From: Luteibacter flocculans | GTDB taxonomy: Bacteria; Pseudomonadota; Gammaproteobacteria; Xanthomonadales; Rhodanobacteraceae | Reading direction: 5' to 3' | Length of the DNA: 64,000 nucleotides | NCBI RefSeq assembly: GCF_023612255.1 | Contig: NZ_CP063231.1 | Span: forward strand, 416,001-480,000 | Part shown: positions 1 through 64,000 of the stretch, one piece after another | Position numbering within the stretch: the first letter of the stretch is position 1 | Layout of the letters: the number at the start of each line of letters is the position of its first letter | Made by a program: the position numbers and the translations under genes | The notes under the pieces: generated by a model | Seen by the model: the letters and a program-made list of their open reading frames with translations, nothing else | What the model was told of the DNA's origin: nothing | Databases searched by the model: none

Positions 1-1
1 C

Positions 2-1600
2 CAGTTCGGAACGTTCAATCCGAATGCCACCCTGTTCGGGCGCAGCGGCAACTGGAGCGGTTTCTTCACCGCCAACTATCTCGAGAACGACGTGGGTATC
101 GAGAACCCCACGTCCAGCCGCAAGCCGATCCACGACCACACCAACCAGGTGAAGGCGTTCGGCGATATCTCCTACCTCATCAACAACGACACGCGCCTCA
201 GCTTTATGTTCGGCGCGACCAACAACCGGTTCGAGATTCCGAACAACCCCAACCAGACGCCGTCGTTCGGTTATCTCGACGTGACCAACTTCGACTCCGC
301 CCAGCTCAACGAGCGCCAGCAGGAAAAGACCCGCTTCGGCGTGCTCAGCCTGCAGGGCAAGCTCGGCGAGACCGCGTATCAGGTATCGGCGGGGCAGCGC
401 TACAGCAGCCTGGCGTTCACCCCGGACGACATCGGCGACCTCATGTTCAACGGCGTGGCGTCCGACGTGCAGCGCACGAACCGCGCAAGCACGCTGCAAG
501 CCGACTTCTCGACGCCGTTGGGCGACAACCACACGCTGCGCTACGGCATCTATGGTGCGTTCGAACGTGCCAGCGCAAACAACAACGCCCTCGTGTTCCC
601 CGCCGATGCCGATGGCAATCAGACCTCGACCACGCCGATCAACGTCGTCGATGCCAGCCGGATCATCGCGCGCACCTATGCCCTGTACCTGCAGGACGAG
701 TGGAGCATTGGCGAGAAGTGGACGGTGAACTACGGCGTGCGCGCCGATCGCTATGACGCCTTCCGCCCTGAAAGCCAGCTCAGCCCGCGCGTCGGCCTGG
801 TGTACCAGCCGACCGACAGCACCACGATCCACGCCGGCTTCTCCCGCTACTTCACGCCGCCGGCCACGGAAATGATCTCGCCGACGTCGATCGCGAAGTT
901 CGCCGGCACGACCAATGCGTTGCCGGGTGCCGGTAACGACACCCCGCTGGCGGAACGATCGAGCTACTACGACGTGGGCATCTCGCAGAAGTTCGGCGAT
1001 GCGTGGACCGTCGGTCTCGACAGTTACTCGCGTCACGTCTCGCGCATTCAGGACGAAGGTCAGTTCGGTGCCGCGCTGGTCTACTCGACGTTCAACTACG
1101 ACCAGGGCAAGGTGAAGGGCGACGAGCTCACGGTGAACTACGACGGCGGCGCGTTGACCGCGTATTTCAACTTCGCCTACAACCGTTCCGTCGGCAAGCG
1201 CATCATCACGGGTCAGTACAACTTCAATCCCGACGACCTCGCGTACATCCAGGATCATTTCATCCACCTGGATCACGACCAGAAGTACACCTCGTCGGGC
1301 GGGATCAGCTACGCGTTCGCAGACTCCACGCGTATCGGCGCCGATTACCTGTTCGGCTCGGGCCTGCGTCGCGACGGCATCGTGCCGAACGGCGACACCA
1401 TGCCCGCGTACTTCCAGCTCAACCTGAGCGTGTCGCGCGACTTCCACCTGACCTCCGCAGGTGCCACCCACGCGCAACTGGCGCTGGTGAACGCCCTGGA
1501 TCGTACCTACGAGCTTCGCGACGGCTCGGGCATCGGCGTGGGGGCGCCGCAGTTCGGTCCGCGGCGTGGCGTGTTCCTTTCGCTCCAGCAGGACTTCTGA
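2..1600 (+). CDS. TonB-dependent receptor, C-terminal part (5' end outside window)
   Basis: The reading frame is already open at base 2 and runs to a TGA at 1598-1600, so only the last 532 or so residues are present; the GTG at 92 is internal, not a start. The protein is an alternation of short aromatic-ended strands and polar loops typical of an outer-membrane 22-strand barrel, with recognisable late-barrel segments (YLQDEWSIGEKWTVNYGVR, then LSPRVGLVYQP) and a terminal Phe, the outer-membrane assembly signal. Members of this family import siderophores, glycans or cofactors using TonB/ExbBD energy. The plug domain and TonB box lie upstream, so the substrate cannot be judged. A strong hairpin follows directly. 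Confidence 0.9.
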   Translation, partial: QFGTFNPNATLFGRSGNWSGFFTANYLENDVGIENPTSSRKPIHDHTNQVKAFGDISYLINNDTRLSFMFGATNNRFEIPNNPNQTPSFGYLDVTNFDSAQLNERQQEKTRFGVLSLQGKLGETAYQVSAGQRYSSLAFTPDDIGDLMFNGVASDVQRTNRASTLQADFSTPLGDNHTLRYGIYGAFERASANNNALVFPADADGNQTSTTPINVVDASRIIARTYALYLQDEWSIGEKWTVNYGVRADRYDAFRPESQLSPRVGLVYQPTDSTTIHAGFSRYFTPPATEMISPTSIAKFAGTTNALPGAGNDTPLAERSSYYDVGISQKFGDAWTVGLDSYSRHVSRIQDEGQFGAALVYSTFNYDQGKVKGDELTVNYDGGALTAYFNFAYNRSVGKRIITGQYNFNPDDLAYIQDHFIHLDHDQKYTSSGGISYAFADSTRIGADYLFGSGLRRDGIVPNGDTMPAYFQLNLSVSRDFHLTSAGATHAQLALVNALDRTYELRDGSGIGVGAPQFGPRRGVFLSLQQDF

Positions 1601-1606
1601 CGCGAC

Positions 1607-1637
1607 GGAGGGCGGCTGCCTAAGGCGGCCGCCCTCC
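1607..1637 (+). terminator. hairpin terminator after TonB receptor
   Basis: A perfect 10-bp GC stem (1607-1616 with 1628-1637) starts six bases after the receptor stop codon. There is no clear T-run after it, so efficiency as an intrinsic terminator is uncertain. Confidence 0.6.
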
Positions 1638-1710
1638 GGGTGCGGGAGCCCTGCACCCCCCGGCGACGGCCATCCGTTATCCTGCGCGTTCGACCCCGAA
1701 CGTGTACGGC

Positions 1711-2904
1711 ATGAACGCACAGCTTCCCGAACCCGGCGCCGACGAGCGCGCCCACTCCGATCACCTTGCCGCGCTGCTGCGTGAGGAGATCGCCTCGCAC
1801 GGTCCGATGCCTTTCTCGCGCTTCATGGAGCGCTGCCTGTACACGCCCGGCCTCGGCTACTACAGCGCGGGCAAGGCGAAGTTCGGCGCCGAGGGCGATT
1901 TCATCACCGCACCGGAGCTGGGGACGTTGTTCGCCCGCTGCGTCGTGCGCGCCAGCGAACCGGTGCTGGCGTCGCTTGGTGCCGAGGCGGATTTCCTCGA
2001 AATCGGCGGCGGTAGCGGCGCTTTTGCCGAGGCGGCACTCATGGCGATGGACGCCGCGCAGCGCTTGCCGCGCCGGTTCATGATCCTGGAACCGAGTGCG
2101 GATCTTCGCGAGCGGCAACGCGAACGCCTGCATGCGGCGCTGCCCCCTGAACTGTTCGAGCGTGTCGTGTGGCTGGACGGCCCTCCGGAGACCGACTGGG
2201 AGGGCGTGCTGTTTGCCAACGAAGTCATCGACGCCCTGCCGACGACGCGCTTCACCACGCGCGATGGCGAAGTGTACGAGGAGCACGTGGTACTGGATGG
2301 CGACGGGCGCTTCGTCCGTATCGATCGCCCGGCCGACGTCCTTGTCGGCGGCGCGGTGCGCCACGTGGAGCGCGATCTCGGACGCGAATTCGAGGCCGGC
2401 TACCGCAGCGAGATTCTTCCGCAATTGCCGTACTGGGTACAGGCGGTGGCAGGCAGCCTGCGACGCGGCACGATGATCTTCGCCGACTACGGTTACACGC
2501 GGGGCGAGTTCTATCTGCCCGAACGTAACGACGGCACGCTGCGCGCGTTCTACCGGCATCGCACGCACGCGGATGCCTTCTATCTTCCAGGCCTGCAGGA
2601 TCTCACCGCCTCGGTGGATTTCACAGCCTTGGCTGAGGCTGGCAACAGTGCCGGCTTTGGCGTCGCGGCGTACATGCCGCAGGCGCAGTTCCTGCTGGCC
2701 GCGGGCATGCAGGAATTCTTCGAGAACGACTATCTCGCGCTTACCGACGAGGCGGCGCGTTATCGCCTGGCACAGGAAGTGAAGAAGCTGACGTTGCCCG
2801 ACCAGATGGGAGAGCGTTTCCAGGTGATGTTGTTTGCCCGCGACATCGAGGCGACCGCGCTGCCGGCCGAGGTCATGGCGGCCGATCAGGGTTCGCGGCT
2901 GTAA
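1711..2904 (+). CDS. MidA/NDUFAF7-family SAM-dependent methyltransferase
   Basis: A 397-residue protein of the family that includes human NDUFAF7 (MidA), a mitochondrial arginine methyltransferase needed for complex I assembly; bacterial members are usually uncharacterised. The family N-terminal signature is clear (HGPMPFSRFMERCLY, then GYYSAGKAKFG and GDFITAPELG), followed by the SAM-binding glycine loop EIGGGSGAFA and the ANEVIDALP motif. I chose the ATG at 1711; a GTG nine bases upstream is in frame but less likely. It stands alone between the receptor terminator and the convergent cca operon. Whether it methylates a complex I subunit here is inference from family membership only. Confidence 0.88.
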   Translation: MNAQLPEPGADERAHSDHLAALLREEIASHGPMPFSRFMERCLYTPGLGYYSAGKAKFGAEGDFITAPELGTLFARCVVRASEPVLASLGAEADFLEIGGGSGAFAEAALMAMDAAQRLPRRFMILEPSADLRERQRERLHAALPPELFERVVWLDGPPETDWEGVLFANEVIDALPTTRFTTRDGEVYEEHVVLDGDGRFVRIDRPADVLVGGAVRHVERDLGREFEAGYRSEILPQLPYWVQAVAGSLRRGTMIFADYGYTRGEFYLPERNDGTLRAFYRHRTHADAFYLPGLQDLTASVDFTALAEAGNSAGFGVAAYMPQAQFLLAAGMQEFFENDYLALTDEAARYRLAQEVKKLTLPDQMGERFQVMLFARDIEATALPAEVMAADQGSRL

Positions 2905-2946
2905 CAACGGCGGCGGCGCATCAGGCGCCGCCCAGCGATAGACGCA

Positions 2947-4188
2947 CTACGGCGCGCTGTCCGGCACGGTGCGAGCGAGCGACGCAATCGCCTGCACCTG
3001 CGCCTTCTTCATGGCCTCGCCGATGGCGGGCCCTTGCAATCCCTGCGCGACGAACGGCTGCGACGTCACGGCGGCAGCGGCATCGCGACACGCACGCAGG
3101 TAGTCGGCCTGAGGATACGGCGCCGTCTCGCTGCCGAGCCGTCCGCGCTTGTCGGCCATGCACGCGAGCAGGAAGGTCTCCAGTCGCTCGGAGCGACGCA
3201 ACGCGCCGAGTGCGTCGAGCAGACGCAGGACGGTGGTGGGCTTGAGTTCAAACGCCATGTGCGCGTTGAGATGGTGCTTGCAGACCATCTCCGCCATGAA
3301 CGCATACTCGGTCGGCACCTTCAGTCGCGCGGAAAGCTCGCGCACCGGCGCGATGCCGCGTTGCTCATGCATGATGTGCCGCGGCAGGACATCGGCGGGG
3401 GTCAATGCCTTGCCCAGGTCGTGCGTGAGCGCACACCAGCCCACCAGTGCATCGCCCGGCGCGAGCTTTGCTGCGGCATCCAGTACCAGTTCGAGATGGA
3501 TGCCCGTGTCGACCTCGGGATGGAATTCCGGTCGCTGGGGTACGCCGTAAAGCGCATCCACTTCGGGAAACAGCACGCGCAGCGCGCCGCATTCGCGCAG
3601 CACGCGAACGAATGCCGAAGGCATGGGCTCGGACAAGGCCTTGCGCGTTTCCGCCCAGACGCGTTCCGGCACGAGGTGGTCCACTTCGCCGTCTTCCACG
3701 ATTTGCCGCATCAGGCCCATGGTTTCGTCCGCCACGGTAAAGCCGAGCGGCGCGTACCGTGCGGCGAAACGTGCCACGCGCAGCAGGCGCACGGGGTCTT
3801 CGGCGAAAGCGGGAGACACGTGCCGCAGCGTTCGGGTTTCGATGTCGCGCACGCCGCCGAACGGATCGACGAGCGTCCCGTCGTCGCGCTCGGCGATGGC
3901 GTTGATGGTGAGGTCGCGACGTTCGAGATCCTGCTCCACGGTGACCGTGGGATCCGCATGGAAGGCGAAGCCGTGATACCCGCGTCCCGTCTTGCGTTCC
4001 GTGCGGGCGAGGGCGTACTCCTCCTTCGTCTCGCCGTGGAGGAACACGGGGAAGTCCTTGCCTACCGCCTTGTAACCCGCCTCGAGCATCGCCTCCGGCG
4101 TGGCGCCGACGACGACCCAGTCGCGGTCCACGACGGGTCGGCCCAGCAATTTGTCGCGGACGGCGCCGCCAACGAGGTAGATGTCCAT
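2947..4188 (-). CDS. cca: multifunctional CCA tRNA nucleotidyltransferase (with HD domain)
   Basis: At 413 residues this matches the long gammaproteobacterial Cca, which adds or repairs the 3' CCA of tRNA and carries an HD phosphohydrolase domain. The N-terminus shows the class II nucleotidyltransferase core: [11 protein letters not shown], the [10 protein letters not shown] catalytic acidic pair, and [10 protein letters not shown]. The HD domain follows near the middle ([11 protein letters not shown]), typical of the enzymes with 2'-nucleotidase, 2',3'-cyclic phosphodiesterase and phosphatase activity in E. coli. The start has a GAGGAC ribosome site, and the gene begins six bases after the stop of the upstream epimerase gene, so the two are probably co-transcribed with slt. 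Confidence 0.95.
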
Positions 4189-4194
4189 GCGTCC

Positions 4195-5133
4195 TCAGGG
4201 GCGCCGACGTTCGCGCGCCGCATCGAGCCGGCGATGGCGCGCCGGTGCAGCGAGCAGGCGGGGTAGCCAGTCGGAAAAACGCTGCGGCACGATGCCGAGT
4301 TGCGCGAGCCCGTCCTGTTGGCCGACCGAATCGATCAGCAGCGAGCGGAAGTTGTCCGGCGTGAAGGGCTTGCCGGGCACGAATTGCGCGAACGCTGCCT
4401 GGAGGCGACCGAGTGCATCGGGCATCGGCAACACCAGTCGATGACGACCACGCGCATCGCGGATGGCGCGCACGATCTCGATGAGCGACAACGCCTCGGG
4501 GCCGTACAGCTGGTAGGTCTGCAGCATGGTGCTGCGGTCCACGACGGCGCGCGCGATGGCTTCCGCCACATCGCCCACGTAGACCGGCGCCATCTTCGCG
4601 TGCGGACGCGGCAACGGCATCACGGGAGCCACGCGCAGCAGCGCGTCGAAGCGGCTGACCAGACCGTCGCCGGGGCCGAAGATCGTGCTGGCCTCGTAGA
4701 TCGTCCAGTCCAGCGTCGAGGCCTTCACCAGGGCTTCGGCTTCGCCACGCGAACGCAGATAGCCGGACTCGCCCCTGCCTGCGTTGAGCGAACTCATGAG
4801 ATGCAGGCGGTCTACGCCAGTGTCTCGGCAGGCCTCGACCACGGCCCTGACCAACCCCACGTGCACGCGTTCGAACGTGTTCTTGCCGCTTTCGTTGAGG
4901 ATGCCTACGAAGTGGATGACGGTGTCGGCACCGGCGATATGCCGGCGCAGGGTCGGCACGTCGTGGACGTCTGCGGTGACGAGGGTGACGTTGCGCCCGA
5001 CGGCGCTTTGCCGATGCGCTTCGCGGTTGCGCGAGAGCACGACGAGCTGATGGCCGTCCGCGGCCAGGCGCGGCACGAGCGCACTACCGAGGAATCCCGT
5101 GCCGCCGAGCACGACGATGCGTTGGGGTGTCAT
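4195..5133 (-). CDS. NDUFA9-like NAD(P)-binding epimerase
   Basis: A 312-residue atypical short-chain dehydrogenase beginning with the Rossmann motif VVLGGTGFLGSALVPRLA. The middle contains VIHFVGILNESG and FGPGDGLVSRF, features of the complex I NDUFA9 subfamily of nucleoside-diphosphate-sugar epimerase-like proteins, which bind NADPH but often lack the catalytic YxxxK. A good ribosome site (TGAGGAG) precedes the ATG at 5133. It lies between slt and cca on the same strand, 61 bp after slt and 6 bp before cca. The substrate is unknown; a redox-sensing or quinone-related role is a family-level guess. Confidence 0.82.
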   Translation of the reverse strand: MTPQRIVVLGGTGFLGSALVPRLAADGHQLVVLSRNREAHRQSAVGRNVTLVTADVHDVPTLRRHIAGADTVIHFVGILNESGKNTFERVHVGLVRAVVEACRDTGVDRLHLMSSLNAGRGESGYLRSRGEAEALVKASTLDWTIYEASTIFGPGDGLVSRFDALLRVAPVMPLPRPHAKMAPVYVGDVAEAIARAVVDRSTMLQTYQLYGPEALSLIEIVRAIRDARGRHRLVLPMPDALGRLQAAFAQFVPGKPFTPDNFRSLLIDSVGQQDGLAQLGIVPQRFSDWLPRLLAAPARHRRLDAARERRRP

Positions 5134-5194
5134 GGGTGGTTCTCCTCAGGCGAGGTCGCCAGCGTAGGCATCATGGCAACCCTCGCCAAGCCGT

Positions 5195-7297
5195 TCACCG
5201 CTGCGGTTCCTGCGGTGTCGGCGCCGACGATGCGGTGGCGGGTGGTGACTCCATGACAGCGGGAGCCGTCGGCGGCGTCGGCTTGACCGCGGCCGGTGCC
5301 GGGCACGACACCGGCTTGCGAACAGCGCCCGGGCCGGGCAACGCGTAGGTGCTGCCGATGCGCGTCATCCGGGTGGCGATTGGCAAGGCGTTGCCATTGA
5401 GACGCCAGTCGTAGATCACCGCGAAAGCCATCACGCGAGCGACGTATTCGCGGGTTTCCTTATACGGGATGGTGGCGACGAACACGTCGGGATCGAGCGT
5501 CCCGCGTGCTTCCACCCATTGATCCACCTTGTTCGGGCCGGCGTTGTAGGCGGCGCTGGCGAGCCAGGGCGCGCCGTTGTAGCGCGCGGCCATCTGCGCG
5601 AGATAGCGCGTGCCGAGTTCGATATTGGTCGTGGGTTCGTAGAGGCTGTCGCCACCGGCCCAGGCGAGCCCGTTGCGCTTCGCCACCAGCGCGGCTGTGC
5701 CCGGCAGGAGCTGCATGAGGCCGCGCGCGTCGGCGCCGGAGCGCGCATCGCTCATCCACGCGCTTTCCGCGCGGATGATGGCGTAGGCCCATGGCGCCTC
5801 GATGCCGGCCTGGTTCGCCTGCTCGACCACGCCATCCTGGCGAGCCAGCGGGAAGCGCTGTTCGTAGAGACGCAACGCATCGCCGGAGGACAGGCCGAAT
5901 ACCGCGCGGTCGTACCAGCCGTTGCGGAAGGCGAGATCGGCAGCGAGGCGCTGGGTGTCCGCATCGCGTCCGGCCAGTGCCGCAGTCCACTCGCGTCGCG
6001 CGAACTTCTGCAAGCCCACGGCGTACAGCTCGAAGGCCCGGTTGAGGCCGGGGTCGGAGAGCAGCGCCGCCTCGCGCGTCTCGTCGGTCGCCATGCGGGC
6101 GGGGCAGATTGCGTACGACGTATCGCTGCGATCGGCGGCGAGGAAACCGAAGTACGTCGCTTCCTGCGCGACCGAACGATAGAGCGCCTTCGCATCGCTC
6201 TGGCGGCCCAGCTTCTCCAGCACGAATGCCCGGAAGTAACGCCACTCGCCGTCGTCCTTCTGCGACTCGCCCAGTGCATCGAGCGCGGCCAGCGCGGCGC
6301 TCCAGTCCTGTCGCGCCAGGGCCACGCGCACGCGCCATTCGCGCGTGGCGTCGCTCTGCGCGCCGGGTGCCAGCGATGCCAGGCGGTCGAGCGCCGATTC
6401 GTCGAAATCCGTGGCGTGGAACAGCGCCAACGTGTTTTCGATCGCGTCTTTTTGCTGCTCGCTGAGCTTGAACCGTGGCCCGAGCGTGCTCCATGCGCTA
6501 TCGGCGAGGGTGGACTGTTTGCGCGCCATGCGTTGCAAAGCGAGCGTCACCGCCTGGCGATGGCGCGGCGTATCGGGCCACGTGTTCGCATCGCGCAGCG
6601 CGGACGCGGGATCGTTCAAGGCCTGGCCGATGCGCTTCGCCGCTTCGGCGTCTTCGGGCGGAAGCCACGGTGCGAGCGAGGCGACGGTGCCGCCCTTGCC
6701 GGCATCGGCGGCGACCTGGATGCGCGACCACAGGCGATCCGTCGTGAGCAGGCCCTGATCGTGTGCCGCCGCGATCACGGGATCGCAGGCATTGGGCAGG
6801 CTCGCTTTTTTCCAGAGGTCGGCAAGATCGGTCTCGAAGACCAGCGGCTCGTTGCGCGAAAGCTTCGCCTGCAGGGCGAAACAGCTCAGCGCGTCGCCGA
6901 GGCCCGGCTGGTACATCGCGCTGAAAGTGACCCAATCCTTGCGCCGCGCCAGTTCCCCGAGAAAGTCGCGGCGCAGGTCGCCGGCGGGAATGAGCCCCGG
7001 ATAGCGCGCGAGATACGCGTCCACGTGGGCACGGTCGAGCGTGCGCAGATCGTGTTCGAGCGCGGCAGCCTCCAGGTACGGAAAGAGCACGTAGCTTTCG
7101 AGACCGGCCGCCTGGGCGCGCCATGCGTCGCCGCCCTGCTGCGCGACCGCGTAGGCCTGGCGAAAGCGGGCGCGCTGGGTCTCCGTCGTATCCGCCGATG
7201 CGGACGAGGCCACGAGGAGGCCGCAAGCGGCGAGGGCGAGGCTGGCCATGACACGGAGTGAGCGGGCGGCGCGTCGCGATGCCGGTGGAGCGATCAT
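5195..7297 (-). CDS. slt: soluble lytic murein transglycosylase
   Basis: A 700-residue periplasmic peptidoglycan lytic transglycosylase that cleaves MurNAc-GlcNAc bonds to give 1,6-anhydro ends. A signal peptide ends near SSASA (residues 1-36). A long alpha-helical superhelix (about 40-480) is followed by the lysozyme-like SLT domain, where RAESAW places the catalytic Glu at about residue 511 and GLMQLLPGTA and AAYNAGPNKV complete the signature. Unlike E. coli Slt70 (about 645 residues) it has a Pro/Ala-rich tail of roughly 50 residues after the catalytic domain. An AAGGA ribosome site sits six bases before the ATG. It heads a minus-strand group with the epimerase and cca. Confidence 0.95.
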   Translation of the reverse strand: MIAPPASRRAARSLRVMASLALAACGLLVASSASADTTETQRARFRQAYAVAQQGGDAWRAQAAGLESYVLFPYLEAAALEHDLRTLDRAHVDAYLARYPGLIPAGDLRRDFLGELARRKDWVTFSAMYQPGLGDALSCFALQAKLSRNEPLVFETDLADLWKKASLPNACDPVIAAAHDQGLLTTDRLWSRIQVAADAGKGGTVASLAPWLPPEDAEAAKRIGQALNDPASALRDANTWPDTPRHRQAVTLALQRMARKQSTLADSAWSTLGPRFKLSEQQKDAIENTLALFHATDFDESALDRLASLAPGAQSDATREWRVRVALARQDWSAALAALDALGESQKDDGEWRYFRAFVLEKLGRQSDAKALYRSVAQEATYFGFLAADRSDTSYAICPARMATDETREAALLSDPGLNRAFELYAVGLQKFARREWTAALAGRDADTQRLAADLAFRNGWYDRAVFGLSSGDALRLYEQRFPLARQDGVVEQANQAGIEAPWAYAIIRAESAWMSDARSGADARGLMQLLPGTAALVAKRNGLAWAGGDSLYEPTTNIELGTRYLAQMAARYNGAPWLASAAYNAGPNKVDQWVEARGTLDPDVFVATIPYKETREYVARVMAFAVIYDWRLNGNALPIATRMTRIGSTYALPGPGAVRKPVSCPAPAAVKPTPPTAPAVMESPPATASSAPTPQEPQR

Positions 7298-7443
7298 CGG
7301 GATTCCTTCACGGGTACGTCCGGCACGATTGTAAGGGAACGACGCGCGCAGGCTGGATGAACACCCTGAACGGCGGGAATCGCCCTGATGAGCGCGGCCC
7401 GCTAAGCTTGTACCGCTTACATCCGTTTTCGACCTGGAACGTC

Positions 7444-9096
7444 ATGTCCCTTTCTCGCTACGCGCGGTTCGCCCGGCCGCTCGCTTGGATCGTCCTCATG
7501 GCTGCAGCCGTCTTTGGCGCGGCCTACTGGTGGCTTCTGGGCCGTCCGGTGACGCTTCCCGATTCACCGACGGCGAAGATCGGCTGCGTGTCCTATGCGC
7601 CCTTCCGTTTCGCGGGCGAGACGCCGTTCGATCCGAATGCGTTCATTTCACCGCAGCGTATTGAGGAAGACCTCAAGGCCTTGTCCACGCGCTTCGACTG
7701 TGTGCGCACGTATTCGATGGGGCAGGGCTTGGGCGCGGTGCCGGACATCGCTGGCCGCTACGGCATGAAGGTGCTGATGGGCATCTGGCTGGGCCGCGAC
7801 CCGATCGCCAACGAGCGCGAGATCGCCCTCGGTATCGCTGCGGCGAAACGCGATCGCAATACCTTGCGCGGCATCATCGTCGGCAACGAGGTGCTCCTGC
7901 GCAACGAGTTGTCCGAGAAGGCGCTGGCCGCCGACATCGCGCGCGTCAACGAGGCCACCGATGTCCCCGTGACCTACGCAGACGTCTGGGAGTTCTGGCA
8001 GGCGCATCCGGCGCTGGCGAAGGTCACCGACTACATCACCATCCACATCCTGCCGTACTGGGAAGACGAGCCGGTTTCGCCGGAGAAGGCCGTGCGCCAC
8101 GTCGCCGACGTGTACCAGCGCATGAAGGCGGAGTTTCCTGGCAAGCAGATCATGATCGGCGAGACCGGTTGGCCCAGCCAGGGACGCACGCGGCGGGATG
8201 CGAGCGCCAGTCTCGTCAACGAGGCGCGCTACCTGCGCGAGTTCCTCAACTACGCCGCCACGGTGGACATGCCGTACAACGTGATCGAGGCGTTCGATCA
8301 GCCATGGAAACGCGATCTCGAAGGCACCGTGGGTGGCTTCTGGGGCATCTTCGATGCAAAGGGCGAGCCGAAGTTCGCCATGACCGGACCGGTGGTCGAA
8401 GAATCGCGCTGGTCTTGGGGGCTTGCCGCAGGCGGCGTCGTGGCCGTGCTGTTCGTCCTCGCAGGGGCCTTCCGTCGGCGCTGGCACGGCGTGCCGGGGT
8501 GGGCGGCGCTTGCGCTGTCGGGCTTCGCGACGGGTACTGCGCTCGCTGCGCATGCGCGCCTGTTGTGGTTCGCTTGCCGCAACCCGCTTGAGTGGACCGT
8601 CGGTGTCGCGGCCGGTGTGGCCGGTGCGTTCACGGCGCTCTGGCTCGCGCGCGCCATCGCCGCGCGTCTCGCGGCGCCGGTGAATCCCGCCGAGGTCGCG
8701 CCACGCCCCGTCGAGCGGCGGATGTGGGGTATGGCGTGGACCGACGCCTTCACGCCACAGCGCTTCGTCTGGATGTTCATCCTGACGCTTTACGGGATTC
8801 TGATGGCCTTCAACGGCCGTTACCGCGATTTCCCCATCGGCCTGTTCGCCATGCCGTGCATCGGGTTTCTCACGCTCGCGCTGTTGCGCACGCGCGAAGA
8901 CGCACTGATGCCGCTGGTGGAGGAACGCTTTCTGGCGATCTGGCTCGTGCTGCTGGGGATCGCGGTGGTCGTGCAGGAGCTTGGCGCCAACGTGGTCGCC
9001 TGGGGCTGGCTGCTGTTGAACCTCGCGCTGGCGTTCCCCGTGCTGGCGGCGTGGGCCCGTGCCGCACGGCGTCCAAAGGACACAAGGCCAGCGTGA
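7444..9096 (+). CDS. membrane-anchored GH17-type beta-1,3-glucan hydrolase/transglycosylase
   Basis: The 550-residue protein has an N-terminal membrane anchor (about residues 10-35), a periplasmic glycoside hydrolase family 17 domain (about 45-315), then several hydrophobic helices to the C-terminus. The GH17 acid/base Glu is in VGNEVLL (about E149) and the nucleophile in GETGWPS (about E240), with FDQPWKR and GFWGIFD completing the barrel. Similar proteins in Pseudomonas and Xanthomonas are thought to trim or branch periplasmic or exported glucans. The open frame extends upstream to 7258, but that part reads like non-coding sequence and overlaps slt, so the ATG at 7444 is preferred. Confidence 0.85.
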   Translation: MSLSRYARFARPLAWIVLMAAAVFGAAYWWLLGRPVTLPDSPTAKIGCVSYAPFRFAGETPFDPNAFISPQRIEEDLKALSTRFDCVRTYSMGQGLGAVPDIAGRYGMKVLMGIWLGRDPIANEREIALGIAAAKRDRNTLRGIIVGNEVLLRNELSEKALAADIARVNEATDVPVTYADVWEFWQAHPALAKVTDYITIHILPYWEDEPVSPEKAVRHVADVYQRMKAEFPGKQIMIGETGWPSQGRTRRDASASLVNEARYLREFLNYAATVDMPYNVIEAFDQPWKRDLEGTVGGFWGIFDAKGEPKFAMTGPVVEESRWSWGLAAGGVVAVLFVLAGAFRRRWHGVPGWAALALSGFATGTALAAHARLLWFACRNPLEWTVGVAAGVAGAFTALWLARAIAARLAAPVNPAEVAPRPVERRMWGMAWTDAFTPQRFVWMFILTLYGILMAFNGRYRDFPIGLFAMPCIGFLTLALLRTREDALMPLVEERFLAIWLVLLGIAVVVQELGANVVAWGWLLLNLALAFPVLAAWARAARRPKDTRPA

Positions 9097-9104
9097 TCTG
9101 AAGG

Positions 9105-9132
9105 CACCGCGAGCGACGCATCGCTCGCGGTG
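9105..9132. terminator. bidirectional hairpin between convergent genes
   Basis: A perfect 12-bp stem (9105-9116 with 9121-9132) around a CGCA tetraloop lies between the stops of the GH17-type gene and the convergent small membrane gene. It lacks a T-run, but its position suits a shared terminator. Confidence 0.6.
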
Positions 9133-9147
9133 TCGATGACTGATGCG

Positions 9148-9540
9148 CTAAGCGCGGACCGGCTGATCCAGCGCCGGCCTTGCGCGGTCGTATTGAATGC
9201 GCACCAGCCGCAGCGTGCCGATCAGCAGCGCGAGTGCACCGCCTTCGTAGCAGTACAACTGCAAGGCGATGGCGCCGAGCGAGACGGCGAGCACCGCGGC
9301 AAACGTATGCCGCCAGCACACGGCGAGCAGCGCCGCGAGCACCGCGGCATAGCCGTAGCCATAGCTCAGGAATCCGCGCACGACGGCCTCGCGCAGGTCA
9401 CACCACCACGGTCCCGTGGCGGCTTCGCACGCATGCGCCATGTGCGGCGGCTCGACGAACTCATAACGCACGAGCGTGGCGGCGAGGGCAACGATGACGA
9501 TCACGGCCCAGGGGAGGGCGGTACGCAGGGAGGAATTCAT
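9148..9540 (-). CDS. small membrane protein of unknown function
   Basis: A 130-residue protein with an N-terminal hydrophobic segment (about residues 8-25), a polar stretch containing HACEAATGPWWCDLREA with two Cys that could form a disulfide outside the membrane, and two or three further hydrophobic helices (about 58-115). I do not recognise a family. It begins only six bases after the stop of the endonuclease/exonuclease/phosphatase gene and is last in the cytochrome c4-dsbA transcription unit, so it is probably co-expressed with it. Confidence 0.65.
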   Translation of the reverse strand: MNSSLRTALPWAVIVIVALAATLVRYEFVEPPHMAHACEAATGPWWCDLREAVVRGFLSYGYGYAAVLAALLAVCWRHTFAAVLAVSLGAIALQLYCYEGGALALLIGTLRLVRIQYDRARPALDQPVRA

Positions 9541-9546
9541 GCTGGC

Positions 9547-10359
9547 CTAGTCCTTGGTGGCTGCGCCGGCCGCGGTTGCCAGCGGAAGCGGCAGGCGGAT
9601 CTCGGCGGCGAGCGGCAGATGATCCGAGAAAGCGCGGGGCAATGTCCACGTGCGTTCGAGGGCGATGTCTGCCGACGTGAGGATGTGATCGAGTGCGCGC
9701 CGCGGCTTCCAACTGGGAAACGTGGGCGTCGCCACGGTGGGCGGCTGCAGCGCCGTGCGCTCGAATAGATGGCGCATTTCCGGGCTCGTCGGCTCGGTGT
9801 TGAGGTCGCCCATGAGCACGGCGTGCGGATACGGCGCCAGCAGCTCGGCGATAAAGGCGAGTTGCCCGAGACGCGCGGCGGCGCCGAGCGAGAGGTGGGC
9901 GATCACCACCACCAGGGCCTCGGGACCGTGACCGAAGCGGACGAAAAGTGCGCCGCGGCCCTTGATTCGTCCCGGCAGTGGATAGTCGATGACTTCGCTC
10001 GGTTCGATCCGGCTCAGCAGCCCATTGGCGGAATGCGCCACGCGTGCCATCGGCCGATTCGGCTGGTGGCTCCAGAACGGCATGCCCGCCGCCTCGGCGA
10101 TGTACCGGGTCTGATTGAGGAAACCGGAACGCAGGCTGCCGGCGTCGGCTTCCTGCAGACCTACCACGTCGAAGTCGTGGAGCAGTTCCGCCAGTGCATC
10201 GAGGTTGGCGAGCTTGGATCGCCCCGGCAACACGGCGTTGACGCTGCGGGTCACGTAGTCGCTGTAGCGCTGCACGCTCGCGCCGGCAAGGATATTGCAG
10301 CTCAACAGGCGCAAGGTGCCCTGCGGAGCGAGCGATGGATTCGGCGTGGCGCGGGTCAT
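9547..10359 (-). CDS. endonuclease/exonuclease/phosphatase family protein
   Basis: This 270-residue protein carries the EEP (DNase I-like) fold in order: LLSCNILAG, DVVGLQEADAG (metal-binding Glu), VVIAHLSLG (catalytic His), MGDLNTEP (Asp/Asn pair) and, at the end, FSDHLPLAAEI (catalytic Asp-His). Substrates in the family range from nucleic acids to phosphoinositides, so the reaction is open. The ATG at 10359 is chosen because the frame upstream reads into the preceding gene's terminator. Its place just after dsbA and cytochrome c4 is a conserved arrangement in pseudomonads and xanthomonads as I remember it. Confidence 0.85.
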   Translation of the reverse strand: MTRATPNPSLAPQGTLRLLSCNILAGASVQRYSDYVTRSVNAVLPGRSKLANLDALAELLHDFDVVGLQEADAGSLRSGFLNQTRYIAEAAGMPFWSHQPNRPMARVAHSANGLLSRIEPSEVIDYPLPGRIKGRGALFVRFGHGPEALVVVIAHLSLGAAARLGQLAFIAELLAPYPHAVLMGDLNTEPTSPEMRHLFERTALQPPTVATPTFPSWKPRRALDHILTSADIALERTWTLPRAFSDHLPLAAEIRLPLPLATAAGAATKD

Positions 10360-10398
10360 GGATGCTGCGTCGGTCTCGACTAGCCGGGGAGGCCAGAG

Positions 10399-10429
10399 GA
10401 TGCCCCCCGTCGCGTGAACGGAGGGCATC
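10399..10429 (-). terminator. hairpin after the first dsbA-like gene
   Basis: A 12-bp stem with one G-U pair (10399-10410 with 10418-10429) lies 12 bases past the dsbA stop on the minus strand. No T-run follows, so it may only attenuate reading into the downstream nuclease-family gene. Confidence 0.5.
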
Positions 10430-10441
10430 GGTGGGGGCGGA

Positions 10442-11089
10442 TTACTTGCCGCCCTTCAGTTCCCGGTCCACCAGGTATTTCGCGACGCCGTTGAGCTCGT
10501 CGAAATCCTTGATGCTGGCGCTGCGGTACTTGCCATCGACGACGATGGTGGGCGTACCGTCGACGCCCCAGCCCTGGATCAGCTTGGTGTCGCGGTCGAT
10601 CTGCTGCTTGGTCGCATCGCTGTTGGCCGCGGCCAGGAAAGCGTTCTTGTCGACGCCATAGCCCTTGGCGTACCAGTCGGCCAGCTCGTCGATGGTGCGC
10701 AGCGGGTAGTGGTCTTCGTGAATCGCCTTGAACAGCGCGGCATGGGACTTGTCGAGCACGTTGAGCTTCTTGGCAGCGTAGTAAGCCTGCGCGTACGGCA
10801 GCCACGCATCGTTGAACGCAGCCGGCAGGAGGCGGAACGCCACGCCCTTGGGCAGCTCTTTCTGCAACTGCTCGGCCTTCGGTTCGTAATGCGCGCAATG
10901 GATGCAGCCGTACGAGAACACCTCGACCACCTCCACCTTGCCATCCTTGGGATCGAGGCGCTGCGGCGTGCTGGTGGCGACGTACTGCTGGCCGTCGGTG
11001 TATGGCGCGGCGGCGGTATCGGCGGGCCGCGCGCTGCAGGCGGCGGTCAGCGCAAGGCCGACGAAGAGAAGCGAAAGGCGCTTGAACAT
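10442..11089 (-). CDS. dsbA: DsbA-like thiol:disulfide interchange lipoprotein (CIHC)
   Basis: A 215-residue periplasmic oxidoreductase. The N-terminus is a signal peptide ending LALTAACSA, which fits a lipoprotein lipobox with Cys18 as the lipidated residue. The thioredoxin-fold active site is CIHC (C62-C65) in VEVFSYGCIHCAHYEP, and the cis-Pro loop is GVDGTPTIVVDGKY. DsbA oxidises paired thiols of exported proteins. It follows a second dsbA-like gene by 29 bp. The ATG at 11089 was taken because the longer frame adds 21 residues without signal character. Confidence 0.9.
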   Translation of the reverse strand: MFKRLSLLFVGLALTAACSARPADTAAAPYTDGQQYVATSTPQRLDPKDGKVEVVEVFSYGCIHCAHYEPKAEQLQKELPKGVAFRLLPAAFNDAWLPYAQAYYAAKKLNVLDKSHAALFKAIHEDHYPLRTIDELADWYAKGYGVDKNAFLAAANSDATKQQIDRDTKLIQGWGVDGTPTIVVDGKYRSASIKDFDELNGVAKYLVDRELKGGK

Positions 11090-11118
11090 GGAAATCTCCG
11101 GAAGGGGTCGAATCGCGA

Positions 11119-12012
11119 TCACTTGCCCGCGGCTTCCTTGCTGACGAGCCATTGGGTCAGCTCGACCGATTGCGGATAGCCGCCAGCAGAAATCGGGGTG
11201 AGGCGGTACTTGCCGTTGACGACGATCGTGGGCGTGCTATCGACCTCGTACGCACGGATCAGTTCATCGGCCCGCTTCATCTTCGTGTTGATGGTGAAGG
11301 AGTTGGCCGTGGCAACGAATTCTTCGGGCTTCACGCCGAACTTCGCATAGAACTTCGCGACGTCCTCGATCGTCGGCCAGGCCGACTGCGGCTTCGGCTT
11401 GCCGGTCTTCTGGTCCATCATGCCGAGTTCGCCGCTCTTGAACACCGCATCGAACATGGCGTCGTGGCTCTGCTTGTCCACGCCGAAGGCCTGCGCGGTG
11501 ACGTAGGCGCGCTGCAGCAGCGGCCAGTTCTCGTCGGGGCGGAACGAGGCGGGCGTATAGGTCATCACCGCGCCCTTCGGCAGGCTCTTCGCCAGCTCAT
11601 CCACGATGCCGTGGTACTGGAAGCACGCCGGGCAGCCGTACGAGAACACCTCGGTCACTTCGATCTTGCCGGGCGTGCTGGTCGGCTGCGCCGGATCGAT
11701 GCGGAAGTAGTTCTTGCCTTCCACCCACTTGCCATCGTCGACGAAGGGCTTCGGCGCCGGGCGATTGGCGTCCTCGGCGTCCGCGCTTGCGGTGGCGGCA
11801 GGGGTGGGCGAGGCGGCGCTAGCGGCAGCAGCGGTGGAGGCGGTAGCCGGCGCGCTTGCCGTGGTGGACGGCTGGGCGGGCGCCGTCGCTACAGGCGCCG
11901 GTGCAGCGGTCGAAGCGGCGGGCGGCGTGGCGGCGGAGCCGTCGGTATTGCCCGAACTGCAGGCGGCGAGGCCGATCAAGGCGGCGCAGAGGAGGGGAAG
12001 GCGCATACGCAT
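11119..12012 (-). CDS. second DsbA-like thiol:disulfide lipoprotein with long linker (CPAC)
   Basis: A 297-residue paralogue of the downstream DsbA. It starts with a lipoprotein-type signal (ALIGLAACSSG, probable lipidated Cys18), then an unusual Ala/Pro/Thr/Ser-only linker of some 60 residues (about 24-80), and then the thioredoxin domain with active site CPAC (C127-C130) in EVFSYGCPACFQYHG and cis-Pro loop EVDSTPTIVVNGKYR. The linker would hold the catalytic domain away from the membrane. The start is the ATG at 12012, with AAAAGGA upstream; a second ATG six bases on is possible. Two tandem DsbA copies suggest divided substrates, which is inference. Confidence 0.88.
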   Translation of the reverse strand: MRMRLPLLCAALIGLAACSSGNTDGSAATPPAASTAAPAPVATAPAQPSTTASAPATASTAAAASAASPTPAATASADAEDANRPAPKPFVDDGKWVEGKNYFRIDPAQPTSTPGKIEVTEVFSYGCPACFQYHGIVDELAKSLPKGAVMTYTPASFRPDENWPLLQRAYVTAQAFGVDKQSHDAMFDAVFKSGELGMMDQKTGKPKPQSAWPTIEDVAKFYAKFGVKPEEFVATANSFTINTKMKRADELIRAYEVDSTPTIVVNGKYRLTPISAGGYPQSVELTQWLVSKEAAGK

Positions 12013-12035
12013 GGGGGGTCCTTTTCTTACCTTCT

Positions 12036-12064
12036 TAAAAAGGAACGGGCCCGAAGGCCCGTTC
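12036..12064 (-). terminator. intrinsic terminator between cytochrome c4 and dsbA genes
   Basis: Reading the minus strand, a 9-bp stem (12056-12064 with 12043-12051) with a TTCG loop is followed by CCTTTTTAAG. This is a textbook intrinsic terminator for the cytochrome c4 gene, so the downstream dsbA-like gene probably relies on readthrough or its own promoter. Confidence 0.8.
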
Positions 12065-12085
12065 GATCTCGCAACTTTAACGCCA

Positions 12086-12877
12086 TCAGGGCGTCGCGGG
12101 CGCGGCAGACGTCGGATCGTTGGTATGCAGACCCTCGATGTAGCTGGCGACGGCGGCGATGTCCTTATCGTCGAGCTTCTGCGCAATGCTCGACATGATC
12201 TTGCCGTGCGGGGTGCCAGTCGTCTCGCCGTTGTCGTGCCATGCCTTCAGGCGCGCTTCGACGTACTTGGCATGCTGGCTGGTGAGCTGCGGGTAGTGCG
12301 CACCCGGATTGCCGCGGCCGTCCGGGCCATGGCAGGCCATGCAGGCGGGAATGCCGCGATCCACGTCGCCCTGGCGGTACAGCGTCTGACCCTGCGCGAC
12401 CAGCGCCTGGTCCGCCACGCCCGGCAACGAGGCCTTGCTGGCGAAGTACGCGCCGATGTCGTGCATGTCCTGCTCGGACAGCGGCTGCGCGAAACCCATC
12501 ATGATCGGGTTCATGCGCTTGCCCGACTTGAAGGCTTCGAGCTGCGCGGCGATGTACTGCTCGCTCTGGCCGGCGAGGCGCGGGTATTGCGGATCGCTGG
12601 AATTGCCGTCGATGCCGTGGCAGGCGCCGCACGCCGCAGCCTTGCCCTGGCCGGCCGTCGCGTCGCCCGGCTTCACCGGACCGCTGGCGACCGTGGGCGT
12701 TTCGGCCTTCGGCATGCCTGCCGTGGCGGGATCGGTCGTGGGATTGCCGCCGGGCTTGGCCTCGGCGCTTGCCGGGGCCGGCGTGGACGCCGGCTTGGCG
12801 GGAACGGCGGTCTGGGCCGCGGCTGCATGCATGACGAGCAACGCGGTAATGGCAGCGGCGGCGTGCCGAAACTTCAT
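12086..12877 (-). CDS. diheme cytochrome c4
   Basis: A 263-residue periplasmic electron carrier with a signal peptide ending about AAAAQ (residue 22), a Pro/Ala-rich spacer, and two cytochrome c domains. The heme sites are CGACH (C83, C86, H87) and CMACH (C179, C182, H183), each followed by a Met-containing second half (MMGFAQPLSEQD; KIMSSIAQKLDDKD) that can supply the distal Met ligand. Cytochrome c4 feeds electrons to terminal oxidases, which fits the aa3 oxidase locus further along. The ATG at 12877 has a GGAGA ribosome site. It is divergent from engB. Confidence 0.92.
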   Translation of the reverse strand: MKFRHAAAAITALLVMHAAAAQTAVPAKPASTPAPASAEAKPGGNPTTDPATAGMPKAETPTVASGPVKPGDATAGQGKAAACGACHGIDGNSSDPQYPRLAGQSEQYIAAQLEAFKSGKRMNPIMMGFAQPLSEQDMHDIGAYFASKASLPGVADQALVAQGQTLYRQGDVDRGIPACMACHGPDGRGNPGAHYPQLTSQHAKYVEARLKAWHDNGETTGTPHGKIMSSIAQKLDDKDIAAVASYIEGLHTNDPTSAAPATP

Positions 12878-13051
12878 AAGTCTCTCCAAAGGGGAACCTT
12901 CCGGACCGGGGCGCGTTCCCTGCCGCGCCTCATCCAAAAGATTATGGGGGGCGCGGGAGAGCCCGGTCAAACCGCGTCAGCGCGCGGCGGGGTGCCCGAT
13001 CGCATACACTGCCGGGCCTCCGTTTCTTCGTGCCCTGCGGGCCATCCTTCC

Positions 13052-13696
13052 ATGTCTTCCAATCCCCTGAACGGCGCCCGCTTCGTCCTCGCCGCGCATG
13101 AAATCACCCAGCTGCCCTTCGACCAGGGCGCCGAGGTGGCCTTTGCCGGCCGCTCCAACGCGGGCAAGTCGAGTGCGCTGAACGCCCTCACCGGGCACAA
13201 CGGCCTGGCGCGCACGTCGAAGACGCCGGGCCGGACGCAGTTGATGGTCGTGTTCGACCTGCCACCGTTGAAGATGGAAGGCGCGGCACCCGTCGATGCA
13301 CGCCTGGTCGACCTGCCGGGTTATGGCTACGCCAAGGTGCCCGAAGCGATGCGCCAGCATTGGCGAGCCGAGATCGACGCCTATCTGAAGATGCGCCGCA
13401 GCCTGCGCGGCATCGTGCTCATCGTCGACATCCGCCATGAGCTGAAGGACTTCGATCGGACGATGCTTTCTTTCTGCGCGGCGACCGATCTGCCCTGCCA
13501 CGTGCTGATGACCAAGGCGGACAAGGTCTCGCGTGGTCAGGCGAGCAAGGCGCTGGATGTGCTGCGCAAGGATTTCCGCCAGAACGGCGTGCAGGGCACG
13601 GCCCAGGTGTTCTCCTCCACCGCGAAGACCGGTATCGAGGAAGCGCGTGCGCGGATCATGGAGCTGCTGGCGACGCCAAGGCCTCACGAACTGTAA
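13052..13696 (+). CDS. engB: ribosome biogenesis GTP-binding protein EngB/YsxC
   Basis: A 214-residue TRAFAC-class GTPase involved in large ribosomal subunit maturation. G1 is GRSNAGKSS (about 33-41), the G2 region is SKTPGRTQ, G3 is DLPGYG, G4 is TKAD and G5 is SSTAKTG. Length and motif spacing match the family. The ATG at 13052 gives the usual N-terminus; the open frame extends far upstream on this strand only because it shadows the cytochrome c4 and dsbA genes. It is divergently placed from cytochrome c4, a conserved pairing, and a REP cluster follows. Confidence 0.95.
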   Translation: MSSNPLNGARFVLAAHEITQLPFDQGAEVAFAGRSNAGKSSALNALTGHNGLARTSKTPGRTQLMVVFDLPPLKMEGAAPVDARLVDLPGYGYAKVPEAMRQHWRAEIDAYLKMRRSLRGIVLIVDIRHELKDFDRTMLSFCAATDLPCHVLMTKADKVSRGQASKALDVLRKDFRQNGVQGTAQVFSSTAKTGIEEARARIMELLATPRPHEL

Positions 13697-13705
13697 GGCC
13701 GCCAT

Positions 13706-14020
13706 CTGTGGGAGCCGGCCCGCTGGCGATGGGGACTTGCCGGTGGGAGCCAGCCTGCTGGCGATGGGAGCTTGCCTCGCTGCCACACCGCCTCGTTGGC
13801 TTCTCGCCGCTATAGCGGCTCCCACAGTCGATAGCGACTAGCCGGTGGGAGCCAGCCTGTGCTGGCGATGGGAGCTTGCCTCGCTGCTACACCGCTTCGT
13901 TGGCTTTTCGCCAGCAGGCTGGCTCCCACCGGCACCTTTTGGCTCATCGCTACCAGGGTGGCACCTACCTTTGCTTCGTAGGTATCGCGCCGCTACATGG
14001 CGCGCTCCCACAGTCGGTAG
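13706..14020. repeat. REP (repetitive extragenic palindrome) cluster
   Basis: The 350-bp gap between engB and msrC contains no gene. It is packed with imperfect palindromes starting GTGGGAGCC and ending GGCTCCCAC, at 13708, 13743, 13817-13825, 13845 and 13921-13929, with a variant GCGCTCCCAC near 14002-14011. Two longer units (13743-13825 and 13845-13929) share a middle section running from GATGGGAGCTTGCCTCGCTG to the TCGTTGGCTT that precedes the closing arm. These are typical of REP families mobilised by RAYT transposases in pseudomonads and xanthomonads; no RAYT gene is in this window. Confidence 0.85.
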
Positions 14021-14046
14021 CGATGGTTTTCGCGAGTTCTACCGGG

Positions 14047-14535
14047 TCAGCCCAGCGTGGTCATGAAGACCTGGCACAGCGCTTCCATGCCCTTGCGGTC
14101 TTCGTCGTCGAAGCGTGCCACCGAGGGGCTGTCCACGTCCCACACACCGAACAAGCTGCCGTCGGCCTTCACCAGCGGCACCACGATCTCCGAGTTGGAG
14201 GCTGCATCGCAGGCGATGTGCCCATCGAAGTCGTGCACGTCGCGGACGACCTGGGTCTGGCGCGTCTGTGCCGCCGTACCACACACGCCGCGACCGAGCG
14301 CGATGCGAATGCAGGCTGGCTTGCCCTGGAATGGCCCCACGACCAGCTCGGTGCCGTCGAACAGGTAGAAGCCGGCCCAGTTGAGATCGGGTACGGCGTC
14401 GTAGACGAGTGCGGCGAAATTGGCCGCATTGGCGATGACGTTGGTCTCGCCGTGCATGAGGCCCTTGGCCTGCTCGACCAGCTCGGCGTACAGCGTGGCC
14501 TTGTCGTCGGTGGCGATCGCCTTGGCTTCGAACAT
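14047..14535 (-). CDS. msrC: free methionine-(R)-sulfoxide reductase
   Basis: A 162-residue single GAF-domain enzyme that reduces free Met-R-sulfoxide using thioredoxin. The three family cysteines are present at C75, C85 and C109 (in KPACIRI, GRGVCGTA and HIACDAASN), each offset by exactly nine from the E. coli enzyme's 84, 94 and 118 as I recall them. LFGVWDVDS and RFDDEDRKGME complete the fold. The ATG at 14535 is chosen; the longer frame reads back through bioD. It lies 76 bp from the divergent bioD start and its 3' end faces the REP cluster. Confidence 0.92.
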   Translation of the reverse strand: MFEAKAIATDDKATLYAELVEQAKGLMHGETNVIANAANFAALVYDAVPDLNWAGFYLFDGTELVVGPFQGKPACIRIALGRGVCGTAAQTRQTQVVRDVHDFDGHIACDAASNSEIVVPLVKADGSLFGVWDVDSPSVARFDDEDRKGMEALCQVFMTTLG

Positions 14536-14611
14536 GGCAGGTTCCGGATGCAATTCAGGGACAGAAGCCGTGTATGGTGCCACGTCCGTTCTTCCGCAAG
14601 GCCACCGCACG

Positions 14612-15283
14612 ATGTCCCGACACTTCTTCGTCGCCGGTACCGATACCGGCGTGGGCAAGACGCACGGCACCCAGGCGCTGATCCATGCTTTTCGCCGCGC
14701 AGGCGATCGGGTGGCCGGCATGAAGCCGGTCGCCAGCGGCTCGGCGCGCACGCGCGACGGCCTGCGCAATCAGGACGCCCTGGACCTGCAGGCCGCAAGT
14801 ACACCGCCACCACCCTATGAACGCGTCAACCCGATTGCCCTGGAAGATGCGGTGGCGCCGCATCTCGCCGCGCGTCTGACCGGCACGCCCATCGCGTGGG
14901 AACCGCTCGACGCCGCCTTCGAGACGCTGACCCGCGATTACGAGCGCGTCGTGGTCGAGGGCGTCGGCGGCTGGCTGGTGCCCCTGGCCGAAGGCATGTC
15001 CGCCGAAGACATACCGAGGCGCTGGAACCTGCCCGTGGTCCTGGTGGTGGGTGTGCGCCTCGGTTGCATCAGCCACGCGCGCCTGACGGCGCGGGCGATC
15101 GAGGCCGATGGATGCCGTCTTGTCGGGTGGATCGGCAACCTCATCGAGCCGACCATGCCGTTGCTGGAGGAGAATGTGGCGACATTGCGCGAGTACCTGC
15201 CGGCGCCTTGCCTTGGCGTGCTGCCGCATCGTGTGGCACCGGCGGACGCTGCCGTGCTGATCGATCTCTCTTCACTTGGCTGA
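14612..15283 (+). CDS. bioD: ATP-dependent dethiobiotin synthetase
   Basis: A 223-residue enzyme that closes the ureido ring of dethiobiotin from diaminopelargonate, CO2 and ATP, the penultimate step of biotin synthesis. The P-loop is GTDTGVGKT (about residues 9-17), followed by GMKPVASG, and the substrate loop is VEGVGGWLVPL. No other bio genes are adjacent, so biotin synthesis is dispersed here. The start ATG is 76 bp from the divergent msrC start, and the longer upstream frame is antisense to msrC. Confidence 0.93.
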   Translation: MSRHFFVAGTDTGVGKTHGTQALIHAFRRAGDRVAGMKPVASGSARTRDGLRNQDALDLQAASTPPPPYERVNPIALEDAVAPHLAARLTGTPIAWEPLDAAFETLTRDYERVVVEGVGGWLVPLAEGMSAEDIPRRWNLPVVLVVGVRLGCISHARLTARAIEADGCRLVGWIGNLIEPTMPLLEENVATLREYLPAPCLGVLPHRVAPADAAVLIDLSSLG

Positions 15284-15320
15284 CGGTGCCTTCACGGCCG
15301 CAGCCTTAACTAGTGATGTC

Positions 15321-15656
15321 ATGACCACCTACTACCTTTCCGTACAGGACATGAGCAAGGCGAAGGGTCCGGACCCCGAGCTTTCCTTCGAGGGCATCGG
15401 CCCGGAAAAACTCGCCGCCGACATCGCCGAAGCGATGCGCAGCGACAGCCTCTTCCAGCGTTGGCGCGCCAAGCAGCCGGACCCTGACGAGGTCGATCCG
15501 AGTCTGGGCGTCACCGACGCCTCGGCGTCGGCCAAGGGCGAGTTGTCCAACGACCGCAACGACGTCCAGCTCACCACCTCGCTGCCTATGCGGATCGTGA
15601 AGCATCGCCTGAATCTCCTGATCGGATCGAGCTGGCAGCTCCGCGACACCCGCTGA
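15321..15656 (+). CDS. conserved-looking small protein of unknown function
   Basis: A 111-residue acidic, soluble protein without signal peptide or membrane segment. The first half (ELSFEGIGPEKLAADIAEAM) looks like an ordered helical domain; the middle is Asp/Ala/Ser-rich and probably flexible. I do not recognise a family. It starts 37 bp after bioD on the same strand, but no convincing ribosome site precedes the ATG at 15321, which lowers confidence in that start. A hairpin follows its stop. Confidence 0.55.
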   Translation: MTTYYLSVQDMSKAKGPDPELSFEGIGPEKLAADIAEAMRSDSLFQRWRAKQPDPDEVDPSLGVTDASASAKGELSNDRNDVQLTTSLPMRIVKHRLNLLIGSSWQLRDTR

Positions 15657-15670
15657 CGTGCACGGCACGG

Positions 15671-15706
15671 TCGGTCACGGTCGCCCGTGCAGGTGCCCGT
15701 GACCGA
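15671..15706 (+). terminator. hairpin after unknown gene
   Basis: A 10-bp stem (15671-15680 with 15697-15706) lies 15 bp past the stop of the unknown small gene and 70 bp before dcp. There is no long T-run after it. Confidence 0.45.
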
Positions 15707-15775
15707 TGGTGGTTGTCCCCGCCGCATCGCCGCGGCTAGAGTCGGTGCCTTTCACCGCCAGGGGACAACCTGCTC

Positions 15776-17956
15776 ATGCCGAAGGTCCATACGCTCGCGA
15801 TCGCCATGTCGATCGCTTTCGCCGCCCACGCGTCAGCCAGCGACGCCAGCGCCGCGACGACGGCCGCGTCCTCTGGCGCACCGGCCGCCCAGGCCAAGAC
15901 TGCCAAGGCTTCCCGCATGCACACCAACCCGTTGCTCACGCGCAGCACGCTGCCGTTCCAGGCACCTCCGTTCGACAAGATCGTCGATGCGGACTTCCAG
16001 CCCGCGCTGGAAGAGGGCATGCGTCAGCAGCTCAAGGAAATCGAGGCCATCGCCAATGCGTCGGCCGAACCCACGTTCGACAACACCATCGTGGCGATGG
16101 AGAAGTCCGGCGAGTTACTCAAGCGCACGCAGAACGTCTTCGGTGCGCTGACGGGCGCCAACACCAACGACACGCTGCAGAAGGTCGATGAAGACGAATC
16201 GCCCAAGCTGGCGGCGCACAGCGATGCGATCTACCTCAACGACAAGCTGTTCAAGCGTGTGGAGACGCTCTACCAGAAGCGCGATGCGCTGAAACTCGAT
16301 CCGGAATCGGCGCGCCTGCTCGAGGTGGTCTACCAGGACTTCGTGCATGCGGGCGCGAAGTTGTCGCCGGCCGACAAGCAGCGGCTCAAGGCGATCAACA
16401 AGGAAGAATCGACGCTCAGCACACGATTCTCGAACCAGCTTCTCGCGGCGACGAAGGCCGGCGCGCTGGTCGTAGACGACAAGAAGGCGCTCGATGGTCT
16501 CTCCGACGCCGAGATCGAAGCCGCGGCGCTCGCTGCCAAGGACCGCAAGCTCGATGGGAAGTACGTGATCCCGCTGCAGAACACCACGCAGCAGCCGGAC
16601 CTGCAGGCCATGAACGACCGCGCCACGCGCGAGAAGCTGTTCAAGGCGTCGTGGGAGCGTGCCGAGCACGGTGACGCCAACGACACGCGCGAGATCATCA
16701 CGCGCATCGCGCTGCTGCGCGCCGAGCGCGCGAAGTTGCTCGGCTTCCCCAACTACGCCGCGTGGAAACTCGACGACCAGATGGCGAAGACGCCGGAGGC
16801 TGCCGAGGCCTTCATGGAACGGCTGGCCCCCGCGGCCGTGGCTCGCGCCACCGCCGAATCGAAAGACATCCAGCAGGTGATCGACCAGGAGAAGGGCGGT
16901 TTCCAGGTGCAGGCCTGGGACTGGGATCACTACGCCGAGAAGGTGCGCAAGGCGAAGTACGACCTCGACGAGGCGCAGATCCGCCCCTATTTCGAACTCG
17001 ACAACGTGCTTCAGAATGGCGTGTTCTACGCCGCGAACCAGCTTTACGGCATCACCTTCAAGGAGCGCAAGGACATCCCGGTGTGGCAGCCGGACATGCG
17101 CGTGTTCGAGGTGTTCGACAAGGACGGCACCTCTATGGCGTTGTTCTATTGCGACTACTTCAAGCGCGACAACAAGAACGGCGGCGCATGGATGAGCAAC
17201 CTGGTGGACCAGTCCACGTTGCTCGGCACGAAGCCGGTCGTCTACAACGTCACCAATTTCACCAAGCCCGCGGCGGGCCAGCCGGCGCTGCTGTCGTTCG
17301 ATGACGTAACGACGATGTTCCACGAGTTCGGCCATGCCCTGCACGGCATGTTCGCGGCATCGCGCTACCCCACGCTGTCGGGAACCAACACGGCACGCGA
17401 CTTCGTCGAGTTTCCCTCGCAGTTCAACGAACAGTGGGCGACCGATCCGAAGGTCTTTGCCAACTATGCCAAGCACTACCAGACCGGTGCGCCGATGCCG
17501 GCCGCCCTGGTGGAGAAAATCAAGAAGGCGAAGAGCTTCAATCAGGGCTACGCGATGAGTGAGCTGATTTCCGCCGCCCTGCTCGACATGCGCTGGCACA
17601 TGCTGCCGCCGAATTCGCCCAAGCCCGATGTGGATGCGTTCGAAGCCAATGCGTTGAAGCAGGCCGGCTTCACGTTACCGCAGGTGCCGCCGCGCTACCG
17701 CTCCAGCTACTTTGCGCACATCTGGGGCAGCGGTTACGCCGCAGGTTACTACGCGTACCTGTGGACGCAGATGCTCGACTCCGATGCGTTCGAGTGGTTC
17801 CAGGAGCACGGCGGGCTCACGCGCGAGAACGGCCAGATCTTCCGCGACAAGATCCTCTCTCGCGGCAACACCGAGGAACTTGGCAAGCTCTACCGCGACT
17901 TCCGCGGCAGGGATCCGAGCATCGAGCCGATGCTGAAGGATCGCGGCTTGAAGTGA
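15776..17956 (+). CDS. dcp: periplasmic M3 metallopeptidase (peptidyl-dipeptidase Dcp type)
   Basis: A 726-residue thimet-family zinc peptidase. A signal peptide and Ala-rich spacer (residues 1-45) point to the periplasm, unlike cytosolic oligopeptidase A. The zinc motif HEFGH lies at about residues 516-520 in TMFHEFGHALHGMF, with the downstream Glu in RDFVEFPSQFNEQWA, and RSSYFAHIWGSGYAAGYYAY near the C-terminus matches the Dcp subgroup. It would release dipeptides from peptide C-termini for uptake. It is flanked by hairpins on both sides and appears monocistronic. Confidence 0.9.
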   Translation: MPKVHTLAIAMSIAFAAHASASDASAATTAASSGAPAAQAKTAKASRMHTNPLLTRSTLPFQAPPFDKIVDADFQPALEEGMRQQLKEIEAIANASAEPTFDNTIVAMEKSGELLKRTQNVFGALTGANTNDTLQKVDEDESPKLAAHSDAIYLNDKLFKRVETLYQKRDALKLDPESARLLEVVYQDFVHAGAKLSPADKQRLKAINKEESTLSTRFSNQLLAATKAGALVVDDKKALDGLSDAEIEAAALAAKDRKLDGKYVIPLQNTTQQPDLQAMNDRATREKLFKASWERAEHGDANDTREIITRIALLRAERAKLLGFPNYAAWKLDDQMAKTPEAAEAFMERLAPAAVARATAESKDIQQVIDQEKGGFQVQAWDWDHYAEKVRKAKYDLDEAQIRPYFELDNVLQNGVFYAANQLYGITFKERKDIPVWQPDMRVFEVFDKDGTSMALFYCDYFKRDNKNGGAWMSNLVDQSTLLGTKPVVYNVTNFTKPAAGQPALLSFDDVTTMFHEFGHALHGMFAASRYPTLSGTNTARDFVEFPSQFNEQWATDPKVFANYAKHYQTGAPMPAALVEKIKKAKSFNQGYAMSELISAALLDMRWHMLPPNSPKPDVDAFEANALKQAGFTLPQVPPRYRSSYFAHIWGSGYAAGYYAYLWTQMLDSDAFEWFQEHGGLTRENGQIFRDKILSRGNTEELGKLYRDFRGRDPSIEPMLKDRGLK

Positions 17957-17962
17957 TTCTGC

Positions 17963-17986
17963 CGGGGGCCTCCGAGAGGGGGCCCC
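17963..17986 (+). terminator. imperfect GC hairpin after dcp
   Basis: A G-rich and C-rich pair (about 17964-17971 and 17977-17986) just after the dcp stop can form a stem with one bulge. It also lies between dcp and the convergent DUF2599 gene. Confidence 0.4.
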
Positions 17987-18025
17987 ATCCGTTCAGTCGA
18001 CTGTACGTTGTCCCTGCCGCCTGAT

Positions 18026-18556
18026 TCAGGTTCCGGAAGCTCCCTCGCCGGCATGTTTCGCCGTGGCCGGGTCGCCAGCTTTGCCGGGAATGTAGGGATT
18101 GCACCCTGCATTGTCCGTCGCGTCGTCTCCTACCCACGGTCGATAGGGCTCCAGGTTCCATTCGTCTTTGTCGCGGGCAATGCGCAGGTGGCAAGTCAAT
18201 TGATTGATCATGCCTTTCACGTTCTTCCAACGGTCGCTGGGGCGAGGTCCGCTGCCGAACTGCTCCGGATCGCCATAGAGCTTCACTATCTCGTAGAACA
18301 TGTGGGGCGTGTCGCTGGGGCCGATCCGGCGTCCGCATGCAGTGGGGACGATGCGCAGGCTGGTTTCCCCCCATTGGTCGACAAACCAGCGCGACTCCGC
18401 CGTATTGACGTAAGAAGAGCAGGAGCCTTCCCTCGGCGCTGCCGCGGCGAGTCGTTCGCCGCGCGCGAAGAGAAGCTCGTTCAGAAGTGCCCCGCCTGCC
18501 AGCCCCGCGACGAGGACAAGCAGGCCAACGACCACGCGCCGCATTCTTGTGTCCAT
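18026..18556 (-). CDS. DUF2599 family protein, copy A
   Basis: A 176-residue protein with an N-terminal hydrophobic segment (about residues 6-30) that would act as an uncleaved anchor or signal, then an extracytoplasmic domain. The family-like core is RIVPTACGRRI, GMINQLTCHL, WNLEPYRPWVG and CNP; I recognise this pattern as DUF2599, whose function is unknown. Five Cys in the soluble part suggest disulfides. The AAGGA site seven bases before the ATG supports the start. A paralogue with the same core (copy B) lies 1.3 kb upstream on the same strand, with a ferredoxin and an unknown gene between them. Confidence 0.75.
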   Translation of the reverse strand: MDTRMRRVVVGLLVLVAGLAGGALLNELLFARGERLAAAAPREGSCSSYVNTAESRWFVDQWGETSLRIVPTACGRRIGPSDTPHMFYEIVKLYGDPEQFGSGPRPSDRWKNVKGMINQLTCHLRIARDKDEWNLEPYRPWVGDDATDNAGCNPYIPGKAGDPATAKHAGEGASGT

Positions 18557-18615
18557 GTTCCCATCCTTGGTTTGAAGCGATGTTCGTTCGTACTGCGCGC
18601 ATGGACGAGGTCTCG

Positions 18616-18632
18616 GCCGCAGCCCTTGCGGC
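18616..18632. repeat. REP-like small palindrome
   Basis: A 6-bp stem (18616-18621 with 18627-18632) reading GCCGCAAGGGCTGCGGC on the minus strand resembles another common REP type of this group. It begins exactly where homology of the broken gene copy to its intact paralogue has ended and supplies that fragment's stop codon. Confidence 0.4.
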
Positions 18633-18723
18633 TACCAGCGTATAGCGCCTCCGCGCCACACTATGCCTTGCACTTCCTCCAGCGGCGGCGCGCAATAATC
18701 GATCGTGTGGCGCAGGAGGCTGC
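18632..18723 (-). pseudogene. 3' fragment of the unknown gene at 19180-19770
   Basis: Bases 18647-18723 match 19216-19292, inside the 3' part of the intact gene, at 71 of 77 positions by my alignment, and in the same frame both encode LLRHTIDYCAPPLEEVQGIV. The frame in the fragment is closed upstream by a TGA near 18750 with no start codon after it, and it ends at a TAG in the REP-like palindrome. This is a truncated duplicate, and it sits directly upstream of DUF2599 copy A. Confidence 0.8.
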
Positions 18724-18812
18724 TCTTCTGCGTACGCAGGGGACTTGACCGGGTTCGTCACTCGCCTACCCACGTCAAAAGCCCCCAGTTTGCCTGGAGA
18801 GCCATTTGTTTC

Positions 18813-19109
18813 TTAATAGAGCTCCTCCTCACAATTTGTCTTCAAAACTAAATCGGATGTGGGATACGCAACGCATGTCAATACATATCCTTTCTTTATT
18901 TGCTCATCGTCGAGGAATGATTGGTCGCTCTGATCGACCGTGCCACTGATCAGTTTTGCGGCGCAAGTACTGCAAGCGCCCGCTCTGCATGAATAGGGCA
19001 AATCTACGCCCGCTTCTTCGGCCACATCCAAAATATATTCATCACCGGCTACTTCCAATTTCGCCTCTTCCCCTTCCGGCATTTTCAGCGTCACTTTGTA
19101 TTTGGCCAT
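18813..19109 (-). CDS. chloroplast/cyanobacterial-type [2Fe-2S] ferredoxin
   Basis: A 98-residue plant-type ferredoxin with the four cluster ligands C41, C46, C49 and C79 in [14 protein letters not shown] and [13 protein letters not shown]. The segment [18 protein letters not shown] is close to the photosynthetic ferredoxins of plants and cyanobacteria, unlike the Isc- or oxygenase-type ferredoxins usual in this group. By hand count, G+C over 18811-19110 is 142 of 300 (47%), well below its neighbours, and Lys/Asn codons and AT-rich triplets are frequent, so transfer from another lineage is likely. A GGGAG site precedes the ATG. No reductase or partner oxygenase gene is adjacent, so the electron acceptor is unknown. 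Confidence 0.92.
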
Positions 19110-19179
19110 GTCTTTTGCTCCCGTCCTTGATAGCTGCGGTTCTTCAGCGGGGTGCCCGTGAAGTCATCGATAGGCCCGC

Positions 19180-19770
19180 TTACGGATCGAGCTGAATTCG
19201 GCTGATCCGCATGTTGCCTCCACGCCAGACGATGCCCTGCACTTCCTCCAGCGGCGGTGCGCAGTAATCGATCGTGTGGCGCAGGAGGCTGCCGTCGTGG
19301 GCGCGCGCCACGCGCGGCTTGTGCACGGTCAGTGCCTGCACTTCCGTCAACGTCGTATGCCGCAGCAGGCCAACGTGGACGTCCACTGCGCGGCTTTCCA
19401 GTTCGATGTGGAAGGCCACATGACTGTACGCGTGACGAAACAGGATCTGGCAGGCGTTGCGTAGGCGCAGATTGCCTTCGCTGACGGCGGTTAACGCAAA
19501 GCCGTCCTCCGCCTCCACGATGACGAGCGCCTCGTCGCCCGTGACGACGAGCAGTTCGCCCAGGTCGTGCGTCTGGTTCGCGGCGAGCGTGTGATAAGAC
19601 ACATGCTCGAAACGTTCGAGATGAGGCTTCACGGCCGGCGCGCCTTTGCCTTCAGGCAGCAGGGCCAGCGCACGTTGTGCTTCGTTCGGCGGCTGGCGCG
19701 GGTGGTGCCGCCCTGCTGTTGATATCGGAAAGGGCGGCAGGTGTGCCGCGCCCTGCGTGGGAGCCGTCAT
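19180..19770 (-). CDS. unknown soluble protein, duplicated in part downstream
   Basis: A 196-residue protein with no signal peptide or membrane segment. The first 45 residues are Pro/Ala-rich and probably disordered, and the rest looks like a beta-rich domain (FEHVSYHTLAANQTHDLG, then EALVIVEAEDGFAL). It is rich in His. I do not recognise a family. A strong AGGAGGG ribosome site six bases before the ATG makes the gene real, and the existence of a conserved truncated copy at 18632-18723 shows the frame is maintained. It lies between DUF2599 copy B and the ferredoxin on the same strand. Confidence 0.7.
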   Translation of the reverse strand: MTAPTQGAAHLPPFPISTAGRHHPRQPPNEAQRALALLPEGKGAPAVKPHLERFEHVSYHTLAANQTHDLGELLVVTGDEALVIVEAEDGFALTAVSEGNLRLRNACQILFRHAYSHVAFHIELESRAVDVHVGLLRHTTLTEVQALTVHKPRVARAHDGSLLRHTIDYCAPPLEEVQGIVWRGGNMRISRIQLDP

Positions 19771-19905
19771 GTGAAACCCTCCTTGGCATGGACCGGCATC
19801 CTGCCGGCAATGAACGTGCTCAAGCTAAGCAGTGGTGGGGATCCTGCCGCAATAGACCGGATGACGTAGGCGGTCCGGTTGCGTCATGCGCGGTGCGCGC
19901 GACGC

Positions 19906-20394
19906 CTATTCGAAAGGCGTGTCCGGACGACCGACGCTGGGGTTGCACTCTGCCGCCCAGGTATCGGCGTACCCGACGTAGGGCCGGTCGGGCTCCAGGT
20001 TCCAGGTGGGCTTCTGCGGAAAATTGATCACGTGACAATCGAGCTGGTTGATCATGCCGCGCGTGTTCCGCCAGTTGATATTGCCGCTGAATTTCTCGAT
20101 GACTTCCATATCCAGGCTGTCCCGCTTGGTGAGATCGTCGCTGACCCCTCGCCCGCAGGGCGTGGGCGTGACCTCCAGCACCGGCCCGTATTCGTCGATA
20201 TGCCATTTTCCTGAGGCGACGAAGCCTTCGCCGGTCTGTGCGTCGCACGGTGCCGTTCGACCAAGCCGCGTGCTGTGCCGGGCGTCATCCATGACGCGCA
20301 CGGGCTGGGGGCGAAGCGTGTGTGCGATCCACACGACGAGACCGGCCAGCAACAAGAGAACGATACCCGCGACAGCGATGCCTGATGCTTTCAT
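19906..20394 (-). CDS. DUF2599 family protein, copy B
   Basis: A 162-residue protein with an N-terminal transmembrane anchor (about residues 5-27) and an extracytoplasmic domain sharing with copy A the core EVTPTPCGRGV, RGMINQLDCHV, WNLEPDRPYVG and CNPS. The linking residues differ greatly, so the two copies are old paralogues rather than a recent duplication. The ribosome site is AAGGAT eight bases before the ATG. Function unknown; the conserved Cys, Trp and Arg-Pro positions suggest a compact secreted domain. Confidence 0.75.
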   Translation of the reverse strand: MKASGIAVAGIVLLLLAGLVVWIAHTLRPQPVRVMDDARHSTRLGRTAPCDAQTGEGFVASGKWHIDEYGPVLEVTPTPCGRGVSDDLTKRDSLDMEVIEKFSGNINWRNTRGMINQLDCHVINFPQKPTWNLEPDRPYVGYADTWAAECNPSVGRPDTPFE

Positions 20395-20480
20395 GACGTT
20401 TCATCCTTGAGGTCATGGTGACGTGGCGCTTCCAGCGCACGTGACGAGCATAGCGACTTGCGCGTCGTTGGCGGCGGCGC

Positions 20481-20515
20481 AAAAAAAAGCCCCTTCCCAT
20501 CGCCGGGAAGGGGCT
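20481..20515 (-). terminator. intrinsic terminator of putA
   Basis: On the minus strand an 11-bp stem (20505-20515 with 20488-20498) is followed by eight T residues, starting 30 bp after the putA stop. This is a strong rho-independent terminator. Confidence 0.9.
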
Positions 20516-20545
20516 TCGTTCCGGCGTGCCGGAAACGCTTTGCGA

Positions 20546-23500
20546 TTACTCGCCGATCGTAAGCAGCGAGGCGTTGCCGCCCGCCGCCGTCGTGTTGATC
20601 GTGAGGGTGCGCTCGCCCGCGAAGCGGAGCAGGTAGTGCGGACCGCCCGCCTTCGGGCCGGTGCCCGACAGGCCTTCGCCGCCGAACGGTTGCACGCCCA
20701 CCACAGCACCGATCTGGTTGCGGTTGACGTAGCAGTTACCCACGCGTGCGCGGCTCTGGATGAACTCGATGGTGTCGTCGATGCGGCTGTGGATGCCCAG
20801 CGTCAGGCCGAAGCCGGTGCCATTGATCTGATCGACCACCTTCTCCAGCTCCGAGCCCTTCCAGCGGATCACGTGCAGCACCGGGCCGAAGATTTCGCGG
20901 GTGAGCGTCTGCAACGACGGGATCTCGTAGGCGCGCGGCGCGAAGAACGTGCCGTTGGCCGTCGATTCCGGCAGCGGAACCTCGGCGATCTTCTTCGCCT
21001 CGCGATCCATGCGTGCCACGTGATCGACGAGGATCTTGCGCGCATCCTCATCGATAACGGGACCGACATCCGTCGACAGCAGGCCCGGATCGCCGACCTT
21101 CAATTCAGCCATGGCGCCGGCAAGCATGTCGATCACCTTGTCGGCGATGTCTTCCTGCACGAACAGCACGCGCGCGGCCGAGCAACGCTGACCGGCCGAC
21201 TGGAATGCCGAGGAAATCACATCCTTGACGATCTGTTCCGGCAGCGCGGACGAGTCGGCGATCATGGCGTTCTGACCGCCGGTTTCGGCGACCAGCGCTG
21301 CGATCGGTGCGTTGCGCGCGGCGAGCGCGCGGTTGATCGCCCACGCGGTTTCCGTCGAACCGGTGAAAGCCACGCCGGCCACGCGCGGATCGCGGGTCAG
21401 CGCCGCGCCCACGGTGCTGCCATCGCCCGGCAGGAACTGCAGCACGTCGGTGGGGATGCCCGCGGCATGCAGAAGCTTCACCGCCAGGTAGCCGATGAGC
21501 GAGGTCTGCTCGGCCGGCTTCGCGATCACGGCATTGCCCGCCGCGAGTGCGGCGGCGACCTGGCCGAGGAAGATGGCGAGCGGGAAGTTCCACGGGCTGA
21601 TGCAGACGAACACGCCGCGGCCATTGAGGAACAGCTGATTGCTTTCGCCGGTGGGGCCGGGCAACTGCTCGGGCTGGCCGAACAGGCGACGCGCCATCGT
21701 GGCGTAGTAGCGCAGGAAGTCCGCGGCCTCGCGGATCTCGGCGATGGCATCCGGCAGGCTCTTGCCCGCTTCGCGCACGCATAGCGCGATGAACTCGGCG
21801 CGGTTGTGTTCGAGCTGCTCGGCCGCGTGCTCGAGGATGGCCGCACGGCTCGCCGCCGGCAGGCGATCCCAGCCCGGCTGCGCCTTCACGGCAGCGGCGA
21901 GGGCGTGGTCGACGAGCGCGGCGTCGGCATTCTCGACGGTGCCGATGATGCGGCGACGGTCGGACGGATCGGTAACCTCGACCTTGGCGCCGGACGTGGC
22001 ATGGCCCGCGACGAGCGGTGCAGCGTTCCAGGGGCCGCTGTGGCGGTTGATGGCGTCGGCGAGTTCGTTGAGCTCGTTGTCGTTAGCGAAGTTCATGCCC
22101 ATGGAGTTCTTCCGAAGTTCACCGTAGAGATTGACCGGCAGGGGAATGCGCGGGTGGGGAATGGAGGCGAAGCCGCGCACGATCTCGCACGGATCGGCGA
22201 CCAGCTCGCGCACCGGCACGCTCTCGTCCACCACGCGGTTGACGAAGCTCGTGTTGGCGCCGTTCTCCAGCAGGCGACGGACGAGATACGGCAGCAGGTC
22301 CTCGTGGCTGCCCACCGGCGCGTAGACGCGGCAGGGCACGTTGAGCTTGTCCTTGCCGATCACCTCGGCGTAGAGATCGGCGCCCATGCCGTGCAGGCGC
22401 TGGTTCTCGTACGGCCGACCCTTCGCGATGTGATGAATGGCTGCGATGGTATGCGCGTTGTGCGTGGCGAACTGCGGGTAGATGAGGTCGCTGCCTGCGG
22501 CGAACAGGCGCTGGGCGCAGGCGAGGTAGCTGACGTCGGTATTCGGCTTGCGCGTGTAGACCGGGTAGCCCGACAGGCCGTTCTCCTGCGCGCGCTTCAC
22601 CTCGGCGTCCCAGTAGGCGCCCTTCACCAGGCGCACGAACCAGCGGCGGCCGGTGGCACGCGCCTTCTCGGTCACCCAGTCGATGACGAACGGTGCGCGC
22701 TTCTGGTACGCCTGGATGACAATGCCCAGGCCGTTCCAGCCTTCCAGCGACGGGTGTTCGAAGACGTCGCCGATAATGTCGAGCGACAGCTCCAGGCGAT
22801 CGGCTTCCTCGGCGTCCACCGAAAGCGCGATGCCGTTCTTGTAGGCGAGCTGCGAGAGTTCGAGAAGCTTCGCGCCGAGTTCCGCGCGGGCACGGGCACG
22901 GTTCGCCACTTCGTAGCGCGGGTGCAGGGCGGACAGCTTCACCGAGATCGACGGCGCTTCCAGATTGTTCGGGAAGGGGCCGCGGGCGCCCAGGGCGTTG
23001 ATGGCGTCGCGGTAGTCCTGCTGGTAGCGCTCCGCGGTGGCCTGGGTGAGCGCCGACTCGCCGAGCATGTCGTACGAGTAGCGATAGACCGCATGCTCCT
23101 TCTCGGCGGAACGGTCGAGCGCTTCCTTGATGGTGCGGCCCATGACGAACTGGTGACCCATAATTCGCATGGCCTGGCGCACGGCGAGACGAACCACCGG
23201 CTCGCCGGCACGGCCCACGAGGCGACGCAACGCGGAGGTGAAGTCGTGGCGGGTTTCCTCGGCCAGATTCACCAGGTGGCCGGTGAGCATCAGGCCCCAG
23301 GTGGAGGCGTTGACGAACAACGACTCGCTCTGGCCCAGGTGCTTCTTCCAGTCCGCCTCGCCGAGCTTGTCGCGGATGAGCTTGTCGGCGGTGGCCTTGT
23401 CCGGAATGCGCAGCAGCGCCTCGGCCACGCACATCAACAGCACGCCTTCCTCGGACGAGAGGTCGTACTGACGCATGAACGACTCGACGGCGCTCTGGTC

Positions 23501-23698
23501 CTTGGCGCGTGCGCGGACGCGGGTGACCAGGCCGGCGGCCACGTCGATCACGTGCTCGCGCTCGGTCGGGGGCAGGGTGGCCTGGGCCAGGAGGTCGTTG
23601 ACGGCCTCGGTTTCGTCGCGCAGCCAGGCGGCCGTGATGCGCGCACGCGCCGGCTCGACGCCGGTCGGGAGTTCGGGACGGAGGATGGTCGGGTTCAC
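20546..23698 (-). CDS. putA: bifunctional proline dehydrogenase / glutamate-semialdehyde dehydrogenase
   Basis: A protein of about 1050 residues that oxidises proline to glutamate in two steps, with an FAD proline dehydrogenase barrel (about residues 130-480, e.g. GIALSVDAEEADRLEL, WFVRLVKGAYWDAE) and an NAD aldehyde dehydrogenase (about 530-1040) with catalytic Cys near 839 in SAGQRCSAARV and the Glu in AETGGQNAM. The protein begins VNPTILRPELP at a GTG, position 23698; no ATG fits and the ribosome site is weak. The N-terminal ribbon-helix-helix repressor domain of E. coli PutA is missing, so it should not regulate its own gene. No putP is adjacent. Confidence 0.95.
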   Translation of the reverse strand: MNPTILRPELPTGVEPARARITAAWLRDETEAVNDLLAQATLPPTEREHVIDVAAGLVTRVRARAKDQSAVESFMRQYDLSSEEGVLLMCVAEALLRIPDKATADKLIRDKLGEADWKKHLGQSESLFVNASTWGLMLTGHLVNLAEETRHDFTSALRRLVGRAGEPVVRLAVRQAMRIMGHQFVMGRTIKEALDRSAEKEHAVYRYSYDMLGESALTQATAERYQQDYRDAINALGARGPFPNNLEAPSISVKLSALHPRYEVANRARARAELGAKLLELSQLAYKNGIALSVDAEEADRLELSLDIIGDVFEHPSLEGWNGLGIVIQAYQKRAPFVIDWVTEKARATGRRWFVRLVKGAYWDAEVKRAQENGLSGYPVYTRKPNTDVSYLACAQRLFAAGSDLIYPQFATHNAHTIAAIHHIAKGRPYENQRLHGMGADLYAEVIGKDKLNVPCRVYAPVGSHEDLLPYLVRRLLENGANTSFVNRVVDESVPVRELVADPCEIVRGFASIPHPRIPLPVNLYGELRKNSMGMNFANDNELNELADAINRHSGPWNAAPLVAGHATSGAKVEVTDPSDRRRIIGTVENADAALVDHALAAAVKAQPGWDRLPAASRAAILEHAAEQLEHNRAEFIALCVREAGKSLPDAIAEIREAADFLRYYATMARRLFGQPEQLPGPTGESNQLFLNGRGVFVCISPWNFPLAIFLGQVAAALAAGNAVIAKPAEQTSLIGYLAVKLLHAAGIPTDVLQFLPGDGSTVGAALTRDPRVAGVAFTGSTETAWAINRALAARNAPIAALVAETGGQNAMIADSSALPEQIVKDVISSAFQSAGQRCSAARVLFVQEDIADKVIDMLAGAMAELKVGDPGLLSTDVGPVIDEDARKILVDHVARMDREAKKIAEVPLPESTANGTFFAPRAYEIPSLQTLTREIFGPVLHVIRWKGSELEKVVDQINGTGFGLTLGIHSRIDDTIEFIQSRARVGNCYVNRNQIGAVVGVQPFGGEGLSGTGPKAGGPHYLLRFAGERTLTINTTAAGGNASLLTIGE

Positions 23699-23817
23699 TT
23701 GGGTGTGTGGGCACGGGGGAGACCGCCCATTGTAAGGGTGCGGGGCCCTTCGTGTGTTGTTGCGATGCGGTGCGGCCCGCGCGGGGCCTGGGTGCGACAA
23801 CGCGCCGTCTTCCAACC

Positions 23818-23846
23818 TTGCTGCTTGCTGACTAGCGCCCTATCAT
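23818..23846 (+). promoter_or_regulatory. candidate sigma-70 promoter of the DUF2244-cox genes
   Basis: TTGCTG (23818-23823) and TATCAT (23841-23846) are separated by 17 bp, matching the -35 and -10 consensus at 4 and 5 of 6 positions. The predicted transcription start is about 20 bases before the DUF2244 ATG. It lies in the 176-bp gap between the divergent putA and DUF2244 genes. Confidence 0.5.
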
Positions 23847-23874
23847 CCCAACGTTCCAGGCACGCCAGGCTCCC

Positions 23875-24357
23875 ATGATCGTGCTTCGACCGACCGCCGC
23901 GGGTCAGCCGCGCGTGTTGTGGCTTCGGCCCAACCGTGCGTTGGACAAGCGCGGTCTGCGTCGGCTGATCATCGGGCTTGCGGCGATGGCCCTGGCGACG
24001 GCGTCATGGGGTGCGTGGCAGGGCAATGTATTCGCCCCGGTCTTCGCCCTTCTGGAGGCCTTCGTCGTGGGATTCGCGCTTGGCGCGGCCTGGCGGGCCG
24101 GCGGCAGGGGTGAACGTATCGCGATTGGCCCGGATACGCTGGAGGTTCGTGCCGTACCGGGTCGCCGGACGGTCCGCTTCCAGACGTATTGGGTACGGAT
24201 CGGACTGGCGCAGGGGAACGGGCGGCAGCGTCTGTTGCTCACGTCGCACGGCAACGAGCTCGAAATCGGTGCCTTCCTTGGGGAAGAGGAAAGGACCGAG
24301 GTGTCAAGGAAACTCATGGTGCTGCTGTCCGAAGTCTCAGGCCAGACGCGCAGGTAG
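23875..24357 (+). CDS. DUF2244 membrane protein
   Basis: A 160-residue protein with two adjacent transmembrane helices (about residues 29-75, MALATASWGAWQG and FVVGFALGAAWRA) followed by a cytoplasmic beta-rich domain ending GAFLGEEERTEVSRKL, the recognisable pattern of DUF2244. In many proteobacteria this family sits immediately upstream of the cytochrome c oxidase genes, as here (20 bp before coxB), which suggests a role in oxidase assembly or regulation; its biochemical function is not known to me. Confidence 0.85.
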   Translation: MIVLRPTAAGQPRVLWLRPNRALDKRGLRRLIIGLAAMALATASWGAWQGNVFAPVFALLEAFVVGFALGAAWRAGGRGERIAIGPDTLEVRAVPGRRTVRFQTYWVRIGLAQGNGRQRLLLTSHGNELEIGAFLGEEERTEVSRKLMVLLSEVSGQTRR

Positions 24358-24377
24358 GTTCAATAAAGGTGCAAGAC

Positions 24378-25277
24378 ATGACATCTGGCGGCATCGGACG
24401 ATCGGTATCGGCGTGGGCGGCAGGCGCCCTCGCGCTGTTCGGAGGGGCGGCGTGGGCCAACCCGGAACCGAACCAGTTGAACATGACCAAGGGCGCGGCG
24501 GAGTGGTCGCCCTACGCGATGCACATGGTCGCCCTGTGGGTCTGCGTGGTCATCGGCGTGATCGTCTTCGGCGCGATGTTCGTGGCCATGTTCCGCTTCC
24601 GCAAGTCGCGCGGCGCCGTCGCCGAGAAGTGGTCGCACAGCACCAAACTCGAAGTGATCTGGACCGTGATCCCGGTCATCATCCTGATCTTCCTGGCCCA
24701 TCTGGCCACCGGTGGCCTCACCAGCTTCGCCGACACCACGAACTCCGAGATGACCATCAAGGTCACCGGCTACCAGTGGAAGTGGCGCTACGACTACGTC
24801 GACTACAAGGGCAAGGGCGTCGATCGGGTCGGCTTCATGTCGAAGCTGGAAGAAACCTCCGACCGCACCCGCCAGCTCGGCTCCAACCTCGATCCGGCGA
24901 AGATCCAGGTCGATGGCTATCAGACCTATCTGCTCGACGTCGACAAGCCGCTCGTCGTGCCCACCGATACCAAGATCCGCTTCGTGATCGTCGGTGGCGA
25001 CGTCATCCACTCCTGGTGGGTTCCGGCGCTGGGCTGGAAGATGGACGCCATCCCGGGTATCGCCAACTCGGCCTGGACCAAGATCAAGGAGCCGGGCGTG
25101 TACCGCGGCCAGTGCGCCGAACTCTGTGGGCAGGACCACGGCTTCATGCCGATCGTGGTCAAGGCCGTGCCCAAGGCCGAATTCGAACAATGGCTGGCGA
25201 CGCAGGAAGACGAGGCCAAGGTTCAGAAGGCCGCGCAGACTGCCCAGACCGCTCCCGCCCCGGCCCCCCAGGGTTAA
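24378..25277 (+). CDS. coxB: cytochrome c oxidase subunit II
   Basis: A 299-residue subunit II of the aa3-type oxidase. A signal peptide ends at GGAAWA (about residue 27), and two transmembrane helices follow (MVALWVCVVIGVIVFGAMF; VIWTVIPVIILIFLAHLA). The periplasmic cupredoxin domain carries the CuA site HSWWVP and GQCAELCGQDHGFM with Cys 246 and 250. No C-terminal cytochrome c domain is fused, so it accepts electrons from a separate cytochrome c. A ribosome site (AAAGGTG) precedes the ATG at 24378; the longer frame upstream overlaps the DUF2244 gene. Confidence 0.96.
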   Translation: MTSGGIGRSVSAWAAGALALFGGAAWANPEPNQLNMTKGAAEWSPYAMHMVALWVCVVIGVIVFGAMFVAMFRFRKSRGAVAEKWSHSTKLEVIWTVIPVIILIFLAHLATGGLTSFADTTNSEMTIKVTGYQWKWRYDYVDYKGKGVDRVGFMSKLEETSDRTRQLGSNLDPAKIQVDGYQTYLLDVDKPLVVPTDTKIRFVIVGGDVIHSWWVPALGWKMDAIPGIANSAWTKIKEPGVYRGQCAELCGQDHGFMPIVVKAVPKAEFEQWLATQEDEAKVQKAAQTAQTAPAPAPQG

Positions 25278-25309
25278 CCCGATTCAAGCTTAGGTAGAGG
25301 TGCAAGGCC

Positions 25310-26923
25310 ATGGCGCACGCAGCCACCCACGACCACCACGATCACCACGGAGCCCCCAAGGGGTTCTTCCAGCGATGGGTGATGTCCACGAACCACAAGG
25401 ACATCGGCACGCTGTACCTGATCTTCTCGCTGACGATGTTCTTCATCGGCGGCGCCTTCGCGATGGTCATCCGCGCGGAGTTGTTCAAGCCGGGCTTGCA
25501 GCTCGTGCAGCCGTATTTCTTCAATGAAATGACGACGATGCACGCGCTGGTGATGATCTTCGGCGCGATCATGCCCTCCTTCGTGGGCCTCGCGAACTGG
25601 ATGATCCCGCTTATGGTCGGCGCGCCGGACATGGCGCTGCCGCGCATGAACAACCTGTCGTTCTGGATCATGCCGTTCGCATTCATCCTGCTGCTCTCGA
25701 CGCTGTTCATGCCGGGCGGCGGTCCTGCCGGTGGCTGGACGATGTACCCGCCGCTGTCGCTGCAGGGCGAATCGATCGCGTACACGATCTTCGCGGTGCA
25801 TTTGATGGGTATCAGCTCGATCATGGGCGCGATCAACATCATCGCCACGATCCTGAACATGCGCGCGCCTGGCATGGACCTGCTGAAGATGCCGGTGTTC
25901 GTGTGGAGCTGGCTGATTACCGCGTTCCTGCTGATCGCGGTGATGCCGGTGCTGGCCGGTGCGGTCACCATGCTGCTGACCGACAAGTATTTCCACACCA
26001 ATTTCTTCAATGCCGCGGGTGGCGGCGACCCGGTGCTGTTCCAGCACATCTTCTGGTTCTTCGGGCATCCCGAGGTCTATATCATGATCCTGCCGGCGTT
26101 CGGGATCATCTCGGAGATCATCCCCACCTTCGCTCGCAAGCCGATCTTCGGCTACCGCGCGATGGTGTTCGCCATCGCGTCCATCGCGTTCCTCTCGTTC
26201 ATCGTCTGGGCCCACCACATGTTCGCCGTGGGCCTGCCGATGGGCGCCGAGATCTTCTTCATGTACGCGACGATGCTGATCGCGGTGCCGACCGGCGTGA
26301 AGGTGTTCAACTGGGTGTCCACGATGTGGGGCGGCTCGATGACCTTCGAGACCCCGATGCTGTTCTCGATCGCCTTCGTGATCCTGTTCACCATCGGCGG
26401 CTTCTCGGGCCTGATGCTCGCCCTCGCACCGGCCGACTTCCAGTATCACGACACCTACTTCGTGGTGGCGCACTTCCACTACGTGCTGGTGACCGGTGCC
26501 GCGTTCTCGATCATGGCCGCCGCGTACTACTGGCTGCCGAAGTGGTCGGGCAACATGTACAGCGAGACGTGGGGCAAGATCCATTTCTGGTCGAGCGTGA
26601 TCTCGGTGAACGTGCTGTTCTTCCCGCAGCACTTCCTGGGCCTCGCCGGCATGCCGCGCCGCATCCCCGACTACAACGTGGCCTTCGCCAACTTCAACAT
26701 GATCAGCTCGATCGGCGGCTTCTGGTTCGGCGCCTCGCAGTTGATCTTCCTCGGCGTGATCATCCACTGCGTGTTCTTCTCGAAGAAGAAGGCCGCCGAT
26801 CGCTCGTGGGAAGGGGCCAAGGGTCTGGAATGGACCGTGCCGTCCCCGGCGCCGTTCCATACCTTCGACGTGCCGCCGGTCATTCATGACGACGAGCTCG
26901 CCCACGGCAACACGGAACACTGA
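25310..26923 (+). CDS. coxA: cytochrome c oxidase subunit I
   Basis: A 537-residue catalytic subunit with 12 predicted transmembrane helices. It binds heme a, heme a3 and CuB: HALVMIFGAIMPSF holds the low-spin heme His, FFGHPEVYIMILP the CuB His and cross-linked Tyr, WAHHMFAVG two further CuB His, and VAHFHYVLVTG the two heme His. The YATMLIAVPTGVK region and GHPEVY type mark an A1-type heme-copper oxidase with D and K proton channels. It lies 32 bp after coxB in one operon. Confidence 0.97.
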   Translation: MAHAATHDHHDHHGAPKGFFQRWVMSTNHKDIGTLYLIFSLTMFFIGGAFAMVIRAELFKPGLQLVQPYFFNEMTTMHALVMIFGAIMPSFVGLANWMIPLMVGAPDMALPRMNNLSFWIMPFAFILLLSTLFMPGGGPAGGWTMYPPLSLQGESIAYTIFAVHLMGISSIMGAINIIATILNMRAPGMDLLKMPVFVWSWLITAFLLIAVMPVLAGAVTMLLTDKYFHTNFFNAAGGGDPVLFQHIFWFFGHPEVYIMILPAFGIISEIIPTFARKPIFGYRAMVFAIASIAFLSFIVWAHHMFAVGLPMGAEIFFMYATMLIAVPTGVKVFNWVSTMWGGSMTFETPMLFSIAFVILFTIGGFSGLMLALAPADFQYHDTYFVVAHFHYVLVTGAAFSIMAAAYYWLPKWSGNMYSETWGKIHFWSSVISVNVLFFPQHFLGLAGMPRRIPDYNVAFANFNMISSIGGFWFGASQLIFLGVIIHCVFFSKKKAADRSWEGAKGLEWTVPSPAPFHTFDVPPVIHDDELAHGNTEH

Positions 26924-26926
26924 TCG

Positions 26927-27052
26927 ATGCAGCAGATCACCGACGCCGGAACCGAGGCGCGCCGCAAGCGCGCCCGCCGCACCGCCTACATCCTGGGCGG
27001 TTTCGCGGTTGGGGTGTTCCTGTTGTCGATCGTGCAGATGTTGAAGGTCTGA
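26927..27052 (+). CDS. 41-residue single-pass membrane peptide of the cox operon
   Basis: This short frame starts three bases after the coxA stop codon. It encodes an Arg/Lys-rich N-terminus (ARRKRARRTAY), one transmembrane helix (ILGGFAVGVFLLSIVQML) and a Lys-Val end. It resembles the 'cytochrome oxidase small assembly protein' found between coxA and cox11 in other proteobacteria, and it fills most of the gap to coxC. It is too short for routine gene finders. The positive-inside rule puts the N-terminus in the cytoplasm. Confidence 0.75.
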   Translation: MQQITDAGTEARRKRARRTAYILGGFAVGVFLLSIVQMLKV

Positions 27053-27084
27053 CCGGCCAAACAAGAAATCCACGGGAAACCACC

Positions 27085-27975
27085 ATGGGTCACCAGCAAC
27101 AAGACGTCTACTTCGTACCGAGCAAGAGCTACTGGCCCATCGTGGCGGCGGTCTCCATGTTCGTCACCGTGTTCGGTGCCGCGCACTGGCTGAACGCGCA
27201 ACCGGGTCAGGGTGGCTTCGGCAAGCCGCTGTTCTGGGTCGGCATCGCCATGATCCTGGGCATGTTCTTCGGCTGGTTCCGCTCGGTGATCAACGAGTCG
27301 CTGGCGGGCAACTACAACGGCCAGGTGGACCGCTCGTTCCGCATGGGCATGATGTGGTTCATCTTCTCCGAGGTCATGTTCTTCGGCGCGTTCTTCGGCG
27401 CACTGTTTTACGCGCGTCTGTTCGCGGTGCCCTGGCTCGGTGGCGAAGGCCACGGCGTGCTGACCCACCAGTTCATCTGGCAGGGATACGAAGCGGCATG
27501 GGGTGCCAGCGGTGGTGGCGGTCCCGAGAAGATCGGCGGCTCGTTCCAGACCATCCCGGCGTGGGGCCTCCCGCTGCTTAACACGCTGATCCTGCTGTCG
27601 TCCGGCGTCACCATCACCATCGCGCACCACGCGCTCAAGGCCGGCAACCGCAAGACGCTGCTGATCGGTCTCGGCGCCACGGTGCTGCTGGGCTGCCTGT
27701 TCCTGTGGTTCCAGGCGCACGAGTACGCTGAAGCGTACGAGCACTTCAACCTTACCCTCGGCAGCGGCGTGTACGGCGCCACGTTCTTCATGCTGACCGG
27801 CTTCCACGGCATGCACGTGACGCTCGGCACGATCATGCTCGCGATCATCTGGGTGCGCTGCGCGAAGGGCCACTTCTCCAAGGACGATCACTTCGGCTTC
27901 GAAGCGGTCGCGTGGTACTGGCACTTCGTCGACGTGGTCTGGCTGGCGCTGTTCCTGTTCGTCTACGTGCTCTGA
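27085..27975 (+). CDS. coxC: cytochrome c oxidase subunit III
   Basis: A 296-residue integral membrane subunit with seven hydrophobic helices. Family features include MGMMWFIFSEVMFFGAFFGA, the EYAEAYEHFNLTLGSGVYG segment and a FHGMHVTLGT motif, ending AVAWYWHFVDVVWLALFLFVYVL. Subunit III stabilises proton uptake by subunit I. It follows the small peptide gene by 32 bp, with a ribosome site (AGAAATCCACGGGAAACC region) that is weak. It is the last gene of the first half of the cox locus; a strong hairpin follows. Confidence 0.96.
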   Translation: MGHQQQDVYFVPSKSYWPIVAAVSMFVTVFGAAHWLNAQPGQGGFGKPLFWVGIAMILGMFFGWFRSVINESLAGNYNGQVDRSFRMGMMWFIFSEVMFFGAFFGALFYARLFAVPWLGGEGHGVLTHQFIWQGYEAAWGASGGGGPEKIGGSFQTIPAWGLPLLNTLILLSSGVTITIAHHALKAGNRKTLLIGLGATVLLGCLFLWFQAHEYAEAYEHFNLTLGSGVYGATFFMLTGFHGMHVTLGTIMLAIIWVRCAKGHFSKDDHFGFEAVAWYWHFVDVVWLALFLFVYVL

Positions 27976-28037
27976 CCGATATCCACGGCGCGGTCGATCT
28001 GGCGACGCTCGTTCGATACATACGAAGTTGCCTTTTG

Positions 28038-28062
28038 GAGAGCCCGCCGCAAGCGGGCTCTC
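28038..28062 (+). terminator. hairpin after coxC
   Basis: A perfect 10-bp stem (28038-28047 with 28053-28062) around a CGCAA loop lies about 60 bp after coxC. It probably ends the coxBAC transcript, although no T-run follows on this strand. Confidence 0.65.
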
Positions 28063-28110
28063 TGGCTATCTAGACTCCCAACTTACTTCGCTACTTTTTC
28101 TCGTGCCAGT

Positions 28111-28132
28111 TTCGGGCGTCCTTGGTCGGGGA
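28111..28132 (+). repeat. direct repeat, left copy
   Basis: TTCGGGCGTCCTTGGTCGGG plus two bases recurs at 29073-29094 with one mismatch in 22, in the same orientation, bracketing about 960 bp. Confidence 0.75.
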
Positions 28133-28238
28133 TGCCGCGTATCGTTGGTCCTCGACGCGGCCCCATGTCCAAGCGGCTTCGAACTACGGGATCGGGCGTG
28201 CTCGGTTTCGCCATCGCGTTCGTCTCGCCGGAGGCGCC

Positions 28239-28306
28239 GGGGTGGGCTTCTCTGCGCTCAAACAGCGTTTGCAGAGCGAACGAACTCCCTCAGAGAGGCC
28301 CACCCC
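28239..28306. other. long interrupted inverted repeat, possible structured RNA or element
   Basis: Bases 28239-28254 pair with 28291-28306 over 16 positions with one mismatch. Inside, a CAAAC/GTTTG palindrome forms a second arm. A further 6-bp hairpin follows at 28309-28330. The structure has no obvious gene to terminate, being 180 bp past the coxC hairpin. Confidence 0.55.
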
Positions 28307-28370
28307 GACACCTCTCCCATTGCTGAGGTGCCGTGAGGGGCGAGCAAAGCCATGCGCCGCGATAGTCTTG

Positions 28371-28399
28371 GTAGGAGCCGCTACAGCGGCGAGAAAACC
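28371..28399. repeat. single REP element
   Basis: GTAGGAGCCGCTACAGCGGC followed by GAGAAAACC is the same family as the REP inside 13797-13825 (read on the minus strand), with a GCCGCTAxAGCGGC palindromic core. Confidence 0.75.
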
Positions 28400-28511
28400 T
28401 GGCGACACGGTTCACTTCTTACACGACGGCGCCATGTAGCAAGAGTCAGTACGGCTACATGAAGGCGTAGCAGGGAAGGTGGCCTTGCTCCAGGACGCCA
28501 GCAATTAACGG

Positions 28512-28772
28512 TTATCTTTCGCGACAACGGTCGACCATCCGGAATAGATACCAGCCGAGTGGCCCAGCGATCAGGCCAGTCGATTCGGCGACTAGAAAAA
28601 AGCGAAGGAGCCGATCCGGCGTCAGCGGATCTCCATTCACTGCCGCTGAAATGCAGTGAGATGCGAACATTATGGTTCCGAACCACACAATGCCGACGCG
28701 CCAGGTATACATCCACAACGACTGTGTCACGGAAAGCCATCCGCTCAGCTTTGCGGCGCGCGGCCCAATCAC
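28512..28772 (-). CDS. small two-helix membrane protein, translationally coupled
   Basis: Taken from the GTG at 28772, this gene encodes 86 residues with two hydrophobic helices (about VGIVWFGTIMFASHCISAAV and LLRFFLVAESTGLIAGPLGW) joined by a short polar loop, ending in an Arg/Glu-rich tail. The GTG overlaps by four bases (GTGA) the stop of a Gly-rich frame upstream, the arrangement of coupled genes. The frame stays open up to an ATG at 28874 with an excellent AAAGGAG site, but residues encoded there are Arg-rich and look like a shadow. I do not recognise a family; an immunity-type protein is one guess. Confidence 0.5.
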   Translation of the reverse strand: MIGPRAAKLSGWLSVTQSLWMYTWRVGIVWFGTIMFASHCISAAVNGDPLTPDRLLRFFLVAESTGLIAGPLGWYLFRMVDRCRER

Positions 28773-28874
28773 CGGTTCGCTGCTCGCAGTTCGATGCCAC
28801 AATTTACCGCCGCACCGAGCATTCCGAGGCTGCCTCCAAATACCGCGCCTGCGAGCCCGCCGATCGGTCCGCAT
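28769..28874 (-). pseudogene. possible Gly-rich (GxxxG) small peptide gene with a frame break at its start
   Basis: An AAAGGAG ribosome site stands seven bases before the ATG at 28874. One nucleotide after that ATG, a shifted frame reads GPIGGLAGAVFGGSLGML, then GAAVNCGIEL, and ends at a TGA at 28769-28771. The pattern of small residues resembles glycine-zipper or class II microcin mature peptides. That frame has no start codon of its own before an upstream TAG, so either a one-base indel has broken it, the assembly has an error, or the resemblance is chance. Confidence 0.35.
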
Positions 28875-29072
28875 TTGATTTCTCCTTTGCTGTTTGGAAG
28901 GACTAATGTGCTTCGCGGAGAGCCGGTTCGAACGGTCGACCGCTATGCCGAGTCTGCACTGCCAGAATTCGCCACTGGCAGGCTTGTCCTCCTCTATTTT
29001 GTGTAAGGACCGGTCGCTTCCCGATCGTCCGAGGACGAAGACCTGACCCGTTTAAATCGATCCCATGCTAGG

Positions 29073-29094
29073 TTCGGGCGTCCTTGGTAGGGGA
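29073..29094 (+). repeat. direct repeat, right copy
   Basis: This copy of the 28111-28132 repeat ends nine bases before the GH31 start codon and overlaps its ribosome site region (AGGGGAGG). Confidence 0.75.
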
Positions 29095-29102
29095 GGCTCC
29101 GC

Positions 29103-31694
29103 ATGACGATGTTTCGCCTGATCGCGCTCGCGATGTTCGCGTGCGCCATCACCGCACCGGTGCATGCCGCCGATGCGCCTGTGGTCAGCGGGCAGGTCCG
29201 CTTCACGGTGCTGACGCCACGCGTGATCCGCATGGAGTATTCGCCGCGCGCGCAATTCGAAGATGCACCATCACTGGTCTTCGCCACACGCACCGCGGCG
29301 CCGGAGACGAAAGCCCAGGTCACGCATGAAAAGGGCTGGCTCGTCATTCGCACCGACGTGCTCACGCTGCGCTACAAGGAAGGCTCGGGCGCCTTCACGG
29401 CGGACAACCTCAGCATCGCGTCGAAGACGACGAAGCCTGCCATCGACTGGCATCCTGGTCTCAAGGAAACCACCAACCTAGGCGGCACCGCGCGCACGCT
29501 CGATCAGGTGGATGGCGATCGCCACGCCTCGGACAACTCGCTGCTCGACCTTGGCGATGGCCTGCTCTCGCGCGATGGTTGGCATGTCGTCGACGACACC
29601 GGCAGCTATGTTCTCGGCAACGAGACATTGCCGTGGGTACATCGCCGAACCCGTCAGGACTGCACCGATCAGACCTTCTTCGGTTACGGCCATGACTATG
29701 CGGCCGCGCTGAGCGATTTTGCTCAGGTGGCTGGCCGCGAGCCGCTGCCGCCGCGTTATGCCTTCGGGTACTGGTGGTCGCGCTATTGGAACTACAGCGA
29801 CGACGAACTGCGCGATCTCGTCGCGCATTTCAACCGCTACGGCATTCCGCTCGATGTCCTGGTGATCGATATGGACTGGCACCGTACCGACGGCCTTTCA
29901 TGGGTTCACCCCAAGAAAGACGTCAACGGCCAGAGCATGGGGTGGACGGGTTATACGTGGAATCGCAGCCTGTTTCCCGAGCCGGGGCGCCTGCTGCACT
30001 GGCTCGGCGAACAAGGCTTGAAGACCACGCTGAACCTGCACCCGGCCTCAGGCATCCTGCCGCATGAGGATGCGTACAAGGATTTCATGGCGGCGCTGAA
30101 GGCCGATCCGGCGAAGCCGCTGCCGTTCGAAGCCGCCGATGCCAACTATATGGCTGCGTATTTCCGCACCGTACTCGATCCGTTGAACGCGCTGGGCGTG
30201 ACCTTCTGGTGGCTCGACTGGCAGCAGTGGAAGGAATCGAAGGCCATGCCCGGGCTGTCCAATACGTGGTGGCTCAACCACGTGTTCTTTACCCACATGC
30301 GGGAAGAGGGCAAGCGGCGCGCGTTGATTTACCACCGCTGGGGCGGGCTCGGTAATCACCGCTATCAGGTCGGTTTCTCGGGCGACTCGATCATTTCGTG
30401 GGCATCGCTGGCATTCCAGCCGCGTTTCACGGCCACTGCATCCAATGTGCTCTACGGCTATTGGAGCCATGACCTTGGCGGACATACGTTCCGCGACGAA
30501 AGCGATCCCGCCACGCGTCGCATCGATCCGGAGCTTTACATTCGCTGGATGCAGTTCGGTGCATGGAGCCCGATCATGCGCACCCATACCACCAAGAATC
30601 CCGACCTCACGAAGGAGCCGTGGCGCTTCGCACCCGCCGAGTTCGATGCGCTGCGCGATACGGTGCTCACGCGCTACACCTTCCTGCCCTATGCCTACAC
30701 CATGGGCAGGAAGGCATACGACACCGGCATCTCGCTCGTGCGTCCCATGTACTACGCGTGGCCGGACAATGACGAGGCGTACAAGGCCAGCGGTGAATAC
30801 ATGTTTGGCGACGACCTGCTCGTCTCACCCGTGACGTCGGCCGGCGATGCCAACGGCTTCGCCACACACGCCACCTGGCTGCCGATGGGCGACTGGTTCG
30901 ACACCAACGACGGTAGCGTCGTGAAGGGCGGTCGCACGATCCAGGCCCGCTATCGACTCGACGAAGTGCCCGTGTTCGCGCGTGCCGGAGCGATCGTTCC
31001 CACCAACACCGATCCGACGGTGAGCGTCTCGCACGATGGTGGTGGACGCACGTTACGCGTCTATCCCGGCGGCAACGGAAAGGCCGAACTGTATGAGGAC
31101 GCGGGCGACGACGAAGGCTATCGCGGCAACGCGTTCGCACGCACGGCGCTCACGTCGGAGTGGTCGAAGCACGCGCTGCGCGTGCACGTCGCGCCGCGTG
31201 TCGGTGGCTACCCCGGCATGCCGACCTCACGCCAGTGGTCCGTGGACGTGCCCGCCGTCGCGATGCCGACCCGCGTGACGGTGGACGGCGTGACACTCAC
31301 CCGTTCCGATGAAACGAAGCCCGGCACGTGGCGTCTCTCCGGCAAGGACCTCACGCTGCATGTCACGCTCCCCGCGCACGGCTACGACCAGGCGCAGACG
31401 GTCGAAGTGACATGGCCCGCCAACGCACCCGACGTCAACGGTCTGGTTGGGCAGATGCGTGACGTGCGCGCCGCGGTGGCCTGGCTCAAGGCGCACTGGC
31501 AAGACGTGAACGGCGTCTCCGACGAGGTCTCGCTCGCCGCACAAGCCGACTTGCTGATCGACTACCACCCCGACCAGTTCGCCGAGGAGGTCGCCGCATT
31601 CCGCAAGCGCTACGCCGCGCTGGACACGTCGCTGGAACAAGGCGGCGTACCGGCCGACATGCGCACGACGTTCAAGGCGAAGCTGGGTCGTTGA
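29103..31694 (+). CDS. secreted glycoside hydrolase family 31 alpha-glycosidase
   Basis: An 863-residue exported enzyme with a signal peptide ending APVHA (about residue 22), an N-terminal beta-sandwich, the GH31 barrel (about 225-560) and C-terminal beta domains. The likely nucleophile Asp is D372 in FWWLDWQQW and the acid/base Asp D428 in GFSGDSIISW; LYGYWSHDLGGH and RWMQFGAWSPIMRTH are further family motifs. GH31 includes alpha-glucosidases and alpha-xylosidases; the exact specificity is not evident. A GGGGAGG ribosome site supports the ATG at 29103. No transporter, regulator or receptor gene accompanies it, and it sits inside an insertion that splits the cox locus. Confidence 0.93.
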   Translation: MTMFRLIALAMFACAITAPVHAADAPVVSGQVRFTVLTPRVIRMEYSPRAQFEDAPSLVFATRTAAPETKAQVTHEKGWLVIRTDVLTLRYKEGSGAFTADNLSIASKTTKPAIDWHPGLKETTNLGGTARTLDQVDGDRHASDNSLLDLGDGLLSRDGWHVVDDTGSYVLGNETLPWVHRRTRQDCTDQTFFGYGHDYAAALSDFAQVAGREPLPPRYAFGYWWSRYWNYSDDELRDLVAHFNRYGIPLDVLVIDMDWHRTDGLSWVHPKKDVNGQSMGWTGYTWNRSLFPEPGRLLHWLGEQGLKTTLNLHPASGILPHEDAYKDFMAALKADPAKPLPFEAADANYMAAYFRTVLDPLNALGVTFWWLDWQQWKESKAMPGLSNTWWLNHVFFTHMREEGKRRALIYHRWGGLGNHRYQVGFSGDSIISWASLAFQPRFTATASNVLYGYWSHDLGGHTFRDESDPATRRIDPELYIRWMQFGAWSPIMRTHTTKNPDLTKEPWRFAPAEFDALRDTVLTRYTFLPYAYTMGRKAYDTGISLVRPMYYAWPDNDEAYKASGEYMFGDDLLVSPVTSAGDANGFATHATWLPMGDWFDTNDGSVVKGGRTIQARYRLDEVPVFARAGAIVPTNTDPTVSVSHDGGGRTLRVYPGGNGKAELYEDAGDDEGYRGNAFARTALTSEWSKHALRVHVAPRVGGYPGMPTSRQWSVDVPAVAMPTRVTVDGVTLTRSDETKPGTWRLSGKDLTLHVTLPAHGYDQAQTVEVTWPANAPDVNGLVGQMRDVRAAVAWLKAHWQDVNGVSDEVSLAAQADLLIDYHPDQFAEEVAAFRKRYAALDTSLEQGGVPADMRTTFKAKLGR

Positions 31695-31842
31695 GTCAGT
31701 CCTGTCGCTTCCAGTTGCGCGCAACGATCGATCGTCTGAGATAGCCTCCACTTCCATGTAGGTCGATTTAGCATCATCGATCGCGTGGGTCTCGCTACCG
31801 GCGGTGCGTCGGATGAGGCGAAGCTCTTTCAGGGAGAGATAG

Positions 31843-32346
31843 ATGACAAGCATCCAAGGATTCGATTTGCCGCGCTCGCGAACAGTTGCACGACGCCTGA
31901 TAGCGACGCTCCTAGGGGCGGCATTGGTGTTCCATATCACCGGTGCGATCGCTGGCGCCAAGGCCCCGGAGACATTGAGCGAGGCTGAACGTGTTCAGAT
32001 GGAGCAACTGCTTACGGCACAGACAGCCTCCGTTGTACAGAGACAGGAGCGAATGGATGGTCAGGGCATGCTTATGCCGCCGACGGTCCGGTTCACCGCT
32101 GATGGAACCAAGCTCATGGTCGAGCTGGGATCAGGTTACGTGCCGAAAATAAACGGAGGAGAGTTTGAAGATCACCTTATGGAGATCGCCAATCCGCTCC
32201 TTTTCCAGCTTGAGTCCGTGGCCCCCTTGAACGGTGTCGACTTTCTTTTTGGTGGATACGACGTCTTCCATTACTTCCCGGAAGATTGGAAACCGACGCC
32301 TCCACAGCGTGCGCCGAGGCTCGATATGACGGTCAATCACGATTAG
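31843..32346 (+). CDS. secreted protein of unknown function
   Basis: A 167-residue protein with a hydrophobic export signal (residues about 18-38, LIATLLGAALVFHITGAIAGA) and a polar mature part of mixed helices and strands (ETLSEAERVQMEQLL; TVRFTADGTKLMVELGSGYV). I recognise no family. An AGGGAGA ribosome site five bases before the ATG supports it. Its base composition is visibly less GC-rich than neighbouring genes, in keeping with the accessory nature of this segment. Confidence 0.65.
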   Translation: MTSIQGFDLPRSRTVARRLIATLLGAALVFHITGAIAGAKAPETLSEAERVQMEQLLTAQTASVVQRQERMDGQGMLMPPTVRFTADGTKLMVELGSGYVPKINGGEFEDHLMEIANPLLFQLESVAPLNGVDFLFGGYDVFHYFPEDWKPTPPQRAPRLDMTVNHD

Positions 32347-32478
32347 CAAAGGTCTCATCTCGGCAGGACATCGACTTCGTTACCGCCTACAAATATTGGC
32401 CCATCGATTGACACCCCGCGAAGCGGTTTGCCATAAGTGCGGAGCACGCTCCGCACCGTCTTTGCGAAAGGTGAACCT

Positions 32479-32751
32479 ATGAGGCGTACCGCTGCTTTTC
32501 TCTTCCTCACCTGTCTCGCGGCGAGCGCCGCAGCGGCGGACACTTATCGCTTCGGTTCCCGCGTGATTTCCACCGGGGACAGCGAAGGTCGGTTGCGCGA
32601 GGTGGCTGGCAAGCCGGATCGTGAAACGCCGATCGAGACCGATCGCGGTGGCCTGGCAGGGTATCGGCTGGAGTACTACCGGGGCGGCAAGTCGGTGCTG
32701 ATCGAGGTGATCGGCGGCAAGGTGGCCCGGATCACCCAGATCGATTCGTGA
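32479..32751 (+). CDS. small exported DUF2845-like protein
   Basis: A 90-residue protein with a signal peptide ending AASAAAA (about residue 20). The mature part reads YRFGSRVISTGDSEGRL, then VAGKPDRET and a closing strand pair, the pattern of DUF2845, a small periplasmic domain of unknown role; the Cys usual in that family (RCG, CGEP) are absent here. An AAAGGTG site precedes the ATG at 32479. Its stop lies 61 bp from the convergent DUF2909 gene. Confidence 0.65.
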   Translation: MRRTAAFLFLTCLAASAAAADTYRFGSRVISTGDSEGRLREVAGKPDRETPIETDRGGLAGYRLEYYRGGKSVLIEVIGGKVARITQIDS

Positions 32752-32812
32752 GCGCCGCCTCTATCGGCGGCGCCAATTGCCGCACCGCGCCTTGGCTCCT
32801 CGCGGGGCCGCG

Positions 32813-33031
32813 CTAGAATTGGCCCACCCCGTGGGGGTGCAGCCAACCCATGAAGATGCCCAGCGCCACCATGGCGATGAGCAGCAGCGATAATCCGATA
32901 CGGCGGGTGAGGGCCCAGACGGTGCGCTTGCTCTGGCCCTTGTCGGTCATCATGAAGAAAAGCGCCTGCCCGAGGTTGAACAACACCACCAGCAGCAGGA
33001 TCACCAGCGCATATTTGTAGATGGTTTCCAC
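32813..33031 (-). CDS. DUF2909 twin transmembrane protein
   Basis: About 72 residues with two transmembrane helices (YALVILLLVVLFNLGQALFF and ISLLLIAMVALGIFMGW-type) separated by a basic loop (TDKGQSKRTVWALTRRIG), characteristic of DUF2909 proteins encoded next to SURF1 in oxidase loci. The GTG at 33031 gives the usual N-terminus; an in-frame ATG at 33049 is an alternative. It is divergent from SURF1, 59 bp away. Probably an oxidase assembly accessory, by location. Confidence 0.8.
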   Translation of the reverse strand: METIYKYALVILLLVVLFNLGQALFFMMTDKGQSKRTVWALTRRIGLSLLLIAMVALGIFMGWLHPHGVGQF

Positions 33032-33090
33032 GTGACCGTTCCGCCCCATTGCGACAATCCGAGTATAGCGGCGGCTGCGCGGGGTCTTGC

Positions 33091-33801
33091 ATGACCTTTC
33101 TGCGCCGTCCGACGTGGTTCGCTGTCGCACTCACGGTGGCAGGCATCCTGGTCTTCGTGCGACTGGGCATGTGGCAACTGGACCGCGCCTCGGAAAAGGA
33201 CGAACTGCTGCGGCGGTTCGCCGCAGGTGCCGCGGCCGGCGTCGAGGAATTCGGCATGGTGGCGGAGACGCCGCCCGACGATCGCTATCCGCGGCTCGAC
33301 GTACAGGGCAGTTTCGTGCGCGATCGCTACTACCTTCTGGATGACCAGACCCACGCGGGTCAGCTCGGCGTGCATGTCTACGCGCCGTTCGCGCCACGCG
33401 GCCACGACCGCTACCTGCTGGTGGACCTGGGGTTCCTGCCCAAGGAGGGTGGGGCGAATCCGCGCCTGCCGCCGCTGCCGACGGGAGACATTGATGTCCA
33501 TGGCCTTTACGTGCCGCCGCCGGGCGTCGGCATCCGCATGGGCGGCGATCGCCTGCCCGAGCAGCGGGGCGCCGAGAAGACCGTGATCTACGTGGACCTC
33601 AAGGACATCGCTGCCGATCTGGGCCACTCGCTGTATCCTCGCGTGCTGCTCATGGACGCCGACTCCGCGAGCATCTATGCGCGTGACTGGACGCCCGGCT
33701 TCATGCCGCCGGCGCGCCACCGCGCCTACGCCTTCCAGTGGTTCACCTTCGCCCTTGCGGCGGTGGTGATCTTTGTCCTCCTGCACCGCAAGCGACGTTG
33801 A
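33091..33801 (+). CDS. SURF1 family cytochrome oxidase assembly protein
   Basis: A 236-residue protein with transmembrane helices at both ends (about 9-27 and 212-230) and a periplasmic domain between. The family signatures are RLGMWQLDRASEKDELL at the N-terminus, YYLLDDQTHAGQLGVHVYAPF in the middle, and RHRAYAFQWFTFALAAV at the end. SURF1 helps insert heme a into subunit I. The ATG at 33091 starts immediately after the divergent DUF2909 promoter region, and the gene leads the second half of the cox locus. Confidence 0.93.
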   Translation: MTFLRRPTWFAVALTVAGILVFVRLGMWQLDRASEKDELLRRFAAGAAAGVEEFGMVAETPPDDRYPRLDVQGSFVRDRYYLLDDQTHAGQLGVHVYAPFAPRGHDRYLLVDLGFLPKEGGANPRLPPLPTGDIDVHGLYVPPPGVGIRMGGDRLPEQRGAEKTVIYVDLKDIAADLGHSLYPRVLLMDADSASIYARDWTPGFMPPARHRAYAFQWFTFALAAVVIFVLLHRKRR

Positions 33802-33819
33802 GCAGCGGCCCGAGAACCC

Positions 33820-34386
33820 ATGACCGATTCGAACGCCAAGTCCACCACACCGCGCAGCGGGCGCTTCAAGCTCGTGCTGATCATGCTGGTCTTCCTGGCT
33901 CCCATCGTCGCTGCCGGGATACTGACCCTGTCCGGCTGGCAGCCGCAGGGCAAGGGCAACGGCCAGCCGATCGTGCCGCAGCGCAGCGTAGCCGACGTGC
34001 GCGTGGATGCGGGCGGCAAGCCGTGGGCGTGGCGCGACAGTGAGCCTCGCCTCACCCTGGTGGCGTTGCCTGGCCCGGGCTGCGCCGAGCGCTGCGTGCA
34101 GACCCTGGCGCTGATGCGCAATGCGCGCATCGTGCTCAATCGCAATGCCGACCGCCTGCGGTTGCTGTACATCGGCGCGCCGCCCGTCGCGGCAGGTTCC
34201 GATGCTGTGATGACCGATTACGTCGTCGGCACTGACCCGGCAGATGCCTTCGCCGAATTCCGTCCGCGCGAGGCGGACAGCGTTGCGGCCGTGCTGGTCG
34301 AGTCGAACGCCACGGCGCTGGCCTGGTATCCGGCGGGCTTCGACCCTAACGGCTTGCGCAAGGACCTGCAGAAGGTGATCCGCTGA
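33820..34386 (+). CDS. Sco/thioredoxin-like membrane-anchored protein with CxxxC
   Basis: A 188-residue protein with one N-terminal transmembrane helix (about residues 18-38) and a periplasmic thioredoxin-like domain. The segment LPGPGCAERCVQTLALM contains CxxxC at the position of the Sco copper-binding motif, but I do not see the distal conserved His of true Sco proteins, so copper delivery is uncertain. Genes of this kind commonly lie between SURF1 and ctaA in pseudomonads and xanthomonads. It begins 18 bp after SURF1 and overlaps ctaA by one base, indicating one operon. Confidence 0.75.
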   Translation: MTDSNAKSTTPRSGRFKLVLIMLVFLAPIVAAGILTLSGWQPQGKGNGQPIVPQRSVADVRVDAGGKPWAWRDSEPRLTLVALPGPGCAERCVQTLALMRNARIVLNRNADRLRLLYIGAPPVAAGSDAVMTDYVVGTDPADAFAEFRPREADSVAAVLVESNATALAWYPAGFDPNGLRKDLQKVIR

Positions 34387-35534
34387 TGTCGCCCCGCACC
34401 GTGAAGATTCTCCGCACGCTTGCCTTGCTGGCAGCGTTGTTCGCCTTCGGCGTCGTGATGTTCGGCGCGTTCGTGCGCCTGTCCAATGCCGGTCTGTCGT
34501 GCCCGGATTGGCCGACCTGCTACGGCAAGGCCACATGGCCCGGGCATGCACAGGACATCGCACAGGCGAACCAGGCCTTCCCCGATCGCCCGTTCGAAAC
34601 GCACAAGGCGTGGCGCGAACAGGTGCATCGTTTCCTCGCCGGCAGCCTCGGCGTGATGGTGCTGGCGATTGCCGTGGTTGCGGCGTGGCGTCGCCGGTTC
34701 GCGGTGTCTGCCGTGCTCGTGGCGGCGGTGTTCGCCGCGGTGGGCGTGGTGATGTACATGCGCGGCGAACACGTCGTGTCGTCGTGCCTGTCGGCGCTGG
34801 CGATCGCCTTGCCGCTGGTGGCCGCAGCCACGCTGCCGCGACCGGGTGCATGGAAGGTCGGCGTGGCTGTGCTGGCCGTGATCATCTTCCAGGCCATGCT
34901 CGGCATGTGGACGGTCACGCTGCTGCTGAAACCCATCGTGGTGATGGGTCACCTGCTGGGCGGCCTCGCCACCTTCGCGCTGCTTGCCTGGGCTGCATTG
35001 CGCTGGTGGCGCGTCGGTTCGCCGGACGATCGCTACGCGGCGTTGCGTGCGCCGGTCGCGCTCGGCATCGCGGTGCTGGTCTGCCAGATCGCTCTCGGCG
35101 GCTGGACCAGCTCCAACTACGCCGCGCTTGCCTGCGGCACCGATTTCCCGAAGTGCCTGGGCGAATGGTGGCCACAGACGGATTTCCACGAAGGTTTCGT
35201 GCTCTGGCGCGGCATTGGCGTGAACTACGAAGGCGGCGTGCTCGACATGGCCGCGCGCAGCGCGATCCAGATCGCCCACCGCATCGGTGCGCTGGTGACC
35301 TTCTGCTATCTCGGCTGGCTCTCGCATCGGCTCGCGCGTGCCGGCTTGCGCAAGGCGGGTATCGCTGTCGCCGTCGTGCTGGTGGCCCAGGTGCTGCTCG
35401 GCATCGGTAACGTCCATCTCGGCCTGCCGCTGCCGGTTGCCACAGCGCACAATGGCGTCGCTGCGCTGCTGCTGTTTACCCTGCTGGTCGCGCTTGCCAG
35501 CACGCAGCGCCTTCCGGCGCCGGAGTCTCCGTGA
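34386..35534 (+). CDS. ctaA: heme A synthase (COX15/CtaA)
   Basis: A 382-residue, eight-helix membrane enzyme that oxidises the C8 methyl of heme O to the formyl of heme A. Key segments are [21 protein letters not shown], the [13 protein letters not shown] and [13 protein letters not shown] His sites, and the second-half [10 protein letters not shown] and [12 protein letters not shown] His sites. The type with a CPDWPxC loop has a possible disulfide pair. Its start overlaps the stop of the Sco-like gene, and its end overlaps ctaB by four bases, so the two heme A enzymes are translationally coupled. Confidence 0.94.
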
Positions 35535-36448
35535 GCATCCTCGGTCAATACCTGGAACTGACCAAGCCGCGCGTCGTCGCGCTGCTGGTGTTCTGCGCGG
35601 TCATCGGCATGTTTCTCGCCGTGGACGCGAATGGGCAGCGGGTGCTCCCCACCTGGCACGCCGTCGTCTTCGGCACGCTCGGCATATGGTTAGCGTCTGC
35701 GTCGGCTGCCGCGTTCAATCACCTGATCGATCAGCGCATCGATAAGCTGATGGCGCGCACCTCGCATCGTCCGCTCGCGACGGGACAGCTCACGCCGATG
35801 CAGGTGTTCGTGTTCGCCATGGCGCTTGGCATCGTCTCGATGCTGGTGCTGGTGTTCCTGGTCAACATGCTTACCGCGGTGCTGACCTTCTTCTCGCTGA
35901 TCGGTTACGCCGTGATCTACACCGCGTACCTCAAACGTGCGACGCCGCAGAACATCGTGATCGGCGGCATCGCCGGTGCGGCGCCGCCCATGCTGGGCTG
36001 GACCGCGGTCACCGATTCGCTCCACCCGTACGCCCTGCAGTTGCTGCTGATCATCTTTGTGTGGACGCCGCCGCATTTCTGGGCGCTGGCCATCTTCCGC
36101 GTGGACGACTACTCACGCGCACAGGTGCCGATGTTGCCGGTGACGCATGGCGTGACCTATACGCGTTGGCACATTCTTTTCTACACGATCCTGCTCTTTG
36201 TCGTGACGCTGCTGCCGTTCTTTACCGGCATGAGCGGCCTGATCTACCTGTTCGGCGCCGTCGTGCTCGGCGCGGGCTTCCTCTGGTATGCGGTGCGCCT
36301 GCTCAACCCGCCGGACGAAATGTTCGCCATGCGTACGTTCAACTACTCCATCATCTACCTGATGGTGTTGTTCGCGTTCCTGCTGGCCGATCACTGGCTG
36401 GTGGACCCGGTGATCCAGACGGGCTTGCGCTTCGAGCCGGTGGCCTGA
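35531..36448 (+). CDS. ctaB: heme O synthase (protoheme IX farnesyltransferase)
   Basis: A 305-residue UbiA-family prenyltransferase that adds a farnesyl group to heme B, the step before CtaA. The two Asp-rich sites are [19 protein letters not shown] and the [20 protein letters not shown] loop; nine hydrophobic helices are visible. Translation starts at a GTG in a GTGA overlap with ctaA. Similar proteins are also called CyoE. This is the last gene of the cox locus; an alpha/beta hydrolase converges on it with only five bases between stops. Confidence 0.95.
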
Positions 36449-36453
36449 GCGCG

Positions 36454-37296
36454 TTAGCGATCCAGAGCGTCGCGTAGCCAGTCGGTGACGCGCTCGGGAT
36501 GTTCCAGATGAAGATGGTGGCCGCCGTCCATGTGGGTGACGTGGATGTCGTCCACGCAGTCGATGCGTACCTGCAGCGCCTCGGGCTCAAGGTAGGGCGG
36601 ATGCGGCCGGGCGAGCAGCAGTGACGTCGGCGCAGCCAGGCCAAGCAGCAGCGCCATGATCTGCGTTTCCGCCAGGCGGATGGCCGTGGGGCGCGACAGG
36701 CGCGGGTCGCTGCGCCAGCTGTAGCCCCCCTCGACCTCGCGCAGGCCGCGCTCGACGATGGGGCGCGCCAGATCCGCGTCCAGGCCGCTCGCCATCGCGC
36801 GGGCGCGGGCCGCATCCTCGATGCTCGGAAACACGCGCAGCGGGCGGGTCGCGCCGGGTGTCACGACCATGGCTTCGCGAAAACGATCGAGCGTGCGCGA
36901 ACCGTCGTCGCCCAGCGGACCCAGGCCTTCGATCAGGGCCAGACCACGGATGCGTTCCGGTGCCGCAATGGCCACCATCGTCGCCACGCCCGCGCCGAGC
37001 GAGTGCCCGAGCAGGTGGAAGCGGGGCAGTGCGAGCGCATCGGCCGCCGCGAGCACGGCGCGCGCGTAGTCGAGGTACTGGTAGATCGTGCTGTCGGGCA
37101 GGTGATCGGATCGACCGTGGCCCGGCAGATCGAGCGCGATCACATGGAAGCGATTGGCGAGTCGCGGGGCGATCAACGCAAAACTGGCAGCGTTGTCGAG
37201 CCAGCCATGCACCATCAGCAGCGGCGGCGCATCCGGTTGCCCCCAGGCCAGGGCCGACAGCTCCAGCCCCGGCACCGAAACGGTCAACTCACGCAT
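36454..37296 (-). CDS. alpha/beta hydrolase
   Basis: A 280-residue soluble hydrolase of the epoxide-hydrolase/esterase type. The oxyanion region is MVHGWLDNAASFALIAP, the nucleophile elbow LLGHSLGAGVATM (catalytic Ser) and the terminal His in HMDGGHHLHLEHPE. The substrate is unknown. The ATG at 37296 overlaps the end of hemH by eight bases, so the two genes form one unit. The longer frame upstream is antisense-like and rejected. Confidence 0.88.
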   Translation of the reverse strand: MRELTVSVPGLELSALAWGQPDAPPLLMVHGWLDNAASFALIAPRLANRFHVIALDLPGHGRSDHLPDSTIYQYLDYARAVLAAADALALPRFHLLGHSLGAGVATMVAIAAPERIRGLALIEGLGPLGDDGSRTLDRFREAMVVTPGATRPLRVFPSIEDAARARAMASGLDADLARPIVERGLREVEGGYSWRSDPRLSRPTAIRLAETQIMALLLGLAAPTSLLLARPHPPYLEPEALQVRIDCVDDIHVTHMDGGHHLHLEHPERVTDWLRDALDR

Positions 37297-38410
37297 GTGC
37301 GCCGGCCTTGCGCGCCCTCTCGCGCGCTTCTGCGAGGCGCACCGCTGCCGCTGCGGCGTCATAGTCCTCCGCGAACTCCGGCCAGCCCTGCGTGTGGCGC
37401 AGCACCAGATCGGCGATGGCGTCGACATGCGTGGACGTGGCGTTCAGGCAGGGGATGTAGCTCAGTGTGTCGCCGCCGGCCTCGCGGAAGAACTCGCCGT
37501 TCTGCATGGCGATTTCCTCCAGCGTTTCGAGGCAATCGACCGCGAATCCAGGGCTGATGACGTCGATACGCTTGATGCCCTGCGCGCCGAAGGCCTTCAC
37601 CGTCTCGTCGGTATAGGGGTGCAGCCAGCGTTCCCGGCCGACGCGCGATTGGAAACTCATGGGCGCTTCGTCTGCGCTCAGGCCCAGCGCCTCTCGCAGC
37701 AGGCGCGCCGTCGCGTGGCACTGGCAGAAGTAGGGATCGCCATTGCGCAGGTAGCGCTCGGGGATGCCATGGAAGCTCATGAGCAGCTTTTCGCCGCGTC
37801 CGTTCCGTTCCCAATGCGCCCGCACGCTGTCGGCAAGCGCGGCGATATACGCCGGCTCGGCGTGGTAGTCGTTGATCTGCCGCAGTTCCGGTGGCCAGCG
37901 CAGGCCCTTGATCGTGTCGGCCACGGCATCGAAGACACTGCCGGTGGAGGTGGCGGAATACTGCGGATACAGCGGAAGCACCAGCAGACGCCGCACGCCT
38001 TCGCGCTGCAACTGCGCGATGGTATCCGCCACGGCGGGCTTGCCGTAGCGCATGGCGAGCGCCACACGGATCGGGCCGGGCCGGCGTCGCCCGAGTTCCG
38101 TCTGCAGCGCGGCTGCCAGCGCTTCGCTGCCGACGCGCAACGGCGAACCCTGCTCGGTCCAGATGCGTGCATAAGCGTGCGCGGAGCGTTTCGGCCGCAC
38201 ACGCAGGATCACGCCGTGCAGGATGGCCATCCAGAGCAGGCGGGGGTATTCGATCACGCGTGGATCGCCCAGGAACTGCGCCAGATAAGGCCGCACGGCC
38301 GCGGCCGTGGGCGCATCAGGTGTACCGAGATTAACCAGCAGCACACCGGCCTGGGGGAGAGTGTCGTGGGAATGACCGGCAAGGCCGGTATAGTTTGGCG
38401 TACCTGGCAT
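37289..38410 (-). CDS. hemH: ferrochelatase
   Basis: A 373-residue enzyme inserting Fe2+ into protoporphyrin IX, the last step of protoheme synthesis. Motifs in order are VLLVNLGTPDAPTAAAVRPYL, the LPLYPQYSATSTGSVFD active-site loop, LLMSFHGIPERYL (metal-binding His) and FAVDCLETLEEI. No Cys cluster is evident near the C-terminus. It supplies heme to the oxidase and cytochrome genes nearby, although it is transcribed in the opposite direction to ctaAB. Confidence 0.95.
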   Translation of the reverse strand: MPGTPNYTGLAGHSHDTLPQAGVLLVNLGTPDAPTAAAVRPYLAQFLGDPRVIEYPRLLWMAILHGVILRVRPKRSAHAYARIWTEQGSPLRVGSEALAAALQTELGRRRPGPIRVALAMRYGKPAVADTIAQLQREGVRRLLVLPLYPQYSATSTGSVFDAVADTIKGLRWPPELRQINDYHAEPAYIAALADSVRAHWERNGRGEKLLMSFHGIPERYLRNGDPYFCQCHATARLLREALGLSADEAPMSFQSRVGRERWLHPYTDETVKAFGAQGIKRIDVISPGFAVDCLETLEEIAMQNGEFFREAGGDTLSYIPCLNATSTHVDAIADLVLRHTQGWPEFAEDYDAAAAAVRLAEARERARKAGAHA

Positions 38411-38516
38411 CGGCGTTCAGCGCTCGCGGGGATCGTTGCAGTCTGCCATAGGGCGGTGCAGCGACGCTCGTCGGGTCGCCGCCATCGATGCCCATCCGCG
38501 CCAGAAGGAGTCACCG

Positions 38517-39203
38517 ATGTCCCCACGCCTGTTCAACCTGCTTGCCCTGGGATTCCTCACGCTGCTGCCCTCGATGGCGGCGCAGGCGGCAGACCCGCCG
38601 CGGACGCAAGCCGTCGAGGCCGTGCGGGTGCTGCGAGACATGGTCGAGGACGCGCCGGACAAGTCCCTGCCCACGGACATGTTGAAGAATGCCCACGCCA
38701 TTGCCGTCATCCCGAAAATGGTCACGGGCGGCTTCGTGTTCTCGGGCACCAAGGGCGAGGGCCTCATTTCCATCAAGCGCGACGGCGTCTGGTCGAACCC
38801 GAACTTCATTTCCCTCGGCGGTGCCGGCGTCGGCTTCCTGGCGGGCATCCAATCCGCCGATGTGATCCTCGTCTTCATGACCGATCGCGGCGTCAACGAG
38901 ATCATCGACGGCAAGTGGACCATGGGCGCCAATGCCGGCGCCGCCGCCGGACCGGTCGGTCGCTCGGCCACCGCAGCTACCGACGGCCGGATGAACGCCG
39001 AGATCTACACGTATGCCCGCGCCAAGGGCCTGTACGCCGGTATTGCCCTGAATGGCGCCCATTTCAGCATCGACGACGACTCGAACCGGGAAATCTACGG
39101 TCCGGGCATCACGCCGCGCCGGATTTTCGAGGGCGGTGTGACGAATGTTCCAAGCGAGGTGGTGAATTTCAGGGATAAACTGGAGGAGTACACTAGCCGC
39201 TGA
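38517..39203 (+). CDS. exported SYLF-domain (Ysc84-like) lipid-binding protein
   Basis: A 228-residue protein with a signal peptide ending AAQAA (about residue 25). The SYLF domain is clear: DMLKNAHAIAVIPKMVTGGF, FSGTKGEGLIS, GGAGVGFLAGIQSADVILVF and GLYAGIALNGAHFSID. Eukaryotic relatives bind phosphoinositides; bacterial ones are periplasmic and probably lipid-binding. An AGAAGGAG site precedes the ATG at 38517. It is divergent from hemH and 42 bp upstream of tatA on the same strand. Confidence 0.88.
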   Translation: MSPRLFNLLALGFLTLLPSMAAQAADPPRTQAVEAVRVLRDMVEDAPDKSLPTDMLKNAHAIAVIPKMVTGGFVFSGTKGEGLISIKRDGVWSNPNFISLGGAGVGFLAGIQSADVILVFMTDRGVNEIIDGKWTMGANAGAAAGPVGRSATAATDGRMNAEIYTYARAKGLYAGIALNGAHFSIDDDSNREIYGPGITPRRIFEGGVTNVPSEVVNFRDKLEEYTSR

Positions 39204-39245
39204 CCCCCGTCCCACTGGCCGCCGCAAGGCGCCCCCGAGGTTCTC

Positions 39246-39491
39246 ATGAGCATTACCCATATCGTCCTTCTGCTGCTCGTCGTCGTGCTGATCTTCGGCA
39301 CGAAGAAGCTGCGCAACATCGGCTCGGACCTGGGCGGCGCCATGCGCGACTTCAAGAAGGGTCTGGACGGCGACGAAGAAGCACGTCAGGCGCGCGAGCG
39401 GGACGACAAGCTCCGCGCCGACCCGCCGCCGTCGACCCAGGTGCCGCCTGCCCACAGCGAGACGAGCGAGCCGCGCGACCGCGCTCCGTGA
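39246..39491 (+). CDS. tatA: Sec-independent translocase subunit TatA
   Basis: An 81-residue protein with an N-terminal membrane helix ([21 protein letters not shown]), the FGTKKL hinge, an amphipathic helix ([17 protein letters not shown]) and a charged, disordered tail. TatA oligomerises to form the channel for folded, twin-arginine-signal proteins. It is the first gene of tatABC. Confidence 0.95.
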
Positions 39492-39504
39492 TCCTGGCGT
39501 CGCC

Positions 39505-39918
39505 ATGATCGACATCAGCCTGACCAAGCTGCTGCTCCTCGCAGTGGTGGCGCTCATCGTCCTGGGGCCGGAGCGCCTGCCCCATGCCGCACGCACCGCC
39601 GGTGCCCTGCTGCGCCGCATGCGCAACGGCTGGGACAGCGTGCGCGCGGAGGTGGAACGCGAGATCCAGGCCGAGGAAATCAAGCGCACGCTGCGCGAGA
39701 CGGCCGAGAATGCGCGGGCTACGCACGAAAGCGTGCGGGACGACGTCCGTGCCGCGGGGGCCGAGATACGCGGCGCCAGCGAGCGCATCCGCGATACCTT
39801 TACCGAAACCCAGACGGCCCGCGCCGCGGGCCGCGAGCCCGACCCGGCGCTCGACATGCTCCCGTTGAAGCGCGGCGAGCCGGTGCCGCCCGAGAACGAA
39901 ACGCATGACCGCACGTGA
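39505..39918 (+). CDS. tatB: Sec-independent translocase subunit TatB
   Basis: A 137-residue TatB with N-terminal helix MIDISLTKLLLLAVVALIVL, the conserved Glu/Pro hinge GPERLPHAARTAGALL and a long amphipathic charged helix. With TatC it recognises twin-arginine signal peptides. It is 13 bp after tatA and overlaps tatC by 14 bases. Confidence 0.94.
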   Translation: MIDISLTKLLLLAVVALIVLGPERLPHAARTAGALLRRMRNGWDSVRAEVEREIQAEEIKRTLRETAENARATHESVRDDVRAAGAEIRGASERIRDTFTETQTARAAGREPDPALDMLPLKRGEPVPPENETHDRT

Positions 39919-40663
39919 GCCCGATCCGTCGTCCGACGACGTGGTCGAAGAGGGGCTGTTCTCCCACCTGATCGAACTGCGCTCGCGTCTGCTCCGCGCC
40001 ATCGTCGTGTTGCTGCTCGTGCTGCTGGCGCTGGTGCCGGTGGCGAATCATCTTTATGCCGAGCTGGCAAAGCCGCTCGTGGAGCGCATGCCGCAGGGCG
40101 CGCACCTCATCGCGACGGAAGTGGCCAGCCCGTTCGTGACGCCGCTGAAGCTCGCGTTCTTCGTCGCGCTGTTCATCAGCATGCCGATGATCCTCTACCA
40201 GCTCTGGGCCTTCGTGAGTCCGGGCCTCTACCGGCACGAGAAGCGCCTTGCGCGCCCGTTGCTGGTGGCGTCTCTGGTGCTGTTCTATTCCGGCTGCGCC
40301 TTCGCCTATTTCATCGTGCTGCCGGCCGCGTTCAAGTTCCTCAACGCCGTGACCCCCGACGGCGTGGCGATGATGACGGACATCACGCATTACCTCGATT
40401 TCGTGATGCTGATGTTCTTCGCTTTCGGGCTCTGCTTCGAAGTGCCCGTGGCGGTGGTGATCCTGGCCGCCATCGGCATCGTCGATGCGGAGAAACTGAG
40501 CAAGGGCCGCGGCTACGCCATCGTCGGTGCCTTTGCGATCGCCGCCTTCATCACCCCCCCCGATCTCCTTTCGATGATCATGCTCGCGGTGCCGATGTGC
40601 CTGCTCTACGAGTTGGGTCTGCTGGCCGTGCGTTTCCTGTTGAAGCCGCCCGAGAGGGAATGA
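39905..40663 (+). CDS. tatC: Sec-independent translocase subunit TatC
   Basis: A 252-residue, six-helix membrane protein, the receptor for twin-arginine signals. The N-terminal family signature is SHLIELRSRLLRA, followed by LSMPMILYQLWAFVSPGLY-type (ISMPMILYQLWAFV) and the FAIAAFITPPDLLS segment near the last helices. It begins inside tatB, which implies coupled translation. Confidence 0.95.
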   Translation: MTAREPDPSSDDVVEEGLFSHLIELRSRLLRAIVVLLLVLLALVPVANHLYAELAKPLVERMPQGAHLIATEVASPFVTPLKLAFFVALFISMPMILYQLWAFVSPGLYRHEKRLARPLLVASLVLFYSGCAFAYFIVLPAAFKFLNAVTPDGVAMMTDITHYLDFVMLMFFAFGLCFEVPVAVVILAAIGIVDAEKLSKGRGYAIVGAFAIAAFITPPDLLSMIMLAVPMCLLYELGLLAVRFLLKPPERE

Positions 40664-40666
40664 GCG

Positions 40667-41296
40667 ATGGGGGCTTCGGTCGGCTGGTTCGCGGTAAAGG
40701 GCAAGGGGCGCGACGAGGTGTTCGCGGCGCTTGATCTGGTGCGTAACGAACGCACCGCGAGTCACCCCGGCACGGGCTACTCCCTCGCCCTGCCGAACGG
40801 CTGGTTCGCCGTGGTGACCCGCTTCGAAAGCCCGCTGATCGCCGATGCCGACATGCGCCGCCTGTCGCATGGCTGCGTGGTGATCACGTGCGAGTACGAC
40901 GATCACGTGATGGTCAGTTCATCGACCTGCTACGTGAATGGCCTGCGTAACTGGCGCGCCGAGCACGACGGCCAGCAGGACGACAACCGCCACCTCGCCA
41001 CCAGCGGTAGCCTGCCCGCCGCGTTCGATGCCATACACGCGCGCATCGAAACGATGCAGGATGCCGCCGATATCGACGGCGACGACGTCGATCACTATTA
41101 CTCGTTGCCGATCGAGCTGGCGCAGAGCGTGACCACCTTCCACGCGGACCTGCCTGCCTCGGCCTACGGGGCCACGTTGTGCGAGGGCTGGACGCTGGTC
41201 GAGGCGACCGCGGTGCCGGCCCCCGATCCCGATCTTTCGCGCAAGGTGCGTAAGGCAGTGGCCAAGGCCACCCGCCCCTGGTGGAAGCTCTGGTAG
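40667..41296 (+). CDS. unknown protein co-transcribed with tatABC
   Basis: A 209-residue soluble protein with no signal peptide or membrane helix. It opens VGWFAVKGKGRDEVFAALDL, contains GWFAVVTRF and GCVVITCEYDDHVMVSSSTC, and ends in a basic WWKLW tail. The mixed strand-helix pattern with repeated GWF segments looks like a folded domain, but I do not recognise the family. It starts three bases after tatC and its TAG directly abuts the stop of convergent ctpA, leaving no spacer. Co-expression with the Tat system is likely from the spacing. Confidence 0.72.
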   Translation: MGASVGWFAVKGKGRDEVFAALDLVRNERTASHPGTGYSLALPNGWFAVVTRFESPLIADADMRRLSHGCVVITCEYDDHVMVSSSTCYVNGLRNWRAEHDGQQDDNRHLATSGSLPAAFDAIHARIETMQDAADIDGDDVDHYYSLPIELAQSVTTFHADLPASAYGATLCEGWTLVEATAVPAPDPDLSRKVRKAVAKATRPWWKLW

Positions 41297-42655
41297 TTAC
41301 TTCCGGCCCAGCGCCAGACCCTTCAGCACATTGAGTGCCTGCGACAGAGCATAGTCGTCGATCGCCAGCTTGCCGTCGTCGTCGCTCGTGCTCTTCTCGT
41401 CCGCCGCGGCTTTTTCATTGACGAGATGATTCGGCAGGTCTGCTTCCGAGCCGATGAGCTGCGGTGGCGTATCCGCCTTGCTTACGGCGAGATCGGCGAG
41501 CGGAATGTCCGGCTTGATGCCTTCGGCCTGGATCGAGGTCCCGTTCGGCGTGTAGTAGCGCGCGGTGGTGATCTTCACCGCGTGTTCCTGATCGAGCGGC
41601 AGCACCGTCTGCACCACGCCCTTGCCGAAGGTGCGGCGCCCCATGATGAGCGCGCGGTGGTTGTCTTTCAGCGCACCGGAGACGATTTCCGCCGCCGACG
41701 CCGTGCCGTTGTCGGTGAGGATCACGATCGGCGCGCCCTTGAGCAAGTCGCCTGGGTGTGCGTCGAAATGCAGGTTCGCGTCCGGCAGTCGTCCCTTCGT
41801 GGTCACGATGGTGCCGCTGTCGAGGAAGGTGTCCGCCACGCCCACCGCCGTGGTGAGCAGGCCGCCCGGGTTGGAGCGCAGGTCCAGCACCGCGCCCTTG
41901 GGCGCACCGTGCTTCTTGATGTAGTCGGAGAGCTTGGTGTCCAGATCCGTCGCGGTGTCTTCCTGGAACTGGCTCAGACGGATGTACACGTAGCCCGGAT
42001 CGAGCTGGCGCAACTTCACGCTGGTGACGTTGATCCTTTCGCGAACGAGCGGCAGGTCGATCGGCTTGTCCGACTTCTCATGGAGAATGGTGAGGGTGAT
42101 CTTGCTGCCGGGATCGCCGCGCAGCTTCTTGAACGCCTCGTCGATGTTCTGGCTGTCGACCACCATGCCGTCCACCTTGAGGATCGTGTCGCCCGGCTTG
42201 ATGCCTGCGCGCGATGCCGGCGTGTCGTCGATCGGCGAGACGATCTTCAGCATGCCGTCGACCTGCAGTACCTCGATACCCAGGCCACCGTACTGGCCGG
42301 TGGTGTCCTCGTCGAGTTCGTCGAGGCCTTCCTTGTCGAGGTATTCGCTGTGCGGATCGAGATTCTGCAGCATGCCGCTGATGGCGGCATTCATGATGGT
42401 CTTGTTGTCGAGCTTCTCGACGTATGCCTGCTGGATGATGTGATACACCCGCGTGAAATTGCGGATGTCGTCGAGGCTGACCGCATCGTCGGCCTGTTGG
42501 ACCACCGCTGCGGCACTGGTCGACGAGGCGGCCGGCGCGTCGGGCTGCTTGATCGGTTTCTGCGGAACTTGCGCCTCGACCTGGGTGACGGCCAATGCGC
42601 CGAGAGCCAGCGCGAGGGCGAGGCGAAGAGGGTGCGGGTGGCTGCGAAGAGTCAT
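41297..42655 (-). CDS. ctpA: carboxy-terminal processing peptidase (S41)
   Basis: A 452-residue periplasmic serine protease with a signal peptide ending QVEA (about residue 28), a helical region, a PDZ domain (GLGIEVLQVDGMLKIVSPIDD) and the S41 catalytic domain with the Ser-Lys dyad in NGTASAAEIVSGAL and RRTFGKGVVQT. Such enzymes trim peptidoglycan hydrolases or lipoproteins. It starts 10 bp after envC, and the envC-ctpA pair is conserved. The ATG at 42655 begins a normal signal peptide; 14 further upstream codons are open but unlikely. Confidence 0.93.
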   Translation of the reverse strand: MTLRSHPHPLRLALALALGALAVTQVEAQVPQKPIKQPDAPAASSTSAAAVVQQADDAVSLDDIRNFTRVYHIIQQAYVEKLDNKTIMNAAISGMLQNLDPHSEYLDKEGLDELDEDTTGQYGGLGIEVLQVDGMLKIVSPIDDTPASRAGIKPGDTILKVDGMVVDSQNIDEAFKKLRGDPGSKITLTILHEKSDKPIDLPLVRERINVTSVKLRQLDPGYVYIRLSQFQEDTATDLDTKLSDYIKKHGAPKGAVLDLRSNPGGLLTTAVGVADTFLDSGTIVTTKGRLPDANLHFDAHPGDLLKGAPIVILTDNGTASAAEIVSGALKDNHRALIMGRRTFGKGVVQTVLPLDQEHAVKITTARYYTPNGTSIQAEGIKPDIPLADLAVSKADTPPQLIGSEADLPNHLVNEKAAADEKSTSDDDGKLAIDDYALSQALNVLKGLALGRK

Positions 42656-42665
42656 GCGAATGTCC

Positions 42666-43838
42666 TTAATGCCGTTTGCCGAGCCAACCGCGCGCATCGA
42701 TGGGCTTGCCGCCCTGGCGCAGTTCGAAATAAACGCCGTTGTCGCCGGCGGGCGCCGCTGCGGTGCCGACGGCTTCGCCAGCTTCCACGGTGTCGCCTAC
42801 GCCATGCAACAGGGTTTCATTGTTGCCGTACATGCTCATGAACCCGTTGCCGTGATTCACGATGATCATCATGCCGTAGCCGCGCAGGAAGCTCGCGAAC
42901 ACCACGCGACCGCGCGATACCGCCTTCACCTCGCTGCCGCGCGGCGCCACGATGATCACGCCGTTGCCATAGGCGTGAACGGGGCCGTTGGCGGGCCAGG
43001 GCAGGTTGCCGCGCAGGTTGCCCATGGGCGCGGACGCCGGTGCGCCCTTCGGCGCCGGTGCCGGCTCCGCGGCCTTGGCAGCCTCGTCGATCACCTTCTG
43101 CAGGCGGGCGACCAGGGCATTCATGTCCTGCTCGTTCTGTTTGAGGGCGGCCATGCGCTGGGCCTGGTCCTTGTACTTCGAGTCGGTTTCCGCCACCAGT
43201 TTCTGTTGCTCGGCGCGCTGCTTCTCCAGATCCTTCGCGCGCGTCTCGCGCTCGGTCCGGGAGGCTTCCAGCTTCTGCTGCTCGGCCGTGATGGCGGCTT
43301 CGACCTCCTGCAGGCGGGAAAGATCCGCAAGCAGGCTGCGAATGCGCTCCACGCGGTTCTCCTGGAAGTAGCGGGAGTAGGCGAGGGCACGGGAAATCCG
43401 GTTCACGTCCTCGTCGCCGAGCAGGAGCTGGAGGTCCGAGCCACGGCCAAGGGTATAAGTGGCGCGCAGCAGATCGCCCAGCGCGTCCTTCTGCTTGTCC
43501 AGGCCGGCCTGCATCTCGGCGCGCTGCGCGTTCAGTTGGTCGAGGTCGTGGCGGCGCTGCTCCAGTTCGGCCTCGGTTTCGCGAACGGCGCGTGCGGCCG
43601 CCGACACCTGTTCAGCCTGCCGCGCCAGGGCCGCGTTGGCGCTGTCCCGGGCGTTGGCGGTCTCCCGCTGCTCGCGGGTCAGCGTCTCGATGTCCTTGCG
43701 CACGCCCTCCAGCTTCTGTCGGGCGTCCTGCTGCTCCGCCCGCGCCTTGGCGTCCTGCGCTGAGCGAGCCGGCAGGGCGGTGGCGCATGTGAAGGTGGCG
43801 AGGATCAGGGTGGCAGGCAGACGGAGGATTGGGCGCAT
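42666..43838 (-). CDS. envC: EnvC-type murein hydrolase activator
   Basis: A 390-residue exported protein with a signal peptide ending LPARS (about residue 25), a long coiled coil of two segments (about 30-250) and a C-terminal LytM/M23 domain. The M23 zinc ligands are replaced: MSMYGNN where active enzymes have an H-x-H type site and VYFELRQGG where they have HFE. EnvC proteins are catalytically inactive and activate amidases at the division septum, recruited by FtsEX. It is divergent from gltB and precedes ctpA. Confidence 0.93.
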   Translation of the reverse strand: MRPILRLPATLILATFTCATALPARSAQDAKARAEQQDARQKLEGVRKDIETLTREQRETANARDSANAALARQAEQVSAAARAVRETEAELEQRRHDLDQLNAQRAEMQAGLDKQKDALGDLLRATYTLGRGSDLQLLLGDEDVNRISRALAYSRYFQENRVERIRSLLADLSRLQEVEAAITAEQQKLEASRTERETRAKDLEKQRAEQQKLVAETDSKYKDQAQRMAALKQNEQDMNALVARLQKVIDEAAKAAEPAPAPKGAPASAPMGNLRGNLPWPANGPVHAYGNGVIIVAPRGSEVKAVSRGRVVFASFLRGYGMMIIVNHGNGFMSMYGNNETLLHGVGDTVEAGEAVGTAAAPAGDNGVYFELRQGGKPIDARGWLGKRH

Positions 43839-43994
43839 TCGGAGATTATTACCTATCCGGCGACGTCGGCCACGCGCCGCCGGTCACCTCGCTGGTATGC
43901 CCGCATGGCCTTGTGCTGCCCCGTCCGGCCGCACTGGTCTCGCCCGGCGGTCGTAAGAATTTCGTTTGCGCGACGTTTGGACGTCCGAATGGCT

Positions 43995-44024
43995 TTGACG
44001 CAACGCGGCAATTGTGCCTAAAGT
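43995..44024 (+). promoter_or_regulatory. candidate sigma-70 promoter of gltBD
   Basis: TTGACG (43995-44000) and TAAAGT (44019-44024) are spaced 18 bp, in the 283-bp gap between divergent envC and gltB. A transcription start near 44032 would leave a leader of about 90 bases. The rest of the gap shows nothing I can name. Confidence 0.45.
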
Positions 44025-44121
44025 GGGCTGAGCCCTTCGCGCGTATGTGATGGTCGGCCCGTCCAGGCCGCGGGGCCACATGCGCGTCACACCCAGCAAA
44101 ACCAAAGCCACGAGGAGGCGG

Positions 44122-50006
<5,885 letters not shown>

Positions 50007-50012
50007 AGCAAG

Positions 50013-50040
50013 AGGGCGTCGGGGTCATCCCCGGCGCCCT
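50013..50040 (+). terminator. hairpin terminator of gltBD
   Basis: A 12-bp stem with one G-U pair (50013-50024 with 50029-50040) around TCAT lies seven bases after the gltD stop. No T-run follows. Confidence 0.6.
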
Positions 50041-50100
50041 TGGCTTCGTCCCTCGTCGCGCCCACAATGGCCGGATGGTCCCCAAGGGCTTCACGTCCCC

Positions 50101-50859
50101 ATGTGTCTGATTGCCTTTGCCTGGCGCGCGCATCCGCGCTGGCGTCTCGTCCTCGTGGGTAACCGCGACGAGTTTCATGCCCGGCCGACGGCCCCGCTCG
50201 CATCCTGGGACGAGGCGCCGCAGATCGTCGCCGGTCGCGATCTCGAGGCCAGCGGTACCTGGGTCGGTGTTGGTCCGCGTGGCCGGGTGAGTGCGATCAC
50301 CAACGTGCGCGATCCGAGCGCCAGTCACGACGGACTGTCCCGCGGGTTGCTGGTCGCCGATTATCTCGGTGCCAGTCTTCCGGCGCGCGAACATGCCATC
50401 GAACTCATGGCCAGCGCGCGCGATTACCGTCCCTTCAACCTGCTGACTTTCGACCACGAAGACGCGTACTACCTCGGCAATCACCCGAGTGCGCGCGCAC
50501 AGCCTGTCGATGCGGGCGTGCATGGCTTGAGCAATGCCGACTTCAACGCACCCTGGCCGAAGACGCAGGCGATCGTACAGCGTCTGGAAGCATGGATCGC
50601 GGCGGGGCGTGACGACGACACCGATGCCCTGTTCGCCATGCTTTCCGACCGGGGCGGCTGGCCCGACGACCTGCTTCCCGATACGGGCGTCGGTATCGAG
50701 CGCGAGCGCTTTCTGTCGAGCGCCTTCATCGTTGGCGAGCACTACGGCACCCGAGCCAGCACGGTGATCCTGGTCGATCATGAGGACCGCACCACCATCA
50801 TCGAGCGCCGCTTCGGGCCGCATGGCGCTTATCTGGGCGAGAGCCGCGCCGACGGCTGA
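50101..50859 (+). CDS. NRDE/TANGO2 family protein
   Basis: A 252-residue Ntn-hydrolase-like protein. It starts MCLIAFAW, which exposes Cys2 as a potential N-terminal nucleophile, and has the name motif LVGNRDEFHARPTAPL, followed by AGRDLEASGTWVGVG and SNADFNAPWPKT. The eukaryotic relative TANGO2 affects Golgi organisation and possibly heme handling; bacterial function is unknown. The ATG at 50101 is fixed by the conserved N-terminus. Confidence 0.9.
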   Translation: MCLIAFAWRAHPRWRLVLVGNRDEFHARPTAPLASWDEAPQIVAGRDLEASGTWVGVGPRGRVSAITNVRDPSASHDGLSRGLLVADYLGASLPAREHAIELMASARDYRPFNLLTFDHEDAYYLGNHPSARAQPVDAGVHGLSNADFNAPWPKTQAIVQRLEAWIAAGRDDDTDALFAMLSDRGGWPDDLLPDTGVGIERERFLSSAFIVGEHYGTRASTVILVDHEDRTTIIERRFGPHGAYLGESRADG

Positions 50860-50996
50860 ACCTGTCCGCGAGGCGGTGTTCTTGCGCGTGGAATGGAAAG
50901 TGTTTTGCGCCCGGCGCAATTGATTCGCCCGGCCTTCGCCCCGAGCATGAAGGAGTCCGCCAAGCGGCCACTCTTTCCTTCCTCCTGGAGCTTTCC

Positions 50997-51791
50997 ATGA
51001 ACATCGATCTCACCAAGCGCAGCGCCATCGTCACGGGTTCCACGGCCGGTATCGGTCTGGCCATTGCCACCGGGCTCGCCGCTGCCGGCGCGTCGGTCGT
51101 CGTGACCGGGCGTACCCAGGCCCGCGTCGACGAAGCCATCGCGGCGGTCAAGAAAGTCGCGCCCGAGGCAAAGGTCACCGGTGTTGCCGCCGATCTCGGC
51201 ACGGCCGAAGGTGCGGCCACGCTCATCAAGGCCGTGCCCGAGACCGACATCCTTGTGAACAACCTCGGCATCTTCGAGCCGAAGGACTTCTTCGAGATCG
51301 ACGATGCCGAGTGGACCCGGTTCTTCGAGGTGAACGTGAACTCCGGCGTGCGCCTCTCGCGTCACTATGCGAAGGGCATGGCGCAGCGTGGGTGGGGCCG
51401 CGTGCAGTTCATCTCCAGCGAGTCGGGCATCCAGGTGCCGGCGGAGATGGTGCATTACGGCGTGACCAAGACCGCGCAACTGGGTGTATCGCGCGGCTTG
51501 GCTGAGGTACTTGCTGGCACCGGCGTAACGGTCAACGCGATTCTCCCGGGCCCTACCTTGTCCGAAGGTGTGAGTGAGTTCTTCGGCAAGATCGCGAAGA
51601 ACCAGGGTGTGTCGATGGAGCAGGTGGAGCGCGACTTCATCCAGACGCATCGCCCGACGTCGCTCATCAAGCGTCTGCTGAGCGTGGAAGAAGTCGCCAA
51701 TGTGTCGGTCTATCTTGCTTCCGAGCAGGCGTCCGGCACCACCGGCGCGTCGATCCGTGTCGACGGCGGCGTCACCCGCTCGATCATCTAG
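50997..51791 (+). CDS. short-chain dehydrogenase/reductase
   Basis: A 264-residue classical SDR. The NAD(P)-binding motif is TGSTAGIGLAIA (about residues 14-25), NNLG replaces NNAG, the catalytic Ser-Tyr-Lys are in ISSESGIQVP and YGVTK, and PGPTLSEGV follows. The terminal VDGGVTRSII is typical of fatty-acyl or 3-oxoacyl reductase-like SDRs, but the substrate is not evident. A GGAG ribosome site precedes the ATG. It stands alone; the convergent WYL-like gene ends three bases away. Confidence 0.9.
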   Translation: MNIDLTKRSAIVTGSTAGIGLAIATGLAAAGASVVVTGRTQARVDEAIAAVKKVAPEAKVTGVAADLGTAEGAATLIKAVPETDILVNNLGIFEPKDFFEIDDAEWTRFFEVNVNSGVRLSRHYAKGMAQRGWGRVQFISSESGIQVPAEMVHYGVTKTAQLGVSRGLAEVLAGTGVTVNAILPGPTLSEGVSEFFGKIAKNQGVSMEQVERDFIQTHRPTSLIKRLLSVEEVANVSVYLASEQASGTTGASIRVDGGVTRSII

Positions 51792-51794
51792 CCC

Positions 51795-52103
51795 TCATCC
51801 GCCGATCTGGCAAATGATCCGCGAGAAGGCGCCATCGTTCCGCTGGAACTCCGGCCGCGGCGCATGGAAGCGCCGGTCGCTCAGGGTGAGGGATTTCACC
51901 TTTTCTATGCGAAAGGATTTCCACCCGGTGGCAGCGCCCGACGCGCTGCCACCGGCGACTTGATAGGCACTGAGCAGCCGCTCACCCGCCGCGTCGTCGC
52001 CGTAGACGTGCGGCTGCACCAGACGCTCCGCACCACCGTACTCCACGACCAACAGATGCATCGTCGCGATGGCCTCGCAGATGACGTCATCGAAGTGCGT
52101 CAC
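51795..52103 (-). CDS. small WYL-domain-like protein
   Basis: About 102 residues consisting of a core ATMHLLVVEYGGAERLVQPH, GERLLSAYQVAGG, GWKSFRIEKVKSL, which follows the strand order of WYL domains (ligand-sensing beta barrels attached to DNA-binding or Cas proteins), here with no helix-turn-helix attached. The GTG at 52103 overlaps the stop of the YchJ-like gene by four bases (GTGA), supporting this start and co-translation. Role unknown. Confidence 0.65.
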   Translation of the reverse strand: MTHFDDVICEAIATMHLLVVEYGGAERLVQPHVYGDDAAGERLLSAYQVAGGSASGAATGWKSFRIEKVKSLTLSDRRFHAPRPEFQRNDGAFSRIICQIGG

Positions 52104-52495
52104 GACACATCGCCGTCCACGTAATACCAACGCCCATCCTCGCGCACGAAGCGACTGACCTCGTGCATGCGCTCAGCGCTGCCACCACCCATGCGCAACC
52201 GCGCAACGAACTCGACGATAGCCGTGTCCGCCGTGGGATTCTCGTGACGCTTCACCGAAAGCCCCAACCACGTTGGCTTAGGCGATTGTGTCGCGAGCCC
52301 CAGCGATGCCGGGCGCGTGCTCGGGTGCCAGGTTGCGAGCAGATAGTCCTCCAAGCCCAGCACGTAGGCGCTGTAGCGCGATCGCATGAGAGCTTCGGCA
52401 GAGGGGGCTGGCGTACCGGCATGCCAACGCCCGCAGCAGGCGCTATAGGTTGCGCCGCTTCCGCATGTGCATGGATGGGCGGTGGTTCCTGCCAT
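52100..52495 (-). CDS. YchJ family protein with SEC-C metal-binding motif
   Basis: A 131-residue protein of the YchJ family. The N-terminal SEC-C-type motif is PCTCGSGATYSACCGRW (Cys for zinc), and the NTF2-like part includes ALMRSRYSAYVLGLEDYLLATWH and RFVREDGRWYYVDGD. Function is unknown in general. The ATG at 52495 has an AGGAG site eight bases upstream; an in-frame ATG at 52513 is less likely. It is divergent from the lipocalin gene across a 209-bp gap. Confidence 0.88.
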   Translation of the reverse strand: MAGTTAHPCTCGSGATYSACCGRWHAGTPAPSAEALMRSRYSAYVLGLEDYLLATWHPSTRPASLGLATQSPKPTWLGLSVKRHENPTADTAIVEFVARLRMGGGSAERMHEVSRFVREDGRWYYVDGDVS

Positions 52496-52704
52496 GGCGA
52501 TCGCTCCTGTCACAACGGGGTTCGGTCGCCGATGCTACACGGCTTGCCTGTTCAGGAAGGTTCCGCTTTTCGGCAGTGGGATCGGGTTTCGTGCTGCGGG
52601 ACGTCATCTATGGCCCGCCTGGCGAGGCCTCCGGCCGCCCGATTCAAAGGAGGTTCACTCCAAATCCGCATCGTAGTGGGGTCGTTTTCAAGGGATTTAT
52701 CACC

Positions 52705-53241
52705 ATGCGCAGCATCCTCACGGCGATTGCCGCTTCCATGGCCATCGGTAGTGCCATCGCCAGTACGCCGGTGACGGCGGTCAGCCATCTCGATCTCGAC
52801 CGCTATGCCGGTACGTGGCACGAAATGGCCCGGCTGCCTATGTATTTCCAGCGGAAGTGCACCGGGGCGGTGACGGCGACCTATGCCGTCCAGCCGGACG
52901 GTACGGTTTCCGTGCACAACGCCTGCGTCACCGCGGACGGGAGCACCATCGCCAGTGACGGCGTGGCGCGTCGTCCCGAGCCGTTCTCGCAAGGCAAGCT
53001 CCAGGTACGCTTCGCACCGAAGTGGCTTTCGTGGGTGCCGTTCGTCTGGGCCGACTATTGGGTCATCGCCCTGGACGAGAACTACCAATGGGCCATGGTG
53101 GGACAACCCGGTCGTAAGTATCTCTGGATCCTTTCGCGGACTCCGACCATGGATAAGGCAACGTTCGAGGCATTGAAGGCGCGCGCGACTGCCATGGGGT
53201 ACGACCTCTCGGCACTCGTGGTATCGGGGAAGATCGAGTAA
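52705..53241 (+). CDS. bacterial lipocalin (Blc-like)
   Basis: A 178-residue exported lipocalin. A signal peptide ends IGSAIAS (about residue 20); no lipobox Cys is present, so unlike E. coli Blc it should be soluble in the periplasm. The lipocalin motifs are LDRYAGTWHEMARLPMYFQ, VTATYAVQPDGTVSV and ADYWVIALDENYQWAMVGQP, with two Cys for a disulfide. Lipocalins bind fatty acids or lysophospholipids. An AAGGGA site precedes the ATG. Confidence 0.92.
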   Translation: MRSILTAIAASMAIGSAIASTPVTAVSHLDLDRYAGTWHEMARLPMYFQRKCTGAVTATYAVQPDGTVSVHNACVTADGSTIASDGVARRPEPFSQGKLQVRFAPKWLSWVPFVWADYWVIALDENYQWAMVGQPGRKYLWILSRTPTMDKATFEALKARATAMGYDLSALVVSGKIE

Positions 53242-53327
53242 CCAGCGTTCCGGAACCTATGTCGTCGCTCATCCAAACGGCGATTGGTGCGCGTGCCTTT
53301 CGTTCGAAGGGTACGCAGGCGCTTTGG

Positions 53328-53891
53328 CTATTCGGTGAAACGATCGTCGCGAGGGCGGACGATCTTGACAACAAGCGCAACGGCGCCGCGATCGAGTTCG
53401 ACCGAAAGCGGTGCGATGACCGTATCGCCGATGCCGAAGGCAGTGTCGCCCGTACGGGCCGTACCCTGGGCAAGATGAAGCAGAGCGACGTCCTTGGTGT
53501 CGACGCGCCCGGGACCGCGCATGACATTGATCGCCCCGCGAATGTCGCCGCGTCGAACCATCAGATTGAAATCGCGCGTCGCGCCGCCCGCCAGCGCGAC
53601 CTCGACGTGTGCCTCGCCGGGAAACGCGAATGGCACGCACGGTGTCGTCAGCGCGTGGGTGCGCTCGCCGTCGAGCGTCATCGTGAAGCCGTCGCCTTGG
53701 AGCAGCACGATGGTTCGATCGATACCGGGGAAGCGCGAGAACGGCGACGCCGTATCGACGTCGGCGATGCTGACGCGCCACAGGAAATGATCCATGGAGG
53801 CGCCGGGTGGCTCGACGGCGATTTCCCGCGTGATGCCGAGACCGTTCTTCCACGGCACAGCTTTCAATGCATCGAAGCGGATGATGGTCAT
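53328..53891 (-). CDS. HutD/Ves family protein
   Basis: A 187-residue cupin-like protein beginning MTIIRFDALKAVPWKNGLG, with WRVSIADVDTASPFSRFPG and GIDRTIVLLQGDGFTM, the consensus of HutD. HutD is encoded in histidine-utilisation operons of some bacteria and may act as a governor of that pathway; no hut genes are present here. It starts within the last four bases of dinG (ATGA overlap), indicating co-transcription. Confidence 0.85.
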   Translation of the reverse strand: MTIIRFDALKAVPWKNGLGITREIAVEPPGASMDHFLWRVSIADVDTASPFSRFPGIDRTIVLLQGDGFTMTLDGERTHALTTPCVPFAFPGEAHVEVALAGGATRDFNLMVRRGDIRGAINVMRGPGRVDTKDVALLHLAQGTARTGDTAFGIGDTVIAPLSVELDRGAVALVVKIVRPRDDRFTE

Positions 53892-55984
53892 GCGACGCGC
53901 TCGATATCGCGGGCGAAAGGCGGCAGAGCACGCAACATGCCCGTGCCGTAGCGCTTGGTGATGACGCGCCGATCCAGCAGGACGATGCGCCCCGTATCGG
54001 TTTCGGTACGAATCAGGCGGCCGCAGTACTGCGTGAGCAGGCGTGTCGCATCCGGCACGCTGACTTCGATGAAGGGATTGCGTCCGCGCGATTCCAGCCA
54101 TTCCGCATAGGTAGCGCCGACCGGATCGGTGGGTACGGCGAAGGGGAGCTGCGTGACCACCACGGTTTCGCAGAGCTTGCCTGGCAGGTCGAGACCTTCG
54201 CCGAACGACGCGAGCCCGAACAGCGTGCTGCCCTTGCCGGCTTCGATGTCCGCGCAATGTTCCGCGATCAACTGCGCCTTGGACAGCGAGCCCTGTGCGC
54301 GTACCTTGCGCACGAACTCGATGGGCAGCACTTGCAGCACACGATCGAGCTTGGCGCGTGAGGTGAACAGCACGAGATTGCCGGCGTTCCAGTCGAGATG
54401 TTTCGCCAGCCACTCCGAGACTTCGCGGGCGTGACCTTCGCGATCGTCGGGCAGCGTTTTCAGAGCCGGCACCGAAAGGGTGGCCTGACGTTCGAGATCG
54501 AAGGGCGAGGGCAGGCTGATCGTCACGGCCTCGTTCGGCAGCCCGACCGAATCGGCGAAGCCGCGGAAGTTGCCACCTGCGCTCAGCGTCGCGGAGGTCA
54601 TCACCACCGCCGAGGCGTTGTCCCACAGCACGTTACGCAGCAAGCCGCCGGCCGAGACCGCCGAGGCATGGCAAACCAACTGTTGCTCGGGCGTCATGCT
54701 GACCCAGCGTGCGAGCGGCGGGCTGTTCTCGCGATCCTCCGTGGACCACGCGTACCAGGTGCGTACCTGGCGATCCAGTCGTTCCAACGCCACGCCGAGT
54801 TCGCGCGAAAGCGCTTCCTGCGTGGGGCCGCCGGCCTCCATTTCCACGACGGTCCGGCGGACCATGCGCAGCCAGCGCTGGATATCCTTGGTCAGGAGAT
54901 GCAGATGCTCGGCGTGCATCTTCCAGTTCTCCGGAAGCTGGCCGAGCGAGGCGCGGAACACCGGCTCGGTTTCGCTGGCCGAAGGCGTCCACGAAAGACG
55001 GATCTCGCGCTCGATCTCCTCCAACGCATTCGAGAGTTCCAGCAGCTTCTCGTCACCGGCTTCGAGCGTGAGGTTGCCGATGCTTTCCTTGTCGGTCAGC
55101 GAATAGGCGCCGTGGATCTGGTTCTGCAATCGTCCGATGCGGCGCACGGCCGTCGCAAGATGCACGTCGGCCGCACCGCGGTCGATCGCCTTGCTCGGCA
55201 CGTGATGCGCCTCGTCGAAGATGTAGAGCGTTTCTTCCGGCTTTGGGAGGATGACGCCGCCGAAGGTGTCTTCATCGCGCGGCATGGTGAGGTCGGCAAG
55301 CACCAGGTCCTGGTTCGCAACGACGATGTCGGCTTCGCCGATGGCACGGCGTGCTATGAAAAAAGGACAGACCGCGAAGGCGCCACACTTGCGCCCCGTG
55401 CAGCCACCTGCGCTGGTGGTGATCATGCCGCGCACCAGATCCGACAACGGTTCGGGGCTGGTGTCGATATCGCCGTTCCACTCTCGCGACTCGAAGGCCT
55501 TGCCGAGCTTTTCGATGGCCTTGGTATCGCGCTCCGCGGGCGGCCGCGACCACAGGGCCAGTTCCGCGTCGAATTCGAAGCCACTCTGCGCAGAGGGTTC
55601 GGCGCCGGCCATGCGCAGATTGCGCGGGCACAGGTAACGCGCACGGCCCTTGGCGAGCGCCACCTTGGCCTCGACGCCGCACAGCGTCAGGTACTGCGGA
55701 ATGTCGCGCTGGACGAGCTGCTCCTGCAGCGCCACGGTCGCCGTGGCAATCACCAGTTTCTTTTTCTGCGCGCGCGCCACTTCCAGGCCTGCAATGAGAT
55801 AGGCCATGGATTTACCGGTACCCGTAGGGGCTTCGATCACCGCGGCACCCGCCGGCTCGGCCAGCGCCTTCGCCACTTCGGCAATCATCTTCAACTGCGC
55901 GGCACGGCCACGGAACCCGGGAAGTCCGTCTTTCAGGCGCGCATAGGCGGCGCGGACCGCGGCTTTGGTGTCGTCGGTGAGCAT
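53888..55984 (-). CDS. dinG: ATP-dependent DNA helicase of the DinG family
   Basis: A 698-residue superfamily 2 helicase of the Fe-S XPD/DinG group. Walker A is EAPTGTGKS (about 51-59), Walker B IFDEAHH (257-262), and the 4Fe-4S cysteines are in RYLCPRN (C119) and GGCTGRKCGAFAVCPFF (C195, C200, C206). Helicase C-terminal motifs include GLASFGEGLDLPG and QYCGRLIRTETDTGRI. It unwinds R-loops and D-loops during replication stress. The ATG at 55984 is preferred to a TTG nine codons upstream; the ribosome site is not clear for either. Confidence 0.93.
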   Translation of the reverse strand: MLTDDTKAAVRAAYARLKDGLPGFRGRAAQLKMIAEVAKALAEPAGAAVIEAPTGTGKSMAYLIAGLEVARAQKKKLVIATATVALQEQLVQRDIPQYLTLCGVEAKVALAKGRARYLCPRNLRMAGAEPSAQSGFEFDAELALWSRPPAERDTKAIEKLGKAFESREWNGDIDTSPEPLSDLVRGMITTSAGGCTGRKCGAFAVCPFFIARRAIGEADIVVANQDLVLADLTMPRDEDTFGGVILPKPEETLYIFDEAHHVPSKAIDRGAADVHLATAVRRIGRLQNQIHGAYSLTDKESIGNLTLEAGDEKLLELSNALEEIEREIRLSWTPSASETEPVFRASLGQLPENWKMHAEHLHLLTKDIQRWLRMVRRTVVEMEAGGPTQEALSRELGVALERLDRQVRTWYAWSTEDRENSPPLARWVSMTPEQQLVCHASAVSAGGLLRNVLWDNASAVVMTSATLSAGGNFRGFADSVGLPNEAVTISLPSPFDLERQATLSVPALKTLPDDREGHAREVSEWLAKHLDWNAGNLVLFTSRAKLDRVLQVLPIEFVRKVRAQGSLSKAQLIAEHCADIEAGKGSTLFGLASFGEGLDLPGKLCETVVVTQLPFAVPTDPVGATYAEWLESRGRNPFIEVSVPDATRLLTQYCGRLIRTETDTGRIVLLDRRVITKRYGTGMLRALPPFARDIERVA

Positions 55985-56049
55985 CGATGGGATGAACGGC
56001 GGGGAGGGCAACCCTGCAAGGTTACCTTATCGCCGTCTCAGCCCACGGA

Positions 56050-56331
56050 TCAGGCGTGCCGGCTCCACGCGGAGGACGAGTAGCCGCTACCGGCAACCAG
56101 CCCAGCCACAACGAAGTTGTGCTCTTCCCAGGTGCCGTCGGCGTGCTGCACGTGGATTTCCACGGGGCGGCCAAGGCTGTCGGATAGGCCGGGTGCGAGG
56201 GCCTCGGCGGCAGCGATGGCGGCGGACTGGGAGTCGTAGCGACCGAGCGGAAGCGATGCACGGCGGACGATCCACGGTCCCTGTGTCGATTCACTGTACG
56301 GAATGAACAACTGGGCTGAACTCGAAGCCAT
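56050..56331 (-). CDS. unknown small protein, DUF2188-like
   Basis: A 93-residue protein (SAQLFIPYSESTQGPWIVRR, then RYDSQSAAIAAAEALAPG and PVEIHVQHADGTWEE) with the strand-helix-strand pattern of DUF2188-like domains, in which a sequence is compared to a short repeat of this kind. The GAGGG ribosome site supports the ATG at 56331. It is 34 bp from dinG and 91 bp from tag on the same strand. Function unknown. Confidence 0.6.
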   Translation of the reverse strand: MASSSAQLFIPYSESTQGPWIVRRASLPLGRYDSQSAAIAAAEALAPGLSDSLGRPVEIHVQHADGTWEEHNFVVAGLVAGSGYSSSAWSRHA

Positions 56332-56421
56332 GGGACCCTCGCTAAGGCAGGTGTACCAGACGGGCGAGGCCGCTGTTGCGGCCTCGGAATCCACGCTACC
56401 GCAGGGGTGCTAAAAAACCCG

Positions 56422-57006
56422 TTAAGTCTTGTTTTTCAATGTATTGCCGAATGTGTCGGCGCGTCGGAAGCACGCGGGAGCGTGGCTGTTGATGAGTCCG
56501 CAAGCCTCCATCCAGGCGAAGACGATCGTGGGGCCGACGAATGTGAAGCCGCGCTGGCGCAAGGCCTTGGACGCCTGCTCGGACAGGGGGCTGTTCGGCG
56601 GCACCGGGCCTTCCCAGAGAAGCGGCTGCCCCTCCACGAAGCCCCAGGCGAATCCGGCAAAATCCTCGTCCGCGTTGCGCATGGACAGGAAGGCGCGCGC
56701 ATTGCGGATCGTGGCTTCGATCTTCGCGCGTGAACGGATGATCCCGACGTCGGCGAGCAATCGTTGTACGTCGCCTTCGTCGTAGCGCGCCACTCGCTCC
56801 GGATCGAAACCGTCGAACGCGCGACGAAAACCGTCACGCCGGGCGAGGATCGTGCGCCACGACAACCCCGCCTGGAAGCCGTCGAGCACCAGCTTTTCCC
56901 ACAGCTTGCGGCTGTCGCGCTCCGGCACGCCCCACTCCCGATCGTGGTAGTCGCGCATGAGCTCGTCCGCCGTCGCCCAGGCGCAACGGACGAGCCCGTC
57001 GGTCAT
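56422..57006 (-). CDS. tag: DNA-3-methyladenine glycosylase I
   Basis: A 194-residue base-excision repair enzyme removing 3-methyladenine. It has the family N-terminus LVRCAWATADELMRDYHDREWG, then FQAGLSWRTILARRDGFRRAF, GIIRSRAKIEATIRNARAF and FTFVGPTIVFAWMEACGLIN. The zinc-site Cys of the E. coli enzyme is matched at the N-terminus (RCAW); the C-terminal HxxxC is present as HAPAC. Its start overlaps the DUF1993 gene by four bases. Confidence 0.93.
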   Translation of the reverse strand: MTDGLVRCAWATADELMRDYHDREWGVPERDSRKLWEKLVLDGFQAGLSWRTILARRDGFRRAFDGFDPERVARYDEGDVQRLLADVGIIRSRAKIEATIRNARAFLSMRNADEDFAGFAWGFVEGQPLLWEGPVPPNSPLSEQASKALRQRGFTFVGPTIVFAWMEACGLINSHAPACFRRADTFGNTLKNKT

Positions 57007-57494
57007 GCACTGAAACCGAGGTAATCGAGCTTGCCGATGGCGACACCGTTGTGGCGCAGGATGTCGTATGCGGTGGTCACGTGAAAGAAGAAGTTCGGCA
57101 GTGCGAAGGTCAGCAGGTAAGTCGCCCCCGTGAACTCGTGTTCCTTCTCCCTGAACTTGCGCGCGATCGTCCGCGACTCACCGGCTTCGAGCGCGGCGCG
57201 ATCGACCGACTCGATCCAGGCCACGGTGGCATCGATGCGCTTGCGCAGGTCGGCGATGGTGGTCTCGTTGTCCTCGAACGACGGCGGTTGCACATCGGCG
57301 AGCCGTGCCACGGCGAACTTGGCCGTGTCGCTGGCGCGCTGGATCTGCCCTGCCAGGTTGAGCATGTCCGGGGCAAGGCGCGCCGTGACGAGATCGTTGC
57401 CTGCATGGGCCTCGGCCTTGGCGAGAAGGTCGCCGAGCACGCGGAAACCGCGGATGAAAACGGGGGCGGAGGCTTCGTAAGTGGAGAGGCTCAT
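57003..57494 (-). CDS. DUF1993 family protein, copy 1
   Basis: A 163-residue helical soluble protein: [40 protein letters not shown] and a C-terminal [20 protein letters not shown] with [11 protein letters not shown]. This is DUF1993, a DinB-like four-helix family; possible metal-binding His are in HEF and FFHVT. A paralogue lies at 59377-59883. It overlaps tag by four bases and is divergent from the ABC transporter. Confidence 0.88.
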
Positions 57495-57618
57495 GCGGGT
57501 TCCTGGTGGCGGGCGGATCGGTTGGACGTGGGGATGCTTCCATGGAAGCACAAGCGCCTCGCACGCGCTGCCGTTCGGGTCTACCATCGTCCGAATCCCA
57601 CCGAATCCGCGGGTCCCC

Positions 57619-58575
57619 ATGCCGCCACTCGATGCAACGACTTCCGCGCCCGACGCCATCGTCGCCGTGCGCGGGCTCTCCAAGACCTACAAGTCCGGGT
57701 TCCAGGCGCTCAAGCGCGTAGACCTGGAAATCAAACGCGGCGAGATCTTCGCCTTGCTGGGCCCCAACGGTGCAGGCAAGACCACGCTCATCAGCATCGT
57801 CTGCGGCATCGTCAACGGCAGCGAAGGCACGGTGACTGTCGACGGTCATGACATCGTGCGCGACTATCGCGCGGCGCGTGGCCTCATCGGTCTGGTGCCG
57901 CAGGAGCTTTCCACCGACGCCTTTGAAAGTGTGTGGGCGACGGTGAAGTTCAGTCGCGGCCTGTTCGGCAAGGCGCCAGACCCGGCGTACCTGGAGAAGA
58001 TCCTGCGCGAGTTGTCGCTGTGGGAGAAGAAGGATTCCAAGATCATGACGCTGTCCGGCGGCATGAAGCGTCGTGTGCTCATCGCCAAGGCACTCGCCCA
58101 CGAACCGCGCGTGCTCTTCCTCGATGAACCCACGGCCGGTGTCGACGTCGAGCTGCGCCACGACATGTGGCAGATGGTCCACCGCCTGCGGGAATCGGGC
58201 GTCACCATCATCCTCACCACGCACTACATCGAGGAAGCCGAGCAGATGGCCGATCGCATCGGCGTCATCAATCGCGGCGAGCTGGTGCTGGTGGAGGAAA
58301 AGCACACGCTGATGCAGAAGCTGGGGAAGAAGCAGTTGTCCCTGCAACTGCAGGCGCCGCTGCAGGCCGTGCCGGAAGGTCTGGCCGATTGGCCGCTGGA
58401 ACTGTCGGCGGACGGCAGTTGCCTCACCTATACGTTCGACGCACAAGGCGACGACACCGGCATCGCAGAACTGCTGCGCAAGCTCAATGCGCTTGGCATC
58501 GACTTCAAGGATCTGCATTCCAGCGAGAGTTCGCTGGAAGACATCTTCGTCAGCCTGGTGAGGAGCCGCGCATGA
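57619..58575 (+). CDS. yadG: ABC-2 type exporter ATP-binding subunit (YadG-like)
   Basis: A 318-residue ATPase whose order of features matches E. coli Yad[17 protein letters not shown] (Walker A), [13 protein letters not shown] (Q-loop), [16 protein letters not shown] (signature), [16 protein letters not shown] (Walker B) and [14 protein letters not shown] (switch His). It drives a membrane partner encoded directly downstream (ATGA overlap) to move an unknown substrate out. The ATG at 57619 follows the divergent DUF1993 gene; a 57481 start is less likely. Confidence 0.88.
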
Positions 58576-59333
58576 ATCTCTACGCGATCCGCGCCATCTA
58601 CCGCTTCGAGATGGCCCGCACGTTCCGCACGTTGATGCAGAGCATCGCGTCGCCGGTGCTGTCCACGTCGCTGTACTTCGTCGTCTTCGGTGCGGCCATC
58701 GGTTCGCGCATGGGCGACGTGGATGGCGTCAGCTACGGGGCGTTCATCATCCCCGGCTTGATCATGCTTTCGCTGCTCAACGAGAGCATCTCCAACGCAT
58801 CGTTCGGCATCTACATGCCCAAATGGGCCGGGACGATCTACGAACTGCTGTCCGCGCCGGTGTCGTACGCGGAAGTGGTCGTCGGTTACGTCGGTGCGGC
58901 GGCAACGAAGTCGGTGGTGCTCGGCCTGCTCATTCTGGTGACGGCACGCCTGTTCGTCGACTACGAGATCCTGCATCCATTCTGGATGGTGGGTTTCCTG
59001 GTGCTCACCGCGGTGACCTTCAGCCTGTTCGGTTTCATCATCGGCCTGTGGGCGGACGACTTCCAGAAACTGCAGGTGGTGCCGCTGATGGTGATCACGC
59101 CGCTGACCTTCCTGGGCGGCAGCTTCTACTCGATCTCCATGCTCCCGCCGGTATGGCAGAAGATCACGTTGTTCAATCCGGTGGTCTACCTGGTCAACGG
59201 GTTCCGCTGGAGCTTCTACGGCAAGGCCGACGTCGACGTGGTGGTGAGTGCGGGGGCCACGGTGGCCTTCCTGCTGCTGTGCCTCGGCGTGGTGTGGTGG
59301 ATCTTCCGCACCGGGTGGAAGCTCAAATCGTAG
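58572..59333 (+). CDS. yadH: ABC-2 type exporter membrane subunit (YadH-like)
   Basis: A 253-residue integral membrane protein with six hydrophobic helices (for example [35 protein letters not shown], and the family segment [16 protein letters not shown]), ending [10 protein letters not shown]. This is the ABC2_membrane family found with YadG-type ATPases. The ATGA overlap with the ATPase gene supports a dedicated pair. The transported substrate is not known. Confidence 0.88.
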
Positions 59334-59341
59334 ACGCCGAT

Positions 59342-59366
59342 GCCGGGGCCTGAGTCAGGCCCCGGC
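59342..59366. terminator. hairpin between ABC permease and DUF1993 copy 2
   Basis: A near-perfect palindrome (59343-59353 with 59355-59365) lies between the convergent permease and DUF1993 genes; suited to end both transcripts. Confidence 0.55.
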
Positions 59367-59376
59367 CGGTCGTGCG

Positions 59377-59883
59377 TCACGCCTTGCCGAGGAAGTCCGC
59401 CTTGCCCAGCACCACGCCCACGCCGCGCAGGATGGCGTACGCCGTGGTGGTGTGGAAATACACGTTCGGCAGCACGTAACCCAGCAGGTAATCCTGGCCG
59501 TGGAAGTGCTGCTCGCCGCTGCGCATCTTCAGCACGATCTCGCGGTCTTCGCTGCCGTCGATCTGTTCGGGTTTGAACGATTTGAGCATGTCGACCACGG
59601 CCGCGATACGCTTCTGCAATTCGTCGAAGCTGGTCTCGTTGTCGTCCATCTTCGGCGGCTCCATGCCTGCCAGCCGATAAGCGGCACCCTTGGACATGTC
59701 CGTGGCGATCTGCACCTGGCGGATCAGCGGGAACATGTCGGGCGTGATGCGCGTATTGAGCAGCACTTCCGGCGCGATGTTGCGCTCGGCAGCATGTGCG
59801 GCGCCCTTGGCGAGCACGCCGGAGAGGTTGGTCAGCGCGCGGACGAGGACCGGTACGCAGGTCTGGTACATGGTGATGGACAT
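59377..59883 (-). CDS. DUF1993 family protein, copy 2
   Basis: A 168-residue paralogue of the gene at 57003-57494: MYQTCVPVLVRALTNLSGVL, RITPDMFPLIRQVQIATDM, GEQHFHGQDYLLGYVLPN and YFHTTTAYAILRGVGVVLG. Residue identity to copy 1 is modest, so the duplication is old. The two copies flank the YadGH exporter in opposite outer positions. Function unknown; the DinB-like fold suggests metal-dependent or thiol chemistry. Confidence 0.88.
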   Translation of the reverse strand: MSITMYQTCVPVLVRALTNLSGVLAKGAAHAAERNIAPEVLLNTRITPDMFPLIRQVQIATDMSKGAAYRLAGMEPPKMDDNETSFDELQKRIAAVVDMLKSFKPEQIDGSEDREIVLKMRSGEQHFHGQDYLLGYVLPNVYFHTTTAYAILRGVGVVLGKADFLGKA

Positions 59884-59983
59884 GGGATCGCACTTCTCGT
59901 GGTGGAGCGGCCGGGCGGCCGCGGCGAGCTATTGTGGGGGCTGCTTGGCGACGCGTCGACGGGCGCAGCGGTTACGATGGGCC

Positions 59984-60586
59984 ATGACCCCGCCCAACGC
60001 TCCCGCGCCACGTACCGACGCTACCGTTCGCGCCACCCGCCTGCGCCTCGCCCAGCGGGCGCTCGATCGTCTCTTCCGGTCGATGCCGCTCCGTGGACGT
60101 GCGCGGCTGGGCCTGTTCATGGCGTTCAAGGTGGGACTGTCGGCCTCGGTGGCCTTCGCCATCGGTCATGCGATGCACACGGAGCAGGCGTTCTGGGCCG
60201 CGATCAGCGCCGTCGCCGTCACCCAAACGCATTATGCGGATACCCGCGGGGCTGGCCGTGACCGCTTTCTCGGCACGGTCATCGGAGGTGTGGGAGGGTT
60301 GCTCGGCCTCTGCGTCGGACAGAGCGGCAGCCTGCTGCTCTTTGCCGCCGCATTGGTGCTCGTGACCCTGGCTTGCTGGCTTGCCAACGTGGGCTCGGCG
60401 GCCCGCATCGCCGGCATCACCACGGCCATCGTGCTGCTGGTGCCGAGTGACGGGCCGCGCTGGGAACTGCCAGTCATGCGCCTGGCCGAGGTCGCGCTTG
60501 GTACGCTGTGCGCGCTTGTCATCGGCTGGCTCGTGACGCGGCTGGAAAATCGTGTGGAACACAAAGCGAAGGACACCACTGCATGA
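59984..60586 (+). CDS. FUSC-family membrane protein
   Basis: A 200-residue membrane protein with about six helices in two sets: FMAFKVGLSASVAFAIGHAM, FWAAISAVAVTQTHYADTRG, RFLGTVIGGVGGLLGLCVGQ, then LLLFAAALVLVTLACWL and WLVTRLENRV. This is the N-terminal half of the FUSC (aromatic acid exporter/YccS-like) family, without its cytoplasmic domain. It overlaps the VIT1 gene by ATGA. Confidence 0.82.
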   Translation: MTPPNAPAPRTDATVRATRLRLAQRALDRLFRSMPLRGRARLGLFMAFKVGLSASVAFAIGHAMHTEQAFWAAISAVAVTQTHYADTRGAGRDRFLGTVIGGVGGLLGLCVGQSGSLLLFAAALVLVTLACWLANVGSAARIAGITTAIVLLVPSDGPRWELPVMRLAEVALGTLCALVIGWLVTRLENRVEHKAKDTTA

Positions 60587-61287
60587 GCATGCGACACCGC
60601 CACGGCGAGTTCCATCGGCTCAGCCGCATCGGCTGGTTGCGCGCCGCCGTCCTGGGCGCCAATGACGGCATCGTCTCCACCGCGAGCCTCCTCGTCGGCG
60701 TCGCCTCGGCGGCACGTGCGGAGCCGGGCGACATCATGATTGCCGGTGTGGCCGGCCTCGTGGCGGGCGCCATGTCCATGGCGGCCGGCGAGTACGTGTC
60801 GGTCCGCTCGCAGGCCGACAGCGAGGAGGCCGAACTGGCCATGGAATCGCGCGAGCTGCAAGACGATCCCGACGGCGAACACCGTGAGCTGGCCGAGATC
60901 TACGTGCGCCGCGGTCTCGACCGCGAACTTGCTCAGCGCGTCGCGACGGAACTCATGGCGCACGACGCGCTGGAAGCCCATGCGCGCGACGAACTCGGCT
61001 TGTCGGTCACGTTGGCGGCGCGCCCGCTCCAGGCGGCTGCGGCCTCGGCAATCAGCTTTGCGAGCGGTGCCATCTTGCCGATCATCGCTGCCGGGCTGTC
61101 GTCGCGCTCGCTGGTCACGCCGATCACGATCGGCGTTTCGCTGCTGGCTCTCGGCATCCTCGGCGCCATCTCCGCGCGCATGGCGGGAGCGCCGATCGGC
61201 CGGAGCGTTGCGCGCGTGCTGTTCTGGGGCGCGCTGGCGATGGGCATCACCGCCGGGGTGGGCCGCCTCTTCGGTGTGGCTGCGTAA
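60583..61287 (+). CDS. VIT1/CCC1-type metal transporter
   Basis: A 234-residue five-helix transporter of the vacuolar iron transporter family. The signature is WLRAAVLGANDGIVSTASLL, followed by AGLVAGAMSMAAGEYVSVRS, and ELMAHDALEAHARDELG in the cytoplasmic metal-binding domain; VLFWGALAMGITAGVGR ends it. Family members export Fe2+ or Mn2+. It is translationally coupled to the FUSC-like gene upstream. Confidence 0.92.
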   Translation: MSMRHRHGEFHRLSRIGWLRAAVLGANDGIVSTASLLVGVASAARAEPGDIMIAGVAGLVAGAMSMAAGEYVSVRSQADSEEAELAMESRELQDDPDGEHRELAEIYVRRGLDRELAQRVATELMAHDALEAHARDELGLSVTLAARPLQAAAASAISFASGAILPIIAAGLSSRSLVTPITIGVSLLALGILGAISARMAGAPIGRSVARVLFWGALAMGITAGVGRLFGVAA

Positions 61288-61293
61288 CCCGGT

Positions 61294-62658
61294 TCAGCCC
61301 ATCACGCAGCGATTGCGGCCGCCGTTCTTCGCCGTGTACAGCGCGAGGTCGGCGCGGTTGAACACCGCTTGCGGCGTATCGCCCGCCTGGAAGTACGCCA
61401 GCCCGATGGACGCCGTGACGCGTACGGGCTGACGGCTCGCGTGGAAGGCGAGGTGCTGGATCTTCCCGCGCAGGCGTTCGCAGACCTGCAAGGCCTCGGC
61501 TTCTTCCGCGCCTTCGAAGATCACGATGAATTCTTCGCCACCGTAGCGCGCAACGAAGTCACATGGACGCACATGCTTCATCAGCGCCTGGCCGATGATG
61601 CGCAGTACGGCATCGCCAGCGGTGTGGCCGTAGGTATCGTTGATGCTCTTGAAGTGGTCGATGTCGATGGCTGCGATGCCGAGCGGCTTGCCGTCGGTCC
61701 GCCAGTTTTCAAACGCAGCCTCGATACGCTTTTCGTAGGCGAGGCGATTGGGCATGCCGATCATCGTGTCGGTCTGCGCCAGTTCGTGCTCACGCTCGAG
61801 CGAACGCTGCAACGTGTTGCGCTCGGTCTCCAATTGTTCGATGCGCTGGCGCATCTTTTCCGCGCGCTCGCGATACGCCGTGAGACGCGCACTTTCGCGG
61901 TCGCGGAAGTCGCGGAAGCAGAAAGCGATGGTTTCCAGGCTGTGATTCACCTGCTCGCGCAATTCGTGTATGTCGTCGATCTCCAGCGCCGCCTCGCCCA
62001 GCAGGCGCATCTCGTGCGCCACCGATGCATCCAGGGCTTGCCCGTTGGCTTCGCCCACGGACTGGTCGGCCAGTTCGCGCGACATGTAGCCGCTCATCTC
62101 GTCGAGGCGGTTGGTCACATGGCGGAGCACCGCCTGCAAGGCGTCGATCTCGCGCTGCAAGCCGATCCGCTGTTCGTTGACGAGGTCGGCGAGGCGATCG
62201 CCGCAGGCCGCCAGGGCCACGAGGTCACCGGCATCGGCCACGTCGTGGCGCAATTCGTTGGCGCGATCGGCCAGGCGCGGCAGCACGACGATGCGCTCCA
62301 CGAGCCGGCTCAGCGACGACTGTACGGACGAACCATGCTCGTTGCGGTGCGGGCGCGTGATGGCGATCGAGCGATCTTCGTGATTTCCTGCGGATCGCTC
62401 GCCGAGCGCCGATATGGCCGTCGCCAGCTCGTTTACCAGTGGCTCGAGCGCCAACGGCTCCATGGGGCCGGCCAGCGCCACCGAGAGGCGCTCAATGTGG
62501 GGATCGACCTGGTCGTGCGCACCGTGCGCGATGTGACCGAGGCAAGCGACCAATTGACGAAGCAGTGATTCCGCGGTGCGCCACTGGGCCTCTTCGCGGG
62601 TCAACCGCTCCACGGCTTCGTGATACTTGCTTTCCCAAACCTGGTTTTCCAAACGCAC
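61294..62658 (-). CDS. diguanylate cyclase (GGDEF domain)
   Basis: A 454-residue soluble protein with an N-terminal helical sensory region, a coiled coil (about 225-285), and a GGDEF domain with active-site GGEEF (about residues 373-377) in FVARYGGEEFIVIFEG. An RxxD-type inhibitory site is not apparent upstream of GGEEF (HVRPCDFVAR has R-P-C-D, which does fit RxxD by position), so feedback inhibition by c-di-GMP is possible. Translation starts at a GTG (62658) with GGGGA upstream. No EAL domain is fused. Confidence 0.88.
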   Translation of the reverse strand: MRLENQVWESKYHEAVERLTREEAQWRTAESLLRQLVACLGHIAHGAHDQVDPHIERLSVALAGPMEPLALEPLVNELATAISALGERSAGNHEDRSIAITRPHRNEHGSSVQSSLSRLVERIVVLPRLADRANELRHDVADAGDLVALAACGDRLADLVNEQRIGLQREIDALQAVLRHVTNRLDEMSGYMSRELADQSVGEANGQALDASVAHEMRLLGEAALEIDDIHELREQVNHSLETIAFCFRDFRDRESARLTAYRERAEKMRQRIEQLETERNTLQRSLEREHELAQTDTMIGMPNRLAYEKRIEAAFENWRTDGKPLGIAAIDIDHFKSINDTYGHTAGDAVLRIIGQALMKHVRPCDFVARYGGEEFIVIFEGAEEAEALQVCERLRGKIQHLAFHASRQPVRVTASIGLAYFQAGDTPQAVFNRADLALYTAKNGGRNRCVMG

Positions 62659-62721
62659 GTCCCCGACCGTCGCGTCATGTGCCGATTCCGCGCCATCATA
62701 CGATGAAGCCTGCGCCTTGGC

Positions 62722-63975
62722 TCATGTCTCCGACGCGGGTGCGATCTTGGGCTCGCCCCGGGTCGCCCGGAAGGCGACCACGGTGCCCAACGTGAGCAGC
62801 GCGGCGGCCACGAGGAACGGCATGCCGGCGATATGAAGCGTCCGGGCGGGGGCGATCCAGAACGCGAAGATCTGCGCAAACAGGTACGGGCCGAAGATGC
62901 CCGCGAAGCTGCCCAGGCTGGTCACGCCGCCTTGCAGGCGGCCCTGCTCGTCGGGGTGCACCTGCCGGGTCATGATCGACTGGATGGGCGGCCCGGAGAG
63001 TCCCCAGAGCGACATGAGCGGGATGCCGATGAGGAAGACCCAGCCGATGGAGGAAAGACCCATCACCGCAAACGCCGCCGCGCCGAAGGCAAGGCCGGCC
63101 AGCATCACCCGGCGCTCGCCGAAGCGGGCCGTGAGGCGACCGGTAAGAAAGGCCTGCACCGTGCCGTCGCACGCGCCCACCAGGGCGAGCACGTAGCCCA
63201 CGGCCTGTGGGCCCCAGTCATAGCGGTAGTCCGCATAGAGCACGAAGACCGTCTGCAGCACGTAGTGGGCGAGATAGAACAGGAACATGACCGTGGCCAG
63301 GCCGAACAACGTGCTGTTGCGGCGAAGCAGCTTGAGCGCACCGATCGGATTCGCCGTACGCAGTTCGAAGCGCGCTGCACGCCGTTCCGGCGGGAGCGAT
63401 TCCGGCAGGATGAAGTAGCCGTACATGAAATTGGTCAGCGCCAGCGCGGCCGCCACCCAAAACGGCAGGCGCAGGTCGATGCCGCCGAGAAAACCGCCGA
63501 GCGCGGGCCCGATGATGAAGCCGATGCCGAAGGCACCGCCGAGCAGGCCGAATGCCGCGGCGCGTTTCTCCGGAGGCGTGACGTCGGCGATGTACGCATT
63601 GGCGGTGGTGAAGCTGGCGGCCGTCATGCCCGAAACGATGCGTCCCGCAAAAAGCAGCCAGAGCGACGGCGCGATCGCCATGAAGACGAAGTCCAGCCCG
63701 AGGCCCAGGTTGGACAGGAGAATCACGGGCCGCCGACCGAAGCGATCGGACAGCGCACCCTGGATCGGCGAGCAGATGAACTGCACGGTGGCGAACACCG
63801 TACCGAAGATGCCGACCCACCATGCCGCGTTCGACACGGTGCCGCCCGTCATCTGTTCAATCAGGTGCGGAAGCACGGGAATGATGATGCCGAACGCCAG
63901 GATGTCGATCAGCACCGTGACGAAGATGAAGATCACCGCGGCGCGGCGAACAGGCGTGTGAGTCTGCGGTTCCAT
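62722..63975 (-). CDS. TetA-like MFS transporter
   Basis: A 417-residue, 12-helix major facilitator family protein. Motif A reads [17 protein letters not shown], the first helix [20 protein letters not shown] and motif C-like [20 protein letters not shown] match the DHA1 TCR/Tet subfamily. These exporters carry drugs or metabolites in exchange for protons; sequence alone does not show tetracycline transport. The ATG is 25 bases from the window edge and the stop faces the diguanylate cyclase gene, which is downstream on the same strand. Confidence 0.9.
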
Positions 63976-64000
63976 GAAAATCCGTGAGGTCGACTGAGAA

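Follow-up and report, generated by a model that had tools for sequence, protein, structure and literature searches.

How a gammaproteobacterium came to carry a ferredoxin of the kind found in cyanobacteria and plants, and what use it makes of the protein, is the question raised by a short gene of Luteibacter flocculans (genome G000). We analyzed a window of 64,000 nucleotides around it. The gene is an intact open reading frame on the minus strand at exactly 18813-19109, running from an ATG to a TAA and encoding 98 residues. Its assignment as a plant/cyanobacterial-type [2Fe-2S] ferredoxin gene draws on the ORF, Pfam, NCBIfam, an alignment, and a structural model. The Pfam Fer2 domain was matched at E=1.9e-24, and the protein scored 156 bits against NCBIfam TIGR02008 (fdx_plant), above the curated cutoff of 81.15. 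The cluster cysteines C41, C46, C49, and C79 (C-x4-C-x2-C-x29-C) are all present and were invariant when aligned with 16 cyanobacterial rows. A sequence-only reading that preceded this work had described a 98-residue protein with this full signature, and the ORF, TIGR02008, and the alignment bear it out.

The model of the protein had a pLDDT of 85.7 overall and of 63 in residues 41-50 (the cluster loop). Its best fold match was 2pvg_C, a ferredoxin in complex with ferredoxin:thioredoxin reductase (TM 0.93); the further structure matches were cyanobacterial and plant ferredoxins, and the fold is of the plant type. The ORF stops at residue 98 with no fused toxin domain of the pectocin type, and no signal peptide was seen by eye. 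The rest of the genome gave a single further match at E<=0.001, 34% identical and inside a 506-residue frame. Contamination as the source of the gene was ruled out by the single 4.3-Mb contig and by the relatives that have the same leader.

The composition of the gene is foreign to its surroundings. Its G+C content is 47.1%, and its third-position G+C is 0.51, against about 0.7 to 0.9 in the majority of the window's listed large ORFs; the earlier estimate of 47%, far below the surrounding coding DNA, was thus accurate. Codon usage, which the sequence-only reading had proposed comparing, also marked the gene as foreign. A codon score was trained on 23 ORFs of the window; on it, the ferredoxin gene scored -0.434, under all 920 of 920 random 97-codon stretches drawn from those same 23 ORFs (minimum, -0.259; median, 0.42). 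Its neighbors, described below, scored 0.24 (ORF196), 0.13 (DUF2599 copy a), and -0.02 (DUF2599 copy b).

The distribution of the ferredoxin is patchy. At E<1e-20, matches were obtained in 3 of 233 family genomes, all from one genus (23 genomes): G000 itself and two sister species, G117 and G107, whose proteins are 67% and 64% identical to that of G000. The next best family match after these three carriers was at 5.5e-15, inside a 370-residue frame, and the close relative G123 lacks the ferredoxin (best match, 1.7e-11). Samples of the order (398 genomes) and the class (369 genomes) held nothing below 1e-20 besides the same three genomes. In a phylum sample (398 genomes, queried with a sister copy) and 394 genomes of the order of genome G1181, the sole other genome below this threshold was G1181; the family, class, order, phylum, and G1181-order samples overlap, so that these counts are not additive. 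Matches in heterotrophs from the class, order, and phylum samples were 42 to 51% identical.

Such a pattern might also arise if a native ferredoxin had been passed down vertically and then lost from most relatives, and Fer2 matches as such are widespread in the family (195 of 233 genomes at E<=0.001). However, the other family Fer2 matches among the rows listed were 33 to 48% identical, nearly all in frames of about 350 residues or more, the codon usage is foreign, and the gene occupies two different loci in its carriers. Within the genomes sampled, vertical native inheritance is already refuted, and we give it virtually no credence. The sequence-only reading had named a native ferredoxin vertically common to the family as the outcome that would speak against it and had proposed a survey of presence and absence; in the sampled genomes, that survey found no such ferredoxin.

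G1181, which we take to be Pectobacterium-like from its FusA and FusC operon, has several proteins of this kind. One (L257:8067-8399) is a relative of plant-type ferredoxins with all four cluster cysteines replaced. It is encoded in a phage tail cluster, between a gene that we read as tail-tube-like (PHROGs: 'head closure') and a tape-measure gene. Two more, L255:8072-8371 and L256:8109-8447, are free plant-type ferredoxins; one is encoded near ORFs whose products appear from sequence to be secreted and pectate-lyase-like, and one is close to the pectocin heads.

To whom the Luteibacter ferredoxin is closest emerged from a pattern scan of an 84,980-species genome collection, which gave at least 538 confirmed relatives. 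The best 80 of these were cyanobacterial without exception (80/80) and were 71 to 78% identical. For a 42-row tree, the cyanobacterial rows were thinned to one in three and the phage rows to one in eight; L256, L257, four distant rows from heterotrophs, and one cyanobacterial row from the PDB were omitted. In this tree, the ferredoxins of G000, G107, and G117 formed a clade (support, 92/96) that was joined to cyanobacteria (93/85); the phage copies came next (95/82), with plants and pectocin heads outside. A 135-row quick tree, which included the distant rows L136-L138 and the Paracoccus row L239, gave no support for the three-copy clade. AU tests on the 42-row set rejected none of three groupings of the copies: with plants and pectocins (p 0.168), with pectocins alone (p 0.265), or with phage (p 0.156).

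The first of these p values speaks for a plant donor, as proposed for FerE of Pectobacterium, in place of a cyanobacterium. The plant structures listed are only 59 to 67% identical to the Luteibacter ferredoxin, though, which is less than the best 80 cyanobacterial relatives; in the 42-row tree, a split with support of 95/82 sets plants and pectocins apart from the focal, cyanobacterial, and phage rows, and the focal rows fall with the cyanobacteria; and the gene has neither introns nor a transit peptide. We regard a plant donor as quite unlikely. Delivery by a phage that carried petF as an auxiliary gene appears highly improbable to us. The ferredoxin does match PHROG 844 (E=2.7e-42), 271 of 288 matching phage records are 60 to 80% identical, and grouping with the phage rows was not rejected. 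Against this, the phage rows form a group of their own in both trees (support, 87 with 135 rows and 88/80 with 42 rows), 278 of the 288 matching records are named Synechococcus, Prochlorococcus, or cyanophage, and no relative was confirmed among viral contigs in a pattern scan based on the sister copy. Neither ORF196 nor either DUF2599 protein had a PHROG match. The ferredoxin query also matched eight Acinetobacter phage records and one Salmonella phage record.

The gene would thus almost certainly have been gained laterally from a cyanobacterium-like source, and the sequence comparisons favor, without proving, a cyanobacterial over a plant donor. Horizontal transfer, the explanation given in the sequence-only reading, is well supported by the cyanobacterial identity, the 3 carriers among 233 genomes, the codon usage, and the absence of the gene from the corresponding interval in relatives (below). 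The donor, which that reading had left as plant or cyanobacteria related, narrows toward cyanobacteria on the 42-row tree, with a plant source not rejected by the AU test.

The gene lies in different places in its carriers. In G000, it is in an islet between bioD-M3 peptidase and PutA-CoxB. The conserved borders are the M3 peptidase (PF01432; plus strand, 15776-17956) on the left and PutA (proline dehydrogenase/aldehyde dehydrogenase; PF01619 and PF00171; minus strand, 20546-23815) on the right. Between them, all on the minus strand, are two DUF2599 proteins, copy b (18026-18556; PF10783, E=1e-16) and copy a (19906-20394; PF10783, E=3.7e-19), and ORF196 (19180-19770), a fast-evolving protein of 196 residues with homologues in 21 of 23 genus genomes. 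No reductase or oxygenase adjoins the ferredoxin, just as the sequence-only reading had it. ORF196 matches occur in 20 genomes besides G000, and the M3 peptidase-PutA interval was compared in 19 of them, all but G113. The M3 peptidase, an ORF196 homologue, and PutA were all in place in 19 of 19, the DUF2599 genes come and go, and the ferredoxin was in none of the 19, G107 and G117 among them.

In G107 and G117, the ferredoxin gene is instead between groEL and a sulfatase-domain gene. Of 22 genomes, 20 allowed this gap to be sized (in G116 and G112, groEL falls outside the stretch; G113 was left out). It spans 128 to 3448 bp, and G107 and G117 alone have a ferredoxin in it; the G000 gap, 427 bp long, is without one. 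The varying size and content of this gap, and the comings and goings between the M3 peptidase and PutA, indicate that both places are variable islets. The groEL-sulfatase gap is an insertion hot spot, with a Tlde1-domain protein (PF10908) and a small adjoining ORF in G107 and G123 and a 66% identical relative in G124 (L113:8097-8929, L284:1620-2332, and L296:2694-3191).

ORF196 and the ferredoxin are flanked by the two DUF2599 proteins, which are diverged from each other. The ORF196 family (L220-L238) holds a fixed place in the 20 genomes compared; its members are 32 to 65% identical to the G000 copy, against about 80 to 96% for the bordering M3 peptidase and PutA, and share the conserved motifs LLFRHAYG and QGIVWRGG. 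ORF196 had no Pfam match at E<=0.001 (19 members gave scattered weak Pfam matches) and no PDB profile match, and its model alone was too poor for use (pLDDT, 43). On the start side of the ferredoxin gene, ORF196 lies 70 nt upstream on the same strand, and the two are possibly cotranscribed. An orphan fragment on the other side (18635-18739, minus strand) is the 3' end of an ORF196 copy, with 77% amino acid identity over residues 155 to 189. Nucleotide comparison showed that a 77-nt repeat flanks the ferredoxin, at 18647-18723 and, as an intact copy within ORF196, at 19216-19292 (minus strand), with 92% identity between the two. The orphan copy is 77 to 80% identical over 99 to 100 nt to sequences of G123, G107, and G117, and other relatives have shorter pieces only, so its nearest relative is the ORF196 of its own genome. 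The orphan fragment and repeat were likely produced by recombination within the islet.

What the two loci share is confined to the gene and a short leader. Nucleotide alignments place this leader, common to the three ferredoxin genes, at 19110-19184 on the minus strand, with a length of at least 57 nt and about 75 nt in all. BLASTN alignments of the ferredoxin genes extend into it as far as window position 19166 (G117) and 19165 (G107), and over the 57 nt before the start 43 of 55 (G117) and 41 of 54 (G107) aligned bases are identical. Random windows scored as well in 0 of 2000 cases for G117 and 2 of 2000 for G107; these windows came from the loci themselves, and some may cover the true position. 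There was no similarity between the loci 75 to 150 nt upstream or within 75 nt past the stop. When the leader by itself was the query against 23 genomes, no match other than its own sequence fell below E=0.001, and the sister leaders did not come up at E<=0.1, so the homology is modest. A structured leader was rejected, its folding being no better than that of shuffles in the three genomes (z 0.05, 0.04, and 1.03). No Rfam family reached its gathering score in 17500-20600, where two weak matches were seen at 20481-20593. A scan of 18600-19900 gave no promoter-like site and one terminator-like site, inside ORF196 (1.2 expected). A possible terminator is the hairpin past the ferredoxin stop, whose folding was equaled by 6 of 200 shuffles (z -1.92).

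The three ferredoxins also share residues. C93 is common to them and in 0 of 132 other rows, cyanobacteria usually having a lysine or glutamine there; A51 is in the three and 10 of 132 others and L89 in the three and 9 of 132, with both in 0 of 67 cyanobacterial contig rows. From the shared leader and the exclusive C93, we infer that the three copies descend from one lateral gain and were later moved or lost. Synonymous divergence between G000 and the sisters is 0.95 to 1.18 for the ferredoxin, compared with 0.49 to 0.51 for PutA, 0.75 to 0.77 for the M3 peptidase, and 0.94 to 1.27 for ORF196. These values fit one gain in the clade ancestor, later movement, and loss in G123, and the ferredoxin value indicates that the acquisition is not very recent. 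The three copies nevertheless have G+C contents of 45 to 50%, which, at a synonymous divergence of about 1, is hard to square with a long stay in a G+C-rich genome. On the G107 branch, 18 substitutions were toward G or C and 5 the opposite way; on the G117 branch, 5 and 8.

Selection on the gene was assessed from dN/dS, which was 0.42 between the sister copies and 0.22 to 0.27 between the sisters and G000; for the genes around the sister ferredoxins, it was 0.05 (sulfatase) and 0.15 (groEL). Of 48 columns that cyanobacteria and plants conserve, the G000 protein keeps 46 and departs at 2. The sister proteins depart at 10 and 12 of the 48 (S40 included, the shifted first Met excluded), where cyanobacterial rows depart at no more than 1 and phage rows at 4.8 on average; this points to looser constraint in the sister copies than in cyanobacteria. 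Could the gene then be a mere passenger, islet cargo that is translated or not, brings no present benefit, and has not yet decayed? Its variable islet, the adjoining orphan fragment and 77-nt repeat, the lack of a promoter-like site in the scanned region, the foreign composition, and its absence from G123 are what such cargo would show. The three copies, however, are intact after synonymous divergence of 0.4 to 1.2, with dN/dS of 0.22 to 0.42, and all keep the four cluster cysteines. We consider the passenger explanation unlikely.

The sister copies carry A50V and G51A, changes also seen in the heads of pectocins M1 and M2; on sequence grounds, this is a possible parallel change once photosynthetic partners were gone. 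It could also hint that the ferredoxin surface serves not in electron transfer but as a ligand or decoy for an outer-membrane receptor, or is the relic of a bacteriocin head. Pectobacterium reuses a plant-type ferredoxin as such a head (PMC3302902); the sister copies evolve fast; and both homes are variable islets, that of G107 with the Tlde1-domain protein and its small adjoining ORF. An interaction role of this sort is, however, very unlikely in our judgment. No toxin domain is fused, the redox center is kept, and no signal peptide is apparent. A relative of FusA was found in 0 of 23 genus genomes at E<=1e-30, with a query that is FusA by PDB match; as the search included no positive-control genome, this empty result shows little. 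M16 domains number 4 each in G000, G107, G117, and G123, whether the ferredoxin is present or absent, and the one G000 protein compared is only 27% identical over 213 residues to FusC. Iron piracy of the Fus type was rejected on the same FusA and M16 counts, and the role with plant-derived iron that the sequence-only reading had floated gains no support.

We think it probable that the protein is a laterally acquired, cyanobacterial-type [2Fe-2S] ferredoxin that works as a soluble electron carrier, perhaps with a use under stress. An ancestor of a small clade in the genus would have gained the gene together with its short leader, and it would since have come to rest in one of two variable islets, M3 peptidase-PutA (G000) or groEL-sulfatase (G107 and G117). 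The protein is predicted to hold its cluster in the cytoplasm, to take electrons from a putative host NADPH-ferredoxin reductase of the FPR type, and to pass them on to one or more host enzymes. A reductase of this type is suggested since the reductase-facing surface is kept: F65, D67, D68, E94, and E95, which we take to be the residues in reductase contact in Anabaena ferredoxin, are all present in G000 (G107 has F65Y and E95K). Residue numbering was fixed by the PDB titles of the Anabaena mutants D68K, E94K, and E95K. Judged from sequence, the most likely role is thus that of a working carrier fed by the putative host NADPH reductase, and by analogy with FerE the likeliest use would be a benefit under oxidative or iron stress. 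A cytochrome P450 was rejected as the common partner; P450s are in 9 of 23 genus genomes, with one in G000 (two matches in one frame) and none in G107 and G117.

A bolder version, which we hold to be unlikely, is that the ferredoxin is now a mobile, fast-evolving cassette (the leader of about 75 nt plus the gene) that moves between effector-type islets. It would have gained a lineage-specific fifth cysteine beside the reductase-binding E94 and would be leaving photosynthetic electron transport for a new function, in redox chemistry or in interaction; the Pectobacterium ferredoxins would be a parallel case with a different donor.

No report of a plant-type ferredoxin in Luteibacter or Rhodanobacteraceae was among the open-access literature matches listed. 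Among heterotrophs, plant-type ferredoxins were at one time described as seemingly unique to Pectobacterium (PMC3302902). In PMC5322553, the tree of photosynthetic ferredoxins includes a few from proteobacteria and actinobacteria as well, so proteins of this kind are already known. Our results add a further lineage of gammaproteobacteria, in which three copies have diverged and close relatives are without the gene, and so extend a phenomenon known mainly from plant soft-rot bacteria. The lineage offers a natural comparison for the task that an electron carrier of photosynthesis takes on in a cell that presumably lacks photosystems, and for which residues are freed once the photosynthetic partners are gone (G51 is changed both here and in the pectocin heads).

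Among known systems, PetF (ferredoxin I) of cyanobacteria has the same length, fold, four cysteines, and reductase-facing residues and, in the best 80 of at least 538 relatives, the identity given above; the Luteibacter ferredoxin differs in being in a proteobacterium and in having G51A, I89L, and the added C93. Cyanophage petF (PHROG 844) has the same domain, with 61 to 72% identity in the rows listed, and is a separate group in both trees. Haloarchaeal ferredoxin is likewise photosynthetic-type outside phototrophs (PMC5322553 and PMC8928951) and is about 40 to 51% identical in the plasmid rows listed. The heads of pectocins M1 and M2 are the same domain reused in a heterotroph and have A51 in common with the Luteibacter ferredoxin, which, in contrast, has no toxin domain and is found in a genus whose 23 genomes gave no FusA match at E<=1e-30. 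Like FerE of Pectobacterium, the Luteibacter ferredoxin is a single-domain plant-type ferredoxin that is patchy among relatives. In PMC3486870, FerE is plant-type, was laterally gained by a heterotrophic gammaproteobacterium, is patchy, and lies in a small island; it is reported to raise oxidative stress tolerance and to affect fitness in planta. FerE is also reported there to be closest to plant proteins. In the 42-row tree, the Luteibacter ferredoxins branch with cyanobacteria, although the AU test does not reject a grouping with plants and pectocins, and the Pectobacterium-like ferredoxin L255 and the pectocin heads branch on the plant side.

Follow-up and report, generated by a model that had tools for sequence, protein, structure and literature searches.

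A probably decayed class II microcin-like cassette with a broken toxin gene and a retained putative immunity gene in Luteibacter flocculans

The locus between positions 28,512 and 28,874 of a 64,000-nucleotide stretch of the Luteibacter flocculans chromosome (the window) is, in our judgment, probably a decayed, acquired class II microcin-like cassette, in which the toxin gene is dead and a putative immunity gene has been retained. That the peptide was toxic, that its partner gives immunity, that the genes are expressed, and that selection still acts on the retained gene are our inferences. The locus is made up of the following features:

28882..28887, minus strand: ribosome binding site (AAGGAG) of the former toxin gene, read from the sequence, with comparable sequence preceding ATGCG in the paralogue and in relatives
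28872..28874, minus strand: former toxin start codon (ATG), which has come into the frame of the immunity gene
28870..28872, minus strand: likely deletion junction, the GCG common to ATGCG (paralogue start) and GGCGGACC (paralogue codons 47-49)
28769..28873, minus strand: what is left of the Gly-rich toxin frame (34 codons and a TGA stop), equivalent to residues 47-79 of the intact paralogue
28512..28772, minus strand: intact 86-codon ORF with a GTG start and TAA stop, encoding a putative two-helix membrane immunity protein
28512..28874, minus strand: 120-codon fusion ORF, consisting of 34 Arg-rich out-of-frame residues followed by the 86-residue immunity protein

The elements that an earlier note on this DNA had described were confirmed on the minus strand: the ribosome binding site, the ATG at 28874, the Gly-rich frame shifted by one base, and the GTGA shared with the gene of an 86-residue membrane protein. 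The Gly-rich frame, which starts one base after the ATG and runs from 28873 to 28772, encodes CGPIGGLAGAVFGGSLGMLGAAVNCGIELRAANR; its TGA stop (28771-28769) overlaps the GTG start of the 86-codon ORF as GTGA (28772-28769). Translation from the ATG at 28874 gives one ORF of 120 aa, with residues 1-34 rich in Arg and the last 86 corresponding to the membrane protein. A promoter and terminator scan returned a single weak internal site, and a search of 27900-29200 against Rfam produced no match.

An intact paralogous pair is encoded on the same chromosome, 3.1 Mb from the window locus (G000:C1:3577388-3577899). Searching with the 86-aa protein identified a second copy in the window genome at G000:C1:3577639 (E 1.3e-21), and the ORF directly before it encodes a typical double-glycine precursor of 79 aa, MRELTSPEIASVSGGRLKVPGACSRATLLSNTGVAALGGGITGLITGGPLVGLGGAIFGGSMGALSAAVSCGIALREAR, with the leader MRELTSPEIASVSGG. 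As in the window, the stop codon of the precursor gene overlaps the start of its partner as GTGA, and the partner shares 54% identity with the 86-aa protein over 69 residues (E 4e-24). The window Gly-rich frame is identical to the last 32 residues of the precursor at 21 positions (66%); tblastn of the paralogue on the window aligned the frame at 67.7% identity over 31 aa (E 1.9e-11), and the precursor also matched it in the genome search (E 2.9e-7). The whole precursor matched the window genome at two places only, the paralogue itself and the window locus. There was no tblastn counterpart of the first 46 precursor residues near the window locus, and looking for the missing N-terminal half, both upstream and across the whole window, gave only chance-level matches.

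Differences between the two Gly-rich frames are distributed over codon positions 1, 2, and 3 as 9/7/23, which departs from equal shares (chi-square ~11.7, 2 d.f., p ~0.003, calculated by hand). This third-position bias is the pattern expected of a frame that would once have been translated. Because of the bias and the match to the paralogue, we consider the window Gly-rich frame to be a formerly real coding frame and the Arg-rich reading a by-product, as the earlier note had supposed. The note also suggested a search of relatives for an uninterrupted version with a double-Gly leader, which was found in the paralogue and in further relatives.

The paralogue and several relatives begin with ATGCG; across the junction the window has the sequence ATGCGGACC, and the presumed deletion ends share GCG. 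Counted from the A of the ATG, the first well-matching codon (GGA, Gly48) begins 141 nt on in the paralogue and 4 nt on in the window; approximately 137 nt are therefore missing relative to the paralogue, a figure measured against that copy, while the true ancestor may have had another length. A deletion of this kind is likely, as the GCG at both ends resembles deletions at short homologies and the absence of the N-terminal part is consistent with a loss of ~137 nt. As 137 cannot be divided by three, the toxin codons no longer follow in phase from the ATG, which instead reads into the immunity gene. A third of possible deletion lengths would produce the same fusion, so the fusion is no proof of selection. 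The N-terminal leader with a GG/GA site that characterizes class II microcins is absent from the window copy, both at 28874 and upstream.

The frame problem sits exactly at the ATG, where the earlier note had supposed a single-base indel or sequencing error in a short Gly-rich peptide gene that is complete in all other respects. We find this hardly credible: the intact relative is 79 aa long with a leader and N-terminal half, and what is missing here is ~137 nt. The paralogue has 47 codons before the matching part, leader included, which are absent from the window, and every full-length relative has a leader and a length of 73-89 aa. It is very unlikely, too, that the strain truly has two intact pairs and that the assembly wrongly lost part of one toxin gene. 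The genome is a single contig rated 100% complete and there is no long repeat at the junction. The two copies also differ at ~1/3 of residues, which makes a mix-up between them during assembly unlikely.

The bacteriocin/immunity-like layout proposed in the earlier note is well supported by the intact paralogous pair, the GTGA overlap, and the double-Gly leaders of relatives. The paralogue has an N-terminal leader with a GG/GA cleavage site, in which M1, L4, V12, and G14 are invariant across five peptides. It scored 23.9 bits against Pfam PF10439 (Bacteriocin_IIc; E 4.3e-5), which is below the curated cut-off of 27.1 bits, and a six-frame search of the window genome gave no match to Bacteriocin_IIc. 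Its partner ORF, which overlaps it at GTGA and has two hydrophobic segments, is by layout a putative adjacent immunity protein. A separate locus of the window genome (~C1:3077540-3081340) encodes a microcin-like gene, an HlyD-type membrane fusion protein (MFP; P0015), and a C39-peptidase ABC exporter (P0016, Peptidase_C39 4.9e-34 plus ABC domains). This exporter lies ~0.5 Mb from the paralogue, not adjacent to it, and could export the intact paralogous peptide.

As a separate observation, an apparently complete microcin-like locus of the window genome (L045 6541-11476) encodes a GG-leader peptide beginning MRDLTHEELACVSGG, an MFP, and a C39-ABC exporter. A second GG-like peptide, beginning MRNLTYSECNFIAGG, is encoded at L045 11213 in the microcin-like locus.

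Across 233 genomes of the family and 398 genomes of the order, searches identified related pairs, each a leader peptide with its small membrane protein, in G006, G028, and G045, and probably in G003, where the leader-like stretch ends in GR, not GG. The pairs in G006 and G045 adjoin a C39-type ABC transporter and its likely MFP. In G159 (L010 1354-1620), a leader-like stretch, MEALKKTVWIVVNGG, is cut short by a stop codon. The Gly-rich body comes after it in a different frame and lacks a start, and the immunity-like membrane ORF downstream of the broken peptide is intact. G159 may thus represent a second, independent toxin loss, with a tentative leader assignment.

Six further genomes (G026, G221, G235, G367, G422, and G451) gave weak matches to the immunity profile with no leader-type Gly-rich partner among their ORFs, and these matches look like other two-helix proteins. 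A peptide match in G013 was discarded, as it lies inside a large autotransporter-like protein. Separately, the immunity-like gene of G006 opens with four tandem MVT units (MVTMVTMVTMVT; L008 1759-1794), a possible slippage-prone start.

An AlphaFold model of the 86-aa protein places helices at residues 19-46 and 52-85 with a mean pLDDT of 84.9, from an alignment of only seven sequences. Hydropathy peaks agree with this helical hairpin and a two-helix membrane protein, and the conserved residues and hairpin fold are kept. The immunity-like proteins had no meaningful family match in Pfam or NCBIfam, the 86-aa protein had no relative in the genome contigs collection, and the paralogous immunity protein had no match in the plasmid collection. 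The window therefore holds an intact homologue of a putative immunity protein with no functional cognate toxin beside it. Because a truncated toxin adjoins it and a complete pair is present elsewhere in the chromosome, the 86-codon gene is probably an orphan immunity gene.

The window cassette lies within a segment missing from one congener and is flanked by a direct repeat:

27980..29041, no strand assigned: segment in whose place congener G002 has 63 unrelated bases, in its matching interval between coxIII and GH31
28099..28142, plus strand: left copy of the direct repeat (44 nt, 80%) on either side of the cassette
29061..29104, plus strand: right copy of the 44-nt direct repeat, reaching from just ahead of the GH31 gene into its start

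Homology to G002 stops at window position 27979 and restarts at 29042. The DNA of the other congeners ceases to match at the coxIII stop and shows no GH31 similarity beyond it, and the exact window site is comparable in G002 only. The paralogue segment was absent from the matching site in all nine syntenic congeners. Close relatives of the 86-aa protein and its paralogue were found in none of the congeners, and close relatives of the precursor were lacking from most. Since both cassettes are absent from the congener sites that could be compared and mostly without close relatives there, they were probably gained by transfer, with loss in the other congeners as the alternative.

The surroundings of the cassette have further features of their own. 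A GH31-type glycosidase gene (29103-31694) lies downstream of coxIII, and in G002 it is directly beside coxIII. A 24-nt inverted repeat (88% complementary, arms 36 nt apart) adjoins the cassette at 28231-28314. At 28367-28403 there is a short, REP-like dispersed repeat of the GTAGGAGCCGCTACAGCGGCG type, with ~20 further partial copies in the genome.

We propose that the ancestral cassette would have encoded a Gly-zipper-rich peptide with a double-glycine leader and, downstream with a GTGA overlap, a small two-helix protein of the inner membrane to protect the producing cell. Relative to the paralogue, ~137 nt would then have been lost in an internal deletion, and with them the leader, its cleavage site, and the N-terminal half, leaving no toxin that could be exported. 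As the deletion fused the frames, the immunity protein could start either at the toxin ATG, giving a product from the toxin ribosome binding site with a 34-residue cationic extension, or at its own GTG. Most likely, the 86-aa ORF is now an orphan immunity gene that either still protects against the sibling or related microcins or is being lost. The orphan may be an active shield or a silent relic, and we lean towards a shield given the intact ORF, the ribosome binding site, and the predicted fold.

The relic variant of this explanation, with a dead toxin, an immunity ORF that is simply not yet broken, and a locus without present function, is a real possibility, though we do not expect it. The toxin is plainly broken, and the pair is absent from congeners and hence dispensable. 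Against this, the 86 codons remain open with a normal start and stop behind an intact ribosome binding site, and the conserved residues and hairpin fold are retained. We are doubtful that the deletion was favoured for disarming the toxin and placing immunity under the toxin ribosome binding site as a stand-alone shield with a cationic extension, and that toxin loss with the shield kept recurs in the family. Improbable as well is a role for the Gly-zipper membrane peptide and its partner in signalling or autolysis, not as a bacteriocin pair. Gly-zipper profiles are weakly similar to one relative, and gonococcal Nap peptides with GG motifs mediate autolysis (PMC11798529), but the leader consensus, the C39-ABC exporter beside relatives, and the GTGA-overlapping membrane protein form the usual bacteriocin layout (PMC9746304, PMC2761928).

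Collectively, these findings describe a microcin-like toxin/immunity family outside Enterobacterales whose immunity-like proteins belong to no Pfam or NCBIfam family, with one copy apparently caught after toxin loss while its putative immunity gene is intact. The locus also shows how annotation can report a 120-aa hypothetical protein whose Arg-rich N-terminus is spurious. Recent work on orphan immunity genes describes it as not known whether they come about through the loss of a toxin or the gain of immunity (PMC12546727); having one intact and one disarmed copy in the same genome makes this question testable.

The paralogue and its relatives resemble the class II microcins of Enterobacterales, such as MccV, in their GG/GA leader, in export by a PCAT and MFP, and in the small membrane immunity protein nearby (PMC9746304), although the paralogue matched the MccV Pfam model at an E of only 0.95 and the window copy is without a leader. 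The mcbABCI locus of Moraxella catarrhalis also combines a short double-Gly peptide gene, a small gene overlapping its 3' end, and an MFP and ABC exporter, and the downstream mcbI gene overlapping mcbC was shown to confer immunity (PMC2761928). The likeness is one of layout, and mcbABCI is complete and active with adjacent exporter genes, whereas both cassettes of the window genome are without local exporter genes and the window toxin is broken. An orphan immunity gene, the weapon lost and the shield kept, is a known kind of case: E. coli plasmids carry orphan microcin and colicin immunity genes, some of them beside heavily truncated toxins and others where the toxin is absent (PMC12546727). 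Unlike those plasmid orphans, the window gene is chromosomal and lies outside Enterobacterales, in a genome that retains an intact paralogous pair, and the start of its former toxin gene is fused to the immunity frame.
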